NCBI GenBank assembly: GCA_021784575.1
Contig: JAJYHX010000005.1
Location: 62,001 to 126,000 of the forward strand
Origin: Nitrospirota bacterium
GTDB taxonomy: Bacteria > Nitrospirota > JACRHJ01
Direction of reading: 5' to 3'
DNA: 64,000 nucleotides
The notes under the pieces are model-generated. The model did no database searches and was not told where the DNA came from. It saw only the letters and a program-made list of their open reading frames with translations. The position numbers and the translations under genes were made by a program. Shown in pieces: positions 1 to 64,000 of this stretch; the stretch's first letter is position 1, and every line of letters begins with the position of its first letter.

Positions 1-1725
<1,725 letters not shown>

Positions 1726-1799
1726 CTTCTTCAAGACAATCCTCCCCATACTGTTAACAGCCGAAGAGTCCAGCCTGCAGATATTCCCCTTATAAAAGC

Positions 1800-1827
1800 A
1801 GTATAGCAGAAAAAGTGTTATTTCAAA
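1800..1827 (-). promoter_or_regulatory. Putative sigma70 promoter for transketolase
   Basis: On the minus strand a TATACT -10 box (1805-1800) follows a TTTGAA/TTGAAA -35-like box with a 15-16 nt spacer, about 75 nt upstream of the likely start. Sequence match only. Confidence 0.5.
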
Positions 1828-1873
1828 GGATATAAACATATCCTGCCGGAGATGCCCCGCCCCGGGTTTTGGG

Positions 1874-1903
1874 TTGCTTTCGCGCCTCACCCTGTGCTAT
1901 ATT
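1874..1903 (+). promoter_or_regulatory. Putative sigma70 promoter for the haem cluster
   Basis: TTGCTT at 1874-1879, an 18-nt spacer, and TATATT at 1898-1903, placed 40 nt upstream of the radical SAM gene start. Sequence match only. Confidence 0.5.
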
Positions 1904-1943
1904 AACCTCACGCATTTCCAGAGTTTTTGCCGGAGAGTTATGT

Positions 1944-3017
1944 ATGAACATGGATTTTGTCCCGAAGTGGATAGCCTGGGAAGTTACCCGCCGATGCAAC
2001 CTTGGCTGTGTCCACTGCCGCTCGGCCTCCACTGCCAACTCCTTCGATACGGCCTTCGATACGGACGAGGCGAAAAGGCTTTTGGGCGACATAGCCGCTT
2101 TCGCCAGCCCCGTAATCGTCCTCTCCGGCGGAGAGCCGCTCCTCAGGGCCGACCTCTTCGAGATTGCCTCGCACGGGACAAAACTCGGCCTTCGGATGTG
2201 CATAGCCACGAACGGCTTCCTCGTCACGGACGACGTCTGCGGGAAGATGAAAGAGGCCGGGATAAAGATGGTCTCTATGAGTCTCGACGGGTCTGACGCC
2301 GGCACTCATGATAATTTTCGCGGCCAGCCCGGGGCGTTCGATGGGGTAGTCCGAGCCGCATCCCTTTTCAACAGGCACGGTATCGAGTTTCTTATAAACT
2401 CCTCTTTCACGAAGCGTAACCAGAAAGAGATCCCGGAGGTCATGAAGCTCGCCAAGAGCCTCGGCGCGAAGGCGTGGTACATGTTCATGATCGTCCCGAC
2501 GGGCCGGGGCGAGGAGATAATGTCCGAGCTTATCAGTAAGGAAGATTACGAGGAGCTTCTCAAGTGGCACTACGAAACGGAAAAGCACGAGTCTGATATT
2601 CTCATGCGCCCGACCTGCGCGCCGCACTACTACCGCATCGTGCCGCAGATGAACAAGCTGGCCGAAGAAGGGAATAAGCTGGAGCGCCGGACGCTCAAGT
2701 TCTCCACCGGCGGCTCGAAAGGCTGCCTGGCGGGCCAGGTGATATGCCTCATCACCGCCGAGGGCGAGGTGTATCCGTGCAGCTACTTCCCGCACTCCGC
2801 CGGGAACGTGCTCAAGCAACAGTTCAAGGATATTTGGGAGCGCGCCCCGCTATTTCAGGAGCTTCGGGACTTCAAGAAATACAAGGGCAAGTGCGGAGTG
2901 TGCGAGTATATCAACGTCTGCGGCGGCTGCCGCGCAAGGGCCGATGCCGTCTACGGCGACTATTTGCAGGAGGAGCCGTTCTGCAATTATATCCCGGCAA
3001 GGATGAGGGGAAAATAA
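1944..3017 (+). CDS. AhbD/NirJ-like radical SAM/SPASM protein
   Basis: Radical SAM enzyme with the cluster motif CNLGCVHC near the N-terminus (CxxxCxxC), followed by the SAM-binding SGGEPLL segment. The C-terminal SPASM region is rich in Cys ([37 protein letters not shown]), with ligands for auxiliary Fe-S clusters. The ATG at 1944 is chosen because CGGAGAG lies 6-7 nt upstream and the protein then begins just before the cluster motif. It resembles the AhbC/AhbD/NirJ/PqqE group. AhbD converts Fe-coproporphyrin to haem in the sirohaem route. Its place directly before hemE and hemH argues for a role in haem synthesis, but which step it performs beside a protoporphyrin-type ferrochelatase cannot be read from sequence. 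Confidence 0.8.
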
Positions 3018-3020
3018 ATA

Positions 3021-4070
3021 ATGCCCGATTACCGCTTCATAAACGCCTGCTTCAGTAAACCCGTTGACAGAACGCCGATCTGGCTCATGCGCCAGGCGGG
3101 GCGCTACATGGAGGAATACCGCGCCGTCCGCGCGAAGGTGGACTTCCTCACGCTCTGCAAGTCTCCGGAGCTCTGCACGGAGGTGACGCTCCAGCCGATA
3201 GACAAGTTCGGCCTCGACGCCGCGATACTGTTCTCCGACATCCTCATCCCCGTCGAGCCGATGGGCGCCAAGCTCGACTTCAACCCGGCGCCGGTATTCG
3301 AGAAGCCAATCCGCACGCAGGCCGACGTGGAGCGCTTAAGGGTAATCGACCCTGAGGCCGACGTGCCGTTCGTGCCCGAGACCGTGAAGATGCTCCGGCG
3401 CGAATTGGAATCGAGAAACGTGCCCCTGATTGGCTTCGCGGGCGCGCCGTTTACGCTTGCGAGTTATATGGTCGAAGGCGGCGGGAGCAGGAGCTTCCGG
3501 AACCTCAAGACCATGATGTGGGGCGCGCCGAAGGTCTTCCGCTCCCTGATGGAGAAGCTCACGGAGACGGTAATAAGGTATCTTAACGCGCAGGTGGATG
3601 CGGGCGCGCAGGCGATACAGCTCTTCGACACATGGGGCGGCGTGCTCTCTCCGGCGGACTACCTGAACTTCGTCATGCCCTATACCAGGCTCGTCATCCA
3701 GGGCATCAAAAAATCCCCGGAGGGCGAAAAGCTCCCGGTGATAAGCTTCGTGGGGAACAGCCAGGGGTTCCTGCCGCTCGTCGCGCAGGCGGGCGGGGAC
3801 GTCATAGGCATCGACTGGCGCATCGACATAGCCGAGGCCAGAAGCCAGGTCGGAAGCAAGGCCGTCCAGGGCAACATGGACCCGGTATTCCTTCTCGCGC
3901 CCATCCCGGAGATCGAGAAGCGCGTTAAGGAGATTCTTGCCGCCGCGGGCGACACGGGGCACATATTCAACCTGGGCCACGGCATCATCCCGGAAACGCC
4001 GCCGGAGCACGTGAAGGCGCTCGTCGATTTCGTCCACGAGCACGGCGAGAGCCACAGGGGGAAGCAGTAA
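3021..4070 (+). CDS. hemE: Uroporphyrinogen decarboxylase
   Basis: Removes four acetate carboxyls from uroporphyrinogen III to give coproporphyrinogen III in cytosolic haem synthesis. The family signatures are present: PIWLMRQAGRYMEEYR near residues 19-34 and GFAGAPFTLASYMVEGG in the middle. The invariant Asp appears in LFSDILIP, and the C-terminal segment reads NLGHGIIPETPPEHV. At 349 residues it has the normal length. It starts 3 nt after the upstream radical SAM stop, so the two are co-transcribed, and hemH follows after a repeat-containing gap. Confidence 0.97.
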   Translation: MPDYRFINACFSKPVDRTPIWLMRQAGRYMEEYRAVRAKVDFLTLCKSPELCTEVTLQPIDKFGLDAAILFSDILIPVEPMGAKLDFNPAPVFEKPIRTQADVERLRVIDPEADVPFVPETVKMLRRELESRNVPLIGFAGAPFTLASYMVEGGGSRSFRNLKTMMWGAPKVFRSLMEKLTETVIRYLNAQVDAGAQAIQLFDTWGGVLSPADYLNFVMPYTRLVIQGIKKSPEGEKLPVISFVGNSQGFLPLVAQAGGDVIGIDWRIDIAEARSQVGSKAVQGNMDPVFLLAPIPEIEKRVKEILAAAGDTGHIFNLGHGIIPETPPEHVKALVDFVHEHGESHRGKQ

Positions 4071-4084
4071 GATTGTCCGCGTTA

Positions 4085-4170
4085 CCCCTCATTAAGATAA
4101 GAGGGTGTTGGGGGGAGTTATGAAATCAAAGTAACGCCCCCTCGGCACCCCTCTTAATCTGAGAGGGGGA
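4085..4170. repeat. Modular palindromic intergenic repeat (copy 1)
   Basis: Between hemE and hemH. Three modules follow one another: a CCCCTC/GAGGG hairpin around TTAAGATAA, an imperfect palindrome running from GGGGGAGTTATG to GTAACGCCCCC, and a second CCCCTCTTAAT/GAGAGGGGG hairpin. The same modules recur at 22522-22610, 5340-5385 and 41436-41495. The element lies just before the hemH ribosome binding site. Confidence 0.75.
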
Positions 4171-4182
4171 TGGAGGAGATAA

Positions 4183-5190
4183 ATGAACGAAGCCGTCCTC
4201 CTCATGACAATGGGAGACCCCTCGGACGTGCGGGGAGTGTTCCCGTATCTGATGAAGCTCTTCACGGACCCGCATATCCTCCCCGCGCCGGGGCCAATGC
4301 GTCCCCTGCTCGCCCTGTATATCTCCACCATGCGGAAGGAGCCCGTGAAGGAGAAATACCAGGCAATCGGCGGCGGCTCGCCGATGGACGCGATTACGGA
4401 ACGGCAGGCCGGCGCGCTACGCGAGGCGCTGAGAGACAAGGGAATCTCCGTATACCACGCCAACAGGTATACGATGCCCTCCATACGTGATGCTTACCGG
4501 CAAATTAAAGAAGACGGCATTAAGAAGCTCCTTGCCCTTCCGCTGTATCCGCACTTCTCGCCCGCGATAACCGGCTCCGGTTTCAGCGTCCTGAAGGCCC
4601 TCGCGGAGAAAGACCCGAACCCGCCGGAGATTGTCTATTACGAAGGGTTCGGCGCCGACCCCCGGTTCGCGGCGCTTCTGGCGGGAAGGATGCGCGACGC
4701 GCTGAAGAGGCTTACGGAGACCTTAAAGGCGTCCGAGGCCGGTCTGCCCGGTTCGGGTGGCCCTGAGACCGGTCTGCCGGCGCCGCCGGTTTCCGTGATA
4801 TTCTCCGCGCACAGCCTCCCGGAGGAGCTGATAAGCAAGGGAGACCCGTACTTAGACCACGTCCTCTGCGCCGCCTCGATGCTCCAGGAAGAGCTTGGGG
4901 ATATACGTACGCGCATCGGCTTCCAGAGCAAGGGGCGGGCGGGCATGGAATGGCTAAAGCCGGAGACTGACGAAGAGATAAAGGCCGCAGCCGTTTGCGG
5001 CGATCGCGGAGTCCTGGTCGTGCCGATAAGCTTCGTCGCCGAGAACATAGAGACTCTCTACGACTGCGACATCCTCCAAAAATCCCTCGCCGCCTCGCTC
5101 GGCATGAAATACGAAAGGACGAAGAGCCTGGACGACGCCCCCGCCTTCATAAACTTCCTCGCCGCCCTCGCCCTGGAGAGGCTTTCATAA
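4183..5190 (+). CDS. hemH: Ferrochelatase
   Basis: Inserts Fe2+ into a porphyrin to make haem. The signature SAHSLPEELISKGDPY and the conserved C-terminal stretch beginning SFVAENIETLYDCD are visible, and the N-terminus (LLMTMGDPSDVRGVFPYL) matches the family. The ATG follows a good GGAGGA. At 335 residues it is slightly long. The extra length is a low-complexity segment around residues 185-203 containing AGLPGSGG and PETGLPAPP, encoded by two copies of the CCGGTCTGCC-type mini-repeat. That segment falls between the two halves of the fold and probably forms a surface loop. Last gene of the haem cluster. Confidence 0.95.
   Translation: MNEAVLLMTMGDPSDVRGVFPYLMKLFTDPHILPAPGPMRPLLALYISTMRKEPVKEKYQAIGGGSPMDAITERQAGALREALRDKGISVYHANRYTMPSIRDAYRQIKEDGIKKLLALPLYPHFSPAITGSGFSVLKALAEKDPNPPEIVYYEGFGADPRFAALLAGRMRDALKRLTETLKASEAGLPGSGGPETGLPAPPVSVIFSAHSLPEELISKGDPYLDHVLCAASMLQEELGDIRTRIGFQSKGRAGMEWLKPETDEEIKAAAVCGDRGVLVVPISFVAENIETLYDCDILQKSLAASLGMKYERTKSLDDAPAFINFLAALALERLS
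4735..4784 (+). repeat. In-gene CCGG-N4-CCGG mini-repeat in hemH
   Basis: Two near-copies, GGCCGGTCTGCCCGG and the exact 12-mer CCGGTCTGCCGG (4769-4780), encode AGLPG and TGLPA. The peptide PETGLP recurs in the beta-propeller gene at about 20.77 kb. Member of the in-gene repeat family described in the findings. Confidence 0.65.
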
Positions 5191-5493
5191 CGCCAGTCCG
5201 CTCGTCGAGCGGATGTCCGGCCTTCACCCCCCCGCTCATCGTAGGGGCGCGAGTTCACTTGCGCTTGGAAGTCAGCCCTCTCCCTTTCATGGGAGAGGGT
5301 GGCCGAAGGCCGGGAGAGGATTCGCCGCTGTCCACAGTTGTCATAACGCCCCCTCGTTCCCCCTCTTATCTTAAGAGGGGGATGAAGGTATGCTGTCCTT
5401 CTGAGCAGCGTGAAAAATCCACCTTTGACTTTAAAGCTTTCGGCAATGGTGATGCTATTTACTGATACTTCGGCCCGAGCGCCAGTGAGCAAT

Positions 5494-5660
5494 CCTCATC
5501 GGTAGGCGAAGTTCATTGTCAGCGGCTATTCCGGATTAATAGTGCAACCAGTTGATTATTAAAATAAAAATAAGACTAAACCGCCTTTTCCCGGCGGTAT
5601 AGAAAGCGGCTCGAAAACGGCCCGTTTTCGGGCAATTTCGGGCCAAAAGGGGGTGCGGGG
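5494..5660 (+). repeat. Large dispersed repeat, copy A
   Basis: This block matches the reverse complement of 63634-63803. The best-conserved parts are CCTCATCGGTAGGCGAAG followed by TTCATTGTCAG, and CCGTTTTCGGGCAATTTCGG with its flanks. The middle AT-rich part is more diverged. The two copies lie in opposite orientation about 58 kb apart. Confidence 0.8.
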
Positions 5661-5730
5661 ACGGCGTGATTTTGGGGCAAAAAGTGTGCGCCGGGACGGA
5701 GCGATTTCAGGCCAAAAACCGGGCGCGGGG
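5627..5730. repeat. Three imperfect tandem ~35-bp repeats
   Basis: Units 5627-5660, 5661-5695 and 5696-5730 share the pattern GATTTC/TTTCGGGC, CCAAAAA, then GGGCGCGGGG. The units differ at many positions and have no spacers, so this is not a CRISPR array. The first unit lies within the large dispersed repeat. Confidence 0.6.
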
Positions 5731-5875
5731 AAGAGGGCGCGTTTTTGCTGGGAAACGGGAATTACCCTTGTTTCTCAAAAAGCCGCGCCTCACATAAACC
5801 CTCGCTCGTTAAGGGGGCGTTTTGTAACCAGTTGAAAAGCAAGGATAATTTGTCGAGCCGAAGGCCAAAAAACGG

Positions 5876-6655
5876 CTACTTCGCCGGGATTTCTCCGGCC
5901 AGGTCCTTCTTCGCCTTCTCGGCGTAGCGGTTGTTCGGGTGCCCCTGGTAGAGCATCGCAAGGGTGTCCTTGGCGTCGCTGTATTTCTTCAGCCGGATAT
6001 ACGAATCCGCAAGAAAATAAAGGACTTTCGGTTCGTCCTGGCTGCCAGGATACCTGGAAATTATCCCCTTGAAGCGCCGGGCCGCCGCCTTGTAGTCGTC
6101 TTTTTCGTAATAAAACCAGCCGACTACGAACTCATGCCTTGCCATGAAGACCCTGGAAAGCCGGAGCTTCTCCTTGGCCTCGTCCTCGTAGGGATTGCCC
6201 GGGAACTCCTTGAGAAGCTTGGAGAAATCCTTTATGGAGTTCTGCGCGAAGGACGGGTCCCTGTCGGGGAGGTCTATCTGCCTGAAGTTGCACATCCCGA
6301 CCTGGTAGAGCACGTATGGCGCGGCCTTGTTCTTCGGATGAAGCGTCAGGAACCGCTTGTATTCCACCTCCGCCTCGTCGTATCTGCCCTGTTCGTAATA
6401 GGAATCTCCCAGGCGCACCTCGACCAGCGCGTCGTAGTATCTCTCCGGGTCGTGCGCTCGTATCTCATTGTATTTCTTACGAGCCTGCTTGTAATCGCCC
6501 TTCGATAAGAGCGCCTCGCCCTGTTTGAATATCTCGTCCGGATTGCTCTGGGGCGCCTTTGCGCTCGGCTGTCCGCCCCACCTGAATACGGTGCAGGCGG
6601 GCAGGAGGGCCAGAAGAGCCGCAAGCGCAAAAACCGCGTAACGCCTGGTTTTCAT
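5876..6655 (-). CDS. bamD: BamD-like outer-membrane assembly lipoprotein
   Basis: Lipoprotein with a signal peptide ending in LLPAC (lipobox; Cys about residue 21), followed by tandem TPR-like repeats. These include QGEALLSKGDYKQARKKYNE, RYDEAEVEYKRFLTLHP, DYKAAARRFKGIISRYP and KYSDAKDTLAMLYQGHP. The repeat layout and length of 259 residues match BamD/YfiO of the BAM complex that inserts beta-barrel proteins into the outer membrane. Last gene of the long minus-strand block, directly after the cyclophilin gene (stop and start adjacent). Confidence 0.85.
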   Translation of the reverse strand: MKTRRYAVFALAALLALLPACTVFRWGGQPSAKAPQSNPDEIFKQGEALLSKGDYKQARKKYNEIRAHDPERYYDALVEVRLGDSYYEQGRYDEAEVEYKRFLTLHPKNKAAPYVLYQVGMCNFRQIDLPDRDPSFAQNSIKDFSKLLKEFPGNPYEDEAKEKLRLSRVFMARHEFVVGWFYYEKDDYKAAARRFKGIISRYPGSQDEPKVLYFLADSYIRLKKYSDAKDTLAMLYQGHPNNRYAEKAKKDLAGEIPAK

Positions 6656-7246
6656 TTATTTTTCCTTTATCGTTACCGACAGCATCTTGTCGCCTATCCG
6701 GATATTTTTTACCACGTCCATGCCGCTTGTGACCTGGCCGAAGACGGTATACTGGCCGTCAAGGAAGTGCTGCGGCCCCATGCAGATGTAGAACTGGCTC
6801 CCGCTCGAACGCCTCTGCGGGTTTACCTGGTCTCCAAGCCTCGCCGCCGCGACCGCTCCGTCCACGTGCGGGGCCTTTATCTCCGCGGGCAGGGTATAGT
6901 CTTTTCCGCCCGGCCCCTGCTTTATGTAATCCGGTATCTTGCCGCCGTAGGCCTTTTCCATCGCGGCCTTGTCCGGGCCGCCTGTGCCGTTGCCCAAGGG
7001 GTCTCCGCCCTGGATGACAAAGCCCGGCACGACCCTGTGGAACGTAAGTCCGTTATAAAAGCCGGACTCGGCAAGCTTTATGAAGTTCTCCACGTGTTTC
7101 GGGGCGTCTTCCTTCAGAAGCCTTATGGTAATGTCGCCCTTCACGGTCTTTATAACCGCAACGGGGTCCTTCGCCTGCGCCGAACCGCCTGTAACCGCAA
7201 CCATAGCCAATGCCAGCACCGCCTTTCCGATTATGCTTATGCCCAT
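6656..7246 (-). CDS. Periplasmic cyclophilin-type peptidyl-prolyl isomerase
   Basis: Catalyses cis-trans isomerisation of Xaa-Pro bonds. A signal peptide (to SAQA, about residue 25) precedes a cyclophilin domain with FHRVVPGFVIQGGDP, the SGSQFYICM core and LDGQYTVFGQVTSGMDVV. The catalytic Arg of FHRV and the Gln of SGSQFYI are present. Being exported and encoded next to bamD, it may help fold outer-membrane or periplasmic proteins; this is inference. Confidence 0.93.
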   Translation of the reverse strand: MGISIIGKAVLALAMVAVTGGSAQAKDPVAVIKTVKGDITIRLLKEDAPKHVENFIKLAESGFYNGLTFHRVVPGFVIQGGDPLGNGTGGPDKAAMEKAYGGKIPDYIKQGPGGKDYTLPAEIKAPHVDGAVAAARLGDQVNPQRRSSGSQFYICMGPQHFLDGQYTVFGQVTSGMDVVKNIRIGDKMLSVTIKEK

Positions 7247-7282
7247 AATTACCTCCCGGGTTCGCTATTCTACCCTGTTAAA

Positions 7283-7888
7283 TCACAATTTGCGACTTAA
7301 AGTTGAAGTATTGGTTGACTTCTTGATTACTTCCCAGAGCCTGTCCTTACCCTCGCCCGTTACGGAGGAGAACTGTATTATATCCTCCACGGGGATGTCA
7401 AGACAATCGGAAATCGCATCGAGATGCCCCCGTCTCGCCCCCCTTGCAATCTTGTCCGCCTTTGTGGCCACGTATGCCGCCGGAAGCGAGCGGCCAATGA
7501 GCCACCGGTTCATTATAATGTCGTTCCTGCCGGGCCTGTGCCGGATGTCCAGAAGGAATACTATCAGAGTCAGCCTGGGGGATTCCAGCAGATATTTCTC
7601 TATCATCTCCCCCCAGGATTCCTGCACCTTCCCCGGCGTCCGGGCAAAACCGAAACCCGGCAGGTCTACAAAATAGAACGAGCCGTTTACGAGGAAGAAG
7701 TTTATCTCCCGCGTCTTGCCCGGCGTGGCAGATGTCCGGACAAGGCCCCTTCTGTTTACGAGGCTGTTGATGAGCGAGGACTTCCCGACGTTCGAGCGCC
7801 CGGCGAACGCCACCTGAGGGAAGCTGTCGCCGGGCCATCCGCGCTCGTCAACCGCCGCCCTTGCAAACTCCGCGGAAAGAACCTTCAT
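7283..7888 (-). CDS. engB: Ribosome biogenesis GTPase EngB/YihA/YsxC
   Basis: Small GTPase needed for large-subunit assembly in most bacteria. All G motifs are visible: AGRSNVGKSSLINSL (G1), the G2 Thr in SATPGKT, DLPGFGFA (G3), TKAD (G4) and SSVTGEG (G5). At 201 residues it has the normal family length. It lies between fmdB and the cyclophilin gene in the same orientation. A strong hairpin (7946-7979) sits upstream, between it and fmdB. Confidence 0.96.
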   Translation of the reverse strand: MKVLSAEFARAAVDERGWPGDSFPQVAFAGRSNVGKSSLINSLVNRRGLVRTSATPGKTREINFFLVNGSFYFVDLPGFGFARTPGKVQESWGEMIEKYLLESPRLTLIVFLLDIRHRPGRNDIIMNRWLIGRSLPAAYVATKADKIARGARRGHLDAISDCLDIPVEDIIQFSSVTGEGKDRLWEVIKKSTNTSTLSRKL

Positions 7889-7996
7889 AAATTTAGCCGG
7901 CTTTCCTGAAAAAAAGGCTCGCCCAATAATCCGGGACTGTCAGGGTCAGGATATTCGGGGCGCACCCGAATATCCCGACCACAAAAAATAACGGTC

Positions 7997-8236
7997 TTAC
8001 ATCCCGCACATGCCGGAGCCGCACGTCCCCGACGGGCATCCGCCGCCCATCTTGGGCATGTCGAAGGACGACGGCATGGCCTTGCTTGAATCCGGCGAAT
8101 ATGTCGCCGAGAGGAGCTTCGTCACCTCCGTCCCCCTGCACTCCGGGCAGGAGACGCCCTCCGCCCCCGCGCCCATGCTCCGCATCATCGAAAATACTTT
8201 CCCGCACTTGTCGCACCTGTACTCATACACCGGCAT
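7997..8236 (-). CDS. FmdB-family zinc-ribbon protein
   Basis: About 79-residue protein starting MPVYEYRCDKCGKVF, with CxxC pairs CDKCG and CPECRG forming a putative regulatory-protein (FmdB/CxxC_CXXC_SSSS) zinc ribbon. The Gly/Ser/Cys-rich tail ends CPSGTCGSGMCGM. The ATG at 8236 is chosen because CGGAGG lies 7 nt upstream; the ATG at 8242 would be only 1 nt from it. Function of the family is unclear. Located between rdgB and engB. Confidence 0.85.
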   Translation of the reverse strand: MPVYEYRCDKCGKVFSMMRSMGAGAEGVSCPECRGTEVTKLLSATYSPDSSKAMPSSFDMPKMGGGCPSGTCGSGMCGM

Positions 8237-8281
8237 TTCCATACCTCCGTCCCGCGTATCGCAGCAGCCCCGGTTAGCGCA

Positions 8282-8893
8282 TCATGGATGGGCCAGCTGC
8301 ATTCTGTTGATAATATCCTTTATCTTTGTCAGCGCACGGGCCCTGTGGCTGACTTTGTTCTTCTCTTCGGGCCCCATCTCGGCAAACGTCATACCCTTCG
8401 GCGAATAATAAAAAAGCGGGTCGTATCCGAATCCCCTCGGGCCGCGCATCTCCCGTGTAATGCGCCCGCGCACGACTCCCTTCACCGTCTTCTCTTTTAT
8501 TCCCGCCCCCGGCGGCCCCGCGAGCGCCATCACGCAAACGAATTCGGCGCCTCGTTCACTATCCGGCGCGTCCTTCATCATGCGCAGGAGCTTTCTGTTG
8601 TTCTTCAGGTCGTCCGCGCCCGGCCCGGAGAACCTCGCCGAATATACTCCCGGCGCGCCGTCGAGGGCGTCCACGGACAGGCCGGAGTCGTCCGCCAGCG
8701 CCGTCTTCCCGGTATACCCGGCCACCGCGCGCGCCTTCTTGAGCGCGTTCTCCCTGAAGGTCTTCCCGTCCTCGATAACGTCCGGACAGCCGGGGAAATC
8801 ATCGAGCGAGAGAACCCGTATGCGCGTCCCCTTCAGAAGCGCCCGGATCTCGCGGAGCTTGCCCTTATTCCTCGTTGCGATTACAAGTTCCAT
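8282..8893 (-). CDS. rdgB: dITP/XTP pyrophosphatase (RdgB/HAM1)
   Basis: House-cleaning enzyme hydrolysing ITP, dITP and XTP to monophosphates so they do not enter nucleic acid. The N-terminal LVIATRNKGKLREI, the central TALADDSGLSVDALDGAPG and the GFGYDPLFYY motif are all present. At 203 residues it has the normal length. The ATG directly follows the rph stop codon, the common rph-rdgB arrangement. Confidence 0.96.
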   Translation of the reverse strand: MELVIATRNKGKLREIRALLKGTRIRVLSLDDFPGCPDVIEDGKTFRENALKKARAVAGYTGKTALADDSGLSVDALDGAPGVYSARFSGPGADDLKNNRKLLRMMKDAPDSERGAEFVCVMALAGPPGAGIKEKTVKGVVRGRITREMRGPRGFGYDPLFYYSPKGMTFAEMGPEEKNKVSHRARALTKIKDIINRMQLAHP

Positions 8894-9640
8894 CTATACC
8901 CGAACCACCCACGGCGAAACCACGTCCCCAAGCGCATCCTTCTGCATGGCGACAAGCTCGTCGATGCCCTTGTTCGCAAGCTCTATAAGTCCGTCCATCT
9001 GCGCGCGAGAGAACGGCTCGCCCTCGGCGGTGCCCTGGAGTTCGACGAACCCGCCTTTGCCCGTGCGCACAACGTTCATGTCCACTTCCGCCCTGCTGTC
9101 CTCGGCGTAGCAAAGGTCGAGCACGGGCGCTCCCGCGGCCACCCCGACGCTCACCGCAGCGAGGTAGTCCTTCACGGGGTTCACGAGCAGGACCATCTTC
9201 CCGCGCGCGTCGGCGATGGCGTCGCACAGCGCGATGAACGCGCCGGTGATGGAAGCCGTGCGCGTGCCGCCGTCCGCCTGGATGACGTCGCAGTCCATCG
9301 TGAAGGTGCGCTCCCCGATAACGGACAAGTCCACAACCGCCCGAAGCGAGCGCCCGATAAGCCTCTGTATCTCGTGCGTCCTGCCGCCAACCTTTCCGGC
9401 TGAGGACTCGCGCCGTATCCTCTGCGGCGAAGAGCGCGGGAGCATCCCGTATTCCGCCGTGAGCCAGCCCGTGCCCTTGTTCCGGAGGAACGGCGGCACC
9501 TGGTCTTCCAGCGTGGCCGCGCAGATGACTTTTGTGTCCCCGACCTCTATCAGCACGGAACCGGGCGCGCCCTTCAGGTAGTTCCGGGTAATCCTAACCT
9601 TTCGCATCTCGTCGAATTTACGTCCGTCGTATCTGTTCAT
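8894..9640 (-). CDS. rph: Ribonuclease PH
   Basis: Phosphorolytic 3'-5' exoribonuclease trimming tRNA 3' ends. The N-terminal R...[23 protein letters not shown], the [15 protein letters not shown] segment and the phosphate-site [17 protein letters not shown] are present, as is [19 protein letters not shown]. At 248 residues it has the normal length. Its ATG overlaps the stop of the preceding nucleotidyltransferase (ATGA), so translation is coupled to an apparently acquired HEPN/MNT pair. Confidence 0.97.
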
Positions 9641-9978
9641 GCGGCTTTTTTGTAAACCACCTTTCCGGTTTTTCTTATACTCTCTATAAAAGAATTTTCC
9701 GGGGCTTGTTTTATCTGCTTCGGCGACAAACCGATCGCCTCGATAAGTTCGGCCGCAAGCGGATGTTTTGCTCTGGAAAGTATGCCGGAAAATTCAAGGC
9801 CGTCCTCTTGTCCAAATAGCTCTGATATTACCACAAAGTCTATATCGGAATATTCCCGCGCCTCGCCGCGCGCGTAAGAGCCAAACAGGATTATAAGCTC
9901 AACAGGAACGCCAAGTTTTTCAAGTTCCTCTGCGTACTTGCGGGCAATGTCTTTTATGCGAGCCTTTTTCTCACCCAT
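9637..9978 (-). CDS. MNT-type minimal nucleotidyltransferase
   Basis: A 113-residue protein with the Pol-beta superfamily motif [15 protein letters not shown] (GS-x10-DxD), which binds metal and NTP. In HEPN/MNT pairs the MNT partner acts as antitoxin; MntA of that family adenylylates HepT. The HEPN gene lies just upstream with an overlap of about 25 bp, and the stop overlaps the rph ATG. Codon use is more AT-rich than in the neighbours, suggesting acquisition. A toxin-antitoxin role is inferred from family and pairing only. Confidence 0.82.
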
Positions 9979-10343
9979 GCCAGGGTCTCCTTTGTCCTTT
10001 TTAAAATCTCGTCAGAAACTTTCTCGTCCAGTCTTTCGGCGATTCTTTTCCTTCCTTCCGGATACCGCGTAATCACATTCTTATCATCAAGGTTATCTAT
10101 TAAAGCAACAAAAATTTCCGGCAACCTTCCTTTTATAGAAAGCTTCTCGTAAAGATAAACAAGTCCGTGCACTTTCGGAGAAACCTCGTCTTTTTCCTCT
10201 ATCCACACAGCTTTCAATATTTTCTCAACCGCCAAGTGGCACATAAACACGACATAAAAGTATCTGCCCGCCTGCAACATCGCATCGGCAGATTTTATAT
10301 CGTAGTCCGCGTCTTCAAGCCATTCCCTGGCGATGTCCTTCAT
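9954..10343 (-). CDS. HEPN-domain protein, partner of MNT
   Basis: A 129-residue all-alpha HEPN protein: DYDIKSADAMLQAGRYFYVV, the conserved HLAVEKILKAVW helix and the downstream VHGLVYLYEKL. These features match the PF05168-like HEPN group. I do not see the Rx4-6H ribonuclease motif of toxic HEPN proteins (nearest is an Arg nine residues before a His), so RNase activity is doubtful. The ATG directly follows the dapL stop codon, and the 3' end overlaps the MNT gene. More AT-rich than its neighbours. Confidence 0.8.
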   Translation of the reverse strand: MKDIAREWLEDADYDIKSADAMLQAGRYFYVVFMCHLAVEKILKAVWIEEKDEVSPKVHGLVYLYEKLSIKGRLPEIFVALIDNLDDKNVITRYPEGRKRIAERLDEKVSDEILKRTKETLAWVRKRLA

Positions 10344-11579
10344 TTAAAATATCATCTCCATCCCTGACAGCCGTCTCTTTATCTCCCGCAGCACCCGCTC
10401 CTCGTCCTTCCTGCCCCTTGCCTCGAATGTCGCGGAAAGGCGGATATACGCGCCCGCGTCGTCCCAGGGCACGGTGGAGATGAGTTTCTCCTTTATCAGG
10501 TATTCGGAGAAGTCCTCGGCTGTCTCGAAGCGCCGTCCGCCCCTGATTCCCTTGGGCGCCTTCGTGTAGAGGTAAAACGAGCCGCCGGGCATCTTCGCCT
10601 TGAAGCCCGCGGGCTTGAGAATCTCCACAAGCGCCTTAAGTCTCCTTTTGTATTTCTCCGCCGTCGCCACGGTTATCTCCGGGTGCGCGAGCGCATGGCA
10701 TCCGGCCTTCTGGATGGCCTTGAACTGGCCTGAGTCGCAGTTGTCCTTTATGTGTCCGAAGGCGGAGACGACCCGCTCGTTCCCCGCGACGAACGCGAGC
10801 CGCCAGCCGGTCATATTGAACGCCTTGGACATCGAGTGTATCTCGACGCCGACTTCCTTCGCGCCGGGCGTCGAGAGAAACGAAAGCGGTTTTCCCTTGT
10901 AGACCAGCGCCGCGTATGCCGCGTCCTGCACGACCACGATTTTATTCTCCCGCGCGAAATCCACCACTCCGGCGAAGAACTTCTTCGTCGCTACGGCCCC
11001 GGTCGGGTTGTTCGGGTAGTTGATGTAGAGGAGCTTCGCGCGTCTTTTTATGCCCGTCGGGATGTTGTCCAGCCGGGGCAGGAAATTGTTCTTCTCCTCA
11101 AGCGGGAGATGATAAACCTCGCCCCCGGCATATTTAGTATGCGTGGCGAGGATGGGGTATCCGGGCACGGTGACGAGCGCTATGTCTCCCGGATTAATAA
11201 ACGCATAAGGGAGCATCGCCAGCGCGGGCTTGGAGCCGATGGAATGAATTATCTCCTTCTGCGGGTCGATTCCCTTTACGCCGTAAACCTCCCGCAGATA
11301 CTCTGCCGCCGCATCCTTGTATTCCTGGATGCCGTTGTCCGCATAGCCCCTGTTCTCGGGCCTTGCGGCCTCGGCAGAGAGCGCCTTGACGACGCTTCTG
11401 TCCGCCATCTCGTCCGGCTCGCCAACGCCGAGGTCGATTATCTCCGCGCCGGGGTTGGCCGCGAGGGCTGAGCGCTTCGCTCTTTTTATCTTCTCGAATT
11501 TATAAATCTTCGTCTCTTTCCCGAACCTGCCCCCGCCGATCCTCCCGGAAAAAAGCCTTTGGATGTAACTGTCGGTCAA
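10344..11579 (-). CDS. dapL: LL-diaminopimelate aminotransferase
   Basis: PLP-dependent fold-type I aminotransferase converting tetrahydrodipicolinate directly to LL-diaminopimelate, bypassing the acyl pathway. The PLP lysine is in SMSKAFNMTGWRLAF. YPNNPTGAVA and VVQDAAYAALVY, with its cofactor Asp, are visible, and the N-terminus contains IIDLGVGEPDEMA. The family also contains other aspartate/alanine-type aminotransferases. The assignment rests on similarity plus its place among lysA, dapF, dapA and dapB, which otherwise lack the succinylase or acetylase genes. Confidence 0.85.
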   Translation of the reverse strand: MTDSYIQRLFSGRIGGGRFGKETKIYKFEKIKRAKRSALAANPGAEIIDLGVGEPDEMADRSVVKALSAEAARPENRGYADNGIQEYKDAAAEYLREVYGVKGIDPQKEIIHSIGSKPALAMLPYAFINPGDIALVTVPGYPILATHTKYAGGEVYHLPLEEKNNFLPRLDNIPTGIKRRAKLLYINYPNNPTGAVATKKFFAGVVDFARENKIVVVQDAAYAALVYKGKPLSFLSTPGAKEVGVEIHSMSKAFNMTGWRLAFVAGNERVVSAFGHIKDNCDSGQFKAIQKAGCHALAHPEITVATAEKYKRRLKALVEILKPAGFKAKMPGGSFYLYTKAPKGIRGGRRFETAEDFSEYLIKEKLISTVPWDDAGAYIRLSATFEARGRKDEERVLREIKRRLSGMEMIF

Positions 11580-11593
11580 AACGATAATCCCCC

Positions 11594-12346
11594 TTAATTC
11601 TCGATGGTATTTATCAGCGACCCGATGCCCGATATTCTCACTTCTATTTGGTCGCCTCGTTCCATTCTGCCGATGCCGGGCGGCGTCCCCGTGGCGATAA
11701 CGTCGCCCACGTTCAGCGTCATCACCTGGGATATGAACGAGACGAGATGCGCGACGGGGAATATCATGTTCGCGGTGGAAGAAGACTGCTTCCTCTCGCC
11801 GTTTAGGTACGCCTCGACGAGCAGGTCGTGCGGCTCAACCTCCGTTTCTATCCAAGGGCCGAACGGCGCGAAGCCGTCGAAGGACTTCGCGCGCGTCCAC
11901 TGCCCGTCCTTTTTCTGGAGGTCGCGCGCGGTAACGTCGTTAATGCACGTGTATCCAAGGACGTATTCGAGCGCCGTCTCCTCGCGCACGCCCTTCGCGG
12001 TCCTGCCGATCACCACCGCAAGCTCCGCCTCGTATTCAAGGCGGTGCGTCAGCATCGGGTATGGAATCGTCCCGCCCGGCTCCAAAATGGCGGACGGCGG
12101 CTTGAGGAATATCACCGGCTCATCCGGGATGGCGAATCCCATCTCCTCGGCGTGGTCTTTGTAGTTCAGGCCCGCGCAGACGATCTTCGTCGGCGCGCAG
12201 GGGGCGAGGAGCCTCACCTCCGAGAGCGGGAGCGGGCCTCCGTTGCCTTTCTTCGGATGCCTGAAGTCCGCAATCGGCAGGACCTGCTCGCCGTCCAGGA
12301 TGCCGTGGGAGATCAGGTGGTTTTTTAAGTAACGGATGATTTTCAT
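11594..12346 (-). CDS. Fumarylacetoacetate hydrolase family protein
   Basis: A 250-residue FAH-fold enzyme. Conserved parts include KIVCAGLNYKDHAEEMG, the metal-ligand region RLEYEAELAVVIGRTAKG, FAPFGPW and GDVIATGTPPGIG. Members act as acylpyruvases, oxaloacetate decarboxylases or 2-hydroxyhepta-diene-dioate isomerases, and the substrate cannot be told here. It sits inside the dap operon between dapB and dapL, so a linked role with pyruvate or oxaloacetate, or metabolite clean-up, is possible but unproven. Confidence 0.88.
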   Translation of the reverse strand: MKIIRYLKNHLISHGILDGEQVLPIADFRHPKKGNGGPLPLSEVRLLAPCAPTKIVCAGLNYKDHAEEMGFAIPDEPVIFLKPPSAILEPGGTIPYPMLTHRLEYEAELAVVIGRTAKGVREETALEYVLGYTCINDVTARDLQKKDGQWTRAKSFDGFAPFGPWIETEVEPHDLLVEAYLNGERKQSSSTANMIFPVAHLVSFISQVMTLNVGDVIATGTPPGIGRMERGDQIEVRISGIGSLINTIEN

Positions 12347-12360
12347 AAATTAACAATCAA

Positions 12361-12427
12361 ATTCCTGGATTCCCGCTTTCGCGGGAATGACGGACCTGCT
12401 TCCACCCTCTCCCATCGAGGGAGAGGG
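12361..12427. repeat. Two intergenic palindromes between dapB and the FAH gene
   Basis: The first is GGATTCCCGCTTTCGCGGGA followed by ATGAC, of the ATTCCCGCGAAnGCGGGAAT family also seen at 21222, 26703 and 59338. The second is a perfect CCCTCTCCC-ATCGA-GGGAGAGGG hairpin (12405-12427). Neither has a T-tract in the transcribed direction, so they are not classic terminators. Confidence 0.75.
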
Positions 12428-12430
12428 TTT

Positions 12431-13234
12431 TCACTTTATCCCCAGCACGTCCTGCATGTCGTATAGCCCCGGCTTTCTGCCCGCGACCCACAATGCCGCG
12501 CGCACCGCGCCCCGTGCGAACACATCCCTCGACGACGCCTTGTGCGTTATCTCGATTCTTTCTCCCTGCGTCCCGAATATCACCGTATGGTCTCCGACGA
12601 CATCGCCGATCCTCATGGCCTGGATGCCTATCTCGCCCTTTTTCCTCTCGCCGATATTGCCGTGGCGGGCGTATACCGCGACATCTTCCAATTTCCTGCC
12701 GCGCCCGTCGGCGATTACCTGCGCCATCTTCAGCGCCGTCCCGGAAGGCGCGTCCTTCTTGTGCCTGTGGTGTGTCTCGACTATGTCGATGTCGTATTCC
12801 TCGTCGAGGACGGAGGCCATGTCACCAAGTATCTTCAGGAGAAGGTTCACGCCCACGCTCATGTTCGGCGCGAGGACAACCGGGATGCGCTTTGCGAACC
12901 CGGCCATCTGCCCGAGCTGCCCGGCGTTGAAGCCCGTCGAGCCTATGACCATCGCCTTCCCCGCTTCCGAGGCGATACGCGCGTTCTCCAGCGTCACCTC
13001 CGGGAACGTGAAGTCGATTACGACATCGCCATTGGATATGATCTTTGCGAGGTTGTCGGAAATCGCTCCGCCCTTCTTCCCCAGGCCAAGGTAATCGCCC
13101 ACGTCCATCCCGACAAGCTCGTGGCCTTTCCTCTCCGTGGCGCAGGAAACGTCGGTGCCCGGGTTCTCTATCAGCAGTTCGAGTATCCGCCGCCCCATCC
13201 TGCCCGCGGCTCCGGTAACGATACAATTTACCAT
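12431..13234 (-). CDS. dapB: 4-hydroxy-tetrahydrodipicolinate reductase
   Basis: NAD(P)H-dependent reduction in the DAP/lysine pathway. The N-terminal nucleotide-binding GAAGRMGRRILELL, the DFTFPE segment and the substrate motif ETHHRHKKDAPSGTAL with catalytic His/Lys are present. At 267 residues it has the normal length. It lies between dapA and the FAH gene, with palindromic repeats on both sides. Confidence 0.97.
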   Translation of the reverse strand: MVNCIVTGAAGRMGRRILELLIENPGTDVSCATERKGHELVGMDVGDYLGLGKKGGAISDNLAKIISNGDVVIDFTFPEVTLENARIASEAGKAMVIGSTGFNAGQLGQMAGFAKRIPVVLAPNMSVGVNLLLKILGDMASVLDEEYDIDIVETHHRHKKDAPSGTALKMAQVIADGRGRKLEDVAVYARHGNIGERKKGEIGIQAMRIGDVVGDHTVIFGTQGERIEITHKASSRDVFARGAVRAALWVAGRKPGLYDMQDVLGIK

Positions 13235-13256
13235 GCGTTCACCTCGGAGAATTATC

Positions 13257-13290
13257 CCCCTCGCCCTACGGGAGAGGGGGCCAGGGGGTG
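13257..13290. repeat. Palindromic repeat between dapA and dapB
   Basis: CCCCTCGCCCTACGGGAGAG followed by GGGG forms an imperfect hairpin of the same CCCTCTCCC/GGGAGAGGG type as at 5276 and 12405. Confidence 0.6.
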
Positions 13291-13294
13291 AGGG

Positions 13295-14167
13295 CTATAT
13301 CAGCCCGTATTTCTTCATCGCGTTCGCGAGCTTCTCGTTGTTGATGTCGCTCATCGGGCAAAGGGGGAGCCGAAGCTCCGGGGAACACCTGCCCATCAGG
13401 CCCAGGGCGGTCTTCACGGGTATCGGGTTCGTCTCGAAGAACATGGCCTGGTTCAGGGGCTGAAGCCTGTAGTGCATTTTCCTCGCGCCCTCCATATCGC
13501 CCGCGAAGAACGAGTCGATAAGCCCCGCCATGTCGGCGGGCGCGACGTTCGCCGTGACGGATATGACTCCCTTGCCGCCTATGGCCAGCGTCGGGAGGAC
13601 GGTAAAGTCATCCCCGGAGAGCACGGTGAAGCCATCGCCGCAGAGCTCGATGACCTCGGAGATTTGCTGGAGGTTCGCCGTGGCCTCCTTTATGGCGACA
13701 ATGTTCTTTACGCGGGCGCAGCGCGCGACGGTTGCGGGAAGCATGTTGACGGATGTCCGCCCCGGGACGTTGTAGAGCACGATGGGGATGTCAACGGCGT
13801 CCGCGACCGCCTTGAAATGCCTGTACAGCCCCTCCTGCGTCGGCTTGTTGTAATAAGGCGTTATGAGGAGCGCGCCGTTTGCCCCGGTCTTCTTTGCGTG
13901 CGCCGTCAGCATTATCGTCTCTTCCGTGGAATTGGAACCTGTGCCCGCGATTACCGGAATGCGCCCGGCGGCCTTTTTTACCGCATACTCGATGACCTGC
14001 TCGTGCTCCTCGTAGTCGAGCGTCGCCGACTCGCCCGTCGTGCCGCATGGGACTATGCCGTCCGTGCCCGAAGCGATATGCCATTCTATAAGCTCGCCAA
14101 GCGCCTTTTCATCGACCTTCCCGTTCTTGAACGGCGTGACTATGGCGACTATGGAACCCTTGAACAT
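13295..14167 (-). CDS. dapA: 4-hydroxy-tetrahydrodipicolinate synthase
   Basis: Condenses pyruvate with aspartate semialdehyde, the first committed step to DAP. The Schiff-base lysine lies in NIVAIKEATANLQQ. The catalytic Thr-Tyr segment CGTTGESATL and ITPYYNKPTQEGLYRHF are present. At 290 residues it has the normal length. The operon order is lysA, TPR gene, dapF, dapA, dapB. Confidence 0.97.
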   Translation of the reverse strand: MFKGSIVAIVTPFKNGKVDEKALGELIEWHIASGTDGIVPCGTTGESATLDYEEHEQVIEYAVKKAAGRIPVIAGTGSNSTEETIMLTAHAKKTGANGALLITPYYNKPTQEGLYRHFKAVADAVDIPIVLYNVPGRTSVNMLPATVARCARVKNIVAIKEATANLQQISEVIELCGDGFTVLSGDDFTVLPTLAIGGKGVISVTANVAPADMAGLIDSFFAGDMEGARKMHYRLQPLNQAMFFETNPIPVKTALGLMGRCSPELRLPLCPMSDINNEKLANAMKKYGLI

Positions 14168-14189
14168 TTAATCCTCCGTTACATGGGTA

Positions 14190-14246
14190 AATGTAGGGGC
14201 GCAATTTATTGCTCCCGCGCGGGCTTGATAAATCAAGCCCCTACAA
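14190..14246. repeat. GTAGGGGCGCAATT-type intergenic repeat
   Basis: Between dapF and dapA: GTAGGGGCGCAATTTATTGC, then GGGCTTGATAAATCAAGCCC forms a perfect hairpin. Similar cores occur near 5241 and 51575. Confidence 0.65.
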
Positions 14247-15065
14247 TTACAATAACGCCCCTTCCTCTATTACCCCCTGATACACGAAAACCGCGTCTCC
14301 CTCAAGGAAGACGTTTGTGAACCGCGCGCCGTCCCAGTCGAAGCAGACTGTCAGGAGATTGCCGCCGCGGGTATGCACTCTCACCGGCGAGCCGGCCCGC
14401 CCCATCGCGCCGGCGACAAGGGCCGACGCCGTCGCGCCCGTCCCGCACGCGAGCGTCTCCGCCTCCACGCCGCGCTCGTATGTCCTTAAAAGTATATCGC
14501 CATTCCCGGCGGCCTGCGCGAAGTTCGCGTTCGTGCCCGCGGGCTTGAACATTTCATGGTAGCGCGTTTCGGCGCCTAATTTCCGCACGTCCACCTTATC
14601 CACGTCGTCTACAAAAAATACCACGTGCGGCACGCCCGTATTTATGAACGCCGCCTTGTAGTCCCTCCCGCCGATATTTACGGCAACCTCCGGGCGATAG
14701 TCCTTCGGCGCGGTCAACTGCACCTTCACGGAGCCGTCCTTTATCTCCGCCTTGATTATCCCGGCCTGCGTCTCGAAGCTTAGCCGTCTCCCGCCGATGC
14801 ACCTCGCGTATGCGAACATGGCCGCGCACCGGGAGCCGTTGCCGCACATCTCCACTTCGCTCCCGTCGGAATTGAAGAAGCGCCAGGCGAAATCCGCCGT
14901 CTTAGACTTCTCTATCAGTATCAGGCCGTCCGCCCCGATGGAGAAATGCCGCCTGCAAAGCCTTCGCGCCGCCTCCGGGGCGTCGCCGGACACCTTCCCG
15001 CCGCGGTTGTCGATTATTATGAAGTCGTTGCCGGAGGCGTGCATCTTGGTGAACGGAATACGCAT
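14247..15065 (-). CDS. dapF: Diaminopimelate epimerase
   Basis: PLP-independent epimerase turning LL-DAP into meso-DAP for lysine and peptidoglycan. Both catalytic cysteine motifs are present: EMCGNGSRCAAMFAY and LACGTGATASAL. The N-terminus FTKMHASGNDFIIID is typical. At 272 residues it has the normal length. The ATG directly follows the stop of the TPR gene. Confidence 0.97.
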   Translation of the reverse strand: MRIPFTKMHASGNDFIIIDNRGGKVSGDAPEAARRLCRRHFSIGADGLILIEKSKTADFAWRFFNSDGSEVEMCGNGSRCAAMFAYARCIGGRRLSFETQAGIIKAEIKDGSVKVQLTAPKDYRPEVAVNIGGRDYKAAFINTGVPHVVFFVDDVDKVDVRKLGAETRYHEMFKPAGTNANFAQAAGNGDILLRTYERGVEAETLACGTGATASALVAGAMGRAGSPVRVHTRGGNLLTVCFDWDGARFTNVFLEGDAVFVYQGVIEEGALL

Positions 15066-15635
15066 TTATCTCAGCCTCAGGCGGTGCAGCATCTTGCCGG
15101 ACCACTTGTTTATCGGGTGATTCCTGTCGAGGAACCGGAAGACCGGCGGCTTCCTTATGCCCATCTTCACAAGCTCGCTGCGGAGCGGGCGGTTTTCCCT
15201 GTCGAGCGCCATCCCTTTCCTGAAGGCCAGATGCGCCTTGCGGCGGTTCCCGGATATGAGATATACCCTGCCAAGGTTCAGGAAAAGCTCCTGCCGGAAG
15301 AATTCCTTCTGCACGGCCTTCTCGCAGAGCAATACCGCCTCTTTCGTCCTGCCGTTGAGGGCAAGCGCAAGGCCGGCGTAGGATATGTACCTGGGGTCCT
15401 TGTCCCGCAGGTAAAGAGCTTTTTTAAACGCGGCGAGAGCTTCCTGGAGCTTGTTTCTCTTCAACAGGTAAAGACCAACCTTGAAAAATTCCTCCGGGTC
15501 TTCTCCTTCCCCGGCGCTGCCATCCGCTCCCTCCCTGGGAAGCGTCCTGTCTCTCTCGGCCCAGAGGTCTTCGCGCTCACTGCCGTGTTCTTGCTCTTCC
15601 TCTTTTTCGTGCCCTTTCTCGTGTTTTTTGGACAT
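15066..15635 (-). CDS. TPR-repeat protein
   Basis: About 189 residues. A charged His/Glu/Lys-rich N-terminus is followed by TPR-like helices (EFFKVGLYLLKRNKLQEALA, YISYAGLALALNGRTKEAVL, LFLNLGRVYLISGNRRKAHL) and a basic C-terminus with a hydrophobic Trp (INKWSGKMLHRLRLR). The ATG at 15635 lies within the 3' end of lysA; a start at 15659 is also possible. No enzymatic motif is visible. It sits between lysA and dapF, so it is co-transcribed with DAP genes, but its function is unknown. Confidence 0.75.
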   Translation of the reverse strand: MSKKHEKGHEKEEEQEHGSEREDLWAERDRTLPREGADGSAGEGEDPEEFFKVGLYLLKRNKLQEALAAFKKALYLRDKDPRYISYAGLALALNGRTKEAVLLCEKAVQKEFFRQELFLNLGRVYLISGNRRKAHLAFRKGMALDRENRPLRSELVKMGIRKPPVFRFLDRNHPINKWSGKMLHRLRLR

Positions 15636-16989
15636 CGCAAACCGCCTTCTCCCCGGCAAGGAACTCCGGGATTTCTTCTCCCCTGATTAAGCTTTCGTAA
15701 TCCTCGCGCCTCTTTACTATATAATATCTGTCCCCGTCCACCATAACCTCGGCGGCCCTGGGACGGGAGTTGTAGTTGGAAGACATCGTGAATCCGTACG
15801 CCCCCGCGCTCATAACCGCAAGGAGCTCGCCCGCCCTGGGCACGCGCATCGCCCTGTCCTTTGCCAGAAAGTCCCCCGTCTCGCATATCGGGCCGACGAC
15901 ATCCGCCGGGAATTCCGGGGCGTCGGTGGGGATTACCTGTTTTATGTCATGGTACGCCTGGTAGAGCGTCGGGCGCACGAGGTCGTTCATCCCCGCGTCA
16001 ACGATTATAAAATTCTTCTCTGCCGTGGACTTCCGGTACAATACCTTTGTTACGAGACATCCGGCGTTTCCCGTCAGTACCCTGCCCGGCTCGAACACGA
16101 GGGTGCAGCCCAGGTCTTCGAGCACGGGGCGGATTGCGCGCGCAAGCTCCGCCGGCAGGGGCGGTTTTTCGTTTAGATAACGTATCCCGAGGCCGCCTCC
16201 CACATCTATGTATTTAATTCCCATGCCCCTGGACTTGAGTTTTTTTACAAGCTCCGCCGTCTTCTTAAGCGAATCCACGAAGGGCGATGTTTCCGTAAGC
16301 TGTGAGCCTATGTGCTGGTGTATCCCCACGACCTCCACGTTCGGAAGCCCCTCCGCCCGCTCATACTCGTCCATAGCCTGCTCTATGGAAATGCCGAACT
16401 TGTTCTTCTTCAGGCCCGTGGAGATATACGGGTGCGTCCCGGCGTCCACGTCGGGATTCACGCGGAGCGCTATCGGCGCCTTGAGACCGAGCCCGCCCGC
16501 GACACCGTCTATGGCAAAAAGCTCTTCCTGGGACTCTATGTTGAACATCAAAATCCCGGCCTTAAGCGCGGCCTCTATCTCGGAAGCGGTCTTGCCGACC
16601 CCGGCGTAGACAATCCTCGAAGGCATAACCCCGGCCTTAAGCGCGCGGAAAAGCTCGCCCCCGGAGACGACGTCCGCCCCGCCGCCCATGGCCGCAAACG
16701 ACCTCACCACCGCGAGGTTCGAATTCGCCTTCATGGCGAAACATATCAGGCGCGGGATTCCGGAGAAGGCCTCGTCGAAGACCCTGAAGTGCCGCGTGAG
16801 GGTGTTATAGCTGTAAACGTAAACCGGCGTGCCGACCTCGGCGGCGATTTTGGAGAGAGGAACGCCCTCGCAGAAAAGCTCGCCGCCGCCTTGACCGGCA
16901 GACCGGCTTAGGGCAACGGACTGTCCCTCGCAGGCCTTGCCGCCCGCAGTCCCTTCTCCCGCCCCGCCCCGGTATATAAAATCGTCCAT
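15577..16989 (-). CDS. lysA: Diaminopimelate decarboxylase
   Basis: PLP enzyme decarboxylating meso-DAP to lysine. The PLP-lysine is in CFAMKANSNLAVV. HQHIGSQL, the VGGGLGIRY glycine loop, EPGRVLTGNAG and the C-terminal CETGDFLAKDR with YGFTMSSNYNSRPR are present. The ATG at 16989 gives MDDFIYRG; a TTG at 17007 is an alternative. It is unusual at both ends. Between FIYR and GGELFCEGVPL there is an extra Gly/Ala/Ser-rich stretch of about 26 residues carrying the mini-repeat core. The C-terminus also runs about 25 basic residues past the usual end, overlapping the next gene. Confidence 0.95.
   Translation of the reverse strand: MDDFIYRGGAGEGTAGGKACEGQSVALSRSAGQGGGELFCEGVPLSKIAAEVGTPVYVYSYNTLTRHFRVFDEAFSGIPRLICFAMKANSNLAVVRSFAAMGGGADVVSGGELFRALKAGVMPSRIVYAGVGKTASEIEAALKAGILMFNIESQEELFAIDGVAGGLGLKAPIALRVNPDVDAGTHPYISTGLKKNKFGISIEQAMDEYERAEGLPNVEVVGIHQHIGSQLTETSPFVDSLKKTAELVKKLKSRGMGIKYIDVGGGLGIRYLNEKPPLPAELARAIRPVLEDLGCTLVFEPGRVLTGNAGCLVTKVLYRKSTAEKNFIIVDAGMNDLVRPTLYQAYHDIKQVIPTDAPEFPADVVGPICETGDFLAKDRAMRVPRAGELLAVMSAGAYGFTMSSNYNSRPRAAEVMVDGDRYYIVKRREDYESLIRGEEIPEFLAGEKAVCDVQKTRERARKRGRARTRQ
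16885..16932 (-). repeat. In-gene CCGGTCTGCCGG mini-repeat in lysA
   Basis: The exact 12-mer CCGGTCTGCCGG lies at 16906-16895 on the coding strand, inside the N-terminal extra segment of LysA. It is read in a different frame from the other copies (Ser-Arg-Ser-Ala-Gly). Confidence 0.6.
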
Positions 16990-17052
16990 AACTCTCTCAA
17001 ACTCCAAGATTTTTACAGTGTTTTATTAAAACATATGCGGGGTTTCGGGTCA

Positions 17053-17118
17053 AGTTACTTTTCTTTCGCGGGAAAGAAAAATAACCAAAAGAAAGCGGGG
17101 CAGACCTGGGCTTCCAGG
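17053..17118. repeat. AAGTTACTTTTCTTT-type intergenic repeat
   Basis: A hairpin formed by AAGTTACTTTTCTTTCGCGG and its complement, followed by CAAAAGAAAGCGGGGCAGAC and a CCTGGGC/CCAGG palindrome. A related copy with the same hairpin and the same GGGCGC...CCAGGCGCCC tail lies at 36859-36922. Confidence 0.7.
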
Positions 17119-17187
17119 CAGGCCAACGGGAGGGAGTATCCTCTATGGAAAAATATTATTCACAACCGTATTTTAACTGCGGCCAAT

Positions 17188-18066
17188 CTATTTTACGTTC
17201 AGGATATTTTTTCTCCGGGGATACTCCCTCCCGAGTATCCTGCGCACAAGAAACGCCGCCCCCCGCACTGCCACGAAAAAGGGTATCGTAAGCCAGTGCC
17301 AGGGCTTTGCGAAACGCGCGAAGAGCCGCAGGTTGGATTTTATTTTGAGCCTTGTCTTGCGCGGGCTGAACTCCCCTCCCGCGCTCATGGATATTTTGTG
17401 CCAGACCTTCCCGCCGGGCGCGAAAACAAGCCCGAAACCCGCCCGCCTCGCCCTGAGGCAGAAATCCGCGTCCTCCGCGTACATCCCGTAAGAGGTGTCG
17501 AGCAGCCCGACCTTCCCGAAACAGGCGCGGGAGACAAGCATCGCGCAGCCTGTGACATAATCCGTATCCTCCACCCTGCCGTAGCGCCCGGTATCTTCTT
17601 CCCTCAAGCCCCTGTGCGCCGTCAGGCCCATCCAGGGCTTAACAATCCCGCCCGCATACCAGACAATCTCATGGCCGCTACCTTTTGACGAATAATAATA
17701 AATCATCGGGCCGATTACTCCCGCATCGGGGCGCATGCCGGCGGCTTTCAGCATCTCAGTCAGAAGGCGCCCGTCCGCGACGGTATCGTTATTTAAAAGC
17801 AGAACCCATTCCGCGCCCCTTGCGAGCGCGAGTTTTATGCCCTCGTTATTCCCCCCGGAATACATGAGGTTCTTTTCGTTTTCCAAAGTCTCCGCGCCCG
17901 GATACCCCTTCCGCACCGCCTCCGCCGTCCCGTCCGATGAAGCGTTGTCCACGACAAGGACTTTGCAGTTCGGGTAATCCATCCGGAAGAGTGATTCCAG
18001 GCATTCGAGGGTGTCGTCTTTCCGGTTGTAGTTCAGGACGATTATGTAAACGAGTGGGTTATTCAT
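17188..18066 (-). CDS. Family 2 glycosyltransferase
   Basis: GT-A fold transferase of the rhamnosyltransferase/WcaA type (COG1216-like). The N-terminus PLVYIIVLNYNRKDDTLECL is followed by the sugar-nucleotide segment VLVVDNASSDGT, the metal-binding LLLNNDTVADG and a downstream YAEDADFCLRARRAGF acceptor-region motif. A C-terminal hydrophobic stretch (IPFFVAVRGAAFLV) suggests membrane association. It overlaps the upstream glycosyltransferase by 8 bp, so both probably act on the same surface polysaccharide or glycolipid. The substrate is unknown. Confidence 0.9.
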   Translation of the reverse strand: MNNPLVYIIVLNYNRKDDTLECLESLFRMDYPNCKVLVVDNASSDGTAEAVRKGYPGAETLENEKNLMYSGGNNEGIKLALARGAEWVLLLNNDTVADGRLLTEMLKAAGMRPDAGVIGPMIYYYSSKGSGHEIVWYAGGIVKPWMGLTAHRGLREEDTGRYGRVEDTDYVTGCAMLVSRACFGKVGLLDTSYGMYAEDADFCLRARRAGFGLVFAPGGKVWHKISMSAGGEFSPRKTRLKIKSNLRLFARFAKPWHWLTIPFFVAVRGAAFLVRRILGREYPRRKNILNVK

Positions 18067-19180
18067 CCGCCAGCTTTTCCACCGCCTCCGCGAAGGCGTC
18101 CCAGGAGAACCGCTTCTTCTCCCTTCGCACGTTATCCCGGAATTTTTCCATGCTGCCCGTCCGAAAGTATCTTATTACCGCCTCGGCCAGCGCCTCCGGG
18201 TCGTCAGGCGGCGCAAGGAAACCGGTCTCGCCGTCGGCCACGACCTCCGGGAGGCCGCCGACTTTCGTTGCGATTACCGGTAGGTCGAAGGCGAAGGCTA
18301 TCTGGGTTATGCCGCTCTGCGTGGCGGAGAGATACGGGAGCACGAGCGCGTCCGCCGCCGAGAAGTAATCGGATACCGCCTCGTTCGGGATGAACCTGTC
18401 GAGCACCCTGACGTTCTCCCCGATTCCAAGTCGTGCTATCTGCTCCGTGTAGGCTTCCTTGTCCTCGTAGAACTCGCCCGCGACGACAAGCGTCAGGGGA
18501 GTCTCCCTCAGTATCCGGGGCATGGCGTCGAGCAGGACATGAAGTCCCTTGTATTTCCGTATGAGACCGAAGAAGAGTATCATCCGGCCCGGGACGCCCA
18601 GTATCCGCTTCGCGTCCTCTTTTTCCTTCGGCTTCCCGAAGAATTCGTATAAAGGATGAGGCGTGAGAATAAATTTCGCATTCGGCCGGATCTTTACAAG
18701 GTCGTCCCTTACCGTCCCGGACATCACGATATAATAGTCGGCCATGGAGAAGGCAAGTCTCGTGAACAGCATGTCGCCCGGACGCTTCTCGTGGGGGATG
18801 GCATTATGCACGACCAGCATGACCTTTGTCCGGCGGAGGAGTCTGGCAAACAGCAGGACCGCGAAATAGGAAGGCCCGAAGAAGGGTATCCACCAGTTCA
18901 ATATTATAAGATCGGGCCTCTCCCTGGCTATCCTTATGCCTTCGGCAAACCAGTTAAGGGGGTTCAGGGGATCGAAGAGGGCCTTCGACTCCACCTCCAG
19001 AGGGGCCTTGCTTTCATCCTCCTGCGTCTTGCCCGGGAAGAGGAATTTCGGATACTGCCGGATGAAACGATGAAACAGGACGCCGTGCCCGCGCGCCTTG
19101 AGCGCGTTATACAGAAGAGAGCCGAACTGGGCCATACTGCCGCGCAACGGATGTGCCGGGCCGATAATAAGAATCTTCAT
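18059..19180 (-). CDS. Family 4 (GT-B) glycosyltransferase
   Basis: A 373-residue GT-B transferase. The N-terminal Rossmann half starts MKILIIGPAHPLRGSMAQFG. The C-terminal half carries RMILFFGLIRKYKGLHVLLD, the VLPYLSATQSGITQIAFAF segment and PVIATKVGGLPEVVADGETG, the usual EX7E-type donor region. It is the first gene of a two-gene glycosyltransferase operon. The donor and acceptor cannot be inferred. Confidence 0.9.
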   Translation of the reverse strand: MKILIIGPAHPLRGSMAQFGSLLYNALKARGHGVLFHRFIRQYPKFLFPGKTQEDESKAPLEVESKALFDPLNPLNWFAEGIRIARERPDLIILNWWIPFFGPSYFAVLLFARLLRRTKVMLVVHNAIPHEKRPGDMLFTRLAFSMADYYIVMSGTVRDDLVKIRPNAKFILTPHPLYEFFGKPKEKEDAKRILGVPGRMILFFGLIRKYKGLHVLLDAMPRILRETPLTLVVAGEFYEDKEAYTEQIARLGIGENVRVLDRFIPNEAVSDYFSAADALVLPYLSATQSGITQIAFAFDLPVIATKVGGLPEVVADGETGFLAPPDDPEALAEAVIRYFRTGSMEKFRDNVRREKKRFSWDAFAEAVEKLADE

Positions 19181-19563
19181 TTCATCATTTGTTGATTTCC
19201 AAATTCGTAAACAAGAAAAGGCCCGGATGCGGCGATTAACTTCATGCCCGGCGCCGGTTCACCGCCGGCAATATATCCCCGAACCTTCAGAACATGATGC
19301 TTGCGCCGAGGAAGACGGCGCACAAGCCTGCCTGCCGATTTCTCCGGCAGGCGCATCTTCAGCCTCGAGGCTATCAGAGCCATTAATCCGCCGGCCTTTT
19401 TCCCCTCTTTTCCTCTTTTTTTGCCGTCTTCGGGAGCCCTCCTGCCCAACGCCGCGCCAGGTTACACTTTTATCATAACCGGCCCCGAAAATAAAGAAAA
19501 TTCCATAGGTTGAAAGGTTGACTTGAAATCTTTTTAAGGATATATTGAGAGTATCAGAGGAAT
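19181..19563. other. Intergenic region between divergent genes
   Basis: A 383-nt gap. It contains a CCTGCCGATTTCTCCGGCAGG hairpin near 19330 and the promoter of the beta-propeller gene. A possible 68-codon reading frame on the minus strand (ATG at 19383, overlapping the glycosyltransferase start by 4 nt) has no family features and I do not call it. Confidence 0.5.
19518..19546 (+). promoter_or_regulatory. Sigma70-like promoter for the beta-propeller gene
   Basis: TTGACT (19518-19523), exactly 17 nt spacer, TATATT (19541-19546), located 18 nt upstream of the ATG. One of the clearest promoter matches in the window. Confidence 0.65.
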
Positions 19564-21204
19564 ATGAAAATCATTCTTATCCCGTTGATATTAACCGCTC
19601 TTTGCGCGTGGCCGTGGCACGCGGATGCCGCGCCCGGAGACGTCCTGTGGCAGTCGGCCTATTCCACCAATCCGGGCCGGGACAGAGACCAGGCGAATTC
19701 CGTGGCCGTCGGCCCCGGCGGAGTTGTCGCCGCCGCGGGGTTCGCAAGCGAACCCGCCGGCAATTTCGATTACCTGACCGCACTGTACGGCCCTGACGGC
19801 AACCTGCTTTGGACAAAACGCTACGACCACTCCTGGAACGACGTCGGGAAGGCCGTCGCCTTCGACGAAAACGGGGACATATTCGTCGCCGGGGCGAGCA
19901 ACAACCTCGACAACCCCATAAACACCTATTCCCGCTCGTATTACACGGATTACAGGGTCATAAAATACTCCGAAAACGGAGACATCCTCATGGAAGCCCG
20001 CGCCTCCGGAAGGCTGAACAACAACAGGCCTTCAGGCATCGTCGCGGACAATTACGGGAACATCTACGTCACCGGCTTTGCCATGAACTCCTCCGGGACG
20101 TATCCGCTTTACTATACCGTGCGGTTCGACAGGCACGGCGAGATCGCCTGGGAGGATTTCGAGGATGAGCGCGCGCCCGCGCAGGCTACGGGGATAGCCC
20201 TCGACCCGAACGGAGACGTCCTGGTAACCGGCTGGTACAAGGACCAGGGGGCCGGGCAGGACGGCATAATAACGCTGCGTTACAACCCGGAGGACGGCAG
20301 GATTCTCTGGCAGAATGATTTCAAGCCGCAGCTGGACAGCGTAAAGGCATACGGAATCGCCTCGGACGACGACGGCAATATCATCGTTACCGGCGAGACG
20401 AGCGCGGACGGGCCTGACCTGCCCCGGACTACCCTGACGCTTAAATACAGCCCGAAGGGGCATCTTCTCTGGGCGGCGGATTTTACCGGCTCGGAGTATA
20501 AAAACAGGGGCGACGCCGTGGTCGCAGACCACGAGGGGCGGATATACGTCGCCGGCAGGACTTTCAAGGGCAGCCAGGGCGGAGACTGGCTCCTGCTCGT
20601 CTACGACAAAGACGGAAAGCTATTGTTCTCAAAGACTTACAGCTTCGGAAAGGCAGGCTTCGCATCGTCTGTCGCCCTTGAGCCGGGCGGAGACCTCATA
20701 ATCGCGGGGGCCGTCCAGCCAGAGGGCGCGGCCGGACAGCCGGCGACCGGTTCTGCGTCCGGCCTGCCTGAAACCGGCCTCCCGACAGCCATCAGCCCGG
20801 CGCCGCCCCAGTTCATGGTAATCAGGGTGGAAGGCTGGCAGTCCCTTGACAGGCCGCTTGGAGCTTTTTTCGACCCCGGGACGCCCATACGGCTGAAGAA
20901 AGAGCCGGTGTGTCTGCTCAGGTGCGTGGAACTTAAGGCAAGGCGTTTCGAGCCGGGAAATCCCAAATCCCCCATCAGGGTGAGCGCAGAGCCGGTGGCG
21001 GGGCTTGGCCGCAGATACGAGTACCGCTTCTTTGCAGGCGTGAAGGGCGGCTGGAAGCCGCTCGGAGGATACGGCCCTGATAGATGCATCGTGCTCCCGG
21101 CAAAGGAAGACTCGGGCGCGAAGGTCATGGTGCAGGCCAGAAAGGTCGGCTCCCCGCTCACATACGACGCCATGCGGGAGATGGACATAAGCGACGTGTA
21201 TTAA
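19564..21204 (+). CDS. Secreted SBBP-type beta-propeller protein
   Basis: A 546-residue protein with a signal peptide (cleavage after ADAAP). About six repeated blades follow, each resembling the SBBP/delta-60 repeat: GDVLWQSAYS, NSVAVGPGGVVAAAGFAS, GNLLWTKRYDHSWNDVGKAV, GDIFVAGAS, GRIYVAGRT, GDLIIAGAV. A linker with the mini-repeat (AAGQPATGS, GLPETGLPTA) joins the propeller to a C-terminal domain with CLLRCVELKARRF. Extracytoplasmic and probably structural or ligand-binding; no enzyme motif. It has its own promoter and GC content like the neighbours. Confidence 0.8.
   Translation: MKIILIPLILTALCAWPWHADAAPGDVLWQSAYSTNPGRDRDQANSVAVGPGGVVAAAGFASEPAGNFDYLTALYGPDGNLLWTKRYDHSWNDVGKAVAFDENGDIFVAGASNNLDNPINTYSRSYYTDYRVIKYSENGDILMEARASGRLNNNRPSGIVADNYGNIYVTGFAMNSSGTYPLYYTVRFDRHGEIAWEDFEDERAPAQATGIALDPNGDVLVTGWYKDQGAGQDGIITLRYNPEDGRILWQNDFKPQLDSVKAYGIASDDDGNIIVTGETSADGPDLPRTTLTLKYSPKGHLLWAADFTGSEYKNRGDAVVADHEGRIYVAGRTFKGSQGGDWLLLVYDKDGKLLFSKTYSFGKAGFASSVALEPGGDLIIAGAVQPEGAAGQPATGSASGLPETGLPTAISPAPPQFMVIRVEGWQSLDRPLGAFFDPGTPIRLKKEPVCLLRCVELKARRFEPGNPKSPIRVSAEPVAGLGRRYEYRFFAGVKGGWKPLGGYGPDRCIVLPAKEDSGAKVMVQARKVGSPLTYDAMREMDISDVY
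20730..20792 (+). repeat. In-gene mini-repeat in the beta-propeller gene
   Basis: CCGGACAGCCGG at 20732-20743, followed by GCGTCCGGCCTGCCTGAAAC and CGGCCTCCCG, encoding AGQPA and GLPETGLPT. The second part closely parallels the hemH insert. Confidence 0.6.
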
Positions 21205-21221
21205 AACCAGCAAAAGACGGT

Positions 21222-21270
21222 TATTCCCGCGAAGGCGGGAATCCAGCAGGCCCCCGTTTTCACGGGGGGA
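21222..21270. repeat. ATTCCCGCGAAGGCGGGAAT palindrome
   Basis: The perfect palindromic core ATTCCCGCGAAGGCGGGAAT is followed by CCAG and a CCCCCGTTTTCACGGGGG hairpin. Same dispersed family as at 12368 and 59341. Confidence 0.8.
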
Positions 21271-21299
21271 GACGACATTATTTACCATTGGGGGCTGCC

Positions 21300-21485
21300 A
21301 TGTTCAGCGATTCTCTTGGGGGGCTTGTAGGGCATGAAGTCATTGTCGTGGCGGGCGGCATAAGCTACAGGGGAAAACTCATAGAGGTAACGGAGACGGA
21401 GATATTCCTCCAGGGCGAGCTTGGCTGGATGCAGATCGAAGTGGAATACGTAACGGAGTTAAAACCGGCTAACCCGGGGGAATGA
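21300..21485 (+). CDS. Small Sm/SH3-barrel-like protein of unknown function
   Basis: A 61-residue protein beginning MFSDSLGGLVGHEVIVVAGG and continuing with SYRGKLIEVTETEIFLQGEL, which alternates hydrophobic and polar residues like a small beta-barrel (Sm-like or SH3-like). The ATG follows GGGGGCTGCC. It lies 7 nt upstream of the MDR dehydrogenase gene and is probably co-transcribed with it. I do not recognise a named family; the barrel is inferred from the pattern only. Confidence 0.65.
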   Translation: MFSDSLGGLVGHEVIVVAGGISYRGKLIEVTETEIFLQGELGWMQIEVEYVTELKPANPGE

Positions 21486-21492
21486 AACCATT

Positions 21493-22533
21493 ATGCTCGC
21501 GGTGATAAAAGAGGCTCAGGCCCCAGGCTTGGCGCTGAAGGAAATACCGGCGCCAAAACCGGGGCCGGGAGAAGTCCTCGTAAAGATAAATTACGCATCC
21601 ATCTGCGGGACGGACTCGCTTATCTACAACTGGGCGCCCTGGGCGGCGGGCCGCATGAAGCCGCCGGTAATCGTCGGGCACGAGTTCGCGGGTGAGGTTG
21701 TCGAGAACGGGCCGGGGACGAGCGGCATGAGGCCCGGCACGCGTGTATCGGCGGAATCGCATATCTTCTGCGGCAGGTGTCTTCAGTGCCGCACGGGAAG
21801 GCCGGAGATATGCCGCGAACTGAAAATAATGGGCGTGGACAGAGACGGCGTTTTCGCGCAGTATGCGGCGATCCCGGAAAGGAATATCTGGGTCAACCAC
21901 CCCGACATCCCCGACCAGATAGCGACGCTCCAGGAACCTCTGGGGAACGCCGTCGATACCCTCCTTGCGGAGGACGTCGCCGGGAAGAGAATACTGATAA
22001 CGGGCGCCGGGCCGATAGGTCTTATGTGCGCCGCGCTTGCGCGGACGTGCGGCGCCGCAAGGGTAATTGTCTCCGACCCGAACGAATACCGGCTCTCGCT
22101 TGCGGAAGGGCTTGGGGCGGACATTGTCCTTAACCCGAAGGTCGCGCCACTGAAGGGGCCGGTCCTGACGGCGACGGCGGGAGACGGGGTGGATGTCCTG
22201 CTCGAGGTATCCGGGAGCAAGGGCGCACTGCGGGACGCTCTGCCGCTGGTGACGCCGGGCGGGCGGGTGTCGCTCCTTGGGATATTCCGGGGCGAGGCTC
22301 AGCTTTCCCTTACGGAGACGGTGATATTCAAAAAACTCAGGATTTACGGGATAACCGGGCGCAGGATATTCTCCACGTGGCAAACCTTGAGCAGGCTCCT
22401 GTCATCCAGGCGGCTCGACATCTCGAAGCTGATTACGCACGAGTTTGCGCTTTCGGATTTCCGGGAAGGGTTCGAGCTTATGGAGTCGGGCAGGTGCGGG
22501 AAGGTGCTGTTCAGAATAAATACCCCCTCTTAA
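21493..22533 (+). CDS. Zinc-dependent MDR dehydrogenase, threonine dehydrogenase-like
   Basis: A 346-residue medium-chain dehydrogenase. Catalytic-zinc residues are CGTD and GHEFAGEV. The structural-zinc loop is CGRCLQCRTGRPEIC. The NAD-binding motif reads ITGAGPIGLMCAALART, with Asp in VSDPNEYR suggesting NAD+ preference. Because a KBL-like gene follows, oxidation of L-threonine to 2-amino-3-ketobutyrate is the best guess; sorbitol-type substrates remain possible. Its last codons and TAA stop lie inside an intergenic-type palindromic repeat. Confidence 0.85.
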   Translation: MLAVIKEAQAPGLALKEIPAPKPGPGEVLVKINYASICGTDSLIYNWAPWAAGRMKPPVIVGHEFAGEVVENGPGTSGMRPGTRVSAESHIFCGRCLQCRTGRPEICRELKIMGVDRDGVFAQYAAIPERNIWVNHPDIPDQIATLQEPLGNAVDTLLAEDVAGKRILITGAGPIGLMCAALARTCGAARVIVSDPNEYRLSLAEGLGADIVLNPKVAPLKGPVLTATAGDGVDVLLEVSGSKGALRDALPLVTPGGRVSLLGIFRGEAQLSLTETVIFKKLRIYGITGRRIFSTWQTLSRLLSSRRLDISKLITHEFALSDFREGFELMESGRCGKVLFRINTPS

Positions 22534-22610
22534 GATAAGAGGGGGAGGGGGGAGTTATGAAATTAATAAAGTAACGCCCCCTTAAGTCCCCATCTTAAAC
22601 CAAGAAGGGG
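22522..22610. repeat. Modular palindromic repeat (copy 2), overlapping a gene end
   Basis: A CCCCCTCTTAAGATAAGAGG hairpin, then GGGGGAGTTATG...GTAACGCCCCC, then CCCCATCTTAAACCAAGAAG. Same modules as 4085-4170. It supplies the stop codon of the upstream dehydrogenase. Confidence 0.8.
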
Positions 22611-22631
22611 ATAAAGGAAGAAGATTATTAA

Positions 22632-23804
22632 ATGGATAAATTACAGTTTATCCGACAGGAACTCGAATCGCTTAAATCGGAAGGGCTTTATAATACCGCC
22701 CATGAGATAGGCTCCGCTCAGCGCGCCTGGATACTCGCCGACGGCCGGCGGGTTTTGAACCTCTGCTCGAACAACTACCTCGCCCTTGCGGACGACAGGC
22801 GGCTCGTGGACGCCGCGAAGGAGGCGCTGGAGAGATACGGCGCAGGCCCGGCGGCGGTGCGCTCTATTGCGGGAACCCTGACCCTGCACCGCGAGCTCGA
22901 GGAGGCCCTGGCGCATTTCAAGGGCGTGGAGGCGGCGCTTGCGCTACAGTCCGGCTTCATGGCGAACATAGGCGTTATACAGGCGCTTATGGGCCAGGAC
23001 GACGAGATATTCTCGGACGAGCTGAACCACGCGAGCATAATCGACGGCATCCGCCTTTCAAAGGCGCACGTGACGCGCTACGCACATGCGGACGCATCCG
23101 ACCTGAAATCTAAGCTTAGGTCCTCTTCGAGGAAAAAGAAGCTCGTGATAACGGACGGCGTTTTCAGCATGGACGGGGACATCGCCCCGCTTGATGAAAT
23201 CGCCGACGCGGCGGAGGAGTCCGGCGCGATGGTCATGGTGGACGACGCGCACGGCGAGGGCGTGCTCGGGCGCGCGGGCAGGGGAATCGTAGACCACTTC
23301 GGGCTTCACGGCAGGATAGACATTGAAATCGGGACGCTCTCTAAGGCCTTCGGAGTCGTAGGCGGCTATGTCGCGGGGAGCGCCGCCCTGATTGAATTCC
23401 TGCGCCAGAGGGCGCGGCCTTTTCTCTTTTCGTCCGCAACGACCGCGGCGGACACTGCCGCGTGCATCGCCTCCGTGAAGGTTCTCGAATCCGACGACGG
23501 AGCGGTAAAGAAGCTCTGGGAGAACGCGGTTTACTTCCGGGAAAAGGCGCGCGCGCTCGGATACGATACCGGACGCGCCGAGACGCCCATCACGCCGCTT
23601 ATCGTCGGAGACGCGGAGAAGGCGAAGAAACTGTCCTCGCTGCTATTTGCGGAAGAGGTCTTCGCTCAGGCGATAACCTATCCTACCGTCCCCCAAGGAA
23701 AGGCCCGCATACGATGCATGGTGTCCGCGTCGCACTCGAAGGGAGATCTGGACTTTGCCGTCGAGAAACTCGGGAAGGCCGGAAGGAGACTGGGGATTAT
23801 TTAG
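22632..23804 (+). CDS. kbl: Glycine C-acetyltransferase (2-amino-3-ketobutyrate CoA ligase)-like
   Basis: Alpha-oxoamine synthase (390 residues) of the KBL/BioF/ALAS family. The N-terminus [20 protein letters not shown], the [20 protein letters not shown] segment, [16 protein letters not shown], the cofactor Asp/His in [13 protein letters not shown] and the PLP lysine in [14 protein letters not shown] are present. Coupled with the upstream dehydrogenase it would cleave 2-amino-3-ketobutyrate to glycine and acetyl-CoA. BioF (8-amino-7-oxononanoate synthase) is the main alternative, and no other bio genes are nearby. Its TAG stop overlaps the TAA stop of the convergent lyase gene. Confidence 0.87.
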
Positions 23805-25186
23805 CCCGGTTTCGTAAGCCGCATCGGATCGAAAACTTTTTTTAGCTCGGTTTCGGTAAGGTATCCCTTTTCTCTTGTAATCTCCGCGACGGATTTGCCG
23901 GTCTTGAGCGCCTCCTTTGCGACCTCCGCGGCATTCAAGTAGCCTATGCGCTGGTTCAGCGCGGTGGCGATGCCGAGGCTTTTGTCGATGTATTCGCGGC
24001 ACCTGTCCTCGTTCGCCGTTATGCCGTCCACACACTTTATGCGGAACACCCTTGCGGCGTTTTTCAGGATCTCCGCGCCCTGGAGCAGGTTATGAGCCAT
24101 CACGGGCATCATGACGTTAAGCTCAAGCTGGCCCGCCTGCGCCGCCATTTCTACGGCCCTGTCGTTGCCGATTACCTGAAAGCAGACCATGTCGAGCATC
24201 TCGGCCATGACGGGGTTAACCTTGCCCGGCATTATCGAGGAACCGGGCTGGACGGCGGGAAGTGTAATCTCGGCAAGGCCGGTCATGGGGCCGGAGGAGA
24301 GGAGCCGAAGGTCGTTCGCTATGCGTATCAAGTCCGAAGCTATTGCCCTCAGGGCACCGGAGGCCATGATGACGGCGCCCTGGCTCTGCATTGAATAGAA
24401 GAGGTTTGCGGACGGCCTTACGCCGAATCCCGTTATCTCCTGTATGTATTCCACGACAAGCCGCGCATAGCCCCTGTGCGTGTTGATGCCCGTGCCCGCG
24501 GCGCTACCGCCAAGCCCGAGCTCGCCAAGCTCGGCTATGGCGCCGGCGAGTCTGTCGGCGCCTCTTTCCACCGCCGTGGCGTAGCCGGAAAACTCCTGGC
24601 CAAGGCGTATTGGCACTGCGTCCTGGAGGTGCGTCCGGGCGGATTTCAGGATATGGTCGAACTCGGCGGACTTGTTTGAAAGCGACTTTGAAAGCCCGTC
24701 AAGCTCGCCCGAGAGGTCTTTGAAGACGGCGATTGCAGCAATGCGCATGGCGGCGGGAAAGACGTCGTTCGTGGACTGTGACATGTTCACGTGGTCGTTC
24801 GGGCTGCAATATTTATAGTCCCCTTTTTCACGCCCCATCAGCTCCAGCGCCCGGTTCGCTATGACCTCGTTCGTGTTCATGTTGTGCGAGGTGCCCGCCC
24901 CGGCCTGGTATACGTCCACCACGAACTGGGAGTCGAACCTCCCGCCCATGACCTCGTCCGCCGCCCGGACTATTTTATCGGAGAGCGCACTGTCGAGTTT
25001 TCCGAGCTTTCGGTTGGCGTTGGCCGCGGCCTTCTTTATGACGGCGCTTGCCCAGATGAGTTTCGGATGGGCATGAAGTCCCGAGACGGGGAAATTTTCG
25101 ACCGCTCGCTGGGTCTGAACGCCCCAATAAGCGCTCTCGGGCACATCAACCGTGCCGAGGGAGTCCTTTTCCTTTCGGTATTTCAT
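23801..25186 (-). CDS. aspA: Aspartate ammonia-lyase-like enzyme (aspartase/fumarase family)
   Basis: A 461-residue member of the aspartase/fumarase superfamily. The signature [16 protein letters not shown] carries the catalytic Ser loop. The N-terminal half has [20 protein letters not shown] and [17 protein letters not shown]. The QAGAGTS form is typical of aspartase, whereas class II fumarase usually has QTGSGT. Deamination of aspartate to fumarate and ammonia is therefore likely; fumarase activity is the alternative. It stands alone on the minus strand, convergent with kbl. Confidence 0.85.
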
Positions 25187-25289
25187 TGGCTATGGCTCCA
25201 GAACAAGGGAACAGGGGGCAGGGATCGGCAAGATTTAAAAAAAACTTTACGCTCGCCGGCGGCCGGCCCCGGACGACCGCCCCTTTAAT

Positions 25290-26030
25290 TTACAACGGCA
25301 GGGTTATGAAAACCAGCGGGTTTAAGTAATACGGCAGAGAAACGACAACACTGCCGGCAATGTCTTCTATCATTTTGGAGCCGGCCTTGAGGGGAGTTAC
25401 GATGTCTTTTGGCCTGCTCAGCATATTGGGATAATACCCTTCGGCGACGCCGCCCGACGGCGTGAAGAGCGCCTTGGCGAACCTGACCTCCGCCCCGGGC
25501 GCGGCCTTTTTTAGCCTCGCCTCGAACTTATCCTGGTTGTCCTTGACCTGATATACGAACAATGTATCGACCGCGCCGAAAAAAAACTTCTTCGCGGCGT
25601 GGACGACAGGGTTGTTCATCGTGCCCGGTATCACGCCGTCCGGCTCTCCGTCGAGGATTATTGTCCCGGTGTAGGCCGCGCGATGATCGGAAGGCACTGC
25701 AAGCTTGAGGCCGGGCTTGAACTTGTAGCCATGGGCCTTTATCTCCACTGCCCTGTATATCCCCGGCGGCAGGTAGACGCCGAAGTCGCCTGAGTCTATG
25801 GTGGATATTTCGTAGGTCTTTTTTGCGCCGTCGTTTCTTAAGTATATTTCCGATTTCAGGTTATCCACGGGCATGGATATTCCGTTAACGGTATTCAGGA
25901 GCTCCACCTTCCCGAAGACGGCGACCTGGCCATCCGGAGCGGGCACGATGTTCTTTGTCACTGTCTTTGCGCCGGTTGCGCATCCGGCAAAAAGCAGCGC
26001 GGCCAGCAGGGGCCAGAGAAGCTTTTTCAT
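25290..26030 (-). CDS. Putative lipoprotein of unknown function
   Basis: A 246-residue protein with a signal peptide and lipobox LFAGC (Cys about residue 17). The mature part has an N-terminal beta-rich region that looks like a carboxypeptidase-regulatory or transthyretin-like fold (FGKVELLNTVNGISMP, FGVYLPPGIYRAVEIKAHGY). A more variable C-terminal half ends in a hydrophobic stretch (GSVVVSLPYYLNPLVFITLPL). I do not recognise the family. It is likely membrane-anchored in the periplasm and has no clear operon partners. Confidence 0.7.
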   Translation of the reverse strand: MKKLLWPLLAALLFAGCATGAKTVTKNIVPAPDGQVAVFGKVELLNTVNGISMPVDNLKSEIYLRNDGAKKTYEISTIDSGDFGVYLPPGIYRAVEIKAHGYKFKPGLKLAVPSDHRAAYTGTIILDGEPDGVIPGTMNNPVVHAAKKFFFGAVDTLFVYQVKDNQDKFEARLKKAAPGAEVRFAKALFTPSGGVAEGYYPNMLSRPKDIVTPLKAGSKMIEDIAGSVVVSLPYYLNPLVFITLPL

Positions 26031-26165
26031 AACGGACTCCGACGGTTAAGCCAAAAGCCGGTCACCCAGCCTTTGAGCTATAATATTATTCCATGGAAGG
26101 GGTCATTGTCAATCTCAAAGGAGAAGGCTGGACTTTTGCCCGGTTACATGTTATTAATTAAGAAT

Positions 26166-26633
26166 ATGCTGAAAGAGTTTAAGCAGTTCGCCCTGCGGGG
26201 GAACGTAATAGACATGGCGGTCGGCATAATCATCGGCGGCGCGTTCGGCACGATTGTGCACTCGTTTGTTGCCGATGTGATCATGCCGCCTATCGGCGTG
26301 CTTATCGGGAACGTGGATTTCTCCAATCTCTTCCTGGTTATCAGGGGCGGGAAGACGCCTCCGCCGTACCCGACGCTTGCGGCCGCGAAGGCTACGGGCG
26401 CGGTAACGATAAACTACGGCGTTTTCTTCAACGACATCATAAGTTTTCTTGTCGTCGCCGCGGCTGTTTTCATTCTGGTCAGGTCCATAAACAGGCTTGA
26501 ACAGCAGGTGCTTGAGATACACCCGGAGCCTGTCACAAAACCCTGCCCGTTCTGTTTTTCCACCATCTCAATACATGCGACCCGATGCCCGCAGTGCACC
26601 TCCGACCTTAAAGAACCCGGAAAGACCGCGTAA
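26166..26633 (+). CDS. mscL: Large-conductance mechanosensitive channel with zinc-ribbon tail
   Basis: Osmotic emergency valve in the inner membrane. TM1 follows FKQFALRGNVIDMAVGIIIG, with the conserved Asn/Asp and Gly gate residues. TM2 is DIISFLVVAAAVFILVRSIN. The start MLKEFKQF matches the family; an in-frame ATG at 26148 is an alternative and neither has a good SD. The C-terminal tail is unusual in carrying two CxxC pairs, CPFCFSTI and CPQCTSDL, forming a likely zinc ribbon. A TATAAT box lies about 80 nt upstream. Confidence 0.93.
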   Translation: MLKEFKQFALRGNVIDMAVGIIIGGAFGTIVHSFVADVIMPPIGVLIGNVDFSNLFLVIRGGKTPPPYPTLAAAKATGAVTINYGVFFNDIISFLVVAAAVFILVRSINRLEQQVLEIHPEPVTKPCPFCFSTISIHATRCPQCTSDLKEPGKTA

Positions 26634-26689
26634 ACCCCAAATCAGCCGTCATGCCCGCCCCGGCCTTATTCATCGGGTATTTGGGTCTA

Positions 26690-26756
26690 ATTCCAAAATC
26701 CGGATTCCCGCCCGACACACACTTCGTGCGGGCGTCCCGACATTCGGGAATGACAG
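26690..26756. repeat. ATTCCCG-type intergenic palindromes
   Basis: GGATTCCCGCCCGACACACA followed by CTTCGTGCGGGCG forms a hairpin, and GTCCCGACATTCGGGAATGA follows. This is a relative of the GTCATTCCCGCGAA family, downstream of mscL. Confidence 0.6.
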
Positions 26757-26778
26757 ACAAAGTTGATTTTAGGCGGCC

Positions 26779-26807
26779 TTTACAGTCTTCGCTTCCGATG
26801 GTATATT
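26779..26807 (+). promoter_or_regulatory. Sigma70-like promoter for the OmpA-family gene
   Basis: TTTACA (26779-26784), 17-nt spacer, TATATT (26802-26807). It would start transcription about 80 nt upstream of the OmpA-family start codon, just before a terminator-like hairpin. Confidence 0.6.
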
Positions 26808-26828
26808 AAATTTTAAAAGTTTCATGCT

Positions 26829-26876
26829 AAGGACAGCTCTACGTTCCATAAAAAACGGGGCTGTCCTTTTTTATTT
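26829..26876 (+). terminator. Intrinsic terminator-like hairpin in the OmpA leader
   Basis: AAGGACAGC (26829-26837) pairs perfectly with GCTGTCCTT (26860-26868), directly followed by a T-rich run. It lies between the promoter at 26779 and the start codon at 26897. It would end either a short RNA of about 60 nt or an attenuated leader transcript. Confidence 0.65.
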
Positions 26877-26896
26877 TCTACCAACGGGAGGGGACG

Positions 26897-28267
26897 ATGA
26901 GGAAAACGCTTCTTGCCAATCTTGCGGCAATAGCCGCGACTTTTATTTTCGCGCACTGCGCGGCGGCGCAGCCCGCGAGGACGGGAGCCGTCTCGGTGTT
27001 CCCCCACCTTGGCTGGTTCTGGACGGAGGGAAGCGAACCCTACGACGCGCACTCCCTGGACTGGGGCGTCGGGGTCGGGTATTCGTTCAGCGAGACAATC
27101 GGCATCGAGTTCTCGTTCGACAAGATGGACCCCGACAGTAAAAACGGCGTAGGGGGCGACGGCGATACGGACATACACATGTTCAGGTTCGACGGCCTGT
27201 ACCACTGGAGGCCCGGAAAGAAATTTGAGCCTTACGTGGGGACGGGGCTCGGGTTTGCCGGCTACGAAGGCTCGGAGACACGCTTCCTCGTGGACGGCGG
27301 CGGCGGCATCGAATATTTCATCATGGACAACCTCTCCCTTCGCGCGGATTCGCGTTATATCTTCACGTTCAACCACACTACAAGCAACCTCCTTACAACC
27401 TTCGGCGCAACGTATTATTTCGGCGGGCCGGCAACGCGCGCCTTGAAGGCGGCGGCAGCAACCCATAAAGCCGCGGCTGTTGCCGCTCCCGCTCCGACGG
27501 CTCCCGTAAAGACGGCGGCGATGGCGCCACGAGAGATCAAGGGCGTTACCTGTTTTAACCTCAAGGTGCATTTCGCCTTCAACAAGGCGAACATCAAGCC
27601 GAAATATCACGGCGAACTCAAGCGCGTCGCCGATTTCATGCGCGCAAATCCCGATACCCGCGCGACAATCCAGGCCTATGCGGACGCCGTCGGCTCGAAG
27701 GAATATAACCTGAAGCTGACCCGTCGGCGCGCGCAGGCCGTGAAGGACTATCTCGTGAAGCATTTCCATATCGGCGCTGACAGGCTCGATACCGAAGGCA
27801 TGGGTAAGTCCAATCCCGTAGCAACGAACCTCACGAACGCGGGCAGGGCGCAGAACCGCCGCGCGGTGCGCGTTTTCTGCTCGAACGGCAAAGAGCTGGC
27901 GGAGCCGAAGCTCAGGCAGAACTGCGTGGGGCTGAAGGTCATGTTCGGCCAGGGCAGCTCAAAATTCCAATCCGAATACGAGCCGGAGCTAAAGAAGGTG
28001 GCCGATTACATGAAGGAGCACCCGGAGATAAGCGGGACTATTGAAGGCTATACGGACAACACCGGGCCGGCGCGCTTCAACAAGACGCTCTCGCTAAAAA
28101 GGGCGCTTGCGGTAAAGAACAGGCTTGTCAAGGGATACGGGATTTCCGCGGACAGGCTTAAGACCGTGGGCTTCGGGGAGAGCCGCCCGATACACACGAA
28201 CGCCACGGCGAAGGGCCGTGCCGGGAACCGCTACGCCGTGGAGATACTGTGCACCCCGGCTGAATAG
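26897..28267 (+). CDS. Outer-membrane protein with two tandem OmpA domains
   Basis: A 456-residue protein. After the signal peptide (to CAAAQPA) comes an eight-strand-type beta-barrel with alternating aromatic residues (WFWTEGSEPYDAHSLDWGVG). An Ala/Pro linker follows, then two OmpA-like peptidoglycan-binding domains. The first covers about residues 218-330 (LKVHFAFNKANIKPKY, LTRRRAQAVKDYLV). The second covers about 340-455 (LKVMFGQGSSKFQSEYEP, LSLKRALAVKNRLV). Tandem OmpA domains are less common than one. Likely role: anchoring the outer membrane to peptidoglycan. GGGAGGGGACG provides the SD. Confidence 0.9.
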   Translation: MRKTLLANLAAIAATFIFAHCAAAQPARTGAVSVFPHLGWFWTEGSEPYDAHSLDWGVGVGYSFSETIGIEFSFDKMDPDSKNGVGGDGDTDIHMFRFDGLYHWRPGKKFEPYVGTGLGFAGYEGSETRFLVDGGGGIEYFIMDNLSLRADSRYIFTFNHTTSNLLTTFGATYYFGGPATRALKAAAATHKAAAVAAPAPTAPVKTAAMAPREIKGVTCFNLKVHFAFNKANIKPKYHGELKRVADFMRANPDTRATIQAYADAVGSKEYNLKLTRRRAQAVKDYLVKHFHIGADRLDTEGMGKSNPVATNLTNAGRAQNRRAVRVFCSNGKELAEPKLRQNCVGLKVMFGQGSSKFQSEYEPELKKVADYMKEHPEISGTIEGYTDNTGPARFNKTLSLKRALAVKNRLVKGYGISADRLKTVGFGESRPIHTNATAKGRAGNRYAVEILCTPAE

Positions 28268-28296
28268 GTAAAAAGGCGTTCTTCGCGGAGCCTGTC

Positions 28297-31200
28297 TTAC
28301 CCCAGGCTGAAGTCCACCCTGGACGCCTTCTCTCCCTTTTTCTCTTTTGCCGCGATATGTTCCGGCATTGTAACGAACAGCCTTCCGGGGTCAACCTTCC
28401 CCGTGGTCATAAGATAATCCCGGACGGCCCTGGCGCGCTCCGCCGAAAGCCGCTTCAAGTCTTCACGGTTTATGTTTATATGCGCCATAATCAGCTTCTC
28501 CATCTGCGGCGGCGGGAGGCTTTTGTCCAGCCCCAGGAAGTTCGTAGGCTTTTTGAACTTCTCCGCCTTGTAGGCCTTCTTCAGGTATTTGTTATACTCG
28601 TCCGGTTTTATCGTAACGTCGTCCAGGTTGGAAGGCCGCTCCTTTTTGCTCATATCCCTGTATTTTGCCGCTTTAAGCTTCCTCGTGAATATAATATTGC
28701 GAAGCCCCGCCGCGTCCTGCGCCGGGTCTATCCGGCCTGTCATGGTAAGCCTGAGTTTCGGCCTGTCGTGCAGCGCCTTTGCGATTATGTTCAGCTTCTT
28801 CATGTCGCCGGGGCTGAGGGCAGCAAGGCCGGGATTGAAATTAATATATCCAAGTTCCGCCCCGCCGCCGAATAATTTGCCGATTAGTGCGAACGGCTCT
28901 GTAGCCAGTTTGATTATTGTATTTCTGATAGCGACCCAAATGACTCCTCCAAGACTGAATTTCGGGTCTTTAAGATTTCCGGATATGGGGATGTCCAGGT
29001 CTATCAAGCCGTTTCTGTCCTTCAGGAGCGCTATGGCGAGCCTTACGGGAAGCTTTGCGGCCTTCGGGTTCTCCGGCTTTTCCGACAGATCGAACTGGTC
29101 CATTTTTATGTTGTTCTTCGCATTGAGCGTGTCTTTTTCAATCATGTAATGGAGGTCAAGCGACAGCTTGCCGTTTACAATATCGTAGCCTATGAACTTC
29201 CGGGAATATGGAGATACCGGCGGGAGCTCCATGCCGCCAAGCCGCATCGCGATGTCCGCGTAAACTTCCTTTGAGAGCGGTCTTATTTTCCCGGTAATCT
29301 CCGCCGGGGCGACGCCGTTTATCCTGGTCTTCATGTCTAGGACAGCCGTCTTGCCCGGATTGGAAGAAAGCCCCGTGACACTGCCGCCCGTACCTAAGAA
29401 CTTCATACTGTAATGCGGTTTTATGTGGTCGTCGAAGAAGCTTATCGTCCCGCCGCTCATCTTGAAGGTGTTAACGGAGAACGGCCTTTCCTCCGGTTTC
29501 GAGGGGATGTACGGGGTCTTTTTCCGGCCCGCCAACGGGACGGCCGGGGGGCCTTTTTGCGCGATTACCATCCCCTGGAGATTGGTTTTCCCGTCTGGGA
29601 GCACGGCTATGCGGGAGTAAAAACCGGTCAGGGAAATGGTGTCTATCTTGGAAACCCACGGGTTTACACCGGACTGCAACCCTTTGAAAAGCAAGGACTT
29701 CCACGCAATGAGCCGATGGTTGTCCGTTGTTTCGACGGCATTGAAATCATCCACCGCCGCATCACCCGCATAGTGTGCGGAAAACCCGTTTTTCTTCATG
29801 TAACTCATTGAAATATTGCCGTTTCCGGAGATCGCGCCGGAGGTGACGTCCATATTAACCCTGCCATGCATATACGGCGTAACCGGTTGAATCGGCGCGT
29901 TTTTCAGGCGCAGGGCCGCCCTCGCGGAAAAGGGCTCCGGGACTATGTCCCCGGAGGCGCTTAACCGCCCCTTTCCCCCAATAATCAGAGCGAGTTTGAA
30001 CCGGGCTTTTGTCCCGCGCCTTGTGCCGATGTTGTTTGCGGAAAATCTTATGCCGCTCCAGTTCATCTTCACCGGCGGAGCTGTCGTCTCGTCAGTAAGG
30101 TTTATACGGTAGCCCTTAAGGAACAGGTTCTTAATCAGCGCCTGCCACGGTTTCGCGGGGCCGGCGGGCCGGCGGCGGGCCGGCGACGCGGCCTTGGTTT
30201 TTTTGAAGAGTGTCATGAGGTTGAACGTCCCGTTCTTCCCGCGCAGGACGGTAATAACGGCGCCGCTCGAATCCACCCTGTCCACGACAGCTTTTTTCGC
30301 CTTCAAATCCGCCGAAAAACCGTTGACTGAAAACCTTTTGACTATCGTGAACGTCCCTTCCGGCCTGGCAAGCTTCAGGTCTTTCACAAGGAGCGAGCCA
30401 TCCGAGACAGTAATGCCGCCGCCGTATGAAAACCCGGCCGATATGTCCGCAGTCCCGTTCGCGGAGAAGTTAATCTTCTGCGCGTAATAAGGCGAGTATC
30501 GGGCTATCGTTATCCTTGCGAGGGCGAGTCTGCCGTCCACCTTTACAGGCCCGGGGACGATATTCCCTTCCATGGCCAACGACTCCCCGGCATCCGTCCT
30601 TGCGGCGATATTAAAGCTCGCGGGCGTTGGCGGCCCGCCGTAATCAAGCCCCGCGAGGTGAACGGAGGCGTCTTTTATCGCCGCCCTGAAATGCCCCGGA
30701 ACGTGATTGTCGGTGAAATTGACCCCGCCGCCGGAGAGCGAGAAATCCTTCAGTCTGACGCGTATTTTTGTACCCTTCTTCTCCTGCGGCTTCGGCGGTG
30801 TCTTCGCGCCAAGACCGAGGAGTTTCAGTATGTTATACTCCCCGTCCGCCTCGCGCACAAGGTTCAGCCGGGGCCTGTCTATTGTCACTTTCGATATTTT
30901 ATAGTCTCCGGCAAGGACTTCGGCGTCCTGCACTTTCACCCCGGCATGGGGAAGCGCCGCAATATTCGACCCGTCCGGGTTGTCCACCTTCAGCCCGTCG
31001 AGGGAGAGAGTCCCGGTGTATGAAAGGCTCGGGGCTGTCCCTTCCCCGGGTTTGACAAACGAAATCTCGCCATCTGCGGAGAACGTTCCGGAGACAATTT
31101 TAAATTTGTATTTCTTCGGGATGTATTCCGCGTATTTCGGGATATTGAGGGAATCGAGCCTTACGTTGAATACCGTCTGCTCCGTCTTTGCAAAAGGCAT

Positions 31201-31830
31201 CGTCTCGCCCCTGAGGTCAATTGGCCTTCCGTCGAGCCTTGCGTAGAAGGCGGGATATACGAATATGTCCGTATCGTATTTGAAGTTCGTGATAAACGGC
31301 ATCATAATGGTTATTCCGTCAATGACGTGCGAGGCCTTCTTGGGCAGGTCGTCGAAATCTATCCTGCCTCCGGCAATGACGATATTCCCGACGTAGAAAT
31401 CAAGCGGTTTCCCTTTCTTCTTTTTCGGCCCATGCATCAGGTCGGAGAAGTTATAGGTTAAGTCCTTGTTCCTCACCACGCGCAGATACGGGTTCGACAC
31501 CTTGAGTTTGTTTAAGATAACGCCGCCCTTGAAGATGGAAGCGAGGCTCAAATCAGCCCGTATCCTGCCAACGGACGCGAACCTGCCGCCTCGTTGTCCG
31601 GCTACCCGGATACCGTAGACATTCAGTGTCAGGTTGTATGGATTAAAGCTGATTTTCCGGATAACCGTTTGTCTCTTCAGGCCCTGCGAGAGGTCTTTTT
31701 CCGCGATGTTGCGCGCTATGGGCGGGATGACGAAAAAGCCTGTCACGGAATAGACCAGAAAAATACCGACAAGGATAAGCAGAATTTTCTGGACGACAAA
31801 GACCTTCTCTTTCAGGCGCGGTTTCCACAC
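28297..31830 (-). CDS. DUF748 (AsmA-like) giant envelope protein
   Basis: About 1177 residues with one N-terminal transmembrane helix (KILLILVGIFLVYSVTGFFV). A long periplasmic region rich in beta-strands carries DUF748/AsmA-type repeats (FNPYNLTLNVYGIRVAGQ, SFNIAARTDAGESLAMEG, DMKTRINGVAPAEITGKI). The C-terminus (NREDLKRLSAERARAVRDYL) looks like an OmpA-type end. Proteins of this superfamily are thought to form lipid-transfer bridges across the periplasm. The GTG at 31830 is preferred (GGAGG 8 nt upstream); a GTG at 31836 has only 2 nt spacing. It converges on the OmpA-family gene. Confidence 0.85.
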   Translation of the reverse strand: MWKPRLKEKVFVVQKILLILVGIFLVYSVTGFFVIPPIARNIAEKDLSQGLKRQTVIRKISFNPYNLTLNVYGIRVAGQRGGRFASVGRIRADLSLASIFKGGVILNKLKVSNPYLRVVRNKDLTYNFSDLMHGPKKKKGKPLDFYVGNIVIAGGRIDFDDLPKKASHVIDGITIMMPFITNFKYDTDIFVYPAFYARLDGRPIDLRGETMPFAKTEQTVFNVRLDSLNIPKYAEYIPKKYKFKIVSGTFSADGEISFVKPGEGTAPSLSYTGTLSLDGLKVDNPDGSNIAALPHAGVKVQDAEVLAGDYKISKVTIDRPRLNLVREADGEYNILKLLGLGAKTPPKPQEKKGTKIRVRLKDFSLSGGGVNFTDNHVPGHFRAAIKDASVHLAGLDYGGPPTPASFNIAARTDAGESLAMEGNIVPGPVKVDGRLALARITIARYSPYYAQKINFSANGTADISAGFSYGGGITVSDGSLLVKDLKLARPEGTFTIVKRFSVNGFSADLKAKKAVVDRVDSSGAVITVLRGKNGTFNLMTLFKKTKAASPARRRPAGPAKPWQALIKNLFLKGYRINLTDETTAPPVKMNWSGIRFSANNIGTRRGTKARFKLALIIGGKGRLSASGDIVPEPFSARAALRLKNAPIQPVTPYMHGRVNMDVTSGAISGNGNISMSYMKKNGFSAHYAGDAAVDDFNAVETTDNHRLIAWKSLLFKGLQSGVNPWVSKIDTISLTGFYSRIAVLPDGKTNLQGMVIAQKGPPAVPLAGRKKTPYIPSKPEERPFSVNTFKMSGGTISFFDDHIKPHYSMKFLGTGGSVTGLSSNPGKTAVLDMKTRINGVAPAEITGKIRPLSKEVYADIAMRLGGMELPPVSPYSRKFIGYDIVNGKLSLDLHYMIEKDTLNAKNNIKMDQFDLSEKPENPKAAKLPVRLAIALLKDRNGLIDLDIPISGNLKDPKFSLGGVIWVAIRNTIIKLATEPFALIGKLFGGGAELGYINFNPGLAALSPGDMKKLNIIAKALHDRPKLRLTMTGRIDPAQDAAGLRNIIFTRKLKAAKYRDMSKKERPSNLDDVTIKPDEYNKYLKKAYKAEKFKKPTNFLGLDKSLPPPQMEKLIMAHININREDLKRLSAERARAVRDYLMTTGKVDPGRLFVTMPEHIAAKEKKGEKASRVDFSLG

Positions 31831-32027
31831 ATCCACAACCTCCGTATGCCACAGAGCCGCCCGGTCGTCAGGGCGATTGGTTTAATATCGCCGAATACTT
31901 AGATTATATCATTACTGCGTTATTTGGCAGGGCCGGCTGCGGACGGGGCATTCCTGTTTTTGTGTCCGGTCTTTTGAAATCTCTACATCTGCGTCCGTCG
32001 CAGGCCGTGCCGGAACTCCAGGCCGGG

Positions 32028-32061
32028 AAAAATAAAAGCCCCGGAAGAAGCCCTCCGGGGC
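32028..32061 (-). terminator. Intrinsic terminator of cspA
   Basis: On the minus strand a GCCCCGGA/TCCGGGGC 8-bp stem with an 8-nt loop is followed by TTTTATTTTT. It begins about 20 nt after the cspA stop. Confidence 0.85.
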
Positions 32062-32080
32062 GTGGTATTCAAGAAGAATT

Positions 32081-32281
32081 TTATGAGGCGGCTGTTACGT
32101 TGCTGGCCTGCGGGCCCTTCGGCCCTTCGGTTACGTCGAACTCCACCTCCTGGCCTTCCGTAAGCGTCTTATAGCCATCCATCTTTATCGCCGAAAAGTG
32201 AACGAATACGTCCTTGCCGCTCTCCGGCTCGATGAAACCATAACCCTTGCTCTCGTTAAACCACTTGACCTTTCCCCTCAT
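32081..32281 (-). CDS. Cold-shock domain protein
   Basis: A 66-residue CspA-family nucleic-acid chaperone. Both RNA-binding motifs are present: KGYGFIEP (RNP1) and DVFVHFSAI (RNP2). The N-terminus [13 protein letters not shown] is typical. The ATG follows AAGGAG. It is a single-gene unit with its own -10 box and intrinsic terminator; the leader is too short for a classic cspA thermosensor. Confidence 0.97.
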
Positions 32282-32316
32282 AAAGCTCCTTCCGTCCTTA
32301 AAGACCTGGCTGGCAT

Positions 32317-32322
32317 ATTATA
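32317..32322 (-). promoter_or_regulatory. -10 box of cspA promoter
   Basis: Perfect TATAAT on the minus strand, about 36 nt upstream of the ATG. No convincing -35 box is seen. A GGGGGCATATCCCCC hairpin (32344-32358) lies just upstream. Confidence 0.45.
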
Positions 32323-32360
32323 ATATCGCAAACCAGACGATTTGGGGGATATGCCCCCGT

Positions 32361-32396
32361 AAGAAAAAAAGCCGCGTCAACCTGATACGGCGCGGC
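32361..32396 (-). terminator. Intrinsic terminator downstream of acs
   Basis: On the minus strand GCCGCG and CGCGGC pair around a 14-nt loop and are followed by TTTTTTTCTT. It lies about 130 nt after the acs stop. Confidence 0.7.
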
Positions 32397-32523
32397 GACC
32401 TCGCGCTGAAATATAAATTATTGGAATACTATTGTCAATAGAAATTTTTATATGGCGTCCCGGCTGGAACGGAGGGACCCGCTTTTGACTTTCTCTCGTT
32501 TTGCGCGGGCAAGGAACGGTGTT

Positions 32524-34503
32524 TTATAGTTTGTTCGCCACGAGATTGTCCACGACAGACGGGTCGGCAAGCGTAGAGGTGTCTCCCAGGCTCTCAAGCT
32601 CGTTTGCGGCTATTTTCCTTAAGATCCTGCGCATTATCTTGCCGCTTCGGGTCTTGGGAAGGCCGGGCGCGAACTGGAGCTTGTCCGGAGACGCGATAGG
32701 CCCGATGACCGTCCGGACGTGGCCTACGAGCGTCTTCTTTAAATTTTCGGAAGGCGCGAAGCCCTCCTTCAGCGTCACATAAACGTATATGCCCTCGCCT
32801 TTTATATCGTGCGGATAGCCGACTACCGCGGCCTCGGCCACGGCCTCGTGCGATACGAGCGCGCTCTCCACCTCCGCGGTTCCGAGCCTGTGGCCGGATA
32901 CGTTGATTACGTCGTCTATGCGGCCCATCAGCCAGAAGTCCCCGTCCTCGTCCACCCTTGCCCCGTCGCCGGTGAAATACGCGCCGGGGAAACGGCTGAA
33001 ATAGACATCCTTTATCCTCTTGTTGTCCTGGTCTCCCCAGGTGCCGCGTATCATTCCGGGCCAGGGTTTCTCGATTATCAGGTAACCGCCTTCGTTCTGA
33101 CGGGCGGGCGCGCCCTTTTCGTCCACGACCCTCGGCGCTACGCCCGGGAACGGCCTTGTGGCGGAGCCGGGCTTAAGCGTCGTTGCGCCGGGCAGCGGCG
33201 TGATGAGGATACCTCCGGTCTCGGTCTGCCACCACGTGTCGACTATGGGCAGTTTGCCTCCGCCGATATTTTTGTGATACCACATCCAGGCCTCGGGGTT
33301 TATCGGCTCGCCCACCGTGCCGAGGACCTTGAGGGAGGATAAGTCGTAGATGGCCGGCCACTTCCCGCCCTCCTTCATAAGGGCCCTTATAGCCGTGGGG
33401 GCGGTGTAGAATATGTTGACGCCGAACTTCTCCACTATCTGCCAGAAACGGCCAGGGTCGGGGTATGTCGGCACGCCCTCGAATATAAGCGTGGTCGCGC
33501 CGTTACTAAGCGGGCCGTAGACGACATAGCTGTGGCCCGTTACCCAGCCTATGTCCGCCGTGCAGAAATGTATGTCCTCTTCCTTGTAGTCGAAAATCCA
33601 CCGGAAGGTGATGTTCGCGTAGAGCAGATAGCCGCCGGTGGTATGGAGCACCCCCTTGGGCTTGCCCGTCGAGCCGGAGGTATAGAGAATGAAGAGCGGG
33701 TCTTCGGCGTCCATCCATTCGGGCTCGCAGTAGTTGGTAACCTCCTGGCAGCACATCTCGTCGTGCCACCATGTATCCCTGCCCGGCTCCATGTCCATGG
33801 CGCCCCTGTCCGAACGGTTGACGACTATAACACTCTTCACGGAGGGACACTCGTTAAGCGCCTCGTCCGCGGCGGCCTTCAGGGGGACGTGTCTGCCTCC
33901 CCTTACGCCTCCGTCCGCCGTTATCAGGAGCGAGGCCTCGCAGTCCTGTATCCTGTCCCTCAGCGCGGATGGGGAGAAGCCTCCGAAGACTATGCTGTGA
34001 ACGGCGCCTATCCTTGCGCAGGCCAGCATGGATATGGCCAGCTCCGGTATCATCGGGAGATATATCGAAACCCTGTCTCCCTTTTTTATGCCCTTTTTTC
34101 TAAGGACGTTCGCGAACCGGTTGACTTCCCTGTAGAGCTGCTGGTACGTATAGGTCTTGTAGGTCCCGTCGTCCGCCTCCCAGATAATCGCGGCCTTGTT
34201 TCTGTAGGAGGGGGTCTTCACGTAGCGGTCGAGGCAGTTGTAGGAGACGTTCAGCTTGCCGCCCCTGAACCAGTTTATATAAGGCTTCCCGAAGTCGTAA
34301 TCGAGGACGCTGTCCCATTTCTTGAACCATACGAGGTTCGTCTGAGCCATCTCCGCCCAGAAGTCTTCCGGGTCCTCGATGGACCACCTGTAGAGCCTTT
34401 CGTATTCCTCCATGCTCCTTATATGGGCGTTCTTGGAAAATTTTTCCCTCGGCGGGAAAACCCTCTGCTCGTCGAGGAACACCTCTATGCCTTTTCCGGA
34501 CAT
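32524..34503 (-). CDS. acs: Acetyl-CoA synthetase
   Basis: AMP-forming activation of acetate to acetyl-CoA. A 659-residue protein of normal length with the nucleotide motif [20 protein letters not shown], the [12 protein letters not shown] motif, [20 protein letters not shown], and the C-terminal acetylation-site region [20 protein letters not shown] (Lys regulated by Pat-type acetylation in the family). It starts 6 nt after the topA stop and is the last gene of the dprA-smg-topA run. Confidence 0.97.
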
Positions 34504-34509
34504 CTGTTA

Positions 34510-36840
34510 TTATCCCTCCGCCTCTGCCTTGCCCGCCGTATTTTCTCCGGCAGAAGCTTCCTTATACCCGCAATCCTTGTTCGGACAGGCTATGTATGGG
34601 CCGTCCTTCCTGCTGTATTTTTCGACCAGGTACGGGCTTTTGCAGTCCGGGCATTCCTTCGGAACCGGCCTGTCCCAGGAGGCGAAATCGCATTTCGGAT
34701 AATTGGCGCACCCGTAAAACGGTTTGCCTCCCCTCGTCCTGCGTTCGGAGAGCTCTCCGCCGCACTTCGGGCACCTTACGCCCAGAGGTATGGGCCTGGT
34801 GGTCTTGCACTCCGGGTACGCGCTGCACGCCATGAACTTCCCGAATCTGCCGGACTTTATTACCATCGGGCTTCCGCACTTCGGGCATTTTTCGTCAGTC
34901 GCCTCCGGCTGCGTGGCTGAGGCCGGGCGACCGGTCGGCCGGCCTCCGTTGGCGCTCTCCCCGCCTTCTCCGGGAAGCGGCCTCGTGTTCCTGCACTCCG
35001 GGTAGCCCGGGCAGGCCAGGAACCGCCCGTTCCGGCCCCATTTTATCACCATCTTTTTGCCGCACTTCTCGCACTCGATGTCCGTGGGGGTTTCCTCGCG
35101 CTTAACGTTCCTCATGCCCTTCTGGGCGTTTATTAGGTTCTTCTCGAACGGGTTGTAGAATTCCCGCACCGTATCCACCCACTGCATCCGTCCCTCTTCT
35201 ATCTCGTCGAGCTCGTCTTCCATCTTCGCGGTGAATTCGACGTTGAAGAGGTCCGGGAAGCTCTCGACAAGGAGGTCGTTTACTATAAAACCAAGCTCTG
35301 TAGGAGAGAACCTGTTTTCCTTTTTCCCGACATATTCGCGGTCTACGATTGTAGACATTATCGCGGCATAGGTGCTTGGGCGGCCTATTCCCTTTTCCTC
35401 CAGTTCCTTCACAAGGGATGCCTCCGTATACCTCGGCGGGGGCTGAGTGAAGTGCTGACGGGGGGTAAGCTCATCAAGCTTGAGGAGGTCTCCGACCCTA
35501 AGAAGGGGCAGGTTTACGGAGGTTTCCGCCTCGGCGCCCTCTTCCGTTTCCTTTTCGGTCTTTTCTTCGTCCCTGCCCTCGGTATAGAGCGCCCGGAAGC
35601 CGGGGAACTTCACTACCGAACCCGAAGCCTTGAAGCCATACCTGCCCGCCTGGATGTCCACGCCGGTCATGTCGAGGATTGCCGGGTTCATCTGGCTTGC
35701 CAGGAAGCGGTTCCATACAAGGCGGTAAAGCGCGAGCTGGTCTTTGTCCAGATAAGCTTTAAGGGTGTCCGGCTCCCGCCCCGCGGAGGTGGGTCTGATT
35801 GCCTCGTGCGCCTCCTGCGCCTTCTTCTGGGACGCATAGACGGGCGGCTTTTCCGGGAGATAGTTCTTCCCGTATTTATCGGCTATCAGGGCCCTCGCCT
35901 CATCCACGGCCTCCCTCGATACGCGGGTGGAGTCCGTCCTCATGTAGGTTATGAGGCCGACGGCGCCTTCCGGGCCTATTTCCAGGCCCTCGTATAACTG
36001 CTGGGCCACGAGCATCGTCTTCTTGGCCGAGAACCGAAGCTTCCTCGCGGCCTCCTGCTGGAGCTTGCTGGTTGTAAAGGGCGGGACGGGATACTGCTTC
36101 TTTTCCTTTTTGTCCACCTTCGAGACAATAAATGCCTGCTCTCTCAGGTAGGCGGTTATTTCCTCGGCCTCGGCCCCGGCAAGTATCTCGAATTTTTTCC
36201 CGTCGGATTTTATTATCCGGGCCGTGAAAGACGGAGGGCTGTCGGCGGAGAGGTCCGCGGTAATGCTCCAGTATTCCTTCGGGGTAAAGGCCTGTATCTC
36301 CCGCTCACGTTCCACGACGAGCCTGAGCGCCACGGACTGCACCCTTCCGGCGGACGCGCCCCACTTTACCTTTTTGCCGAGGAGCGGGCTTACCTGGTAT
36401 CCGACAAGCCTGTCCAGCACGCGCCTCGCCTGCTGGGCGTCCACCTTGTTCATGTCTATCTTGCCGGGGCTTTTCATGGCCTCGGTGACGCCGCGTTTCG
36501 TAATCTCGTTGAAAAGCACGCGGAATATCTTCTCGCCCGGCGCCTTAATCTCTTCCGCGACATGCCATGCGATTGCCTCTCCCTCACGGTCGGGGTCGGG
36601 CGCGAGGTATATTTTTTCGGCGGACTTGGCGAGCCTTTTCAGCTCCGTAATCACCTTAGCCTTGTCCTTTATTACCTCATACTCCGGCATGAAGCCGTTT
36701 TCTATGTCTACCGCGAGCCTTTTCCTGGGCAAATCCCGCACGTGGCCGAGGGACGCCTTCACAATATACCGGTCGCCCAGATACTTGTTAATCGTCTTTG
36801 CCTTTGCGGGCGATTCGACTACAATCAAATCCTTGGCCAT
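34510..36840 (-). CDS. topA: DNA topoisomerase I
   Basis: Type IA topoisomerase relaxing negative supercoils. The TOPRIM domain starts LIVVESPAKAKTINKYLG and includes PDPDREGEAIAWH. The catalytic tyrosine lies in GLITYMRTDSTRVS. Four C-terminal zinc ribbons follow (first Cys pairs CEKCGKK, CPKCGSP, CPKCGGE, CPDCKSP). Between ribbons one and two there is a linker with NGGRPTGRPASATQPEA that carries the CCGGTCGGCCGG mini-repeat (34931-34942). At 776 residues the length is otherwise normal. It is preceded by a dispersed palindromic repeat that separates it from smg. Confidence 0.97.
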   Translation of the reverse strand: MAKDLIVVESPAKAKTINKYLGDRYIVKASLGHVRDLPRKRLAVDIENGFMPEYEVIKDKAKVITELKRLAKSAEKIYLAPDPDREGEAIAWHVAEEIKAPGEKIFRVLFNEITKRGVTEAMKSPGKIDMNKVDAQQARRVLDRLVGYQVSPLLGKKVKWGASAGRVQSVALRLVVEREREIQAFTPKEYWSITADLSADSPPSFTARIIKSDGKKFEILAGAEAEEITAYLREQAFIVSKVDKKEKKQYPVPPFTTSKLQQEAARKLRFSAKKTMLVAQQLYEGLEIGPEGAVGLITYMRTDSTRVSREAVDEARALIADKYGKNYLPEKPPVYASQKKAQEAHEAIRPTSAGREPDTLKAYLDKDQLALYRLVWNRFLASQMNPAILDMTGVDIQAGRYGFKASGSVVKFPGFRALYTEGRDEEKTEKETEEGAEAETSVNLPLLRVGDLLKLDELTPRQHFTQPPPRYTEASLVKELEEKGIGRPSTYAAIMSTIVDREYVGKKENRFSPTELGFIVNDLLVESFPDLFNVEFTAKMEDELDEIEEGRMQWVDTVREFYNPFEKNLINAQKGMRNVKREETPTDIECEKCGKKMVIKWGRNGRFLACPGYPECRNTRPLPGEGGESANGGRPTGRPASATQPEATDEKCPKCGSPMVIKSGRFGKFMACSAYPECKTTRPIPLGVRCPKCGGELSERRTRGGKPFYGCANYPKCDFASWDRPVPKECPDCKSPYLVEKYSRKDGPYIACPNKDCGYKEASAGENTAGKAEAEG
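34915..34975 (-). repeat. In-gene mini-repeat in topA linker
   Basis: CCGGTCGGCCGG (34931-34942) with GC-rich flanks, encoding GGRPTGRPAS between two zinc ribbons. Confidence 0.5.
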
Positions 36841-36858
36841 CTAAGTGCCTTCCCCTTT

Positions 36859-36922
36859 GTTACTTTCTTTACGGGAAAAGAAAGTAACTAAAAACAACAA
36901 AGGGCGCAGTCCAGGCGCCCAG
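36859..36922. repeat. GTTACTTTCTTT-type intergenic repeat
   Basis: GTTACTTTCTTTACGGGAAA followed by AGAAAGTAAC forms a strong hairpin, then AGGGCGCAGTCCAGGCGCCC. Same family as 17053-17118. Confidence 0.75.
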
Positions 36923-36983
36923 GTTATAAAGGTCTTTATAGAAGCGCGTCAAGGCCGTTTGCCGTCCCGCGCTTCCGCCCCGG

Positions 36984-37457
36984 TCAGTTGAGCAGCCCTT
37001 TCAGGCTGCGTTCCGTGTTTACCGCGGCGGAATCCGGCAGGAACCTGCCCTGAGAATACAGCACCAGCCCCAGGAGCGCTTTCATCTGTTCCACTCCGAA
37101 ATCCGAGAGTTTAAGATCTATGATCTTGTCGATTATGGCCTCGCGGAAGGAGTCGTCCACCACTCCGGAGCGGTTAAGATGCATCAGGTAGTCATACGCC
37201 TGTGGAGACATGGCCTCCTTCTCCCATCGGGCCTGGACGCGGAGCCCCCTGAAGCCCGGCCAGAACTCCACCCCTTCGATCTCTTCCGCCATCGTGCCCA
37301 GGCTCTCGAACCAGGACAGGGCGTCGTCGATGTCCATGAGGTCGTATCCGTCGTCCAGGAGGCCTTCGATGATGCTTTTGTCTCTTGGGCCGACCGAGTC
37401 GTCCTCGGCCATCTGCCTGACGATTACTGCGACTATATCGAGAAAGTCTTCTTTCAT
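36984..37457 (-). CDS. smg: Smg/DUF494 family protein
   Basis: A 157-residue acidic helical protein with DDGYDLMDIDDALSWFESLG and a C-terminal YSQGRF region typical of Smg (DUF494). Function is poorly defined, but in many bacteria the gene lies between dprA and topA, exactly as here. Confidence 0.85.
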   Translation of the reverse strand: MKEDFLDIVAVIVRQMAEDDSVGPRDKSIIEGLLDDGYDLMDIDDALSWFESLGTMAEEIEGVEFWPGFRGLRVQARWEKEAMSPQAYDYLMHLNRSGVVDDSFREAIIDKIIDLKLSDFGVEQMKALLGLVLYSQGRFLPDSAAVNTERSLKGLLN

Positions 37458-37569
37458 TGCCCTCGAAAAGAACCTGTTACAAGCTTAAATTACCGGGAGT
37501 TCTCTTGTGTTGCGGGGATGACGCTTCAGTTTTCTCGATTCTACCACAGCCCCACGTCCCCGTAAAGGG

Positions 37570-38742
37570 CTAAATCTCTTTTATGTAATTCATCCCGGAA
37601 ATTTGTCTGACCAGTCCCCTAAGCTCCATGTCGAGGAGCATGGATAAAATCCTGGATACGGGGAACCCGGTTTTCTCCGCAATTACATCGACATGCACCG
37701 GCTCAAGCGAGATCTGGCCGTAGACGGACATTTCATCCGGGGCAAGAGACGGCATAACGGCGGCCTTCCCGGGCGTGTCGCCGTAGTCGAGGTTCAGCTC
37801 GCTGACATATCCCTTCATGTAAGGGAACAGGTCTTCGAGCACGTCCGCCGGTCCTTCTATCAGCTTTGCGCCTTTCTTAATCAGGCTGTTGACACCCCTG
37901 GAATTGTCCGCGCTGACGTTCCCCGGCAGTGCGTATACATCCCGGTTCTGTTCGACGGAGCATGCCGCGGTTATAAGGGAGCCGGAATCCCTGGCCGCCT
38001 CCATGACTATAACGCCAAGCGAAATCCCGCTGATTATGCGGTTCCTGGGCGGGAAGTTTGCCTTGTCCGGGGGCGTGCCCACGGGATATTCCGTGATGAC
38101 CGCGCCTGACTCGGAGATTTTTTTAAAAAGCTCGCCGTTTTCGCGCGGGTAGGTTACGTCTATCCCGCATCCGAGGACGGCAATCGTCCTGCCGCCGCCC
38201 GAAAGCGCGCCCCTGTGGGCCTCCGTATCTATCCCGCGCGCGCCGCCGGAAACTATCGTGATTCCCTTGGCCGCCAGGTCCGCGGCTATCCTCCTCGTCT
38301 CGCCGAGGCCGTAGTGGGAGGCGTTTCTCGAACCTACCATGGCCACCGAGATCTTGTCCCCGCCAACAAGCTCTCCCCTGACATACAGGTATGGCGGCGG
38401 GTCGTGTATTTCCTTTAGGTTCTGCGGATAGCGCGGGTCTGTAAACGTGATAATCCCGGCCCCAAGGGCGCGGGCTTTTTCGGTCTCGTTTTTGGCCTTT
38501 TCCCAGCCTTTAAAGTCCTTGATGCCCTGGAGCGCCTTCGGCGACATGCCGTCAACCTGGGCCAGGTCGCTCTTGCGTGCCGCAAAGACCTGTTCCGGGC
38601 TTCCGAAGCGAAGGATCAGCCTTTTGTATAAGACTTTCCCGACGCCGTCTGCGGAGTTCAGGGCAATCCAGGGAACGGCGTCCACCGCTCCCGGAGTCGC
38701 CGCGTTGCCGCCCGCAGTTTCTGTTTCAGGGCCGTTATGCAA
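37570..38742 (-). CDS. dprA: DNA processing protein DprA
   Basis: Protects incoming single-stranded DNA and loads RecA during natural transformation. An N-terminal helix-hairpin-helix region (LNSADGVGKVLYKRLILRFG) is followed by the Rossmann-like core (VGSRNASHYGLGETRRIAAD, SGGARGIDTEAHRGAL, PRNRIISGIS) and a C-terminal winged helix (VDVIAEKTGFPVSRILSMLL). A TTG at 38742 with GGGGAGAG just upstream is preferred; another TTG at 38793 would add 17 residues. Downstream of the LysM gene, upstream of smg. Confidence 0.92.
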   Translation of the reverse strand: MHNGPETETAGGNAATPGAVDAVPWIALNSADGVGKVLYKRLILRFGSPEQVFAARKSDLAQVDGMSPKALQGIKDFKGWEKAKNETEKARALGAGIITFTDPRYPQNLKEIHDPPPYLYVRGELVGGDKISVAMVGSRNASHYGLGETRRIAADLAAKGITIVSGGARGIDTEAHRGALSGGGRTIAVLGCGIDVTYPRENGELFKKISESGAVITEYPVGTPPDKANFPPRNRIISGISLGVIVMEAARDSGSLITAACSVEQNRDVYALPGNVSADNSRGVNSLIKKGAKLIEGPADVLEDLFPYMKGYVSELNLDYGDTPGKAAVMPSLAPDEMSVYGQISLEPVHVDVIAEKTGFPVSRILSMLLDMELRGLVRQISGMNYIKEI

Positions 38743-38795
38743 TCTCTCTCCCCGGTTCCGCCTCCCTGCAACAGCCCGGCCCCGCACAGCCAAAT

Positions 38796-39962
38796 CTACT
38801 TCGGCCTGGAATAGTATATGCTGTAGCCCGCCTTTAGCGGCCCGTCCGAGTTTACGACCTTGGCCGCGGCGGTATGTTTTCCGACGGATATAACCTCTAT
38901 ACGCCCCGCCGTTACGTCTGGAAGCGGGACAGACCCTCCAATCAGGCTGTTATTTCTTGCATAACCGCCCGGCCGCTTTACGACGAAGGAGTCTCCTGGC
39001 AGGACGCCGTCCTTTGCGCCCTTGTCTATGTAAAGTATATCCGCTTGAGTATCGTCATGCCTGCCGCCGCTTAACGCGGCTATATATCCGGAAACGCCGT
39101 ATGCCTTCGGGTTCGGCGGCACAGGCTCGTAAACAATAACCGGCTCCTGATACGGGAAGAGCATATCGGAGATTTTTATGTCCGTGAACGCCTTAGTTAT
39201 CACGCCAAGCATGAACCCGTCCTTCGGCCCTTTTATCTCCAGGACTCCCGACGCCTTTACCAGCCTGCCGAGGGTGTCTCCGGTGCCGGGGTCTTCTACC
39301 TTCCCCTCGTATCTTCCGATTATGAAGCGGTCGCCCGCTTTGAATCCGTCCGTATTGACATAAAGCTTGTCAAAAAGACCGTAGAGAGCCTGGGGTTTTG
39401 GGCTGCCTTTTATGGAACGGGGTTTAATCCCTCCTTCATCCACGAAACCGGCTTCCAGTATGTTCGCCCTGGTTGCCACCGGAATCCTTACAGGCGGCGG
39501 CGGTATGGTAATTATACGGGTTCCCGATACATGGGGCCTGGCCGTGAGCGTAGTGCCCCTGCTTACAAAAGGCCCTCTCTCCCGCTCCACGACAGGCGGC
39601 GGCGCGACTTCCTTCGCCGCCTTGGGCGGAGCTATGGTAACTCCCGTCGGGAGCTTGATTACCTGCCCCGGATATATCAGGTTCGGGTTGTGTATGAACG
39701 GGTTCTTCTTCCATATCCTCGGCCAGGCGAAGGGATCCGAGAGCCGGGCCTTGGATATGTCCCAGAGCGTGTCCCCTTTTACGATGGTATATCTCCCCGT
39801 CCAGGACGTGTTCGCGGCAAAGGCGACCGACTTGCCGCCGCCGGGCGCGCCGGGCGCGGGCGTTTTATTATCGAGCGGCTTGCCGCCTTCGCCCGCGAAT
39901 GCGGTGGATAACAAAAAGAACATAGCGAATACGACCATCACCGGCAGGAGTCTCTTTTTCAT
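38796..39962 (-). CDS. LysM-domain envelope protein
   Basis: A 388-residue exported protein. The signal peptide ends near STAFAGEGG. A LysM domain (YTIVKGDTLWDISKARLSDP then WPRIWKKNPFIHNPNLIYPG) should bind peptidoglycan. The rest is a beta-rich region of unknown fold with repeated phrases such as IKISDMLFPYQEP and DGVLPGDSFVVKRPGGY. It lies 16 nt after cpoB, so both are likely parts of one envelope operon. Similar LysM proteins beside cpoB/dprA are often annotated only as LysM peptidoglycan-binding. Confidence 0.85.
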   Translation of the reverse strand: MKKRLLPVMVVFAMFFLLSTAFAGEGGKPLDNKTPAPGAPGGGKSVAFAANTSWTGRYTIVKGDTLWDISKARLSDPFAWPRIWKKNPFIHNPNLIYPGQVIKLPTGVTIAPPKAAKEVAPPPVVERERGPFVSRGTTLTARPHVSGTRIITIPPPPVRIPVATRANILEAGFVDEGGIKPRSIKGSPKPQALYGLFDKLYVNTDGFKAGDRFIIGRYEGKVEDPGTGDTLGRLVKASGVLEIKGPKDGFMLGVITKAFTDIKISDMLFPYQEPVIVYEPVPPNPKAYGVSGYIAALSGGRHDDTQADILYIDKGAKDGVLPGDSFVVKRPGGYARNNSLIGGSVPLPDVTAGRIEVISVGKHTAAAKVVNSDGPLKAGYSIYYSRPK

Positions 39963-39978
39963 AACACTCTCCTTAAGC

Positions 39979-40755
39979 TTATTTGGCCTTCAGTTTATCA
40001 AGCTCCTGATGCGCCTTTTTCGCCGCGCCGCTGTAGGGATAGTTGTCCATTACGCGGTTAAAGCTTTCGCGGGCCTTGTCCGGGTTCCCCATCAGTTCGT
40101 ATGCCATGCCTTCCTTGTAAAGCGCGTCGGGCACCCTGTCCGCCAGCGGGTAATCGTCCACGACCTTTTGGTATTCCTTAACGGCCCCGGCGTAGTCTTT
40201 CCGTGCGGCGGCTATCTCTCCAAGCATGAACCGGGCGTCGTCAGCCAGGTTGTCCGTCGGATAGTTCTGAAGAAATGCGCCGAACGCGGCCTTTGCCTTG
40301 TCGTAATCCCCGGCGGAATATGAGTCCATCGCCTGGTTGAATGCGTCCTGGGCCGCCACCATGCCCTTCGTCGGCTGCGGGGCCTGCGGCGCCGGGGCAA
40401 CGTTAGCCGCGGGGGCCTTTGCGTTCGATTCCGGCGGTATCGGCTGGGGGGCGAGCGGCGCCTGGTTCTCCTTCATCTTGCGTATCTGCGTCTCAAGGGA
40501 GTCCATGCGCTTCTCAAGCGCGGAGAGGCGGTCGTCTATCTCTTTTAGCTTTTCAGGCGCTTTCCGGCCTTCCTCGGCATACTTTGCCCTGGCAACCTGC
40601 TTCTGCACCTCGGAGAACTGTTTCTCCAGCACCATGATGTCGCTCTGCATCGGCTCTATGTCTTGCTGGGTCGCAAAACAGCCGGTCAGGAGAAAAACCG
40701 GGGCCAGAAGCAATAGCCCAAAAACACGGGCCGCCTTTTTGCGGGCAATTTTCAT
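39979..40755 (-). CDS. CpoB/YbgF-like Tol-Pal accessory protein
   Basis: A 258-residue exported protein with lipobox-like LLTGCF (Cys about residue 26). A coiled-coil region follows (MVLEKQFSEVQKQVARAKYA, IDDRLSALEKRMDSLETQIR), then an Ala/Pro linker and three C-terminal TPRs (DYDKAKAAFGAFLQNYPTDN, AAARKDYAGAVKEYQKVVDD, NPDKARESFNRVMDNYPYSG). This is the YbgF/CpoB plan, which coordinates outer-membrane constriction with cell-wall synthesis. Other tol-pal genes are not in the window. Its ribosome binding site lies in a perfect 7-bp hairpin next to the start codon. Confidence 0.88.
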   Translation of the reverse strand: MKIARKKAARVFGLLLLAPVFLLTGCFATQQDIEPMQSDIMVLEKQFSEVQKQVARAKYAEEGRKAPEKLKEIDDRLSALEKRMDSLETQIRKMKENQAPLAPQPIPPESNAKAPAANVAPAPQAPQPTKGMVAAQDAFNQAMDSYSAGDYDKAKAAFGAFLQNYPTDNLADDARFMLGEIAAARKDYAGAVKEYQKVVDDYPLADRVPDALYKEGMAYELMGNPDKARESFNRVMDNYPYSGAAKKAHQELDKLKAK

Positions 40756-40774
40756 CTTAAGGCGCCTCCTTAAG
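40756..40774 (-). promoter_or_regulatory. Hairpin enclosing the cpoB ribosome binding site
   Basis: CTTAAGGAGGCGCCTTAAG on the coding strand. A 7-bp stem CTTAAGG/CCTTAAG closes directly upstream of the ATG, with the SD GGAGG split between stem and loop. It may modulate translation; inferred from sequence only. Confidence 0.45.
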
Positions 40775-40796
40775 TGGTTATGTGAATAACGGTTAA

Positions 40797-40825
40797 TAGA
40801 TAGCCTAACGACAGTAACTTGTCAA
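40797..40825 (-). promoter_or_regulatory. Sigma70-like promoter for cpoB operon
   Basis: On the minus strand: TTGACA (40825-40820), exactly 17 nt spacer, TATCTA (40802-40797). Consensus -35 box. Confidence 0.65.
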
Positions 40826-40857
40826 GAAAAAAGGGGTTTCTTAAATCTCTTTAATGT

Positions 40858-41139
40858 CTAAAGCGGCCATTTCCTCTCTTTTGCAAAGTATTTTATTACC
40901 GTCCCCGCGTTATTCAGACGCGAGAGCCTCATATTCCTGCGCTTGATGGCGTCCACATCGCCTGTGGGGAACTTCTCGTTCCTGATGAGCACCATGACCT
41001 TCTGCAGCCCCGCCATAAGTTTTTTAAGGGTCTCTTGGTCGAACTTTTTTAAATAGATGGGGTTTACGAAGACATATCCCTCCGCGATGTCCCTTGCCAC
41101 CGCCTCAAGGTTTTTTCCCTTCAGGAAATCTTCGGCCAT
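40858..41139 (-). CDS. Small conserved-looking protein of unknown function
   Basis: A 93-residue, mostly helical, basic protein (LKKLMAGLQKVMVLIRNEKF, MRLSRLNNAGTVIKYFAKER) without signal peptide, membrane segment or known motif. Its ATG overlaps the stop of the upstream small membrane protein gene by 4 nt, so the two are translationally coupled. I do not recognise the family. Confidence 0.65.
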   Translation of the reverse strand: MAEDFLKGKNLEAVARDIAEGYVFVNPIYLKKFDQETLKKLMAGLQKVMVLIRNEKFPTGDVDAIKRRNMRLSRLNNAGTVIKYFAKERKWPL

Positions 41140-41396
41140 CAGTTTTTCTCCGCCGGCACGGTCTTAATCCTTGCGCCTATTATCTGGCCCGCAACCGCGA
41201 ACGCTATGGAAAACGGGATATACCAGAGGGATATTCCCAGGCCGATCCTCAGCAGTATGAGAAACGGTATCGATGCGTGGATATAGAGGAACCAGAGGAA
41301 CGAGAATTTTCTCACCCTCCGCCTGAGATAGCCCAGAGGGAGGTTGGACAGGAATGCGACCGCAATGAGAATTATGACCCTGTCGGCGAAAGGCAT
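41139..41396 (-). CDS. Small integral membrane protein
   Basis: An 85-residue protein with about three hydrophobic segments (VIILIAVAFLSNLPLGYL, FLWFLYIHASIPFLILLRIG, YIPFSIAFAVAGQIIGARI) and basic loops. Probably an inner-membrane protein of unknown function, coupled with the downstream small gene. No family recognised. Confidence 0.65.
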   Translation of the reverse strand: MPFADRVIILIAVAFLSNLPLGYLRRRVRKFSFLWFLYIHASIPFLILLRIGLGISLWYIPFSIAFAVAGQIIGARIKTVPAEKN

Positions 41397-41435
41397 AGGT
41401 CTTAATAATATATTTTTTATCGCTTCAGGTCAAGT

Positions 41436-41495
41436 GTTCATAACGCTCCCCCGCCCTCCTCGTATCTTAAATCGAACGAGGGGGGCAGGGGAACA
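41436..41495. repeat. Modular TAACGC intergenic repeat (copy 4)
   Basis: CATAACGCTCCCCCGCCCTC followed by CTCGTATCTTAAATCGAACG and AGGGGGGCAGGGG, a variant of the 4085/22522 element downstream of the porin gene. Confidence 0.6.
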
Positions 41496-41505
41496 TTTGG
41501 CAGGC

Positions 41506-43044
41506 TTAGAACTTTATCTGCAAAAGCGTTGTGAAGAGGTCGTGGCTCTTCAGGTCTATCTTCTCAAGCGAGTCCTTCGCCAGGCCGCTTTCCGCGTGGA
41601 TGATCTCCCAGTCCGCCATTACCCTGACGTATCTGTTGATGTAGTAGTTGGCGCCGAACGTCCATCTGTCCCTGTCGTTGGCGGCGCCGCTCGTGTTCTC
41701 GTCGAGGAAGTCGTAGCGGATTACGGGCTCGAAGGCGTTCAAGAAGCTGGCCGGCCCGCTTATGCCGTTTACCCTGTACCAGGCTTCGAGGTAATACCCG
41801 AAGGTATGGGCGTATTTCCCGAACGGGTCGGTTTGATTGGCGCCTGCGCCTGTATTATTGGTATTGAAGATGTCCGTGGCGGTGTAATAGTCGTAGTATC
41901 TTCTCTCCCACTCGAACTCGCCCATTGTCCTCAGGCCCTTTACCATCGGAGGGGCGTACTCGAAGTCCGCGCCCCATTTTTCATGGTCGCGGTGCCGGTC
42001 GACGACGGGTTTTTTGTTGCTCGTGTCGCCCGCATACCAGGAGCCGCCGAGGGTAAGTCCTTCGACAAACGGGTTAATCCACACGCGGCCAGCCCAGTCC
42101 TTCTGGTTGTTGTCGTCCACGCTGTTCTTGCCGTTGCCGTTGACAAGCTCCGTCGCGTAGCCCGCGCCGAAGGGCCTTCCCTTCATGCGGTACGCGCCGG
42201 AAAGCATGACGCCCACGTCCCTTAGCTGCGGGTTGACAACCATGTTCGTAACGAGCGAGCGGTTTATTGTCGGGATAGCCGCGATGGACATGGCCTGGTC
42301 TATCGAGAACGGCGTCTTGAACTGGCCCAGCGTCACCCTCGCGTGGGGGATGTAGTCGAGATAGGCGTACGCGTCCGAAAGGAGCGGATTGGTGGTGCCG
42401 TCCATGGAGATCATGAAGCCTATCTTTTTGAATATCTTGCCGCCGAAGAAAAGCTTCGCGCGCCTGACAAAGAACGTGTTGTCGGCGGTAGTGGAAATCT
42501 GGCCCGTCGGAGGGCTGCCGACCGATATGCCGGAGTTGTCGTAGAGCCAGCCGGCCTGGAGGAGCGCGCCCATCTTGAGCCTCACCCTGTTCCCGGTAAG
42601 CCGGGCAAAGCCGTCCTCGAAGTCCGTAAGCGCGCCATTGGCCGGTCTTGCTTGGGACGCGGCTGCCGGCAGGGCTGCGGGTGCGGTCGCAGATGCCGCC
42701 GCGGGGGCCGTTTTCGATGCGGCCGGCGCAGACGCGGGCGCTGGAGAGGGTGCGGCCTCCCTCGATATTCGCTCGTAATCTTTTTCGCTGATTACGCCCT
42801 TTTTCTTAAGGACATCGAGCAGCCCAAGCGTGCCGGCTGCGGGCGCGGGGGATGCCGCTTCGTTTTTCCTGAGGCTGTCATAGGCCTGCCGGTCAAGCAC
42901 GCCCTTTGCCCTGAGCACGTCCAGAAGGTCGTTGTAGGCCGAAGCCTTGCTGCCCGCCCCCGATGCCGTCCCTCCGGCCAGGGCAACGCCCGCGGATAAA
43001 AATATGGTTAGAAACAAAGACATCAAGACCGCCGCAAACTTCAT
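41506..43044 (-). CDS. OprO/OprP-type outer-membrane porin
   Basis: A 512-residue protein with a signal peptide (to GVALAGGT). Two copies of a short helical motif follow (LLDVLRAKGVLDRQAYDSLR and LLDVLKKKGVISEKDYERIS), then an Ala/Pro-rich linker. A long beta-barrel comes next, with KIGFMISMDGTTNPLLSDAY, ARVTLGQFKTPFSIDQAMS and RYDFLDENTSGAANDRDRW, and a terminal Phe suited to BAM recognition. It resembles phosphate-selective porins O and P. Substrate specificity cannot be told. It is downstream of tatC beyond a weak terminator. Confidence 0.85.
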   Translation of the reverse strand: MKFAAVLMSLFLTIFLSAGVALAGGTASGAGSKASAYNDLLDVLRAKGVLDRQAYDSLRKNEAASPAPAAGTLGLLDVLKKKGVISEKDYERISREAAPSPAPASAPAASKTAPAAASATAPAALPAAASQARPANGALTDFEDGFARLTGNRVRLKMGALLQAGWLYDNSGISVGSPPTGQISTTADNTFFVRRAKLFFGGKIFKKIGFMISMDGTTNPLLSDAYAYLDYIPHARVTLGQFKTPFSIDQAMSIAAIPTINRSLVTNMVVNPQLRDVGVMLSGAYRMKGRPFGAGYATELVNGNGKNSVDDNNQKDWAGRVWINPFVEGLTLGGSWYAGDTSNKKPVVDRHRDHEKWGADFEYAPPMVKGLRTMGEFEWERRYYDYYTATDIFNTNNTGAGANQTDPFGKYAHTFGYYLEAWYRVNGISGPASFLNAFEPVIRYDFLDENTSGAANDRDRWTFGANYYINRYVRVMADWEIIHAESGLAKDSLEKIDLKSHDLFTTLLQIKF

Positions 43045-43081
43045 AATACTGTTCCTCCCTTCAACCCGCCTGATGTTATGG

Positions 43082-43118
43082 ATTAATAAAACAGCGCCAT
43101 TGCGAAAACAGAGGCGCC
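43082..43118 (-). terminator. Weak intrinsic terminator after tatC
   Basis: On the minus strand a GCGCC/GGCGC 5-bp stem with a 14-nt loop is followed by TGTTTTATTAAT, placed a few nucleotides after the tatC stop. Confidence 0.5.
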
Positions 43119-43125
43119 TTTGAGG

Positions 43126-43929
43126 TTAGTCGTTTGCCGCTCCCGCTTCACCGGCCTTTTCCTTGCGCCGCCCGATAATCCTCGCCATGATTATGCCGAC
43201 TTCGTACAGCAGTATCATGGGCGCGGCCATAAGGGTCTGGTTGAACATGTCCGGCGTCGGGGTGAGGATGGCGGCGGCTATGAACGCGGCGAGTATCGCG
43301 TATTTGCGGTTTTTGGCCAGGAACTTCGGCGTGACAAGCCCCAGGCGCGAAAGGACGGTTATGATGAGCGGAAGCTCGAATACAAGCCCGAATGAGAGCA
43401 GGAACTTCCCGCAGAAGTTCACATATTCCTTTATGGAGATCATGGGGGTAACCTCGTTGATACCCCACGTCAGAAGAAAGCGTATGGCAAAAGGAAGGAC
43501 GACATACTGGCAGAAAAGCGCGCCGACGACGAACATGACCGTAGCGGAGACAACGAACGGCAGGGCCCATCTGCGCTCCTTCGGCAGAAGCCCCGGGGAT
43601 ATGAAAAGCCATACCTGGGCGAGTATGAAGGGCATGGAAACGAATATGCTCGCGATGAAGGCTATCTTGAACGCCATCCACAGCACCTCGCCAGGAGCGA
43701 CGGCTATGAGCTTCGTGGGGCTTGGCAGGTATGTCGGGAAGACGAACGGCCAGGTGGTCTTGGTCTTCAGCACCAGGGTGAGAGGTATCTTCATCCACCT
43801 GAGCAGATACTCCCAGTACTGAAAACACGCGATAAACGCTGCAAAAAGCACGATGACGACGTATAAAAGCCGCCTCCGCAGCTCCTCCAGGTGCGCAAGT
43901 ATCGACATCGTCTTTCCGGTTTCAGGCAT
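43126..43929 (-). CDS. tatC: Twin-arginine translocase subunit TatC
   Basis: Multi-spanning receptor of the Tat pathway. The N-terminus HLEELRRRLLYVVIVLFAAF is typical. Conserved parts include PLPSPTKLIAVAPGEVLWMA-like periplasmic loop residues, FIASIFVSMPFILAQVWLFI, the SPGLLPKERRWALPFV region, FGLVFELPLIITVLSRLG and a C-terminal helix. The ATG at 43929 overlaps the tatB end by 8 bp; an ATG at 43908 is an alternative. Longer upstream readings are just the tatB linker in another frame. Confidence 0.95.
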   Translation of the reverse strand: MPETGKTMSILAHLEELRRRLLYVVIVLFAAFIACFQYWEYLLRWMKIPLTLVLKTKTTWPFVFPTYLPSPTKLIAVAPGEVLWMAFKIAFIASIFVSMPFILAQVWLFISPGLLPKERRWALPFVVSATVMFVVGALFCQYVVLPFAIRFLLTWGINEVTPMISIKEYVNFCGKFLLSFGLVFELPLIITVLSRLGLVTPKFLAKNRKYAILAAFIAAAILTPTPDMFNQTLMAAPMILLYEVGIIMARIIGRRKEKAGEAGAAND

Positions 43930-44392
43930 CGGTCTTCTTCGGGGCCGGCTGGCCGGCTTCGGGTTTGGCAGGCGCCTCGGCTGGTTTGTCTGCCTTGGGC
44001 GGGGCAGGCTGTCCGGCTTCTTCGGATGAGGCTGTGCCGGCCTTGTCATCCGCAGCGCCTCCGGGGAAACTCGCCTTGTTCCTCTGGGCCTGTCCAGGCT
44101 GGCTGACCGGCTCCTGGTCGGCAGGCTTCGCGTAATCCTCTTCCGTCTCTATGGTATTCCGGGCAGGCTGTCCGGACGGCTTGAAATCCATCTGACCGAG
44201 CAGGTCTTCCTTTATTTTATCGGCGCCGACTTCGGTCTCTATCTGGTTTTTGAATTCGTTCATGGACCTCTTGAACTCGTGCATTGCGCGACCCAGGGAC
44301 TTGGCAAGCTCAGGCAGCCTTTTCGGCCCGAAAACCAGCAGCGCGACAATAAAAATCAGCAGAAACTCGCTTGAATAACCGAAACCAGGCAT
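43922..44392 (-). CDS. tatB: TatA/TatB-family translocase subunit (TatB-like)
   Basis: A 156-residue protein. The N-terminal transmembrane helix SSEFLLIFIVALLVFGPKRL carries the FGPKRLPEL hinge, followed by an amphipathic helix (ELAKSLGRAMHEFKRSMNEF). The C-terminal tail is a Pro/Ala-rich linker with repeated AGQPA peptides (SGQPARN, EEAGQPAPP, PEAGQPAPKK) encoded by mini-repeat-like DNA. The Pro after FG and the long tail fit TatB better than TatA. It has its own promoter and is coupled to tatC. Confidence 0.88.
   Translation of the reverse strand: MPGFGYSSEFLLIFIVALLVFGPKRLPELAKSLGRAMHEFKRSMNEFKNQIETEVGADKIKEDLLGQMDFKPSGQPARNTIETEEDYAKPADQEPVSQPGQAQRNKASFPGGAADDKAGTASSEEAGQPAPPKADKPAEAPAKPEAGQPAPKKTDA
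43940..44185 (-). repeat. Cluster of mini-repeats in the tatB tail
   Basis: At least three related units occur, including CCGGCTGGCCGG (43945-43956, plus-strand reading) and two GGGCAGGCTGTCCGG units near 44020 and 44163. On the coding strand they encode AGQPA/SGQPA peptides. Confidence 0.55.
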
Positions 44393-44432
44393 GAATGCTC
44401 CATTTTGAATCGTTACCGTTTACAGACTGAAA

Positions 44433-44461
44433 ATTTTATAAAATTTAAAGGGTTAAGTCAA
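44433..44461 (-). promoter_or_regulatory. Sigma70-like promoter for tatB-tatC
   Basis: On the minus strand: TTGACT (44461-44456), 17 nt, TAAAAT (44438-44433), about 40 nt before the tatB ATG. Confidence 0.6.
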
Positions 44462-44475
44462 GGAAATAAGAGCTT

Positions 44476-45249
44476 TTACCAGTCCTTTTCGATATACGGC
44501 GCGCCCGGCTTCTGCGGCATCATGTTTGGGACGGGCGCGCCGATGCTTCTCAGTATCTGCGCTATCTGCGCCTCGCGCCGGCTTAAGGGGTCTTCCTTCT
44601 TGCCGGGCTGGAAATAATTGCGCAGGCTCCTTTCCTCCGCGTTCTGGCGGGCGAGCATACGGTCTATGTCGGCCTTGGAAGGCCCCTGAGACTGCCCGCC
44701 CTGTCCAGGCTTATTATTCATGGCCGCGCTTCCGGCATTGCCGGTGGAGCCGCCCTTCCTGTCATTGCCCTTGCCGCCCTTTTTCTGACTGCTCTGTCCG
44801 CCTCCGCTTTTTCCCCGGAGGCCGTTTTCGGTCTTTTTCTCTTCCTTTATCCTCTCCAGCGTTACCTTTATGTTATGCTCCGCGTCCGCGTCCTTCCTTA
44901 AAGCATCCGCCTTCCGGTAGGCCAAGAGCGCCTTGTCGTAATCCCCCGTCCGGTAGAGCGCGTCGCCGAGGTTATACCACGCCTCCGGCATATTCGGGCT
45001 CAGCTTCGCGGCCTTGGAATACTCGCGCGCCGCCTGGCCGAACCGCCCTTTTTTATAGAGCGCGTCGCCAAGGTTTATATGCGCCTGCGGCTTGTCCGGA
45101 TTGTCCCTGGCCGCTTTTGCAAAGTCCTCTTGCGCATCGCCATACTTCCCCGCGCCGAAGGCCGACATCCCTTTCTCGTTCGGCGTGGCAAACGGGGAAA
45201 AGGCGGAAACAAACGGCAGCAGGAATATTATTATTAAAATTTTCTTCAT
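44476..45249 (-). CDS. BatC-like exported TPR protein
   Basis: A 257-residue protein with a signal peptide (IIIFLLPFVSAFSPFATP), then about three TPRs (GKYGDAQEDFAKAARDNPDK, INLGDALYKKGRFGQAAREY, YNLGDALYRTGDYDKALLAY). A Gly/Lys/Ser low-complexity stretch follows, and a C-terminal conserved part (IDRMLARQNAEERSLRNYF). It lies 3 nt after the batB-like gene. In Bat operons a TPR protein (BatC or BatE) follows BatA/BatB, so it is assigned by context. Confidence 0.8.
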   Translation of the reverse strand: MKKILIIIFLLPFVSAFSPFATPNEKGMSAFGAGKYGDAQEDFAKAARDNPDKPQAHINLGDALYKKGRFGQAAREYSKAAKLSPNMPEAWYNLGDALYRTGDYDKALLAYRKADALRKDADAEHNIKVTLERIKEEKKTENGLRGKSGGGQSSQKKGGKGNDRKGGSTGNAGSAAMNNKPGQGGQSQGPSKADIDRMLARQNAEERSLRNYFQPGKKEDPLSRREAQIAQILRSIGAPVPNMMPQKPGAPYIEKDW

Positions 45250-45252
45250 TTT

Positions 45253-46257
45253 TTAAATTACCATCGCCGCCATAAGCGCGAGCGCGGAGGCGAGGGCGAA
45301 CCACGGCCCGTATTCCTCGGCGCCGACGAACTTTTCCTTTGATTTCCTCGCGGTTTTGGGCGAAAGCTCCCTTGCCAGACGGCCCGCCGCGCCGGCATCC
45401 CGCGAGTAAAAATACCGCCCGCCGCCCGCGCTTGCGGCGGCTTTCAGCGCCCCCTCGCGCATACGCGACACGACAACCTGTCCGAACCTGTCCCTTTTGT
45501 ATTTCGGCTGTCCGAAGAAGTCCACGCCCTCCGGTATCCTCCCTCCCGCCGATGTCCCGACACCGACGGCATATACCTTAAGCCCCGCGGACGCCGCCTC
45601 CTTCGCCGCGCCGGCGGGGTCTGGCCCGTAGGTGTTTTCCCCGTCCGAAACCACCACCACCGCGCGCGGCAAATCGGACTTTTTGAACTTCGTCGCGGCG
45701 GTGATGAGCGCGTCGCCTATCGCAGTCCCGGGAAGGTCCTGCTTCGTTACGTCCGCATCCGAGAGGAAATCGAGGTATGTTGCGTGGTCGAGCGTGGGCG
45801 GGCAGTTTATTATCGAATCGCCCGAGAAGAGGACCAGGCCGAACCTGTCCCCCGGCGCGTCGGATACCAGTTTTTTTATGAACGCTTTCGCAACAGAAAG
45901 CCTGTCGGCGGCCCCGTTGCCGCTTAACCTGCCGCCGCCGTCCGGCACGAGCATACTGTCGGATATGTCGAGCGCGACGATTACGTCCATCGAGACCGGT
46001 ACTTCCTCCGCGCCTGCGGGCGGCCCCAGGGGCCGGGCCAGGGCGGTTACGGCAAGGACGGCCGACGCCGCAATCAGGAACGCGCCGGCCGCAAATCTGC
46101 GCGAGCCTTTCCCAAGGCCCAGCCGCGCCATCATCACGGGCGAGGAGAACGCAAGCCGCTCCCGGCCCATCTTGCGCGCGGAATAAACAAACGCCATTCC
46201 CAGCGCCAGTGCGGGGACAAGGAGCCAGAAGAACTCCGGGCATCCGAATGCGCTTAT
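45253..46257 (-). CDS. batB: BatB-like VWA membrane protein with probable non-AUG start
   Basis: A von Willebrand A domain protein with MIDAS motif DISDSM, the conserved Thr in GTAIGDALI and VVVSDGENTYG, flanked by N- and C-terminal transmembrane helices. Paralogous to the upstream BatA. The first in-frame ATG (46197) would cut off part of the hydrophobic N-terminal segment (SAFGCPEFFWLLVPALALGM) that BatA and family members carry. In the same frame AGGAGG stands 8 nt before an ATA (46257) and 5 nt before an ATC, overlapping the batA stop. I therefore place the start at ATA, but a sequencing error or a leaky ATG start are alternatives. Confidence 0.85.
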   Translation of the reverse strand: MSAFGCPEFFWLLVPALALGMAFVYSARKMGRERLAFSSPVMMARLGLGKGSRRFAAGAFLIAASAVLAVTALARPLGPPAGAEEVPVSMDVIVALDISDSMLVPDGGGRLSGNGAADRLSVAKAFIKKLVSDAPGDRFGLVLFSGDSIINCPPTLDHATYLDFLSDADVTKQDLPGTAIGDALITAATKFKKSDLPRAVVVVSDGENTYGPDPAGAAKEAASAGLKVYAVGVGTSAGGRIPEGVDFFGQPKYKRDRFGQVVVSRMREGALKAAASAGGGRYFYSRDAGAAGRLARELSPKTARKSKEKFVGAEEYGPWFALASALALMAAMVI

Positions 46258-47240
46258 GATAGCCGCCTCCTCGCCCCGAACAGCGCCCCGCCCAGGAAAA
46301 GCAGCATCAGGCCCAGCCCGGCAGGATACGGGAACAACTCGTGATAGCCTCTTATCTTCTCCACCGTAAGCTCTTTTTTCTTCATATGCGATATTGCGTC
46401 GTATATGTCCTCAAGCGCCTTGTTGTCCGCCGCCCGGAACGCCCGCCCGCCTGTTATCGCCGCCATCTCCCTAAGCGTATTCATGTCCACCTTCGCAAGG
46501 AGTATGTGCCCGAACTGGTCCTGGAGGTAGAACTTCTGCCCGAGCGGGCCGTATGCGGGCACGGGGGCGCCTCCGGGCGTGCCGATGCCTATGGCGTAAA
46601 TCTCTATCCCTTCCTTTGCCGCCGCGCGGGCCGCGGTTATCGGGTCCACGGCGCCCGCATTGTTCTCGCCGTCCGTGAGAAGGACGATGACCTTCGATGC
46701 GGAGGATCCCTTTAGTTTGTTTATGCAGTTTATTACCGCGTCCCCTATGGCCGTGCCGTCAATCCGGACGGAACCTACGTCGAGCTGGTCGAGCAGGCTT
46801 ACGAGGATATTGCCGTCGGACGTAAGCGGGCACTGCGTAAACGACCGTCCGGCAAAGGCCACGAGCACCATGCGGCCCTGGTTGAAACCCTTTATGAATT
46901 TTTTCAGCGTCGCCTTCGCCGCCCCGATGCGGTCGGGCTTCAAGTCCTCGGCCTGCATACTCCCGGAGAGGTCTATCGCAAGCGCGACATCGACGCCGAT
47001 TATCTTTTTTTTCTGCACCCCTTCAGCCGTCCTGGGGCGCGCGGCGGCGATTACAAAACATACGAACGCAAGCGAGAGAAGAAGCGGGGGGAGCCACTTG
47101 AGCCTTGCGCGCGGAAGCGGCTTCGCCAGGGATATGCCGGGAAACGGAACCGAAACCCCTTTCCTGCGGATGGAAATATAAAAAAGAATCGGCGCGAGCG
47201 CGGCAAGCCACAGGATTGCCGGGTGCAAAAACACCACCAT
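46254..47240 (-). CDS. batA: BatA-like VWA membrane protein
   Basis: A 328-residue VWA protein with N-terminal transmembrane segments (PAILWLAALAPILFYISI, WLPPLLLSLAFVCFVIAAA), MIDAS motif DLSGSM, the Thr of GTAIGDAVI and LLTDGENNAG, and a C-terminal membrane helix (YPAGLGLMLLFLGGALFGAR). Bat proteins (aerotolerance) act at the inner membrane, probably with a MoxR ATPase; none is present here. The ATG overlaps the DUF58 stop by 1 nt. Confidence 0.92.
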   Translation of the reverse strand: MVVFLHPAILWLAALAPILFYISIRRKGVSVPFPGISLAKPLPRARLKWLPPLLLSLAFVCFVIAAARPRTAEGVQKKKIIGVDVALAIDLSGSMQAEDLKPDRIGAAKATLKKFIKGFNQGRMVLVAFAGRSFTQCPLTSDGNILVSLLDQLDVGSVRIDGTAIGDAVINCINKLKGSSASKVIVLLTDGENNAGAVDPITAARAAAKEGIEIYAIGIGTPGGAPVPAYGPLGQKFYLQDQFGHILLAKVDMNTLREMAAITGGRAFRAADNKALEDIYDAISHMKKKELTVEKIRGYHELFPYPAGLGLMLLFLGGALFGARRRLS

Positions 47241-48157
47241 CAGCGCCTCCTCGACTGCCTGTGGAAATATCCCGCGAGCGGCGTTATGGGCGAGCTCCCC
47301 GTGGAGAGCCATACCGGCTCCGCGCGGAGCGAATTGAAGAGCGCGGCCCTCTGTTTATCGGCAGAGTCCCGCCAGTCCTTGAACGCCTTGATGAACCTCC
47401 GCGAGGAAAAGTCCACGAGTATCCGTTCGCCGGTTTCCGGGTCGATCAACTCCGCCATCGCGCCCCAGCCTGAAGCCGGGCTGCCGGCTTCCCGCCTGTC
47501 CACCGGCACGACGGGCACGAGCTCGTGCCTTTTTGAGAGCGCCTTTAAAAGGACGGGCGCGCCCCTTTCCGCAGGATGTCCGGCTGCCGGTTGACCGGCG
47601 TCGAGGAAGTCCGACACCCAGAAGAGCGTGGAGCGGGTCTTGAGCGTCCGCATAAGCGCCTGCGCGGGGACGGCAATGTCCGTCTTTTTACCCTGCGGGC
47701 TAACGGTTGAAAGCGCGGCCAGAAGCCCCAGCACGTGCCTTCTGCCCCTCTTCGGCGGGATAAAGAGCTCCACCCTGTCCGTATACGCGACAAGCCCCGC
47801 CCTGTCTCCGCCCTGCACGGCCAGGAGCGCGGCGGCGGCGGCGAACTCCACCGCAAGCTCTCGCTTCGTCTGCGTCGTCGTGCCGAAATCCATGGAGGCG
47901 GACAAGTCTACGGCAAGCATGACGGTCAGATCCCTTTCCTCGACGAAGGTCTTCACGTGCGGATAGCCCGTCCTGGCCGTGACGTTCCAGTCTATCGCCC
48001 GGACGTCGTCGCCGGGGACGTATTCGCGCACCTCGGTGAACTCGATGCCGCGTCCCTTGAACGTGGAAAGGTATCCGCCGGAGAGCGCGCCCTCGACCAG
48101 CCGGGATGTCTTTATCTCCAGCCGCTTTATTTTCCGGAGTATCTCGTACGGGAGCAT
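47240..48157 (-). CDS. DUF58 protein of the Bat/MoxR system
   Basis: About 305 residues starting MLPYEILRKIKRLEIKTSRL, with the DUF58 core FKGRGIEFTEVREYVPGDDV then RAIDWNVTARTG and a degenerate VWA segment (MLAVDLSASMDFGT). The ATG at 48157 follows AAGGAATTCC. Two extra Gly/Ala/Pro segments, DAGQPAAGHPAERG and REAGSPASGWG, lie in the C-terminal half and carry mini-repeat cores. First gene of the DUF58-batA-batB-TPR operon, with a strong promoter and a leader hairpin. Confidence 0.9.
   Translation of the reverse strand: MLPYEILRKIKRLEIKTSRLVEGALSGGYLSTFKGRGIEFTEVREYVPGDDVRAIDWNVTARTGYPHVKTFVEERDLTVMLAVDLSASMDFGTTTQTKRELAVEFAAAAALLAVQGGDRAGLVAYTDRVELFIPPKRGRRHVLGLLAALSTVSPQGKKTDIAVPAQALMRTLKTRSTLFWVSDFLDAGQPAAGHPAERGAPVLLKALSKRHELVPVVPVDRREAGSPASGWGAMAELIDPETGERILVDFSSRRFIKAFKDWRDSADKQRAALFNSLRAEPVWLSTGSSPITPLAGYFHRQSRRR
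47466..47606 (-). repeat. Two in-gene mini-repeats in the DUF58 gene
   Basis: CCGGGCTGCCGG at 47476-47487 and CCGG-CTG-CCGG-TTGA-CCGG at 47580-47598 (plus-strand reading). They encode EAGSPAS and DAGQPAAGHPA. Confidence 0.6.
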
Positions 48158-48178
48158 GGAATTCCTTAAAATTTGCGG

Positions 48179-48198
48179 GGGCGCGATAAACCGCGCCC
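48179..48198 (-). promoter_or_regulatory. Leader hairpin upstream of the DUF58 gene
   Basis: A perfect GGGCGCG/CGCGCCC 7-bp stem with a 6-nt loop between the promoter and the start codon. No T-tract, so probably not a terminator. Confidence 0.4.
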
Positions 48199-48217
48199 AT
48201 AGCATAAACAAATACAA

Positions 48218-48247
48218 ATTATATGCCTGTTGGAGGAGGGAAGTCAA
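48218..48247 (-). promoter_or_regulatory. Sigma70-like promoter for the Bat operon
   Basis: On the minus strand: TTGACT (48247-48242), 18 nt, TATAAT (48223-48218). Strong match about 60 nt before the DUF58 start. Confidence 0.65.
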
Positions 48248-48302
48248 TAAGAGGAAGGCTTAAAGCGGCGCAAGGATTCGCAGCCGGGCCGGCATTTGCG
48301 TT

Positions 48303-49343
48303 TTACGGTATTATCGCGAACTTTATCCCCCGGCCGCCGATGAGCTCGTCGAAGGCTGTCTGGAGGTTGTCCAGGTGATACCTGCCGGAGATGAGCCTCG
48401 AGACGTTCAGCCTGCCGGAGGCCAGTAGGTCGTACGCCTCCCTTACGTCGGACGGCGTGAAGTGGAACGCGCCCACGAGTTTTATTTCGTCGTAGTGTAT
48501 CCTCCCGGCGTCGAAACATGCGCGTGTGCCCGGCGGGCAGCCGCCGAAAAGGAGAACCGTCCCGCCCCTCCTGGCAAGGGACGGCGAGCCTTCCCATATC
48601 TCCTTCTGTCCTGTCGCCTCGATTACGAGATCCGCCCCCAGGCCGTCCGTTTCCTCGGTCACCTTCCACGCGATGTCCTGGAGGTCGCCTTCGAGGACGG
48701 CGTCCGCGCCCAGGTCTTTCGCCGCCTGAAACCTCTCGTTGCCCACGCCGCCTGTCGACCGGCCCGCAATCATTACCTTCGCGCCGTTTAACTTGTGCAG
48801 CATAAGATACATAAGTCCTATGGGCCCGGGGCCGAGTATCAGGACGTTTTTCGGCTTCCCGGCCTCCGCCGCGCGCATACCGTGCACGACGCACGAGAGC
48901 GGCTCCAGCATCGCCGCTTCCTGGTACGGGAGATGCTCCGGCTTTTTGAACATGTTAATCTTCACGATGCGCTCGGGGAGTTTTATGAACTCGGCATAGG
49001 CCCCCAGTACCTTTTCGTCCATTATCGTCGAACAGAGGTTTTCACGCCCCATGCGGCAGAACATGCACTCCCCGCACGGAGCGGAATGCACCGCCATCAC
49101 CGCGTCGCCCTCCGCGAAGCCCTCCACTCCCGCGCCGATCTTGTAGACGTCGCCCGAGAACTCATGCCCGAGCGGCGAAGGCAGGGGAATCTTCGGGTGT
49201 CCGCGCAGATACGCCTTTATGTCCGTCCCGCACGTGAGCGCCGCCTTGACCTGCACGACGACCTCGCCCGGCCCCGGAGACGGCACATGCGCCTTTTGGT
49301 TAATCTCCAGCACCTTCGGGCTTATCAATATCGCTGATTTCAT
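48303..49343 (-). CDS. Zinc-dependent MDR alcohol dehydrogenase
   Basis: About 346 residues. Catalytic zinc residues lie in CGTDIKAY and GHEFSGDVY, the structural-zinc loop is CGECMFCRMGRENLC and the NAD(P) motif is ILGPGPIGLMYLMLHK. After the second beta strand the protein reads IAGRSTGGVGNERFQ, a slightly long loop with a GACCGG core. The ATG at 49343 gives the usual N-terminus MKSAILISPKVLEINQKA. It is a different subgroup from the enzyme at 21.5 kb. The substrate is unknown; the gene stands alone between the Bat operon and a divergent methyltransferase. Confidence 0.87.
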   Translation of the reverse strand: MKSAILISPKVLEINQKAHVPSPGPGEVVVQVKAALTCGTDIKAYLRGHPKIPLPSPLGHEFSGDVYKIGAGVEGFAEGDAVMAVHSAPCGECMFCRMGRENLCSTIMDEKVLGAYAEFIKLPERIVKINMFKKPEHLPYQEAAMLEPLSCVVHGMRAAEAGKPKNVLILGPGPIGLMYLMLHKLNGAKVMIAGRSTGGVGNERFQAAKDLGADAVLEGDLQDIAWKVTEETDGLGADLVIEATGQKEIWEGSPSLARRGGTVLLFGGCPPGTRACFDAGRIHYDEIKLVGAFHFTPSDVREAYDLLASGRLNVSRLISGRYHLDNLQTAFDELIGGRGIKFAIIP

Positions 49344-49508
49344 AGTCGGGTTATAACGATTAATCCGAGGCAACAGCCGAAAAATCCGCCATCAAGAACT
49401 TTTCTACCTCATTATACCGCGCATGTCCAGTGAAATCTTCGCGCCGGCCTGCCGGTTGTGCGCAGATTATTGTTTTTGCAGGCATAAGGTGATATTATAC
49501 GTCATCAT

Positions 49509-50636
49509 ATGGAAGAGCTTCTGGAAATAATAAAGGATGAAGTCCGGTCAAAGGGGATAATTACCTTCGAGCGCTACGTCGAGCTTGCGCTGTATGCCCC
49601 CCTCTTCGGCTATTACGCCTCCGGAAGAGCGGTTATAGGCAAAGAAGGGGATTTCTATACATCCTCGCAGGCGACAGGCATTTACGGCAGGCTGATGGCC
49701 GAGGCATACGTCAAACTCTCGGAGGTTTCCGGGCCGGATTTTGTCGAGATGGGCGCGGGGGAAGGGGCGTTCGCGGGCGATTTCTTAAGCGGCCTGGCAA
49801 GGTTTTACCCGGAAGCTTATGAAAAATGCCGGTATTTTATCGTCGAGAGAGCAGAGGCCCTGGCCGAAAGGCAAAAGAAGGCGCTTTCGGGTTTCGGAGA
49901 CAAGATTGCCTGGACGGAGAGCATCGAGGCGTTGCCGGAGGTCGAGGGCGTGTTTTTCTCGAACGAACTCGTGGACGCCTTTCCGTTTCACAGGGTGCGG
50001 CAGGAGCCGGGCAGGCTCTCGGAGATATACGTCGGGCTTGAGGGCGGAAATTTATCCGAGACAACCGGGGTTCTTTCGACCCCGGAGCTTGCGATGCACT
50101 TCAACCGGCTGATGCTCGTGCTTCCCGATGGCATGACGACCGAGGCGAACCTGCGGGTCTCGGGGTGGATGAGCGCCATCGGCGGAAGGCTTAAAAAAGG
50201 GTTCGTGATAACGGTGGATTACGGCTATCCCGCGTACGAGTATTATTCCGCCGCGCGGCCGCGCGGCACGGCGCTATGCCACTACAAGCACACCGTGAAC
50301 GAGGACTTCCTTGCGCGCGTGGGAGAGCAGGACATAACGGCGCACGTGGATTTCACCACCCTCGGCCTGATGGGACAGCGCGCCGGCTTCGAGGCGGAGC
50401 TGTTCTGCGAGCAGGGGCGGTTTCTTTCCGAGACGCTCCCCTGGTTCGAGCAGTCCACGCGGAGGGCGGGGGCCGAGGACGAGCTTGCGCGGGCGGGACA
50501 GGGGCTTAAAACGCTCCTGCACCCGGAATGGCTGGGGGGGGTGTTCAAGGTGCTTCTACAGTCAAAGGGATGCGCTTCCGGCGGTCTTTTCACGAGGGTA
50601 AAGAACCGGGCCGGGGAGCTTTTTTCGGAGATTTAA
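49509..50636 (+). CDS. MidA/NDUFAF7-family SAM-dependent methyltransferase
   Basis: A 375-residue COG1565 protein. The N-terminus ITFERYVELALYAPLFGYYA and GKEGDFYTSSQATGIYGRLM is diagnostic. The SAM-binding motif is FVEMGAGEGAFAGDFL, followed by FFSNELVDAFPFHRV and DYGYPAYEYYSAARPRGTAL. The mitochondrial relative methylates an arginine in complex I subunit NDUFS2, while the bacterial targets are unclear. A CCGGCCTGCCGG core (49444-49455) lies in its upstream region. It converges on the SDR gene. Confidence 0.9.
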   Translation: MEELLEIIKDEVRSKGIITFERYVELALYAPLFGYYASGRAVIGKEGDFYTSSQATGIYGRLMAEAYVKLSEVSGPDFVEMGAGEGAFAGDFLSGLARFYPEAYEKCRYFIVERAEALAERQKKALSGFGDKIAWTESIEALPEVEGVFFSNELVDAFPFHRVRQEPGRLSEIYVGLEGGNLSETTGVLSTPELAMHFNRLMLVLPDGMTTEANLRVSGWMSAIGGRLKKGFVITVDYGYPAYEYYSAARPRGTALCHYKHTVNEDFLARVGEQDITAHVDFTTLGLMGQRAGFEAELFCEQGRFLSETLPWFEQSTRRAGAEDELARAGQGLKTLLHPEWLGGVFKVLLQSKGCASGGLFTRVKNRAGELFSEI

Positions 50637-50666
50637 TCGGAGCGAAAGAGGCCGTTTCCGGCGTGT

Positions 50667-51491
50667 TTATGCCGCGGCCCTGTAGCCCCATCTCATGAAA
50701 TGGTCTTCCGTCCCTATCTCGCCGGAGAGGTCGTCGGACTGCTCCGAAGCAAGGAATATCGCCAGCCTGGCCACCTCGGAGGGCTGCTTTAGCTGCCCGG
50801 ACTTCTTCAGCCCCCAGAAGACCCTGTATGCCTCCGGCCCCAGGACGTTCATGTCCATTTTCCGCACGTCGTCCTGCATCCTCGTATCCACGGTTCCCGG
50901 GTCCATCCCGTAAACCTTGATATTATACTGTTCGAGTTCCCGCGCCAGCGTTTTTGTGAGCGCATTCAGAGCGGCCTTGGATATGCTGTAGGGCCCCAGG
51001 CGCGGAATGATGTATTCCGCCAGGCCGGAGGTGACGTTTATTATCTTGCCGTAGCGTTTTTTTATCATCGCGGGGATGCAGGCCTTCGATACGAGCCAGG
51101 CCCCGTAGAGATTTATGTCCATGCAGTGGCGGAAGTCCCTCTCGTCCGCATCCTTCATGGACGCCACGGGGCCGATTATCCCCGCGTTGTTTACAAGGAT
51201 GTCCGGCGGGCCGAACTTCATCTCGACGGCCCGGCAAAGGTTCTTTATGTCCCCGGCATCGGAGACGTCCGCCTTTATGGCTATGGCCTGCCCGCCCTTG
51301 TCTGCAATCATCGAGACGGTCTCTTCAAGCTCCTCCCTTGTCCTCGAAACCACGGCGGTCTTCGCGCCGGCCTCCGAAAGATCCAAGGCTATCGCGCGCC
51401 CCAGGCCGCGTCCTCCCCCCGTGACGACGGCAATCCTTCCCTTTAACACACGGCCCCCTCTGCCTGCCTGAAAAGATTTGAACGAAGACAT
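50667..51491 (-). CDS. Short-chain dehydrogenase/reductase
   Basis: A 274-residue SDR. The cofactor motif is TGGGRGLGRAIAL, NNAGIIGPVAS follows, and the catalytic Ser-Tyr-Lys is visible as INVTSGLAEYIIPRLGPYSI followed by SKAAL. The sequence resembles 3-oxoacyl-ACP reductase (FabG-like) proteins but carries a distinct C-terminus ending HFMRWGYRAAA. The substrate is unknown and there are no fatty-acid genes nearby. The ATG has GAGGGG upstream. Confidence 0.88.
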   Translation of the reverse strand: MSSFKSFQAGRGGRVLKGRIAVVTGGGRGLGRAIALDLSEAGAKTAVVSRTREELEETVSMIADKGGQAIAIKADVSDAGDIKNLCRAVEMKFGPPDILVNNAGIIGPVASMKDADERDFRHCMDINLYGAWLVSKACIPAMIKKRYGKIINVTSGLAEYIIPRLGPYSISKAALNALTKTLARELEQYNIKVYGMDPGTVDTRMQDDVRKMDMNVLGPEAYRVFWGLKKSGQLKQPSEVARLAIFLASEQSDDLSGEIGTEDHFMRWGYRAAA

Positions 51492-51567
51492 CCCGTACCC
51501 CTCATTTTAAATATAGTCGAGGACGGGCGTGTTGTCAAAAATAAGCGGCAGAGGCCGGGATAGGGCT

Positions 51568-51625
51568 AACGTTCGGGCGCAATGAATTGCGCCCCCGCGA
51601 TGAGCGGGACGGGCGGGAATGACGG
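51568..51625. repeat. GGGCGCAATGAATTGCGCCC palindrome
   Basis: A perfect palindrome (51575-51594) followed by GCGATGAGCGGGACGGGCGG and GAATGACGGGC. Relative of the GTAGGGGCGCAATT repeat at 14190. Confidence 0.65.
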
Positions 51626-51640
51626 GCGTGGAGACTGCGT

Positions 51641-52813
51641 TTAATCGATATTTATTCCGGTTTCTGTAACTTTCACGGGTTTTGCCATCCGCGCCGGTAT
51701 GCCGAACTTCGCCGCCGCGGCCGGGGTAAAGAGCCTGTAATAGAGGACGGCCCTGGCGCGGGCGGATCCCTTCGGGACGGCATATGTCAGGGTCCGCGTC
51801 TCGCCGGACTTTATCCTCGAATCGACGGCCTTTTCGGCCATCCAGGGCGGCACGCCCTTCTTCGGGCCCGCCGTGAATACGCGCATGAACAGTTCTTTTT
51901 TGCCGGGCATGGGCGCGGGGCTTGCGAAGAGAACTTTCCCGTTTTTGTCAAGAAACTCCACCTTGACATACGCCGCGCGCATGGGGCTTGTGGAGGGGAA
52001 ATAATGCGGGTTGGCGTTTTTGATATTGACCGACAGCATCCCATTGTTGACTTCAAGCGAAAGCGATATTCCCGCTTTCAGCATGTTTGTGTAGTGCCCG
52101 CCGGGGAAGAGGTGCGAGAAGTGGGTATCCTTGACGAAAATGTCCGTCTTTTTCATTGCGGGATAAGCCGCGGGCGCGCCGGGCGTCTTCGGCATGTGGC
52201 ATTTCACGCAGTCGGAATGCCCTTCCATGTCCATGCTGCATATCACCGTCCCCCTGCCGTTTTTCATCTTGCCGTGACAGCCGAGACACATCTGCGAGGG
52301 CGAATTAAACGACCACTTGCTTACGGGATGCGGCGCGGAGACCCCGGATACGGCCCCGGCGGATGTCATGCTCGTCGAGAGCGCGTAGGTGTTGAAAAGC
52401 TTCCCGCCGGACATGCCTTCGACGCTGTGGCAGAACGCGCAGGGGATGCCGGGGTTGGACGAATACGCCTCCTTCGCGCCCGAGGCCAGCCTGCCCGAGG
52501 CCGGTCTGCCGGCGGCGGGATTATGGCAGCTCCCGCAGAAATACGGGGCCTTTTTGCCTGCTTTCGCCATGGACTGCGAAAAAGCCCGGAAGACGGCGTC
52601 ATGCGCGGGGTCGGACGACCTGCCGGACATGGAGTGCATCGACATGCTCCACTCGTTATATATCTGCAAATGGCACGGCCTGCATGAGGCGGAGCTCCTG
52701 AACCCCTTGAAACCCGCCGGGAGCTTGTGCGCAAACGCGGCGGCGGGAAACATCAAAAGCAGGAAAAAAGCAAAAAAGACACCTCTTTTATTAAATTCCG
52801 GGGTTTTCTTCAA
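51641..52813 (-). CDS. Pentaheme c-type cytochrome
   Basis: A 390-residue exported protein (signal peptide to AFAHK) with five CxxCH haem sites at about residues 44, 93, 125, 176 and 202 (CRPCH, CGSCH, CAFCH, CLGCH, CVKCH). The C-terminal half is beta-rich (SLEVNNGMLSVNIKNANPHY, GETRTLTYAVPKGSARA). This layout resembles cytochrome c554-type or hydroxylamine-reductase-related multihaem proteins. It is a periplasmic electron-transfer protein; partners are unknown. Between haems two and three it has PAAGRPASGRLASGA, encoded by a mini-repeat. Confidence 0.88.
   Translation of the reverse strand: MKKTPEFNKRGVFFAFFLLLMFPAAAFAHKLPAGFKGFRSSASCRPCHLQIYNEWSMSMHSMSGRSSDPAHDAVFRAFSQSMAKAGKKAPYFCGSCHNPAAGRPASGRLASGAKEAYSSNPGIPCAFCHSVEGMSGGKLFNTYALSTSMTSAGAVSGVSAPHPVSKWSFNSPSQMCLGCHGKMKNGRGTVICSMDMEGHSDCVKCHMPKTPGAPAAYPAMKKTDIFVKDTHFSHLFPGGHYTNMLKAGISLSLEVNNGMLSVNIKNANPHYFPSTSPMRAAYVKVEFLDKNGKVLFASPAPMPGKKELFMRVFTAGPKKGVPPWMAEKAVDSRIKSGETRTLTYAVPKGSARARAVLYYRLFTPAAAAKFGIPARMAKPVKVTETGINID
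52482..52524 (-). repeat. In-gene mini-repeat in the pentaheme cytochrome
   Basis: CCGGTCTGCCGG at 52501-52512 (plus-strand reading), preceded by GAGGCCAGCCTGCCCGAGG. The coding strand gives AAGRPASGRLASG, directly after the second haem-binding motif. Confidence 0.6.
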
Positions 52814-53085
52814 CCGTTGGTCTCCTTTTTCTCTATCAATACTCTGTCTCCGGGGCGGCTCATCTCCCTGAATTCCGGCATAAGCTCCCCGGCGAGCGCA
52901 TAGTAGCTCCTCTGGTTCTTTATGAACTTCTCTGAGGTCTCGTCATAGGGCTTGTCGTATAGCGTAGAACCGCACGTGGGGCAGGTGATTATCGCATGAC
53001 CCCTTTCGTCGTAGCAGAGAAAGGACATGACGTGCGCTCCGCAGAACCTGCAAGGTGTTATAATAAGTTCGGGACAATTGACCAT
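52810..53085 (-). CDS. Small zinc-ribbon protein
   Basis: About 91 residues starting MVNCPELIITPCRFCGAHVM, with Cys pairs CRFC and CPTC forming a likely zinc ribbon, then a helical tail (FIKNQRSYYALAGELMPEFR). The 3' end overlaps the ATG of the downstream cytochrome (ATGA), so they are translationally coupled. Family not recognised; a regulatory or assembly role for the cytochrome is only a guess. Confidence 0.7.
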   Translation of the reverse strand: MVNCPELIITPCRFCGAHVMSFLCYDERGHAIITCPTCGSTLYDKPYDETSEKFIKNQRSYYALAGELMPEFREMSRPGDRVLIEKKETNG

Positions 53086-53169
53086 GTTTTTTAGTCTATC
53101 ACGAAAAAAACGCCGGTTCAATGTCAAAAAAACTTCCCTGCAATCGGGATTTATGGTAGATATGTTCAT

Positions 53170-53467
53170 ATGCTCAATATTTCTTCAAACTTCACGTTCT
53201 GGGCCGCGGTAATAATATTCGCCGTCACCTACGGCCTTATTATCACCGAGCGCATGGACTCTTCCGCCGCGGTAGGCGCGTCCGCGAACGTCATAGTCCT
53301 TGGCATTTTCCGCAAAATCCGGCAGGAGGCTGAGTTTTTTCAGGTTCATGCTCTACGGCGTTCCGGTAACGGTCATGTCCGTGGGGATTGCCGCGATTTA
53401 TGTCTGGGCGCGGTATTTCGTCCCGGGCCGACAATCACGCTTTTCAACAACGAAGGGGGGCCTTTAA
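53170..53467 (+). pseudogene. Remnant of an ArsB/NhaD-type ion permease
   Basis: The first 35 codons read like the N-terminus of an ArsB/NhaD/SLC13-type permease (WAAVIIFAVTYGLIITERMD). They are joined directly to sequence typical of the extreme C-terminus of that family (GASANVIVLGIFRKI). After a run of six T near 53330 the frame changes. In the shifted frame the C-terminal part continues (FFRFMLYGVPVTVMSVGIAA, IYVWARYFV) to a TAA at 53465. So the whole central body is missing and a frameshift is present. This is a wrecked gene just upstream of the ferritin-like gene. Confidence 0.75.
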
Positions 53468-53470
53468 GAC

Positions 53471-53773
53471 ATGCCATACGCATACCATGAAAACGAAGAC
53501 AGGCTTGACAACAGGACGAAGGAGCTTCACAGGGCGTTTCAGTCGATTGTGGAGGAGCTTGAGGCGGTGGACTGGTATCAGCAGAGGATAGACGCCACAG
53601 AGGACAAAGAGCTGAAGGCGATACTTGCGCACAACCGGGACGAAGAAAAGGAGCACGCCTCCATGCTCCTTGAGTGGGTGCGCAAAAACGACCCCGCCTT
53701 CGCCAAGGAGATGTCGTCTTTCCTTTTCAAGGAAGGCATCAAGGCAACGGACATCGAGAAGAAACGCTCTTAG
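53471..53773 (+). CDS. Encapsulated-ferritin-type (EncFtn) ferritin-like protein
   Basis: A 100-residue two-helix ferritin-like protein with the EncFtn motifs VEELEAVDWYQQRIDA and LAHNRDEEKEHASMLLEWVR. These carry the Glu and Glu-x2-His iron ligands that form a ferroxidase centre only after dimerisation. In the family it stores iron inside encapsulin shells. I see no C-terminal encapsulin-targeting peptide and no encapsulin gene in this window, so it is a stand-alone form here or its shell gene lies elsewhere. It starts 3 nt after the permease remnant and converges on the HD-GYP gene. Confidence 0.87.
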   Translation: MPYAYHENEDRLDNRTKELHRAFQSIVEELEAVDWYQQRIDATEDKELKAILAHNRDEEKEHASMLLEWVRKNDPAFAKEMSSFLFKEGIKATDIEKKRS

Positions 53774-55785
53774 TCCGGACTCCCGAGCACACGGAGGAAC
53801 GCTTCCACCGCCGCCGGGTCGAACTGCGTCCCCGTGCACCTTTTCAGCTCCGCTATCGCGAGGCCCCTGTCCTGGGCCTTCCGGTACGGGCGGTCCGCCG
53901 TGAAGGAGTCGAAGAAGTCCGCCACGGATATTATCCTTGCCGCCAGGGGGATTTCTCCGCCCTTCAGGCGCCGGGGATAGCCTCCGCCGTCCCAGCGCTC
54001 GTGGTGGTGCCGGATGACCGGTATTATGTCCCTGAACTGCTTTATCGGCGCGATTATCTCCGCGCCCCGGTCGCAGTGGCCTTTTATTTTCTCGTATTCC
54101 CCGTCCGTAAGCGCCCCCGGCTTGTCGAGCAGTTCGTCCGAAATCCCGATCTTCCCTATATCGTGCAGAAGCCCCGCAAGGCGCAGCCTCTCCAACTCGT
54201 CTTCCATAAGCCCCATCTCTTTCCCTATCTTCAGGGCGTAGCCCGTAACGCGGGCCGAGTGTCCGCGCGTCCAGTGGCTCTTTGCGTCTATCGCCGACGA
54301 GAGCGCCTGGACGGTGCTCAGCAGCATGTTCTCCAGGTCCGTAATCAGGCGCGTGTTCTCAAGCGCTATGCCTATCTGGTACGCCAGTTTCTCGGCCATC
54401 GACGTGTCTTCGTAAGTAAAACCGGCCACCCTGCGGCTCCCCAGCCTTATAAGCCCGAGGGCCGCCCCCTTGCTCATTATGGGCACGATTATCTCCGAGC
54501 GTATTGCGGCGTCCCTGAACACGCCGTCATGCCTGCATATCTTCTTCTCTTCCAGGACGTCCGCCCTGACCGTCGGCTTGCCGGAGAGGAGCGTGTCGGC
54601 GCCCGGCGAGCCGTCGAGCAGGAACTGCTCGCCTTTTTCAAGCCCGGCGCCCCAGCAGCAGCTCACGGAGAGCGTCTTCTCCTCGCCGTTCAAGAGCAGT
54701 ATGCACCCGGCGTCCGCGGGTATGAGCCGCTTTATCTGTAGCGAGACCTTGGAGAGCATGTCTTCCCTGTCGAGCGTCGAGAGTATCATCCTGTCTATCT
54801 CGTGCAGGACGCGGAGCGCCTCCATGCCCTTCGCCAGCTCCAGCCTCTTTTTCTGCGTCTCCTCGTAGAGACTCGCGTTCTCGAAAGCGCTCCCAAGCTG
54901 GGCCGCTATGCCTTTTATCAGGGCCGGGATGCGGGAATCGCCGTCCGCCTTCCGGATGTTTATCACGAGGAAGCCGACGACGCGCTCCCTGGCCATTATC
55001 GGCGCGATTATCAGCTCCTTCAGCCTCAGGTTCGACACGATAACATCCGGCACCATAAGGCCAAGCTCGTCCGCGCCGAGCTTTAAAAGCTTCTTTGTGA
55101 GCATAACCTGTTCGAGAGCGCGTATGTCCGAAAGCCTGGGCCTCATCTCCGTCAGTACCGAGCCTATGCCGTCGCTGCAGGAAACCGCCGCGCCGGACGA
55201 AAGCCTCCCGTCCGAATCCGACAATATCACCGTCGCCCCCTCGAAACGGATGATACCCTTCAGCACACGGAGCACCTTTTCGGCCGTCTCGTTCCAGTTT
55301 ATGGATGAAGATGTTATCTCGGCCATCTTGAGCAGGGCGTTCGACACCTCAAGCTCCGCCTTCAGCGCGTCTTCCGCCTTGTCCCGCTCCATCCTCATGT
55401 CGCGGTCGAAGACCGCCCTTTCCACCGACGGCACGAGCCTTGCGAGCCTGTCCTTCATAACATAGTCCCATGCCCCGGCCCTTACGGCCTCGACGGCCAT
55501 GTCTTCGCTCGCATCCCCGGAAACCACTATAAGAGGGACGTCGGGCCTTTTCTCCCGTATGAGCTTCAGGGCGGCCTCGCCGAGCAACTGCGGCATCTCG
55601 TAGTTCGAGAGCACGATGTCCCAGTCGTCTCGCCCGCCGCTCATGGCCGCGGCCATTTCTTCGGGCGTCGAGACGCGCTCCGAATGGACTTCGTATCCGC
55701 CCTTCAGTAGCGTCTCGGCCATGCGGGCGGCGTCGTTTTCGGAGTTTTCCACCATCAATACTCTCAGGGAGCGTTTTGGAGTCAT
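53770..55785 (-). CDS. REC-GAF-GAF-HD-GYP protein with degenerate receiver
   Basis: A 671-residue protein. The N-terminal receiver-like domain (about 7-120) has Asn61 in the phospho-acceptor position (DIVLSNYEMP) and EN instead of the acidic pair, but keeps Ser89 and Lys111, so it is probably not phosphorylated normally. Two GAF-like regions follow (residues about 150-300 and 320-490). The C-terminal HD-GYP domain has H541-D542 (LLHDIGKIGI), HHHERWDGGGYP with GYP at 602-604, and should hydrolyse cyclic di-GMP. Likely a signalling enzyme; the input is unknown. It converges on the ferritin-like gene by 4 nt. Confidence 0.9.
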   Translation of the reverse strand: MTPKRSLRVLMVENSENDAARMAETLLKGGYEVHSERVSTPEEMAAAMSGGRDDWDIVLSNYEMPQLLGEAALKLIREKRPDVPLIVVSGDASEDMAVEAVRAGAWDYVMKDRLARLVPSVERAVFDRDMRMERDKAEDALKAELEVSNALLKMAEITSSSINWNETAEKVLRVLKGIIRFEGATVILSDSDGRLSSGAAVSCSDGIGSVLTEMRPRLSDIRALEQVMLTKKLLKLGADELGLMVPDVIVSNLRLKELIIAPIMARERVVGFLVINIRKADGDSRIPALIKGIAAQLGSAFENASLYEETQKKRLELAKGMEALRVLHEIDRMILSTLDREDMLSKVSLQIKRLIPADAGCILLLNGEEKTLSVSCCWGAGLEKGEQFLLDGSPGADTLLSGKPTVRADVLEEKKICRHDGVFRDAAIRSEIIVPIMSKGAALGLIRLGSRRVAGFTYEDTSMAEKLAYQIGIALENTRLITDLENMLLSTVQALSSAIDAKSHWTRGHSARVTGYALKIGKEMGLMEDELERLRLAGLLHDIGKIGISDELLDKPGALTDGEYEKIKGHCDRGAEIIAPIKQFRDIIPVIRHHHERWDGGGYPRRLKGGEIPLAARIISVADFFDSFTADRPYRKAQDRGLAIAELKRCTGTQFDPAAVEAFLRVLGSPD

Positions 55786-55881
55786 TTTTTTACTCTGTTC
55801 TTTACAATAAAGATAATTTATTTATACCAGAATTGTTCCGTACGCGCAAGCCGGGCAAATTATCAAATTTGCTCTTAAAAA

Positions 55882-55909
55882 TTGACATGCCGCGAATCTC
55901 TGGTATACT
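55882..55909 (+). promoter_or_regulatory. Sigma70-like promoter for superoxide dismutase
   Basis: TTGACA (55882-55887), 16 nt, TATACT (55904-55909), about 50 nt upstream of the ATG. Consensus -35 box. Confidence 0.65.
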
Positions 55910-55961
55910 TTTTTAATCTTTCCCGAGTCTTAGCGTAACCCTTAAACCAACGGAGGCGGCC

Positions 55962-56576
55962 ATGCACAAGTTAAAGGAATTCAAACTGGAAGGGAAACTG
56001 GGGGGCATATCCGACAGACAGATACAGGAGCACAGGGACGTGCTTTACAAGGGCTACGTTGACAAGCTGAACCTGCTTGAAGAGGAGATAAAAAACGCAA
56101 AAACGGAAGGGGCGAACCCCACATATTCGCCGATACGGGAGCTTTTCAAGGAGAAGTCTTTCACGACAAACGCGGTCTTCCTGCACGAGCTTTATTTTGC
56201 CAATCTCGGCGGCGGCGGAAAAGGGCCCGGCGGCAAGCTGTCCGAGATGATAAATGAAAAATGGGGGTCGTTCGACAAGTGGCAGGAGCAGTTCAGGGCG
56301 GTGGGCATGTCCGGGCGCGGATGGGCTGTCCTCTCGTGGAGCATGAACGACAACTCCCCGCACAACTACATGATGGATATGCACGACATCGGCGCCATCT
56401 GGAACGAAATCCCCCTTCTTATACTCGACGTCTACGAGCACGCCTATTTTATCGACTACGGCACGAAGAGGGCGGCTTATCTCGACGCGTTCTTCCGGAA
56501 CATAGACTGGAACGTCGTGGAGAAGAGGCTCCAGACGGCCATGAAGCTCGAAGAGGCCCTCAGAAAGGCCGCTTAA
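55962..56576 (+). CDS. Fe/Mn superoxide dismutase
   Basis: A 204-residue cytosolic SOD. Likely metal ligands are the His in IQEHRDVLYKGYVDKLN, the His in NAVFLHELYFANL and the Asp/His of LDVYEHAYFIDYGTKRAAYL. The metal-site Trp in SGRGWAVLSW is present. The HH pair of standard Fe/Mn SODs is replaced around the first ligand (EHRD), a variant seen in diverged members, so Fe versus Mn cannot be assigned. It has a strong promoter and GGAGG SD, and comes first in the plus-strand run towards the dehydratase and dehydrogenase genes. Confidence 0.93.
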   Translation: MHKLKEFKLEGKLGGISDRQIQEHRDVLYKGYVDKLNLLEEEIKNAKTEGANPTYSPIRELFKEKSFTTNAVFLHELYFANLGGGGKGPGGKLSEMINEKWGSFDKWQEQFRAVGMSGRGWAVLSWSMNDNSPHNYMMDMHDIGAIWNEIPLLILDVYEHAYFIDYGTKRAAYLDAFFRNIDWNVVEKRLQTAMKLEEALRKAA

Positions 56577-56581
56577 AGCAG

Positions 56582-57841
56582 ATGCCGCTCACGCTTGCCG
56601 AGAAACTCATCTCCATGCACGCGGGCCGGGAGGTTCGTGCGGGCGAGCTGACCGTCGTTAAGGTGGACTTCGCCTACGTGCAGGACTGGACGGGGCCTCT
56701 GACGGTGGACAAGATTGCGGAGCTTGGGGCGGGGCTTTCCAGTGCCCCGTCCCATACCGCGGTTTTTATAGACCACGCGTCGCCGTCTTCGTTCAGGGAG
56801 GTCTCCTCCGGGCATGTGAAGCTCCGGGAGTACGCCAGAAGCTCCGGCTGCCTGCTCCACGACGTTGGCGAGGGCGTAAGCCACCTTGTCCTGGGCGAAA
56901 AGATTACGGCCCCCGGTATGCTCATGGTGGGCGCGGATTCCCACACCTGCCAGGGCGGGGCGCTCGGCGCGTTCGCCACGGGAATGGGCTCCACGGACAT
57001 CGCCGTGGCCATCGCCACGGGCGAGACATGGATGCTCGTCCCGGAGGCGATACGGGTGGAGGTGACGGGCAGGCTTAAGCCGGGCGTGTATTCCAAGGAC
57101 ATTATTCTTTATCTTATCGGGCTTATCGGCTCGGACGGCGCGACTTACCAGTCGCTCGAATTCTTCGGCGAGACAATCGAGAGCCTCTCCATCCCCGGAA
57201 GGACGACGATTTCCTCCATGGCCGTCGAGGCCGGGGGCAAGTGCGGCCTGTTCGAGCCGGACGGCCATACGCTTGAGTGGCTGCGCGAGAACGGGCGCGA
57301 GGGCGATTACAGGGAGATAAAGGCGGACAGGGGCGCGCATTACGCGCGGGTAATAAAAATCGACGCTGCCTCCTTGGAGCCTATGGTGTCCTTCCCGCAC
57401 ATGGTGGACAACACCAGGCCCGTCTCGCACCCGGATTGCAGGAACGTCCCGGTTCACCAGGCATACCTGGGCTCCACGACCAACGGTTATTTCGAGGACT
57501 TCGAGGCGGCGGCAAAGGTGCTCAAGGGGCGTCATGCCGCGCCCGGCGCAAGGCTTGTCATAACCCCCGGCACAAAGAGCGTCTACCGGAAGATGATGTC
57601 CTCCGGGCTTATGGACGTGTTCCTCGACGCCGGCGGCGTCATAAACTCGCCGGGGTGCGGGGCGTGCCCCGGGAGCCACGAGGGAATCCTCGGCGACGGC
57701 GAGAACTGCGTCGCCTCGATAAACAGGAACTTCAAGGGCAGGATGGGAAACCCCAGGGCCTTCGTCTATCTCGCCTCGCCGGCGACGGTCGCGGCCTCGG
57801 CGATAGAGGGGAAGCTTGCGGACCCGCGGAGGTATCTGTGA
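56582..57841 (+). CDS. Aconitase/isopropylmalate dehydratase-like large subunit with a missing cluster Cys
   Basis: About 419 residues of the LeuC/homoaconitase type. GADSHTCQGGALGAFATGMG, the IDHASPSSFREV active-site loop, IGSDGATYQSLEF and SISSMAVEAGGKCGLFEPD-like segments are present. Two of the three usual Fe-S cysteines occur (C359 and C362 in CGACPGSHEG). The third position reads GSTTNG instead of GSCTNG, with Thr299 where Cys is expected. Either cluster binding is altered or this is a distinct subgroup. The substrate (aconitate, isopropylmalate or other) is not clear, and no leuA/leuB is nearby. Coupled to the small subunit by GTGA overlap. Confidence 0.82.
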   Translation: MPLTLAEKLISMHAGREVRAGELTVVKVDFAYVQDWTGPLTVDKIAELGAGLSSAPSHTAVFIDHASPSSFREVSSGHVKLREYARSSGCLLHDVGEGVSHLVLGEKITAPGMLMVGADSHTCQGGALGAFATGMGSTDIAVAIATGETWMLVPEAIRVEVTGRLKPGVYSKDIILYLIGLIGSDGATYQSLEFFGETIESLSIPGRTTISSMAVEAGGKCGLFEPDGHTLEWLRENGREGDYREIKADRGAHYARVIKIDAASLEPMVSFPHMVDNTRPVSHPDCRNVPVHQAYLGSTTNGYFEDFEAAAKVLKGRHAAPGARLVITPGTKSVYRKMMSSGLMDVFLDAGGVINSPGCGACPGSHEGILGDGENCVASINRNFKGRMGNPRAFVYLASPATVAASAIEGKLADPRRYL

Positions 57842-58332
57842 GCGGAAAGGCCTGGAAGTTCGGCGACAACATAAGCACCGACCTCATCGCCGCGGGCAGG
57901 TACGCGCACCTTCGGACGAACCTGCCGGAGCTTGCAAAGCACGTCCTTGAGGACGCGCGGGACGAGTTCAGGACGGGCGTGAAACAGGGCGATTTCGTCG
58001 TCGGGGGCAGGAATTTCGGCCTCGGCTCCTCGCGCGAGCACGCCCCGACGATCATAAAAATGGCCGGGACGTCGTGCGTCGCCGCGAAGTCCTTCGCCCG
58101 CATATTCTTCCGTAACTGCATAAACATCGGCCTTCCGGCGGTGCGGGTGGATACGGACAGGATAGACGACGGGGACGAGCTCGAGCTCGACCTTGCGGCA
58201 GGGGTATTGAGGGACAGGACAAAGGGCATGGAGCTTTCCTTCCCGCCGATGCCGAAGGTAATGACGGACATCCTGAGCGCGGGCGGGCTGGTGCCGTATC
58301 TGAAGAAGAATAAAGGATTCAAGTTGGCGTGA
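57838..58332 (+). CDS. Aconitase/isopropylmalate dehydratase-like small subunit
   Basis: About 164 residues of the LeuD type. FGDNISTDLIAAGRYAHL, the substrate loop NFGLGSSREHAP (Leu in place of the common Cys), and SFARIFFRNCINIGLPAVRV are visible. The GTG start overlaps the large-subunit stop. Its TGA overlaps the next ATG, so the pair is coupled to E1alpha. Together with the upstream subunit it forms a dehydratase of uncertain substrate. Confidence 0.85.
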   Translation: MSGKAWKFGDNISTDLIAAGRYAHLRTNLPELAKHVLEDARDEFRTGVKQGDFVVGGRNFGLGSSREHAPTIIKMAGTSCVAAKSFARIFFRNCINIGLPAVRVDTDRIDDGDELELDLAAGVLRDRTKGMELSFPPMPKVMTDILSAGGLVPYLKKNKGFKLA

Positions 58333-59288
58333 TGGACCAGGACATAGAACTTTACTACCGCCTTCGCCTTGTCCGGGAGTTCGAGGACAGGGTCTCGAAG
58401 CTACATCACCAGGGGAAGATTCCCGGCGGCGTCTACTCCGGCCTGGGGCAGGAAGCCGTGGTCGTCGGAACGGTATACGGGCTGAAGCCCGACGACTTCA
58501 TCTTCCCCCTGCACCGGGACCTGGGCGCCTTCCTCGTAAAGGGCGTCGACCCGAACATCCTCATGGCGCAGATAATGGGAAAAAAGGCCGGCTTCTCCGG
58601 CGGGCGGGACTCCTTCCTTCATGCCGGAGTCCTGGACAAGGGCGTAATCGGCTCGACATCCATGCTCGCCTCGTCGCTCCCGGTGGCCTGCGGGGCCGCG
58701 CTGAAGTTCAAGATAAAAAAGGAGCCGCGCGTCGCCGTCGCGTTCTTCGGCGAGGGCGCGTCCTCCAGGGGGGATTTCCACGAGGCGCTGAACTTCGCGG
58801 GCATCCACAAGCTCCCGGTAATATTCGTCTGCGAGAACAACTTCTATGCGTTCTCCACTCCGCAGACCACGCAGATGGCGATCGAAGACGTTGCGGACAG
58901 GGCCGCGGGATACGGCTTTCACGGGCACGTGTGCAGCGGCAACGACCTCTTCGCCGTCATGCGGGCGATGGAGCACGCGGTAAACCAGGCGCGGCGCGGC
59001 GAAGGCCCGGAGCTTATAGAGTGCAAGACCTACCGCTACTCCGGCCACAGCGAGCACGACGTGGCGTCCTACCGCACGAAGGAAGAGCTTATCGAGTGGG
59101 AAAGCCGCGACCCGATACAGCGGTATGAGTTCTTCCTCGAAAAGAAGGGATACGACGCGGCCAAGATAATCGCCGAGACGGGCGGGAAGGTAAAGGCCGT
59201 CGTGGACGAGGCGGTGAAATTCGCCGAATCCTCCCCGGAGCCGGAAGGCCCGGAGGCTATGGAAGGATTATATGCGACACCGGTGTAA
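58332..59288 (+). CDS. Pyruvate/2-oxoacid dehydrogenase E1 alpha subunit
   Basis: About 318 residues. The TPP-binding region GEGASSRGDFHEALNFAGIH and VIFVCENNFYAFSTP fits E1alpha. The N-terminus YYRLRLVREFEDRVSKLHHQ and GRDSFLHAGVLDKGVIGSTS is typical. E1 decarboxylates the 2-oxoacid and transfers the acyl group to lipoyl-E2. Pyruvate is the likely substrate, but branched-chain oxoacid or acetoin complexes have the same layout. The ATG overlaps the stop of the dehydratase small subunit. A palindromic repeat separates it from E1beta. Confidence 0.92.
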   Translation: MDQDIELYYRLRLVREFEDRVSKLHHQGKIPGGVYSGLGQEAVVVGTVYGLKPDDFIFPLHRDLGAFLVKGVDPNILMAQIMGKKAGFSGGRDSFLHAGVLDKGVIGSTSMLASSLPVACGAALKFKIKKEPRVAVAFFGEGASSRGDFHEALNFAGIHKLPVIFVCENNFYAFSTPQTTQMAIEDVADRAAGYGFHGHVCSGNDLFAVMRAMEHAVNQARRGEGPELIECKTYRYSGHSEHDVASYRTKEELIEWESRDPIQRYEFFLEKKGYDAAKIIAETGGKVKAVVDEAVKFAESSPEPEGPEAMEGLYATPV

Positions 59289-59337
59289 TGAAAACACGTG
59301 TTCGTGTTCGTTGTTAGTGTTTGTATATTTTTAGGTT

Positions 59338-59410
59338 GTCATTCCCGCGAAGGCGGGAATCCAGGAAGTTCAAATTCCTGGGCCCCGTGTCAAGCACGGG
59401 GTGACAGGCT
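59338..59410. repeat. GTCATTCCCGCGAA palindrome inside the dehydrogenase operon
   Basis: GTCATTCCCGCGAAGGCGGG continues into AATCCAGG, then GGCCCCGTGTCAAGCACGGG forms a second hairpin. It lies between the E1alpha and E1beta genes, splitting an otherwise tight operon. A rare in-operon location for this dispersed family. Confidence 0.8.
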
Positions 59411-59461
59411 TTACTTCTTCCCCGAACACGAATCATGAACATGTTTCACGGCCTTTAAAAC

Positions 59462-60439
59462 ATGGAACTGACCTACATAAAAGCCATCAATAACGCTCTC
59501 CGGCAGGCCATGCGGCTGGACTCCGACGTCATTCTCCTGGGCGAGGACATCGGCGCGCTGGGCGGGGCGTTCCTTGCGACGGAGGGGCTGCTTAATGAGT
59601 TCGGCCCGGAGCGGGTAATCGACACGCCTATCTCCGAGTCCCTCATAAACGGCGCGGCGGTCGGGCTTGCCGTGGCCGGTATGCGGCCCGTGGCGGAGAT
59701 GCAGTTTGCGGACTTCATCGCCTGCGGGTTCGACCAGCTCGTGAACATGGCCGCGACGCTCCGCTACAGGCACGGCGGGGGCGCGAAGTGTCCGATGGTC
59801 GTGCGCTGCCCGTCCGGGAGCGGCGTGCGCGGCGGATTATTCCATTCGCAGAACCCCGAGGCGTGGTTTGCGCGTGTGCCGGGGCTCAAGGTCGTCGCGC
59901 CCGCGACGGCTTTCGACGCCAAGGGTCTTCTCATCGCCGCAATTCAGGACGACGACCCGGTGATATACTTCGAGCACAAGTTCCTCTACCGGCGCATAAA
60001 GGAAGACGTCCCGGAGGACAGCTACATCGTCCCTATCGGAAAGGCGGCGCTGAGGCGCGAGGGCGGCGACATATGCTTCATCACCTACGGCTCCGCGCTG
60101 TATCATTGCCTCGCGGCGGCGGATGAACTGGAAAAGGAGGGCGTATCCTCCGAGGTGCTTGACCTCCGGACGCTTCTGCCGCTCGACAAAAGGGCGATAA
60201 TCGAATGCGCCAGGAAGACGGGCAAGGTGCTGATAGTCCACGAGGACAGGGTTACCGGCGGCATCGGCGGCGAGGTCTCGGCCATAATCATGGAGAACGC
60301 CTTCGAGTATCTCGACGCCCCCGTGATGCGCCTTGGGGCGAAGGACACGCACAACGCCTTCGCCGGGCCGATGGAGGAATACATACTGCCTAACAAGGAA
60401 AAGGTTCTTCAGGCGGCAAGAAAGCTGGCGGGATATTAA
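59462..60439 (+). CDS. Pyruvate/2-oxoacid dehydrogenase E1 beta subunit
   Basis: A 325-residue transketolase-like subunit. MRLDSDVILLGEDIGALGGA, DTPISESLINGAAVGLAVAG, MQFADFIACGFDQLVNMAAT, and the C-terminal HEDRVTGGIGGEVSAIIME are typical of E1beta. It completes the E1 heterotetramer. Its stop overlaps the next ATG by 1 nt. Confidence 0.93.
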   Translation: MELTYIKAINNALRQAMRLDSDVILLGEDIGALGGAFLATEGLLNEFGPERVIDTPISESLINGAAVGLAVAGMRPVAEMQFADFIACGFDQLVNMAATLRYRHGGGAKCPMVVRCPSGSGVRGGLFHSQNPEAWFARVPGLKVVAPATAFDAKGLLIAAIQDDDPVIYFEHKFLYRRIKEDVPEDSYIVPIGKAALRREGGDICFITYGSALYHCLAAADELEKEGVSSEVLDLRTLLPLDKRAIIECARKTGKVLIVHEDRVTGGIGGEVSAIIMENAFEYLDAPVMRLGAKDTHNAFAGPMEEYILPNKEKVLQAARKLAGY

Positions 60440-60921
60440 TGAGAATCGCCGCAAATGAAAAAATTAGAACCCGCCGCATAGAGTTAGGGCTAAATGATGT
60501 TATAACAGCTCAACAAGCGGGACTTTCTAAAATGAATTACTTTGATATTGAATTGCATCCTGACGAAATTTATACAGTAACAGACCTTTGGCAGGTAAAA
60601 AAGCTTGTAGATGTGCTCGAATTGGATTTCCTTGATTTATTTGATATTCAATGCACTTTTTGTAACGGCAAAGAAGGTTTTTTGAACGACTACCTGCTTC
60701 CGCGTAATGAAATTATACAGAAAAAAAGAAAATCTCTTAACTTATCTCAAGAAGAGCTTGGCGTCCGTGTGGGTTTTTATGAAATAGCAATTATCGAGAT
60801 GGAGCGTGAACCGGACTTTCTGGAATCGTGGTCTATCGAACTTATAAACGACCTTGCAAATATAATAAAAGTTCCATTACAAATATTGCTTCATGTCAAA
60901 TGTAGCAAATGTGGACGATAA
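60439..60921 (+). CDS. AT-rich HTH (XRE-like) protein inside the dehydrogenase operon
   Basis: A 160-residue protein. Residues about 1-60 form a divergent helix-turn-helix (NEKIRTRRIELGLNDVITAQ then GLSKMNYFDIE). Residues about 95-145 form a second, better HTH (IIQKKRKSLNLSQEELGVRV). Cys pairs CTFCNG and CSKCGR could bind a metal. The base composition is clearly AT-richer than both neighbours. The ATG overlaps the E1beta stop, and E2 begins 30 nt downstream. Probably a transcription factor acquired by transfer; its target is unknown. Confidence 0.8.
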   Translation: MRIAANEKIRTRRIELGLNDVITAQQAGLSKMNYFDIELHPDEIYTVTDLWQVKKLVDVLELDFLDLFDIQCTFCNGKEGFLNDYLLPRNEIIQKKRKSLNLSQEELGVRVGFYEIAIIEMEREPDFLESWSIELINDLANIIKVPLQILLHVKCSKCGR

Positions 60922-60951
60922 ATTTTAAATATGAATTAGGCGGAGGTCTTT

Positions 60952-62502
60952 ATGACCGACGTAAAGATGCCCCAGATGGGGGAGAGCATAGCCGAGGGGA
61001 CGATTTCGCTCTGGCTGGTGGACGCGGGCCAGACGGTAAAGGCCGACCAGCCGCTTGTTACGGTCTCCACGGACAAGGCGGACGTGGACATCCCCTCGCC
61101 CGTCTCCGGCGTCCTTTCGGAAATTATCGCCAAACAGGGCGAAACCATAAAAGTGGGGAAATTAATAGCACGGATAGACGAAAAAGCTACGGAAGTGGTG
61201 GGAAAATTAGAAAAACAACCTGAAGATAAGAAATCCGTGGCAACCCCGGCCCGGCCCGAAGCCAGTCAACCGGCAGCAGGTCTGCCGGCCCCGCCGCGCC
61301 CGGAAGGCGTCCCTGCCGCGGAGGCGAAGCGCGGGACCCGTCCCGAAGAAGAGGTTACGCCACCAGCGGAAATAGAAAGGCCGGAGGCCGAGCTTGCGCC
61401 GGAACTGCTTGATAAATCGGCATTTTATTCCCCGGCGGTCATGCGGCTTGCTATCGGGCGCGGCATCGACTTAAAGACCGTAAAAGGCACCGGCGAGGGC
61501 GGGCGCGTGAGCAAGGCGGACGTTATACGCGCGGTTGCCGGCGCCGGCAAACCTGAACCGGCGGCGGCTCGGCCGACGCCCGTCGAGGGAGTTTCGGGCG
61601 CGGAGATTGGAAAAAGTGTCGAGGCCGTGAAGATTGAGACCGCGCCGCTAAAGGCCCCGGAGGCGAAGACCGCCGTCAAACCCGAGGCCGGTCTACCGGC
61701 TGGCGGAGCTTACAAGCCGCCGGTTTACGAGGTCGAAGACGGCGATACGGAGGTTCCATTCTCCCGTTTAAGGAGGATAATCGCCGACCACATGGTTTAC
61801 AGCAAAAAGACGTCTGCCCATGTTACAACCGTAACAGAGGTTGATTTCGAGCAGATTGTGGGAATACGTGAGCGAATCAAGGACAGGATAAAGGCTTCCG
61901 TGGGAATCAGCCTTACATACATGCCTTTTGTGATGATGGCGGCTGTCCGGGCGCTGAAGGAGTTTCCGCTAATGAATTCCGTCGTCCAGGGAGGCCGGGC
62001 TACCGGCGGCGGTGACGCCATCCTCATGAAGCGCGGCATAAACCTCGGCGTGGCCGTGGATTCCGAACGCGGGCTGATGGTCCCGGTGATAAGGGGCGCG
62101 GAGAACATGTCCCTGCCGGAGATGGCAAAGTCTCTGAGCGAGCTTTCGATAAGGGTGCGGGAAAGAAAGGTTACCGCCGACGAGATGTCGGGCGGGACGT
62201 TCACGATAACAAATCCCGGAAAGCGCGGAAACCTTTTCGGGACGCCGATTATCAGCCAGCCGCAGGTGGGGATACTGAGGATGGGAGAGCTTGTAAAACG
62301 CGCGGTTGTAGTTACCGCGGAGCCTTGCCCGCCGACGCCCGAAGGCGGTCTGCCGCCTCGACCGGCAGAGGACGCCATAGCCATCCGGCCCATGATGTAC
62401 CTGGCGCTTTCCTACGACCACCGCGTGGTGGACGGCGTTACGGCCAACGAGTTCCTGCACCGCATAAAAGAGCATCTGGAGGCGGGGGACTTTGAATTAT
62501 AA
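60952..62502 (+). CDS. Dihydrolipoamide acyltransferase (E2)
   Basis: A 516-residue E2. The N-terminal lipoyl domain has the lipoylated Lys in VSTDKADVDIPSP. A Pro/Ala linker with EASQPAAGLPAPPRPEG follows, then the peripheral-subunit-binding domain (YSPAVMRLAIGRGIDLKTVK). A second linker has PEAGLPAGG. The catalytic domain ends with SYDHRVVDGVTANEFL and contains VPVIRGAENMSLPEMAKSLS and TFTITNPGKRGNLFGTPI. GGAGG precedes the ATG. E3 is not in the window. Three mini-repeats sit in the two linkers and near PEGGLPPRPAE in the catalytic domain. Confidence 0.95.
   Translation: MTDVKMPQMGESIAEGTISLWLVDAGQTVKADQPLVTVSTDKADVDIPSPVSGVLSEIIAKQGETIKVGKLIARIDEKATEVVGKLEKQPEDKKSVATPARPEASQPAAGLPAPPRPEGVPAAEAKRGTRPEEEVTPPAEIERPEAELAPELLDKSAFYSPAVMRLAIGRGIDLKTVKGTGEGGRVSKADVIRAVAGAGKPEPAAARPTPVEGVSGAEIGKSVEAVKIETAPLKAPEAKTAVKPEAGLPAGGAYKPPVYEVEDGDTEVPFSRLRRIIADHMVYSKKTSAHVTTVTEVDFEQIVGIRERIKDRIKASVGISLTYMPFVMMAAVRALKEFPLMNSVVQGGRATGGGDAILMKRGINLGVAVDSERGLMVPVIRGAENMSLPEMAKSLSELSIRVRERKVTADEMSGGTFTITNPGKRGNLFGTPIISQPQVGILRMGELVKRAVVVTAEPCPPTPEGGLPPRPAEDAIAIRPMMYLALSYDHRVVDGVTANEFLHRIKEHLEAGDFEL
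61258..61305 (+). repeat. In-gene mini-repeat in E2 linker (first)
   Basis: AGTCAACCGGCAGCAGGTCTGCCGGCC region encoded as SQPAAGLPA. Further copies in the same gene lie at 61688-61699 (CCGGTCTACCGG, AGLPAGG) and 62338-62370 (EGGLPPRPAED). Confidence 0.6.
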
Positions 62503-62565
62503 CGCTTTGTTTTATTTAAGGTTTTTGGCGTTGCCTTTTTGCCGGGAAGGTAGCGGCCCGGCCTT

Positions 62566-63540
62566 ATGAGGCTCCTGTCCGGGATGCGGCCTACCGGGAA
62601 GCTGCATATCGGGCACCTTGTCGGCGCGCTGAACTCCTGGCTTTCCCTGCAAGGCGAGTGCGAATGCCTCTTCATGATTGCGGACTGGCACGCCCTCACC
62701 ACCGCCTCCGATACCTCTAAACTCCCTGAAAACATTATCGAAATGGCCCAGGACTGGCGCGCCCTGGGGATAGATTTCACGCGCTCCGTCGTCTTTGTCC
62801 AGTCCCGCGTTAAGGAGCATGCCGAGCTTTATCTCCTCTTCGGGATGCTCACCCCGATGCCCTGGCTGGAGAGGGACCCGACATTGAAAAACATGATGGA
62901 AGACATGCACTTACATAGCGCGAGCCACGGGTTGACGGGCTACCCCGTGCTACAGGCGGCGGACATCGCGCTCTACAAGGCGGAGGCCGTGCCCGTAGGC
63001 TCCGACCAGGCGCCGCACATCGAGCTTGCGCGGGAGATTGTAAGGGTGTTTAACCATCGGTTTTCATTAGTGTTTCCGGAGCCGCAGGCCATCCTCTCGC
63101 ACACCCCCAGGCTGCCCGGCACGGACGGCAGGAAGATGTCGAAAGGCCTTGATAACACTATATTTTTGGACGAGACGCCGGAAAATATCAGGCGGAAGGT
63201 GATGCAACTCGTTACGGATCCAGCGAAAATCCACGCGACCGACCCCGGGAACCCGGATATATGCTCCGCCCAGGACTACCACAAGGTTTTCAGAGCGCCG
63301 GACGCGCTACAGGCGGATTCGGACTGCCGGGCGGGCCGCCTCGGATGCGTCCGGCACAAGGGATATTTGGCTGAAATATTAAGTAGTTACCTCGCGCCGT
63401 TTCGTGAAAAAAGAGCCGCCCTGAGGGGCCTCGAGGCCCAGACGCGGGAGCTGCTTCTGGCCGGCGAAGCGCGTGCGAGGAGTGTGGCGGCCCAGACTAT
63501 GGAGGAGGTGCGAAGGGCCATGAACCTGCGATTTCCCTGA
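62566..63540 (+). CDS. trpS: Tryptophanyl-tRNA synthetase
   Basis: Class I aminoacyl-tRNA synthetase, 324 residues. The HIGH motif appears as GKLHIGHLVGAL and KMSKS as GRKMSKGLDNTIF. MIADWHALTT and PLERDPTLKNMMEDMHLHSA-like conserved segments are present (here WLERDPTLKNMM). GSDQAPHIELAREIVRVFNH matches the family. It starts with ATG at 62566 and the nearest SD-like GGGAAGG is distant. The repeat-rich end of the window follows. Confidence 0.96.
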   Translation: MRLLSGMRPTGKLHIGHLVGALNSWLSLQGECECLFMIADWHALTTASDTSKLPENIIEMAQDWRALGIDFTRSVVFVQSRVKEHAELYLLFGMLTPMPWLERDPTLKNMMEDMHLHSASHGLTGYPVLQAADIALYKAEAVPVGSDQAPHIELAREIVRVFNHRFSLVFPEPQAILSHTPRLPGTDGRKMSKGLDNTIFLDETPENIRRKVMQLVTDPAKIHATDPGNPDICSAQDYHKVFRAPDALQADSDCRAGRLGCVRHKGYLAEILSSYLAPFREKRAALRGLEAQTRELLLAGEARARSVAAQTMEEVRRAMNLRFP

Positions 63541-64000
63541 AAATTTACCCTTGTTTTTCAATGGCTTACAAAGCGGATCCGATAAATAAGCCGTTGTTTA
63601 TTTGAGGCTTAACTGATTGTAAATAAAGGTATCGGCCCCCCGCCCCCTTTTTGCCCCGAAATTGCCCGAAAACGGCCCATTTTCTGCCCGTTTCCGATAC
63701 CGGGGGAAAAATGCGATTTTAATTAATATTTACTTTGACAATCAGCAGGTTTAATAATCATTTCGGAACTACTACTGACAATGAACTTCGCTTACCGATG
63801 AGGTTTACTCTTGGCGCATATTTCATTGTTATTAGCAAGTCGCATCGGCAGCTCTCGGTTTTGTAGCTGCCCCATTTATGGGCGGTGTTGAAAGTCATTT
63901 TCAAAGTCGCTGGGTTCCCGATTAAGGCATTCGGGAATGACGGGTGGGGGTGGCGGCTGTTAATTTTCTTGACCGCAGGTTTCGATTATGAGTAAATTAA
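63541..64000. other. Gene-free repeat-rich region at the right end
   Basis: A 460-nt stretch with no convincing gene. It contains copy B of the large dispersed repeat, a GGCAGCT/AGCTGCC hairpin (63847-63871), a GCCCCATTTATGGGCGG hairpin just after it, and a GGGTTCCCGATTAAGGCATT then CGGGAATGACGG relative of the ATTCCCG family (63913-63943). A TTTACCCTTGTTTTTCAA stretch near 63544 matches one at 5761 in direct orientation. Confidence 0.6.
63612..63803 (-). repeat. Large dispersed repeat, copy B, with nested inverted repeats
   Basis: Its reverse complement matches 5494-5660 (conserved CCGATGAGG and CTGACAATGAACTTCGC on this strand, and GCCCCGAAATTGCCCGAAAA with flanks). This copy is also framed by CTGATTGT (63613-63620) and ACAATCAG (63738-63745), nested around GGTATCGG (63628-63635) and CCGATACC (63694-63701), a structure typical of a MITE or folded RNA. 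Confidence 0.75.

Follow-up and report, generated by a model that had tools for sequence, protein, structure and literature searches.

The acoLS locus

The window analysed here is a 64,000-nucleotide stretch of a contig from an uncultured Nitrospirota bacterium. It contains genes for the two subunits of an aconitase-like protein, called acoL and acoS, which are followed by genes of a 2-oxoacid dehydrogenase. The gene order is SOD-acoL-acoS-E1alpha-E1beta-HTH-E2-trpS and the features, all on the forward strand, are:

55962..56576 (+), Fe/Mn superoxide dismutase, upstream of acoL
56582..57841 (+), acoL, large subunit of 419 aa, aconitase/LeuC-HacA family, in which Thr299 replaces the first cluster cysteine (open reading frame, NCBIfam, PF00330, AlphaFold/PDB)
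57470..57487 (+), GSTTNG motif (G297-S-T299-T-N-G302), DNA GGC TCC ACG ACC AAC GGT (open reading frame, alignment, five genomes)
57476-57478 (+), codon ACG for Thr299, where the family has Cys (open reading frame)
57656..57667 (+), CGAC, the remaining cluster cysteines C359 and C362 (position in the frame; invariant in the alignment)
57838..58332 (+), acoS, small subunit of 164 aa, SSRE intact, Leu in NFGLGSSREHAP (TIGR02087 above cut-off, PF00694)
58329..59288 (+), 2-oxoacid dehydrogenase E1 alpha, with a start that, in this genome, overlaps the stop of acoS
59462..60439 (+), 2-oxoacid dehydrogenase E1 beta (NF006667 above cut-off)
60439..60921 (+), putative HTH regulator-like protein of 160 aa, whose frame overlaps with the stop of E1 beta (open reading frame; no NCBIfam match; HTH assigned by eye)
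60952..62502 (+), E2 lipoyl acyltransferase of 516 aa (SucB and PDH E2 models, all below equivalog cut-off)

The two subunit genes overlap by GTGA. The acoS and E1 alpha genes overlap or abut in the window and in L120, an arrangement that is not universal among relatives. Short, repeat-like sequences that differ from one another lie between these two genes in L117 (~11225-11340) and L119 (~6411-6490). The HTH-like protein is encoded between the E1 beta and E2 genes. The adjacent 2-oxoacid dehydrogenase, pointed out in an earlier note on this DNA, is a conserved neighbour: acoL-acoS-E1alpha-E1beta is kept in genomes G001 and G004 and in the sister genus (G005), while in G003 the comparison of gene order is limited by a contig that ends within E1 alpha. 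The superoxide dismutase gene is near acoL in the genus and was not found near acoL in the sister genus. Two reverse-strand genes lie further upstream. One (51641-52813), kept near the operon in related genomes, encodes a protein that resembles multihaem c-type cytochromes, has several CxxCH motifs and matches no NCBIfam model. The other (53770-55785), divergent from the operon and conserved in the genus, encodes a response regulator whose C-terminal (HD) domain resembles c-di-GMP phosphodiesterases.

The E1 proteins encoded beside acoS resemble the branched-chain/pyruvate type, and a second, separate PDH-like operon in the genome is 33–47% identical. Elsewhere, the genome encodes citrate synthase, an AcnA-type aconitase, an isocitrate dehydrogenase-like protein, lipoamide dehydrogenase and LeuABCD, the last in a cluster on contig C11, away from acoL. 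Because the genes for these pathways are separate, neither the TCA cycle nor leucine synthesis obviously depends on acoL. The isocitrate dehydrogenase-like protein (L144, 2774-3856) resembles the type found beside two-subunit aconitases in other phyla; its gene stands apart from any aconitase gene here. The genome also has two POR_N proteins and no SucA C-terminal domain. Of its three HMGL proteins, one is the LeuA of the leu cluster, another resembles citramalate synthase and the third is a 653-aa frame elsewhere. The surroundings of acoL showed neither a dedicated homocitrate-type synthase nor any synthase or dehydrogenase dedicated to a new hydroxy acid.

A superfamily member with two cluster cysteines

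AcoL and AcoS belong to the aconitase/isopropylmalate isomerase/homoaconitase superfamily, as defined by fold and catalytic residues. PF00330 in the large subunit and PF00694 in the small subunit both score above cut-off, as do the NCBIfam models NF001614, TIGR01343 and TIGR02086, which describe general aconitase/IPMI/homoaconitase subfamilies. The AlphaFold model of AcoL has a pLDDT of 94.5, and its best PDB matches are the large subunits of MJ0499 and MJ1003, with TM-scores of 0.92–0.94. These are the methanogen isopropylmalate/citramalate isomerase and homoaconitase, which share the fold and catalytic residues with AcoL at ~40% identity. In contrast to AcoL, they have Cys in the GSCTNG motif. 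The more specific NCBIfam equivalog models fit AcoL less well: LEU2 scores 435.9 against a cut-off of 610.65, and HacA_Meth, the methanogen homoaconitase model, scores 384.9 against 550.

Members of the superfamily hold their cluster with three cysteines, equivalent to Cys358, Cys421 and Cys424 of aconitase. Thr299 of AcoL occupies the site of the first [4Fe-4S] ligand, Cys358, and only two cluster cysteines are left. As the three-cysteine arrangement is broken, AcoL should not be filed by function as an aconitase, a LeuC or a homoaconitase. The earlier note had read Thr at codon 299 and a retained CxxC pair at 359 and 362, and both readings hold. Its description of the protein as aconitase/LeuC-like needs correcting in part: the nearest relatives are, by gene context, two-subunit aconitases rather than isopropylmalate enzymes (see below).

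Conservation and origin of the threonine

Direct orthologues of acoL were found in four further genomes of the GTDB family of the host (99 genomes searched). Three are from congeners, at 93–94% identity, and one is from another genus, at 77%. A sixth family genome, which is 75% complete, yielded LeuC only and no acoL. All five AcoL sequences, four of one genus and one of another, read GSTTNGY, and synonymous differences flank the Thr codon among the relatives (TCC/TCG and GGT/GGC/GGA/GGG). Thus, the close relatives, in which a Cys would have undone the earlier claim, carry Thr as well. Pairwise dN/dS of acoL among family members is 0.05–0.15. Together, the five of five Thr sequences and the low dN/dS indicate that the change is ancestral to the family and has been maintained. 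By these sequence measures, acoL is under purifying selection and is kept intact in a small family of uncultured bacteria.

Outside this clade, Cys is found at the position of Thr299 in 72 of 72 aligned homologues, and likewise in every other homologue listed, in a set that comprises the best 80 loci of a genome-wide scan across many phyla plus relatives from the phylum and is smaller than all public sequences. The DNA pattern G[ST]TTNGxxxD, searched in 396 genomes of the host phylum, gave matches in nine genomes besides the five family members. In-frame reading covered the matches other than L153–L155. Those at L157–L159 are in frame in proteins that, by eye, resemble radical-SAM proteins, and L151, L152, L156 and L160 had no long open frame containing the motif where checked; the idea that GSTTNG is more widespread in the phylum was rejected on this basis. 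No report of a Cys-to-Thr aconitase or LeuC was found in the open-access papers searched. The Thr variant is real, conserved and specific to the clade.

The earlier note had suggested asking whether GSTTNG homologues form a clade. In a maximum-likelihood tree they do, with support of 100/100 and a stem that measures 0.84 changes per site, compared with a median end branch of 0.23. The clade is nested in a subfamily with members from Melainabacteria, Zixiibacteriota, Omnitrophota, Actinomycetota, archaea and another family of the host phylum, although its placement among the nearest of these relatives is not settled by the tree. In eight subfamily members (L037, L040, L042, L047, L062 and L122–L124) the gene adjoins at least one of two genes, for a Re-citrate-synthase-like HMGL protein and for isocitrate dehydrogenase, these neighbours being named by eye from sequence. 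Such neighbours make two-subunit aconitases the best reading of the subfamily, and the tree places a single origin of the Thr clade inside it.

These two-subunit aconitases are the closest known systems. For most (L037, L042, L047 and others) the large subunit is 50–55% identical to AcoL, and for L062 it is 48%. They share with AcoLS the two-gene layout, the NFGLGSSREH small subunit and the catalytic residues (L037, L042, L047, L062). Unlike AcoL, they (for example L037) read GTCTNGR or GSCTNGR, have Asn as residue 212 and Thr as residue 124, and lie beside citrate-synthase-like and isocitrate dehydrogenase genes instead of a 2-oxoacid dehydrogenase.

Active-site residues kept and changed

When the clade is aligned to pig mitochondrial aconitase, the residues kept are, in aconitase numbering, Q72, D73, D100, H101, H147, D165, S166, H167, E262, C421, C424, N446, R447 and R452. 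Hence all of the catalytic residues of the superfamily are present: D100-H101, H147, D165-S166-H167, E262, R447 and R452, along with SSRE of the small subunit.

Several changes at conserved positions of the large subunit are confined to the clade. C299T (C358) and N212S (N258) replace a Cys and an Asn, and T124Q (position 170) a Thr, each present in 72 of 72 sequences elsewhere, while R303Y places Tyr after TNG where 70 of 72 have Arg. The changes specific to the clade also include Trp for A74 (W36), Leu for Q148 (L102) and S100, where most relatives have Cys. The changed positions other than C358 presumably lie close to the cluster. That pocket changes are fixed, with the acid-base residues intact, fits altered chemistry better than decay. 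In aconitase, the cluster ligands and D165, H167 and H147 are described as cluster-site residues, and a “fourth cysteine” has been noted near the cluster site of the methanogen enzymes (PMC8184944). The latter would correspond to position 100 of AcoL. With Ser at this position and His kept at that of His147, there is no obvious third Cys ligand.

The small-subunit Leu in NFGLGSSREHAP, also singled out in the earlier note, is present but is not unusual: outside the clade it occurs in 14 of 62 small subunits, among them those of almost all the closest relatives. The closest relatives with this Leu all keep the large-subunit Cys, so that its proposed link to the Thr was rejected. The Leu is a subfamily trait unrelated to the Thr. 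The recognition loop of the small subunit changes from IAPGRYFHLRSN to IAAGRYAHLRTN in the clade, where the Arg is kept and the Phe lost.

Comparison with aconitase X and AcoB

Bacterial aconitase X also lacks the equivalent of Cys358; it keeps a Cys pair and carries a [2Fe-2S] cluster, for which a Cys in the place of His147 is the third ligand (PMC8184944). The enzyme is therefore a precedent for function in the superfamily without this ligand. The likeness to AcoL is limited to the replaced Cys358 and the kept Cys pair. Aconitase X has CxC, a Cys as third ligand at the His147 position and other active-site residues, whereas AcoL has CxxC, His101 at that position and the classical aconitase residues. 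AtAcnX is ~14% identical to AcoL, and there is no AcnX model among the NCBIfam and Pfam matches of AcoL. AcoL is not aconitase X.

A different parallel is AcoB of Aspergillus, an aconitase-family duplicate that exists beside a true aconitase and for which no activity was detected (PMC3556520). This fungal aconitase is mitochondrial, shares 53% identity with AcoA and is not reported to have lost a cluster Cys (PMC3556520).

What AcoLS may do

Sequencing error or a decaying gene would be the simplest explanation of a lost ligand, and both the host genome and those of its relatives are draft assemblies with many contigs. It was rejected, as five independent genomes carry the same codon, three base changes separate Cys (TGY) from Thr (ACG), and the frame is open with the low dN/dS given above. 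Rather unlikely on balance, though a serious rival, is a pseudoenzyme whose catalytic cluster is lost and which persists through a structural, metabolite-sensing or regulatory function exerted together with the 2-oxoacid dehydrogenase. The loss of both an otherwise invariant cluster ligand and a conserved active-site Asn, the long stem branch, the true aconitase elsewhere in the genome and the example of AcoB (PMC3556520) all agree with it. A pseudoenzyme would not need, however, the acid-base residues, the substrate-binding Arg and the remaining Cys that are strictly kept across both subunits.

Another serious rival is that AcoLS is a second TCA-cycle aconitase of ordinary chemistry, next to a dehydrogenase complex of the 2-oxoglutarate type, with Thr oxygen or water taking the place of one Cys ligand of its [4Fe-4S] cluster. 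The nearest relatives are aconitases by context, the Arg of the recognition loop (LRTN) is kept, the adjacent E2 scores best with succinyltransferase models and the canonical SucA C-terminal domain is absent from the genome. Yet the E2 scores all fall below equivalog cut-offs, the two POR_N proteins could use 2-oxoglutarate instead, a full AcnA-type aconitase is already encoded and several pocket residues conserved among the aconitase relatives are changed, which makes this proposal unlikely. Very unlikely is a cluster-free enzyme in which the CxxC pair, with residues close by, binds a mononuclear metal, Fe or Zn. Just two of the three Cys ligands are left and CxxC, D119, H101 and H121 are kept, but this analysis found no precedent in the aconitase family, and aconitase X itself is reported to have Fe-S clusters (PMC8184944).

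The explanation we favour, at close to even chances, is that AcoLS is a hydro-lyase that has neofunctionalised, with a changed metal centre and a link to the neighbouring 2-oxoacid dehydrogenase. Here, a two-subunit aconitase of the LeuCD-like type would have been duplicated or acquired, then reshaped in the ancestor from which one bacterial family descends, and fixed. The protein would most likely still be a hydro-lyase, in which the retained Asp-His pair, Ser and Arg act on a hydroxy-carboxylic acid. Its metal centre would be held by the CxxC pair without a Cys358-type ligand, and may be a smaller or labile Fe-S cluster, or a cluster completed by Thr oxygen or water. The product or substrate may connect to the 2-oxoacid dehydrogenase, which is probably part of the same operon; linkage alone does not prove a shared pathway. 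Also counting against this explanation are the lack of an obvious third Cys ligand, which aconitase X has in place of His147, and the lack of a neighbouring synthase or dehydrogenase gene dedicated to a new hydroxy acid. The earlier suggestion of a different cluster or metal, or of an unusual substrate, remains the best-supported reading, given that other pocket positions changed and the catalytic residues stayed, with cofactor and substrate predicted from these residues and neighbours. In its most specific form, which is doubtful, full acid-base machinery would work with a two-cysteine centre, [2Fe-2S] or mixed and O-ligated, on a new substrate that feeds the adjacent dehydrogenase. Cluster type would then have changed independently inside the mainstream aconitase/IPMI branch.

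In aconitase, isopropylmalate isomerase and homoaconitase, all three cluster cysteines are regarded as essential. Annotation pipelines would call AcoL an enzyme of the aconitase/LeuC/homoaconitase family and leave the missing ligand unflagged. A stable natural lineage that lacks one of these cysteines and keeps the other catalytic residues makes a change in cofactor or reaction testable, and lets one ask whether aconitase X is a unique departure. AcoLS probably carries out new chemistry or, failing that, provides a natural test of this family without its standard cofactor.
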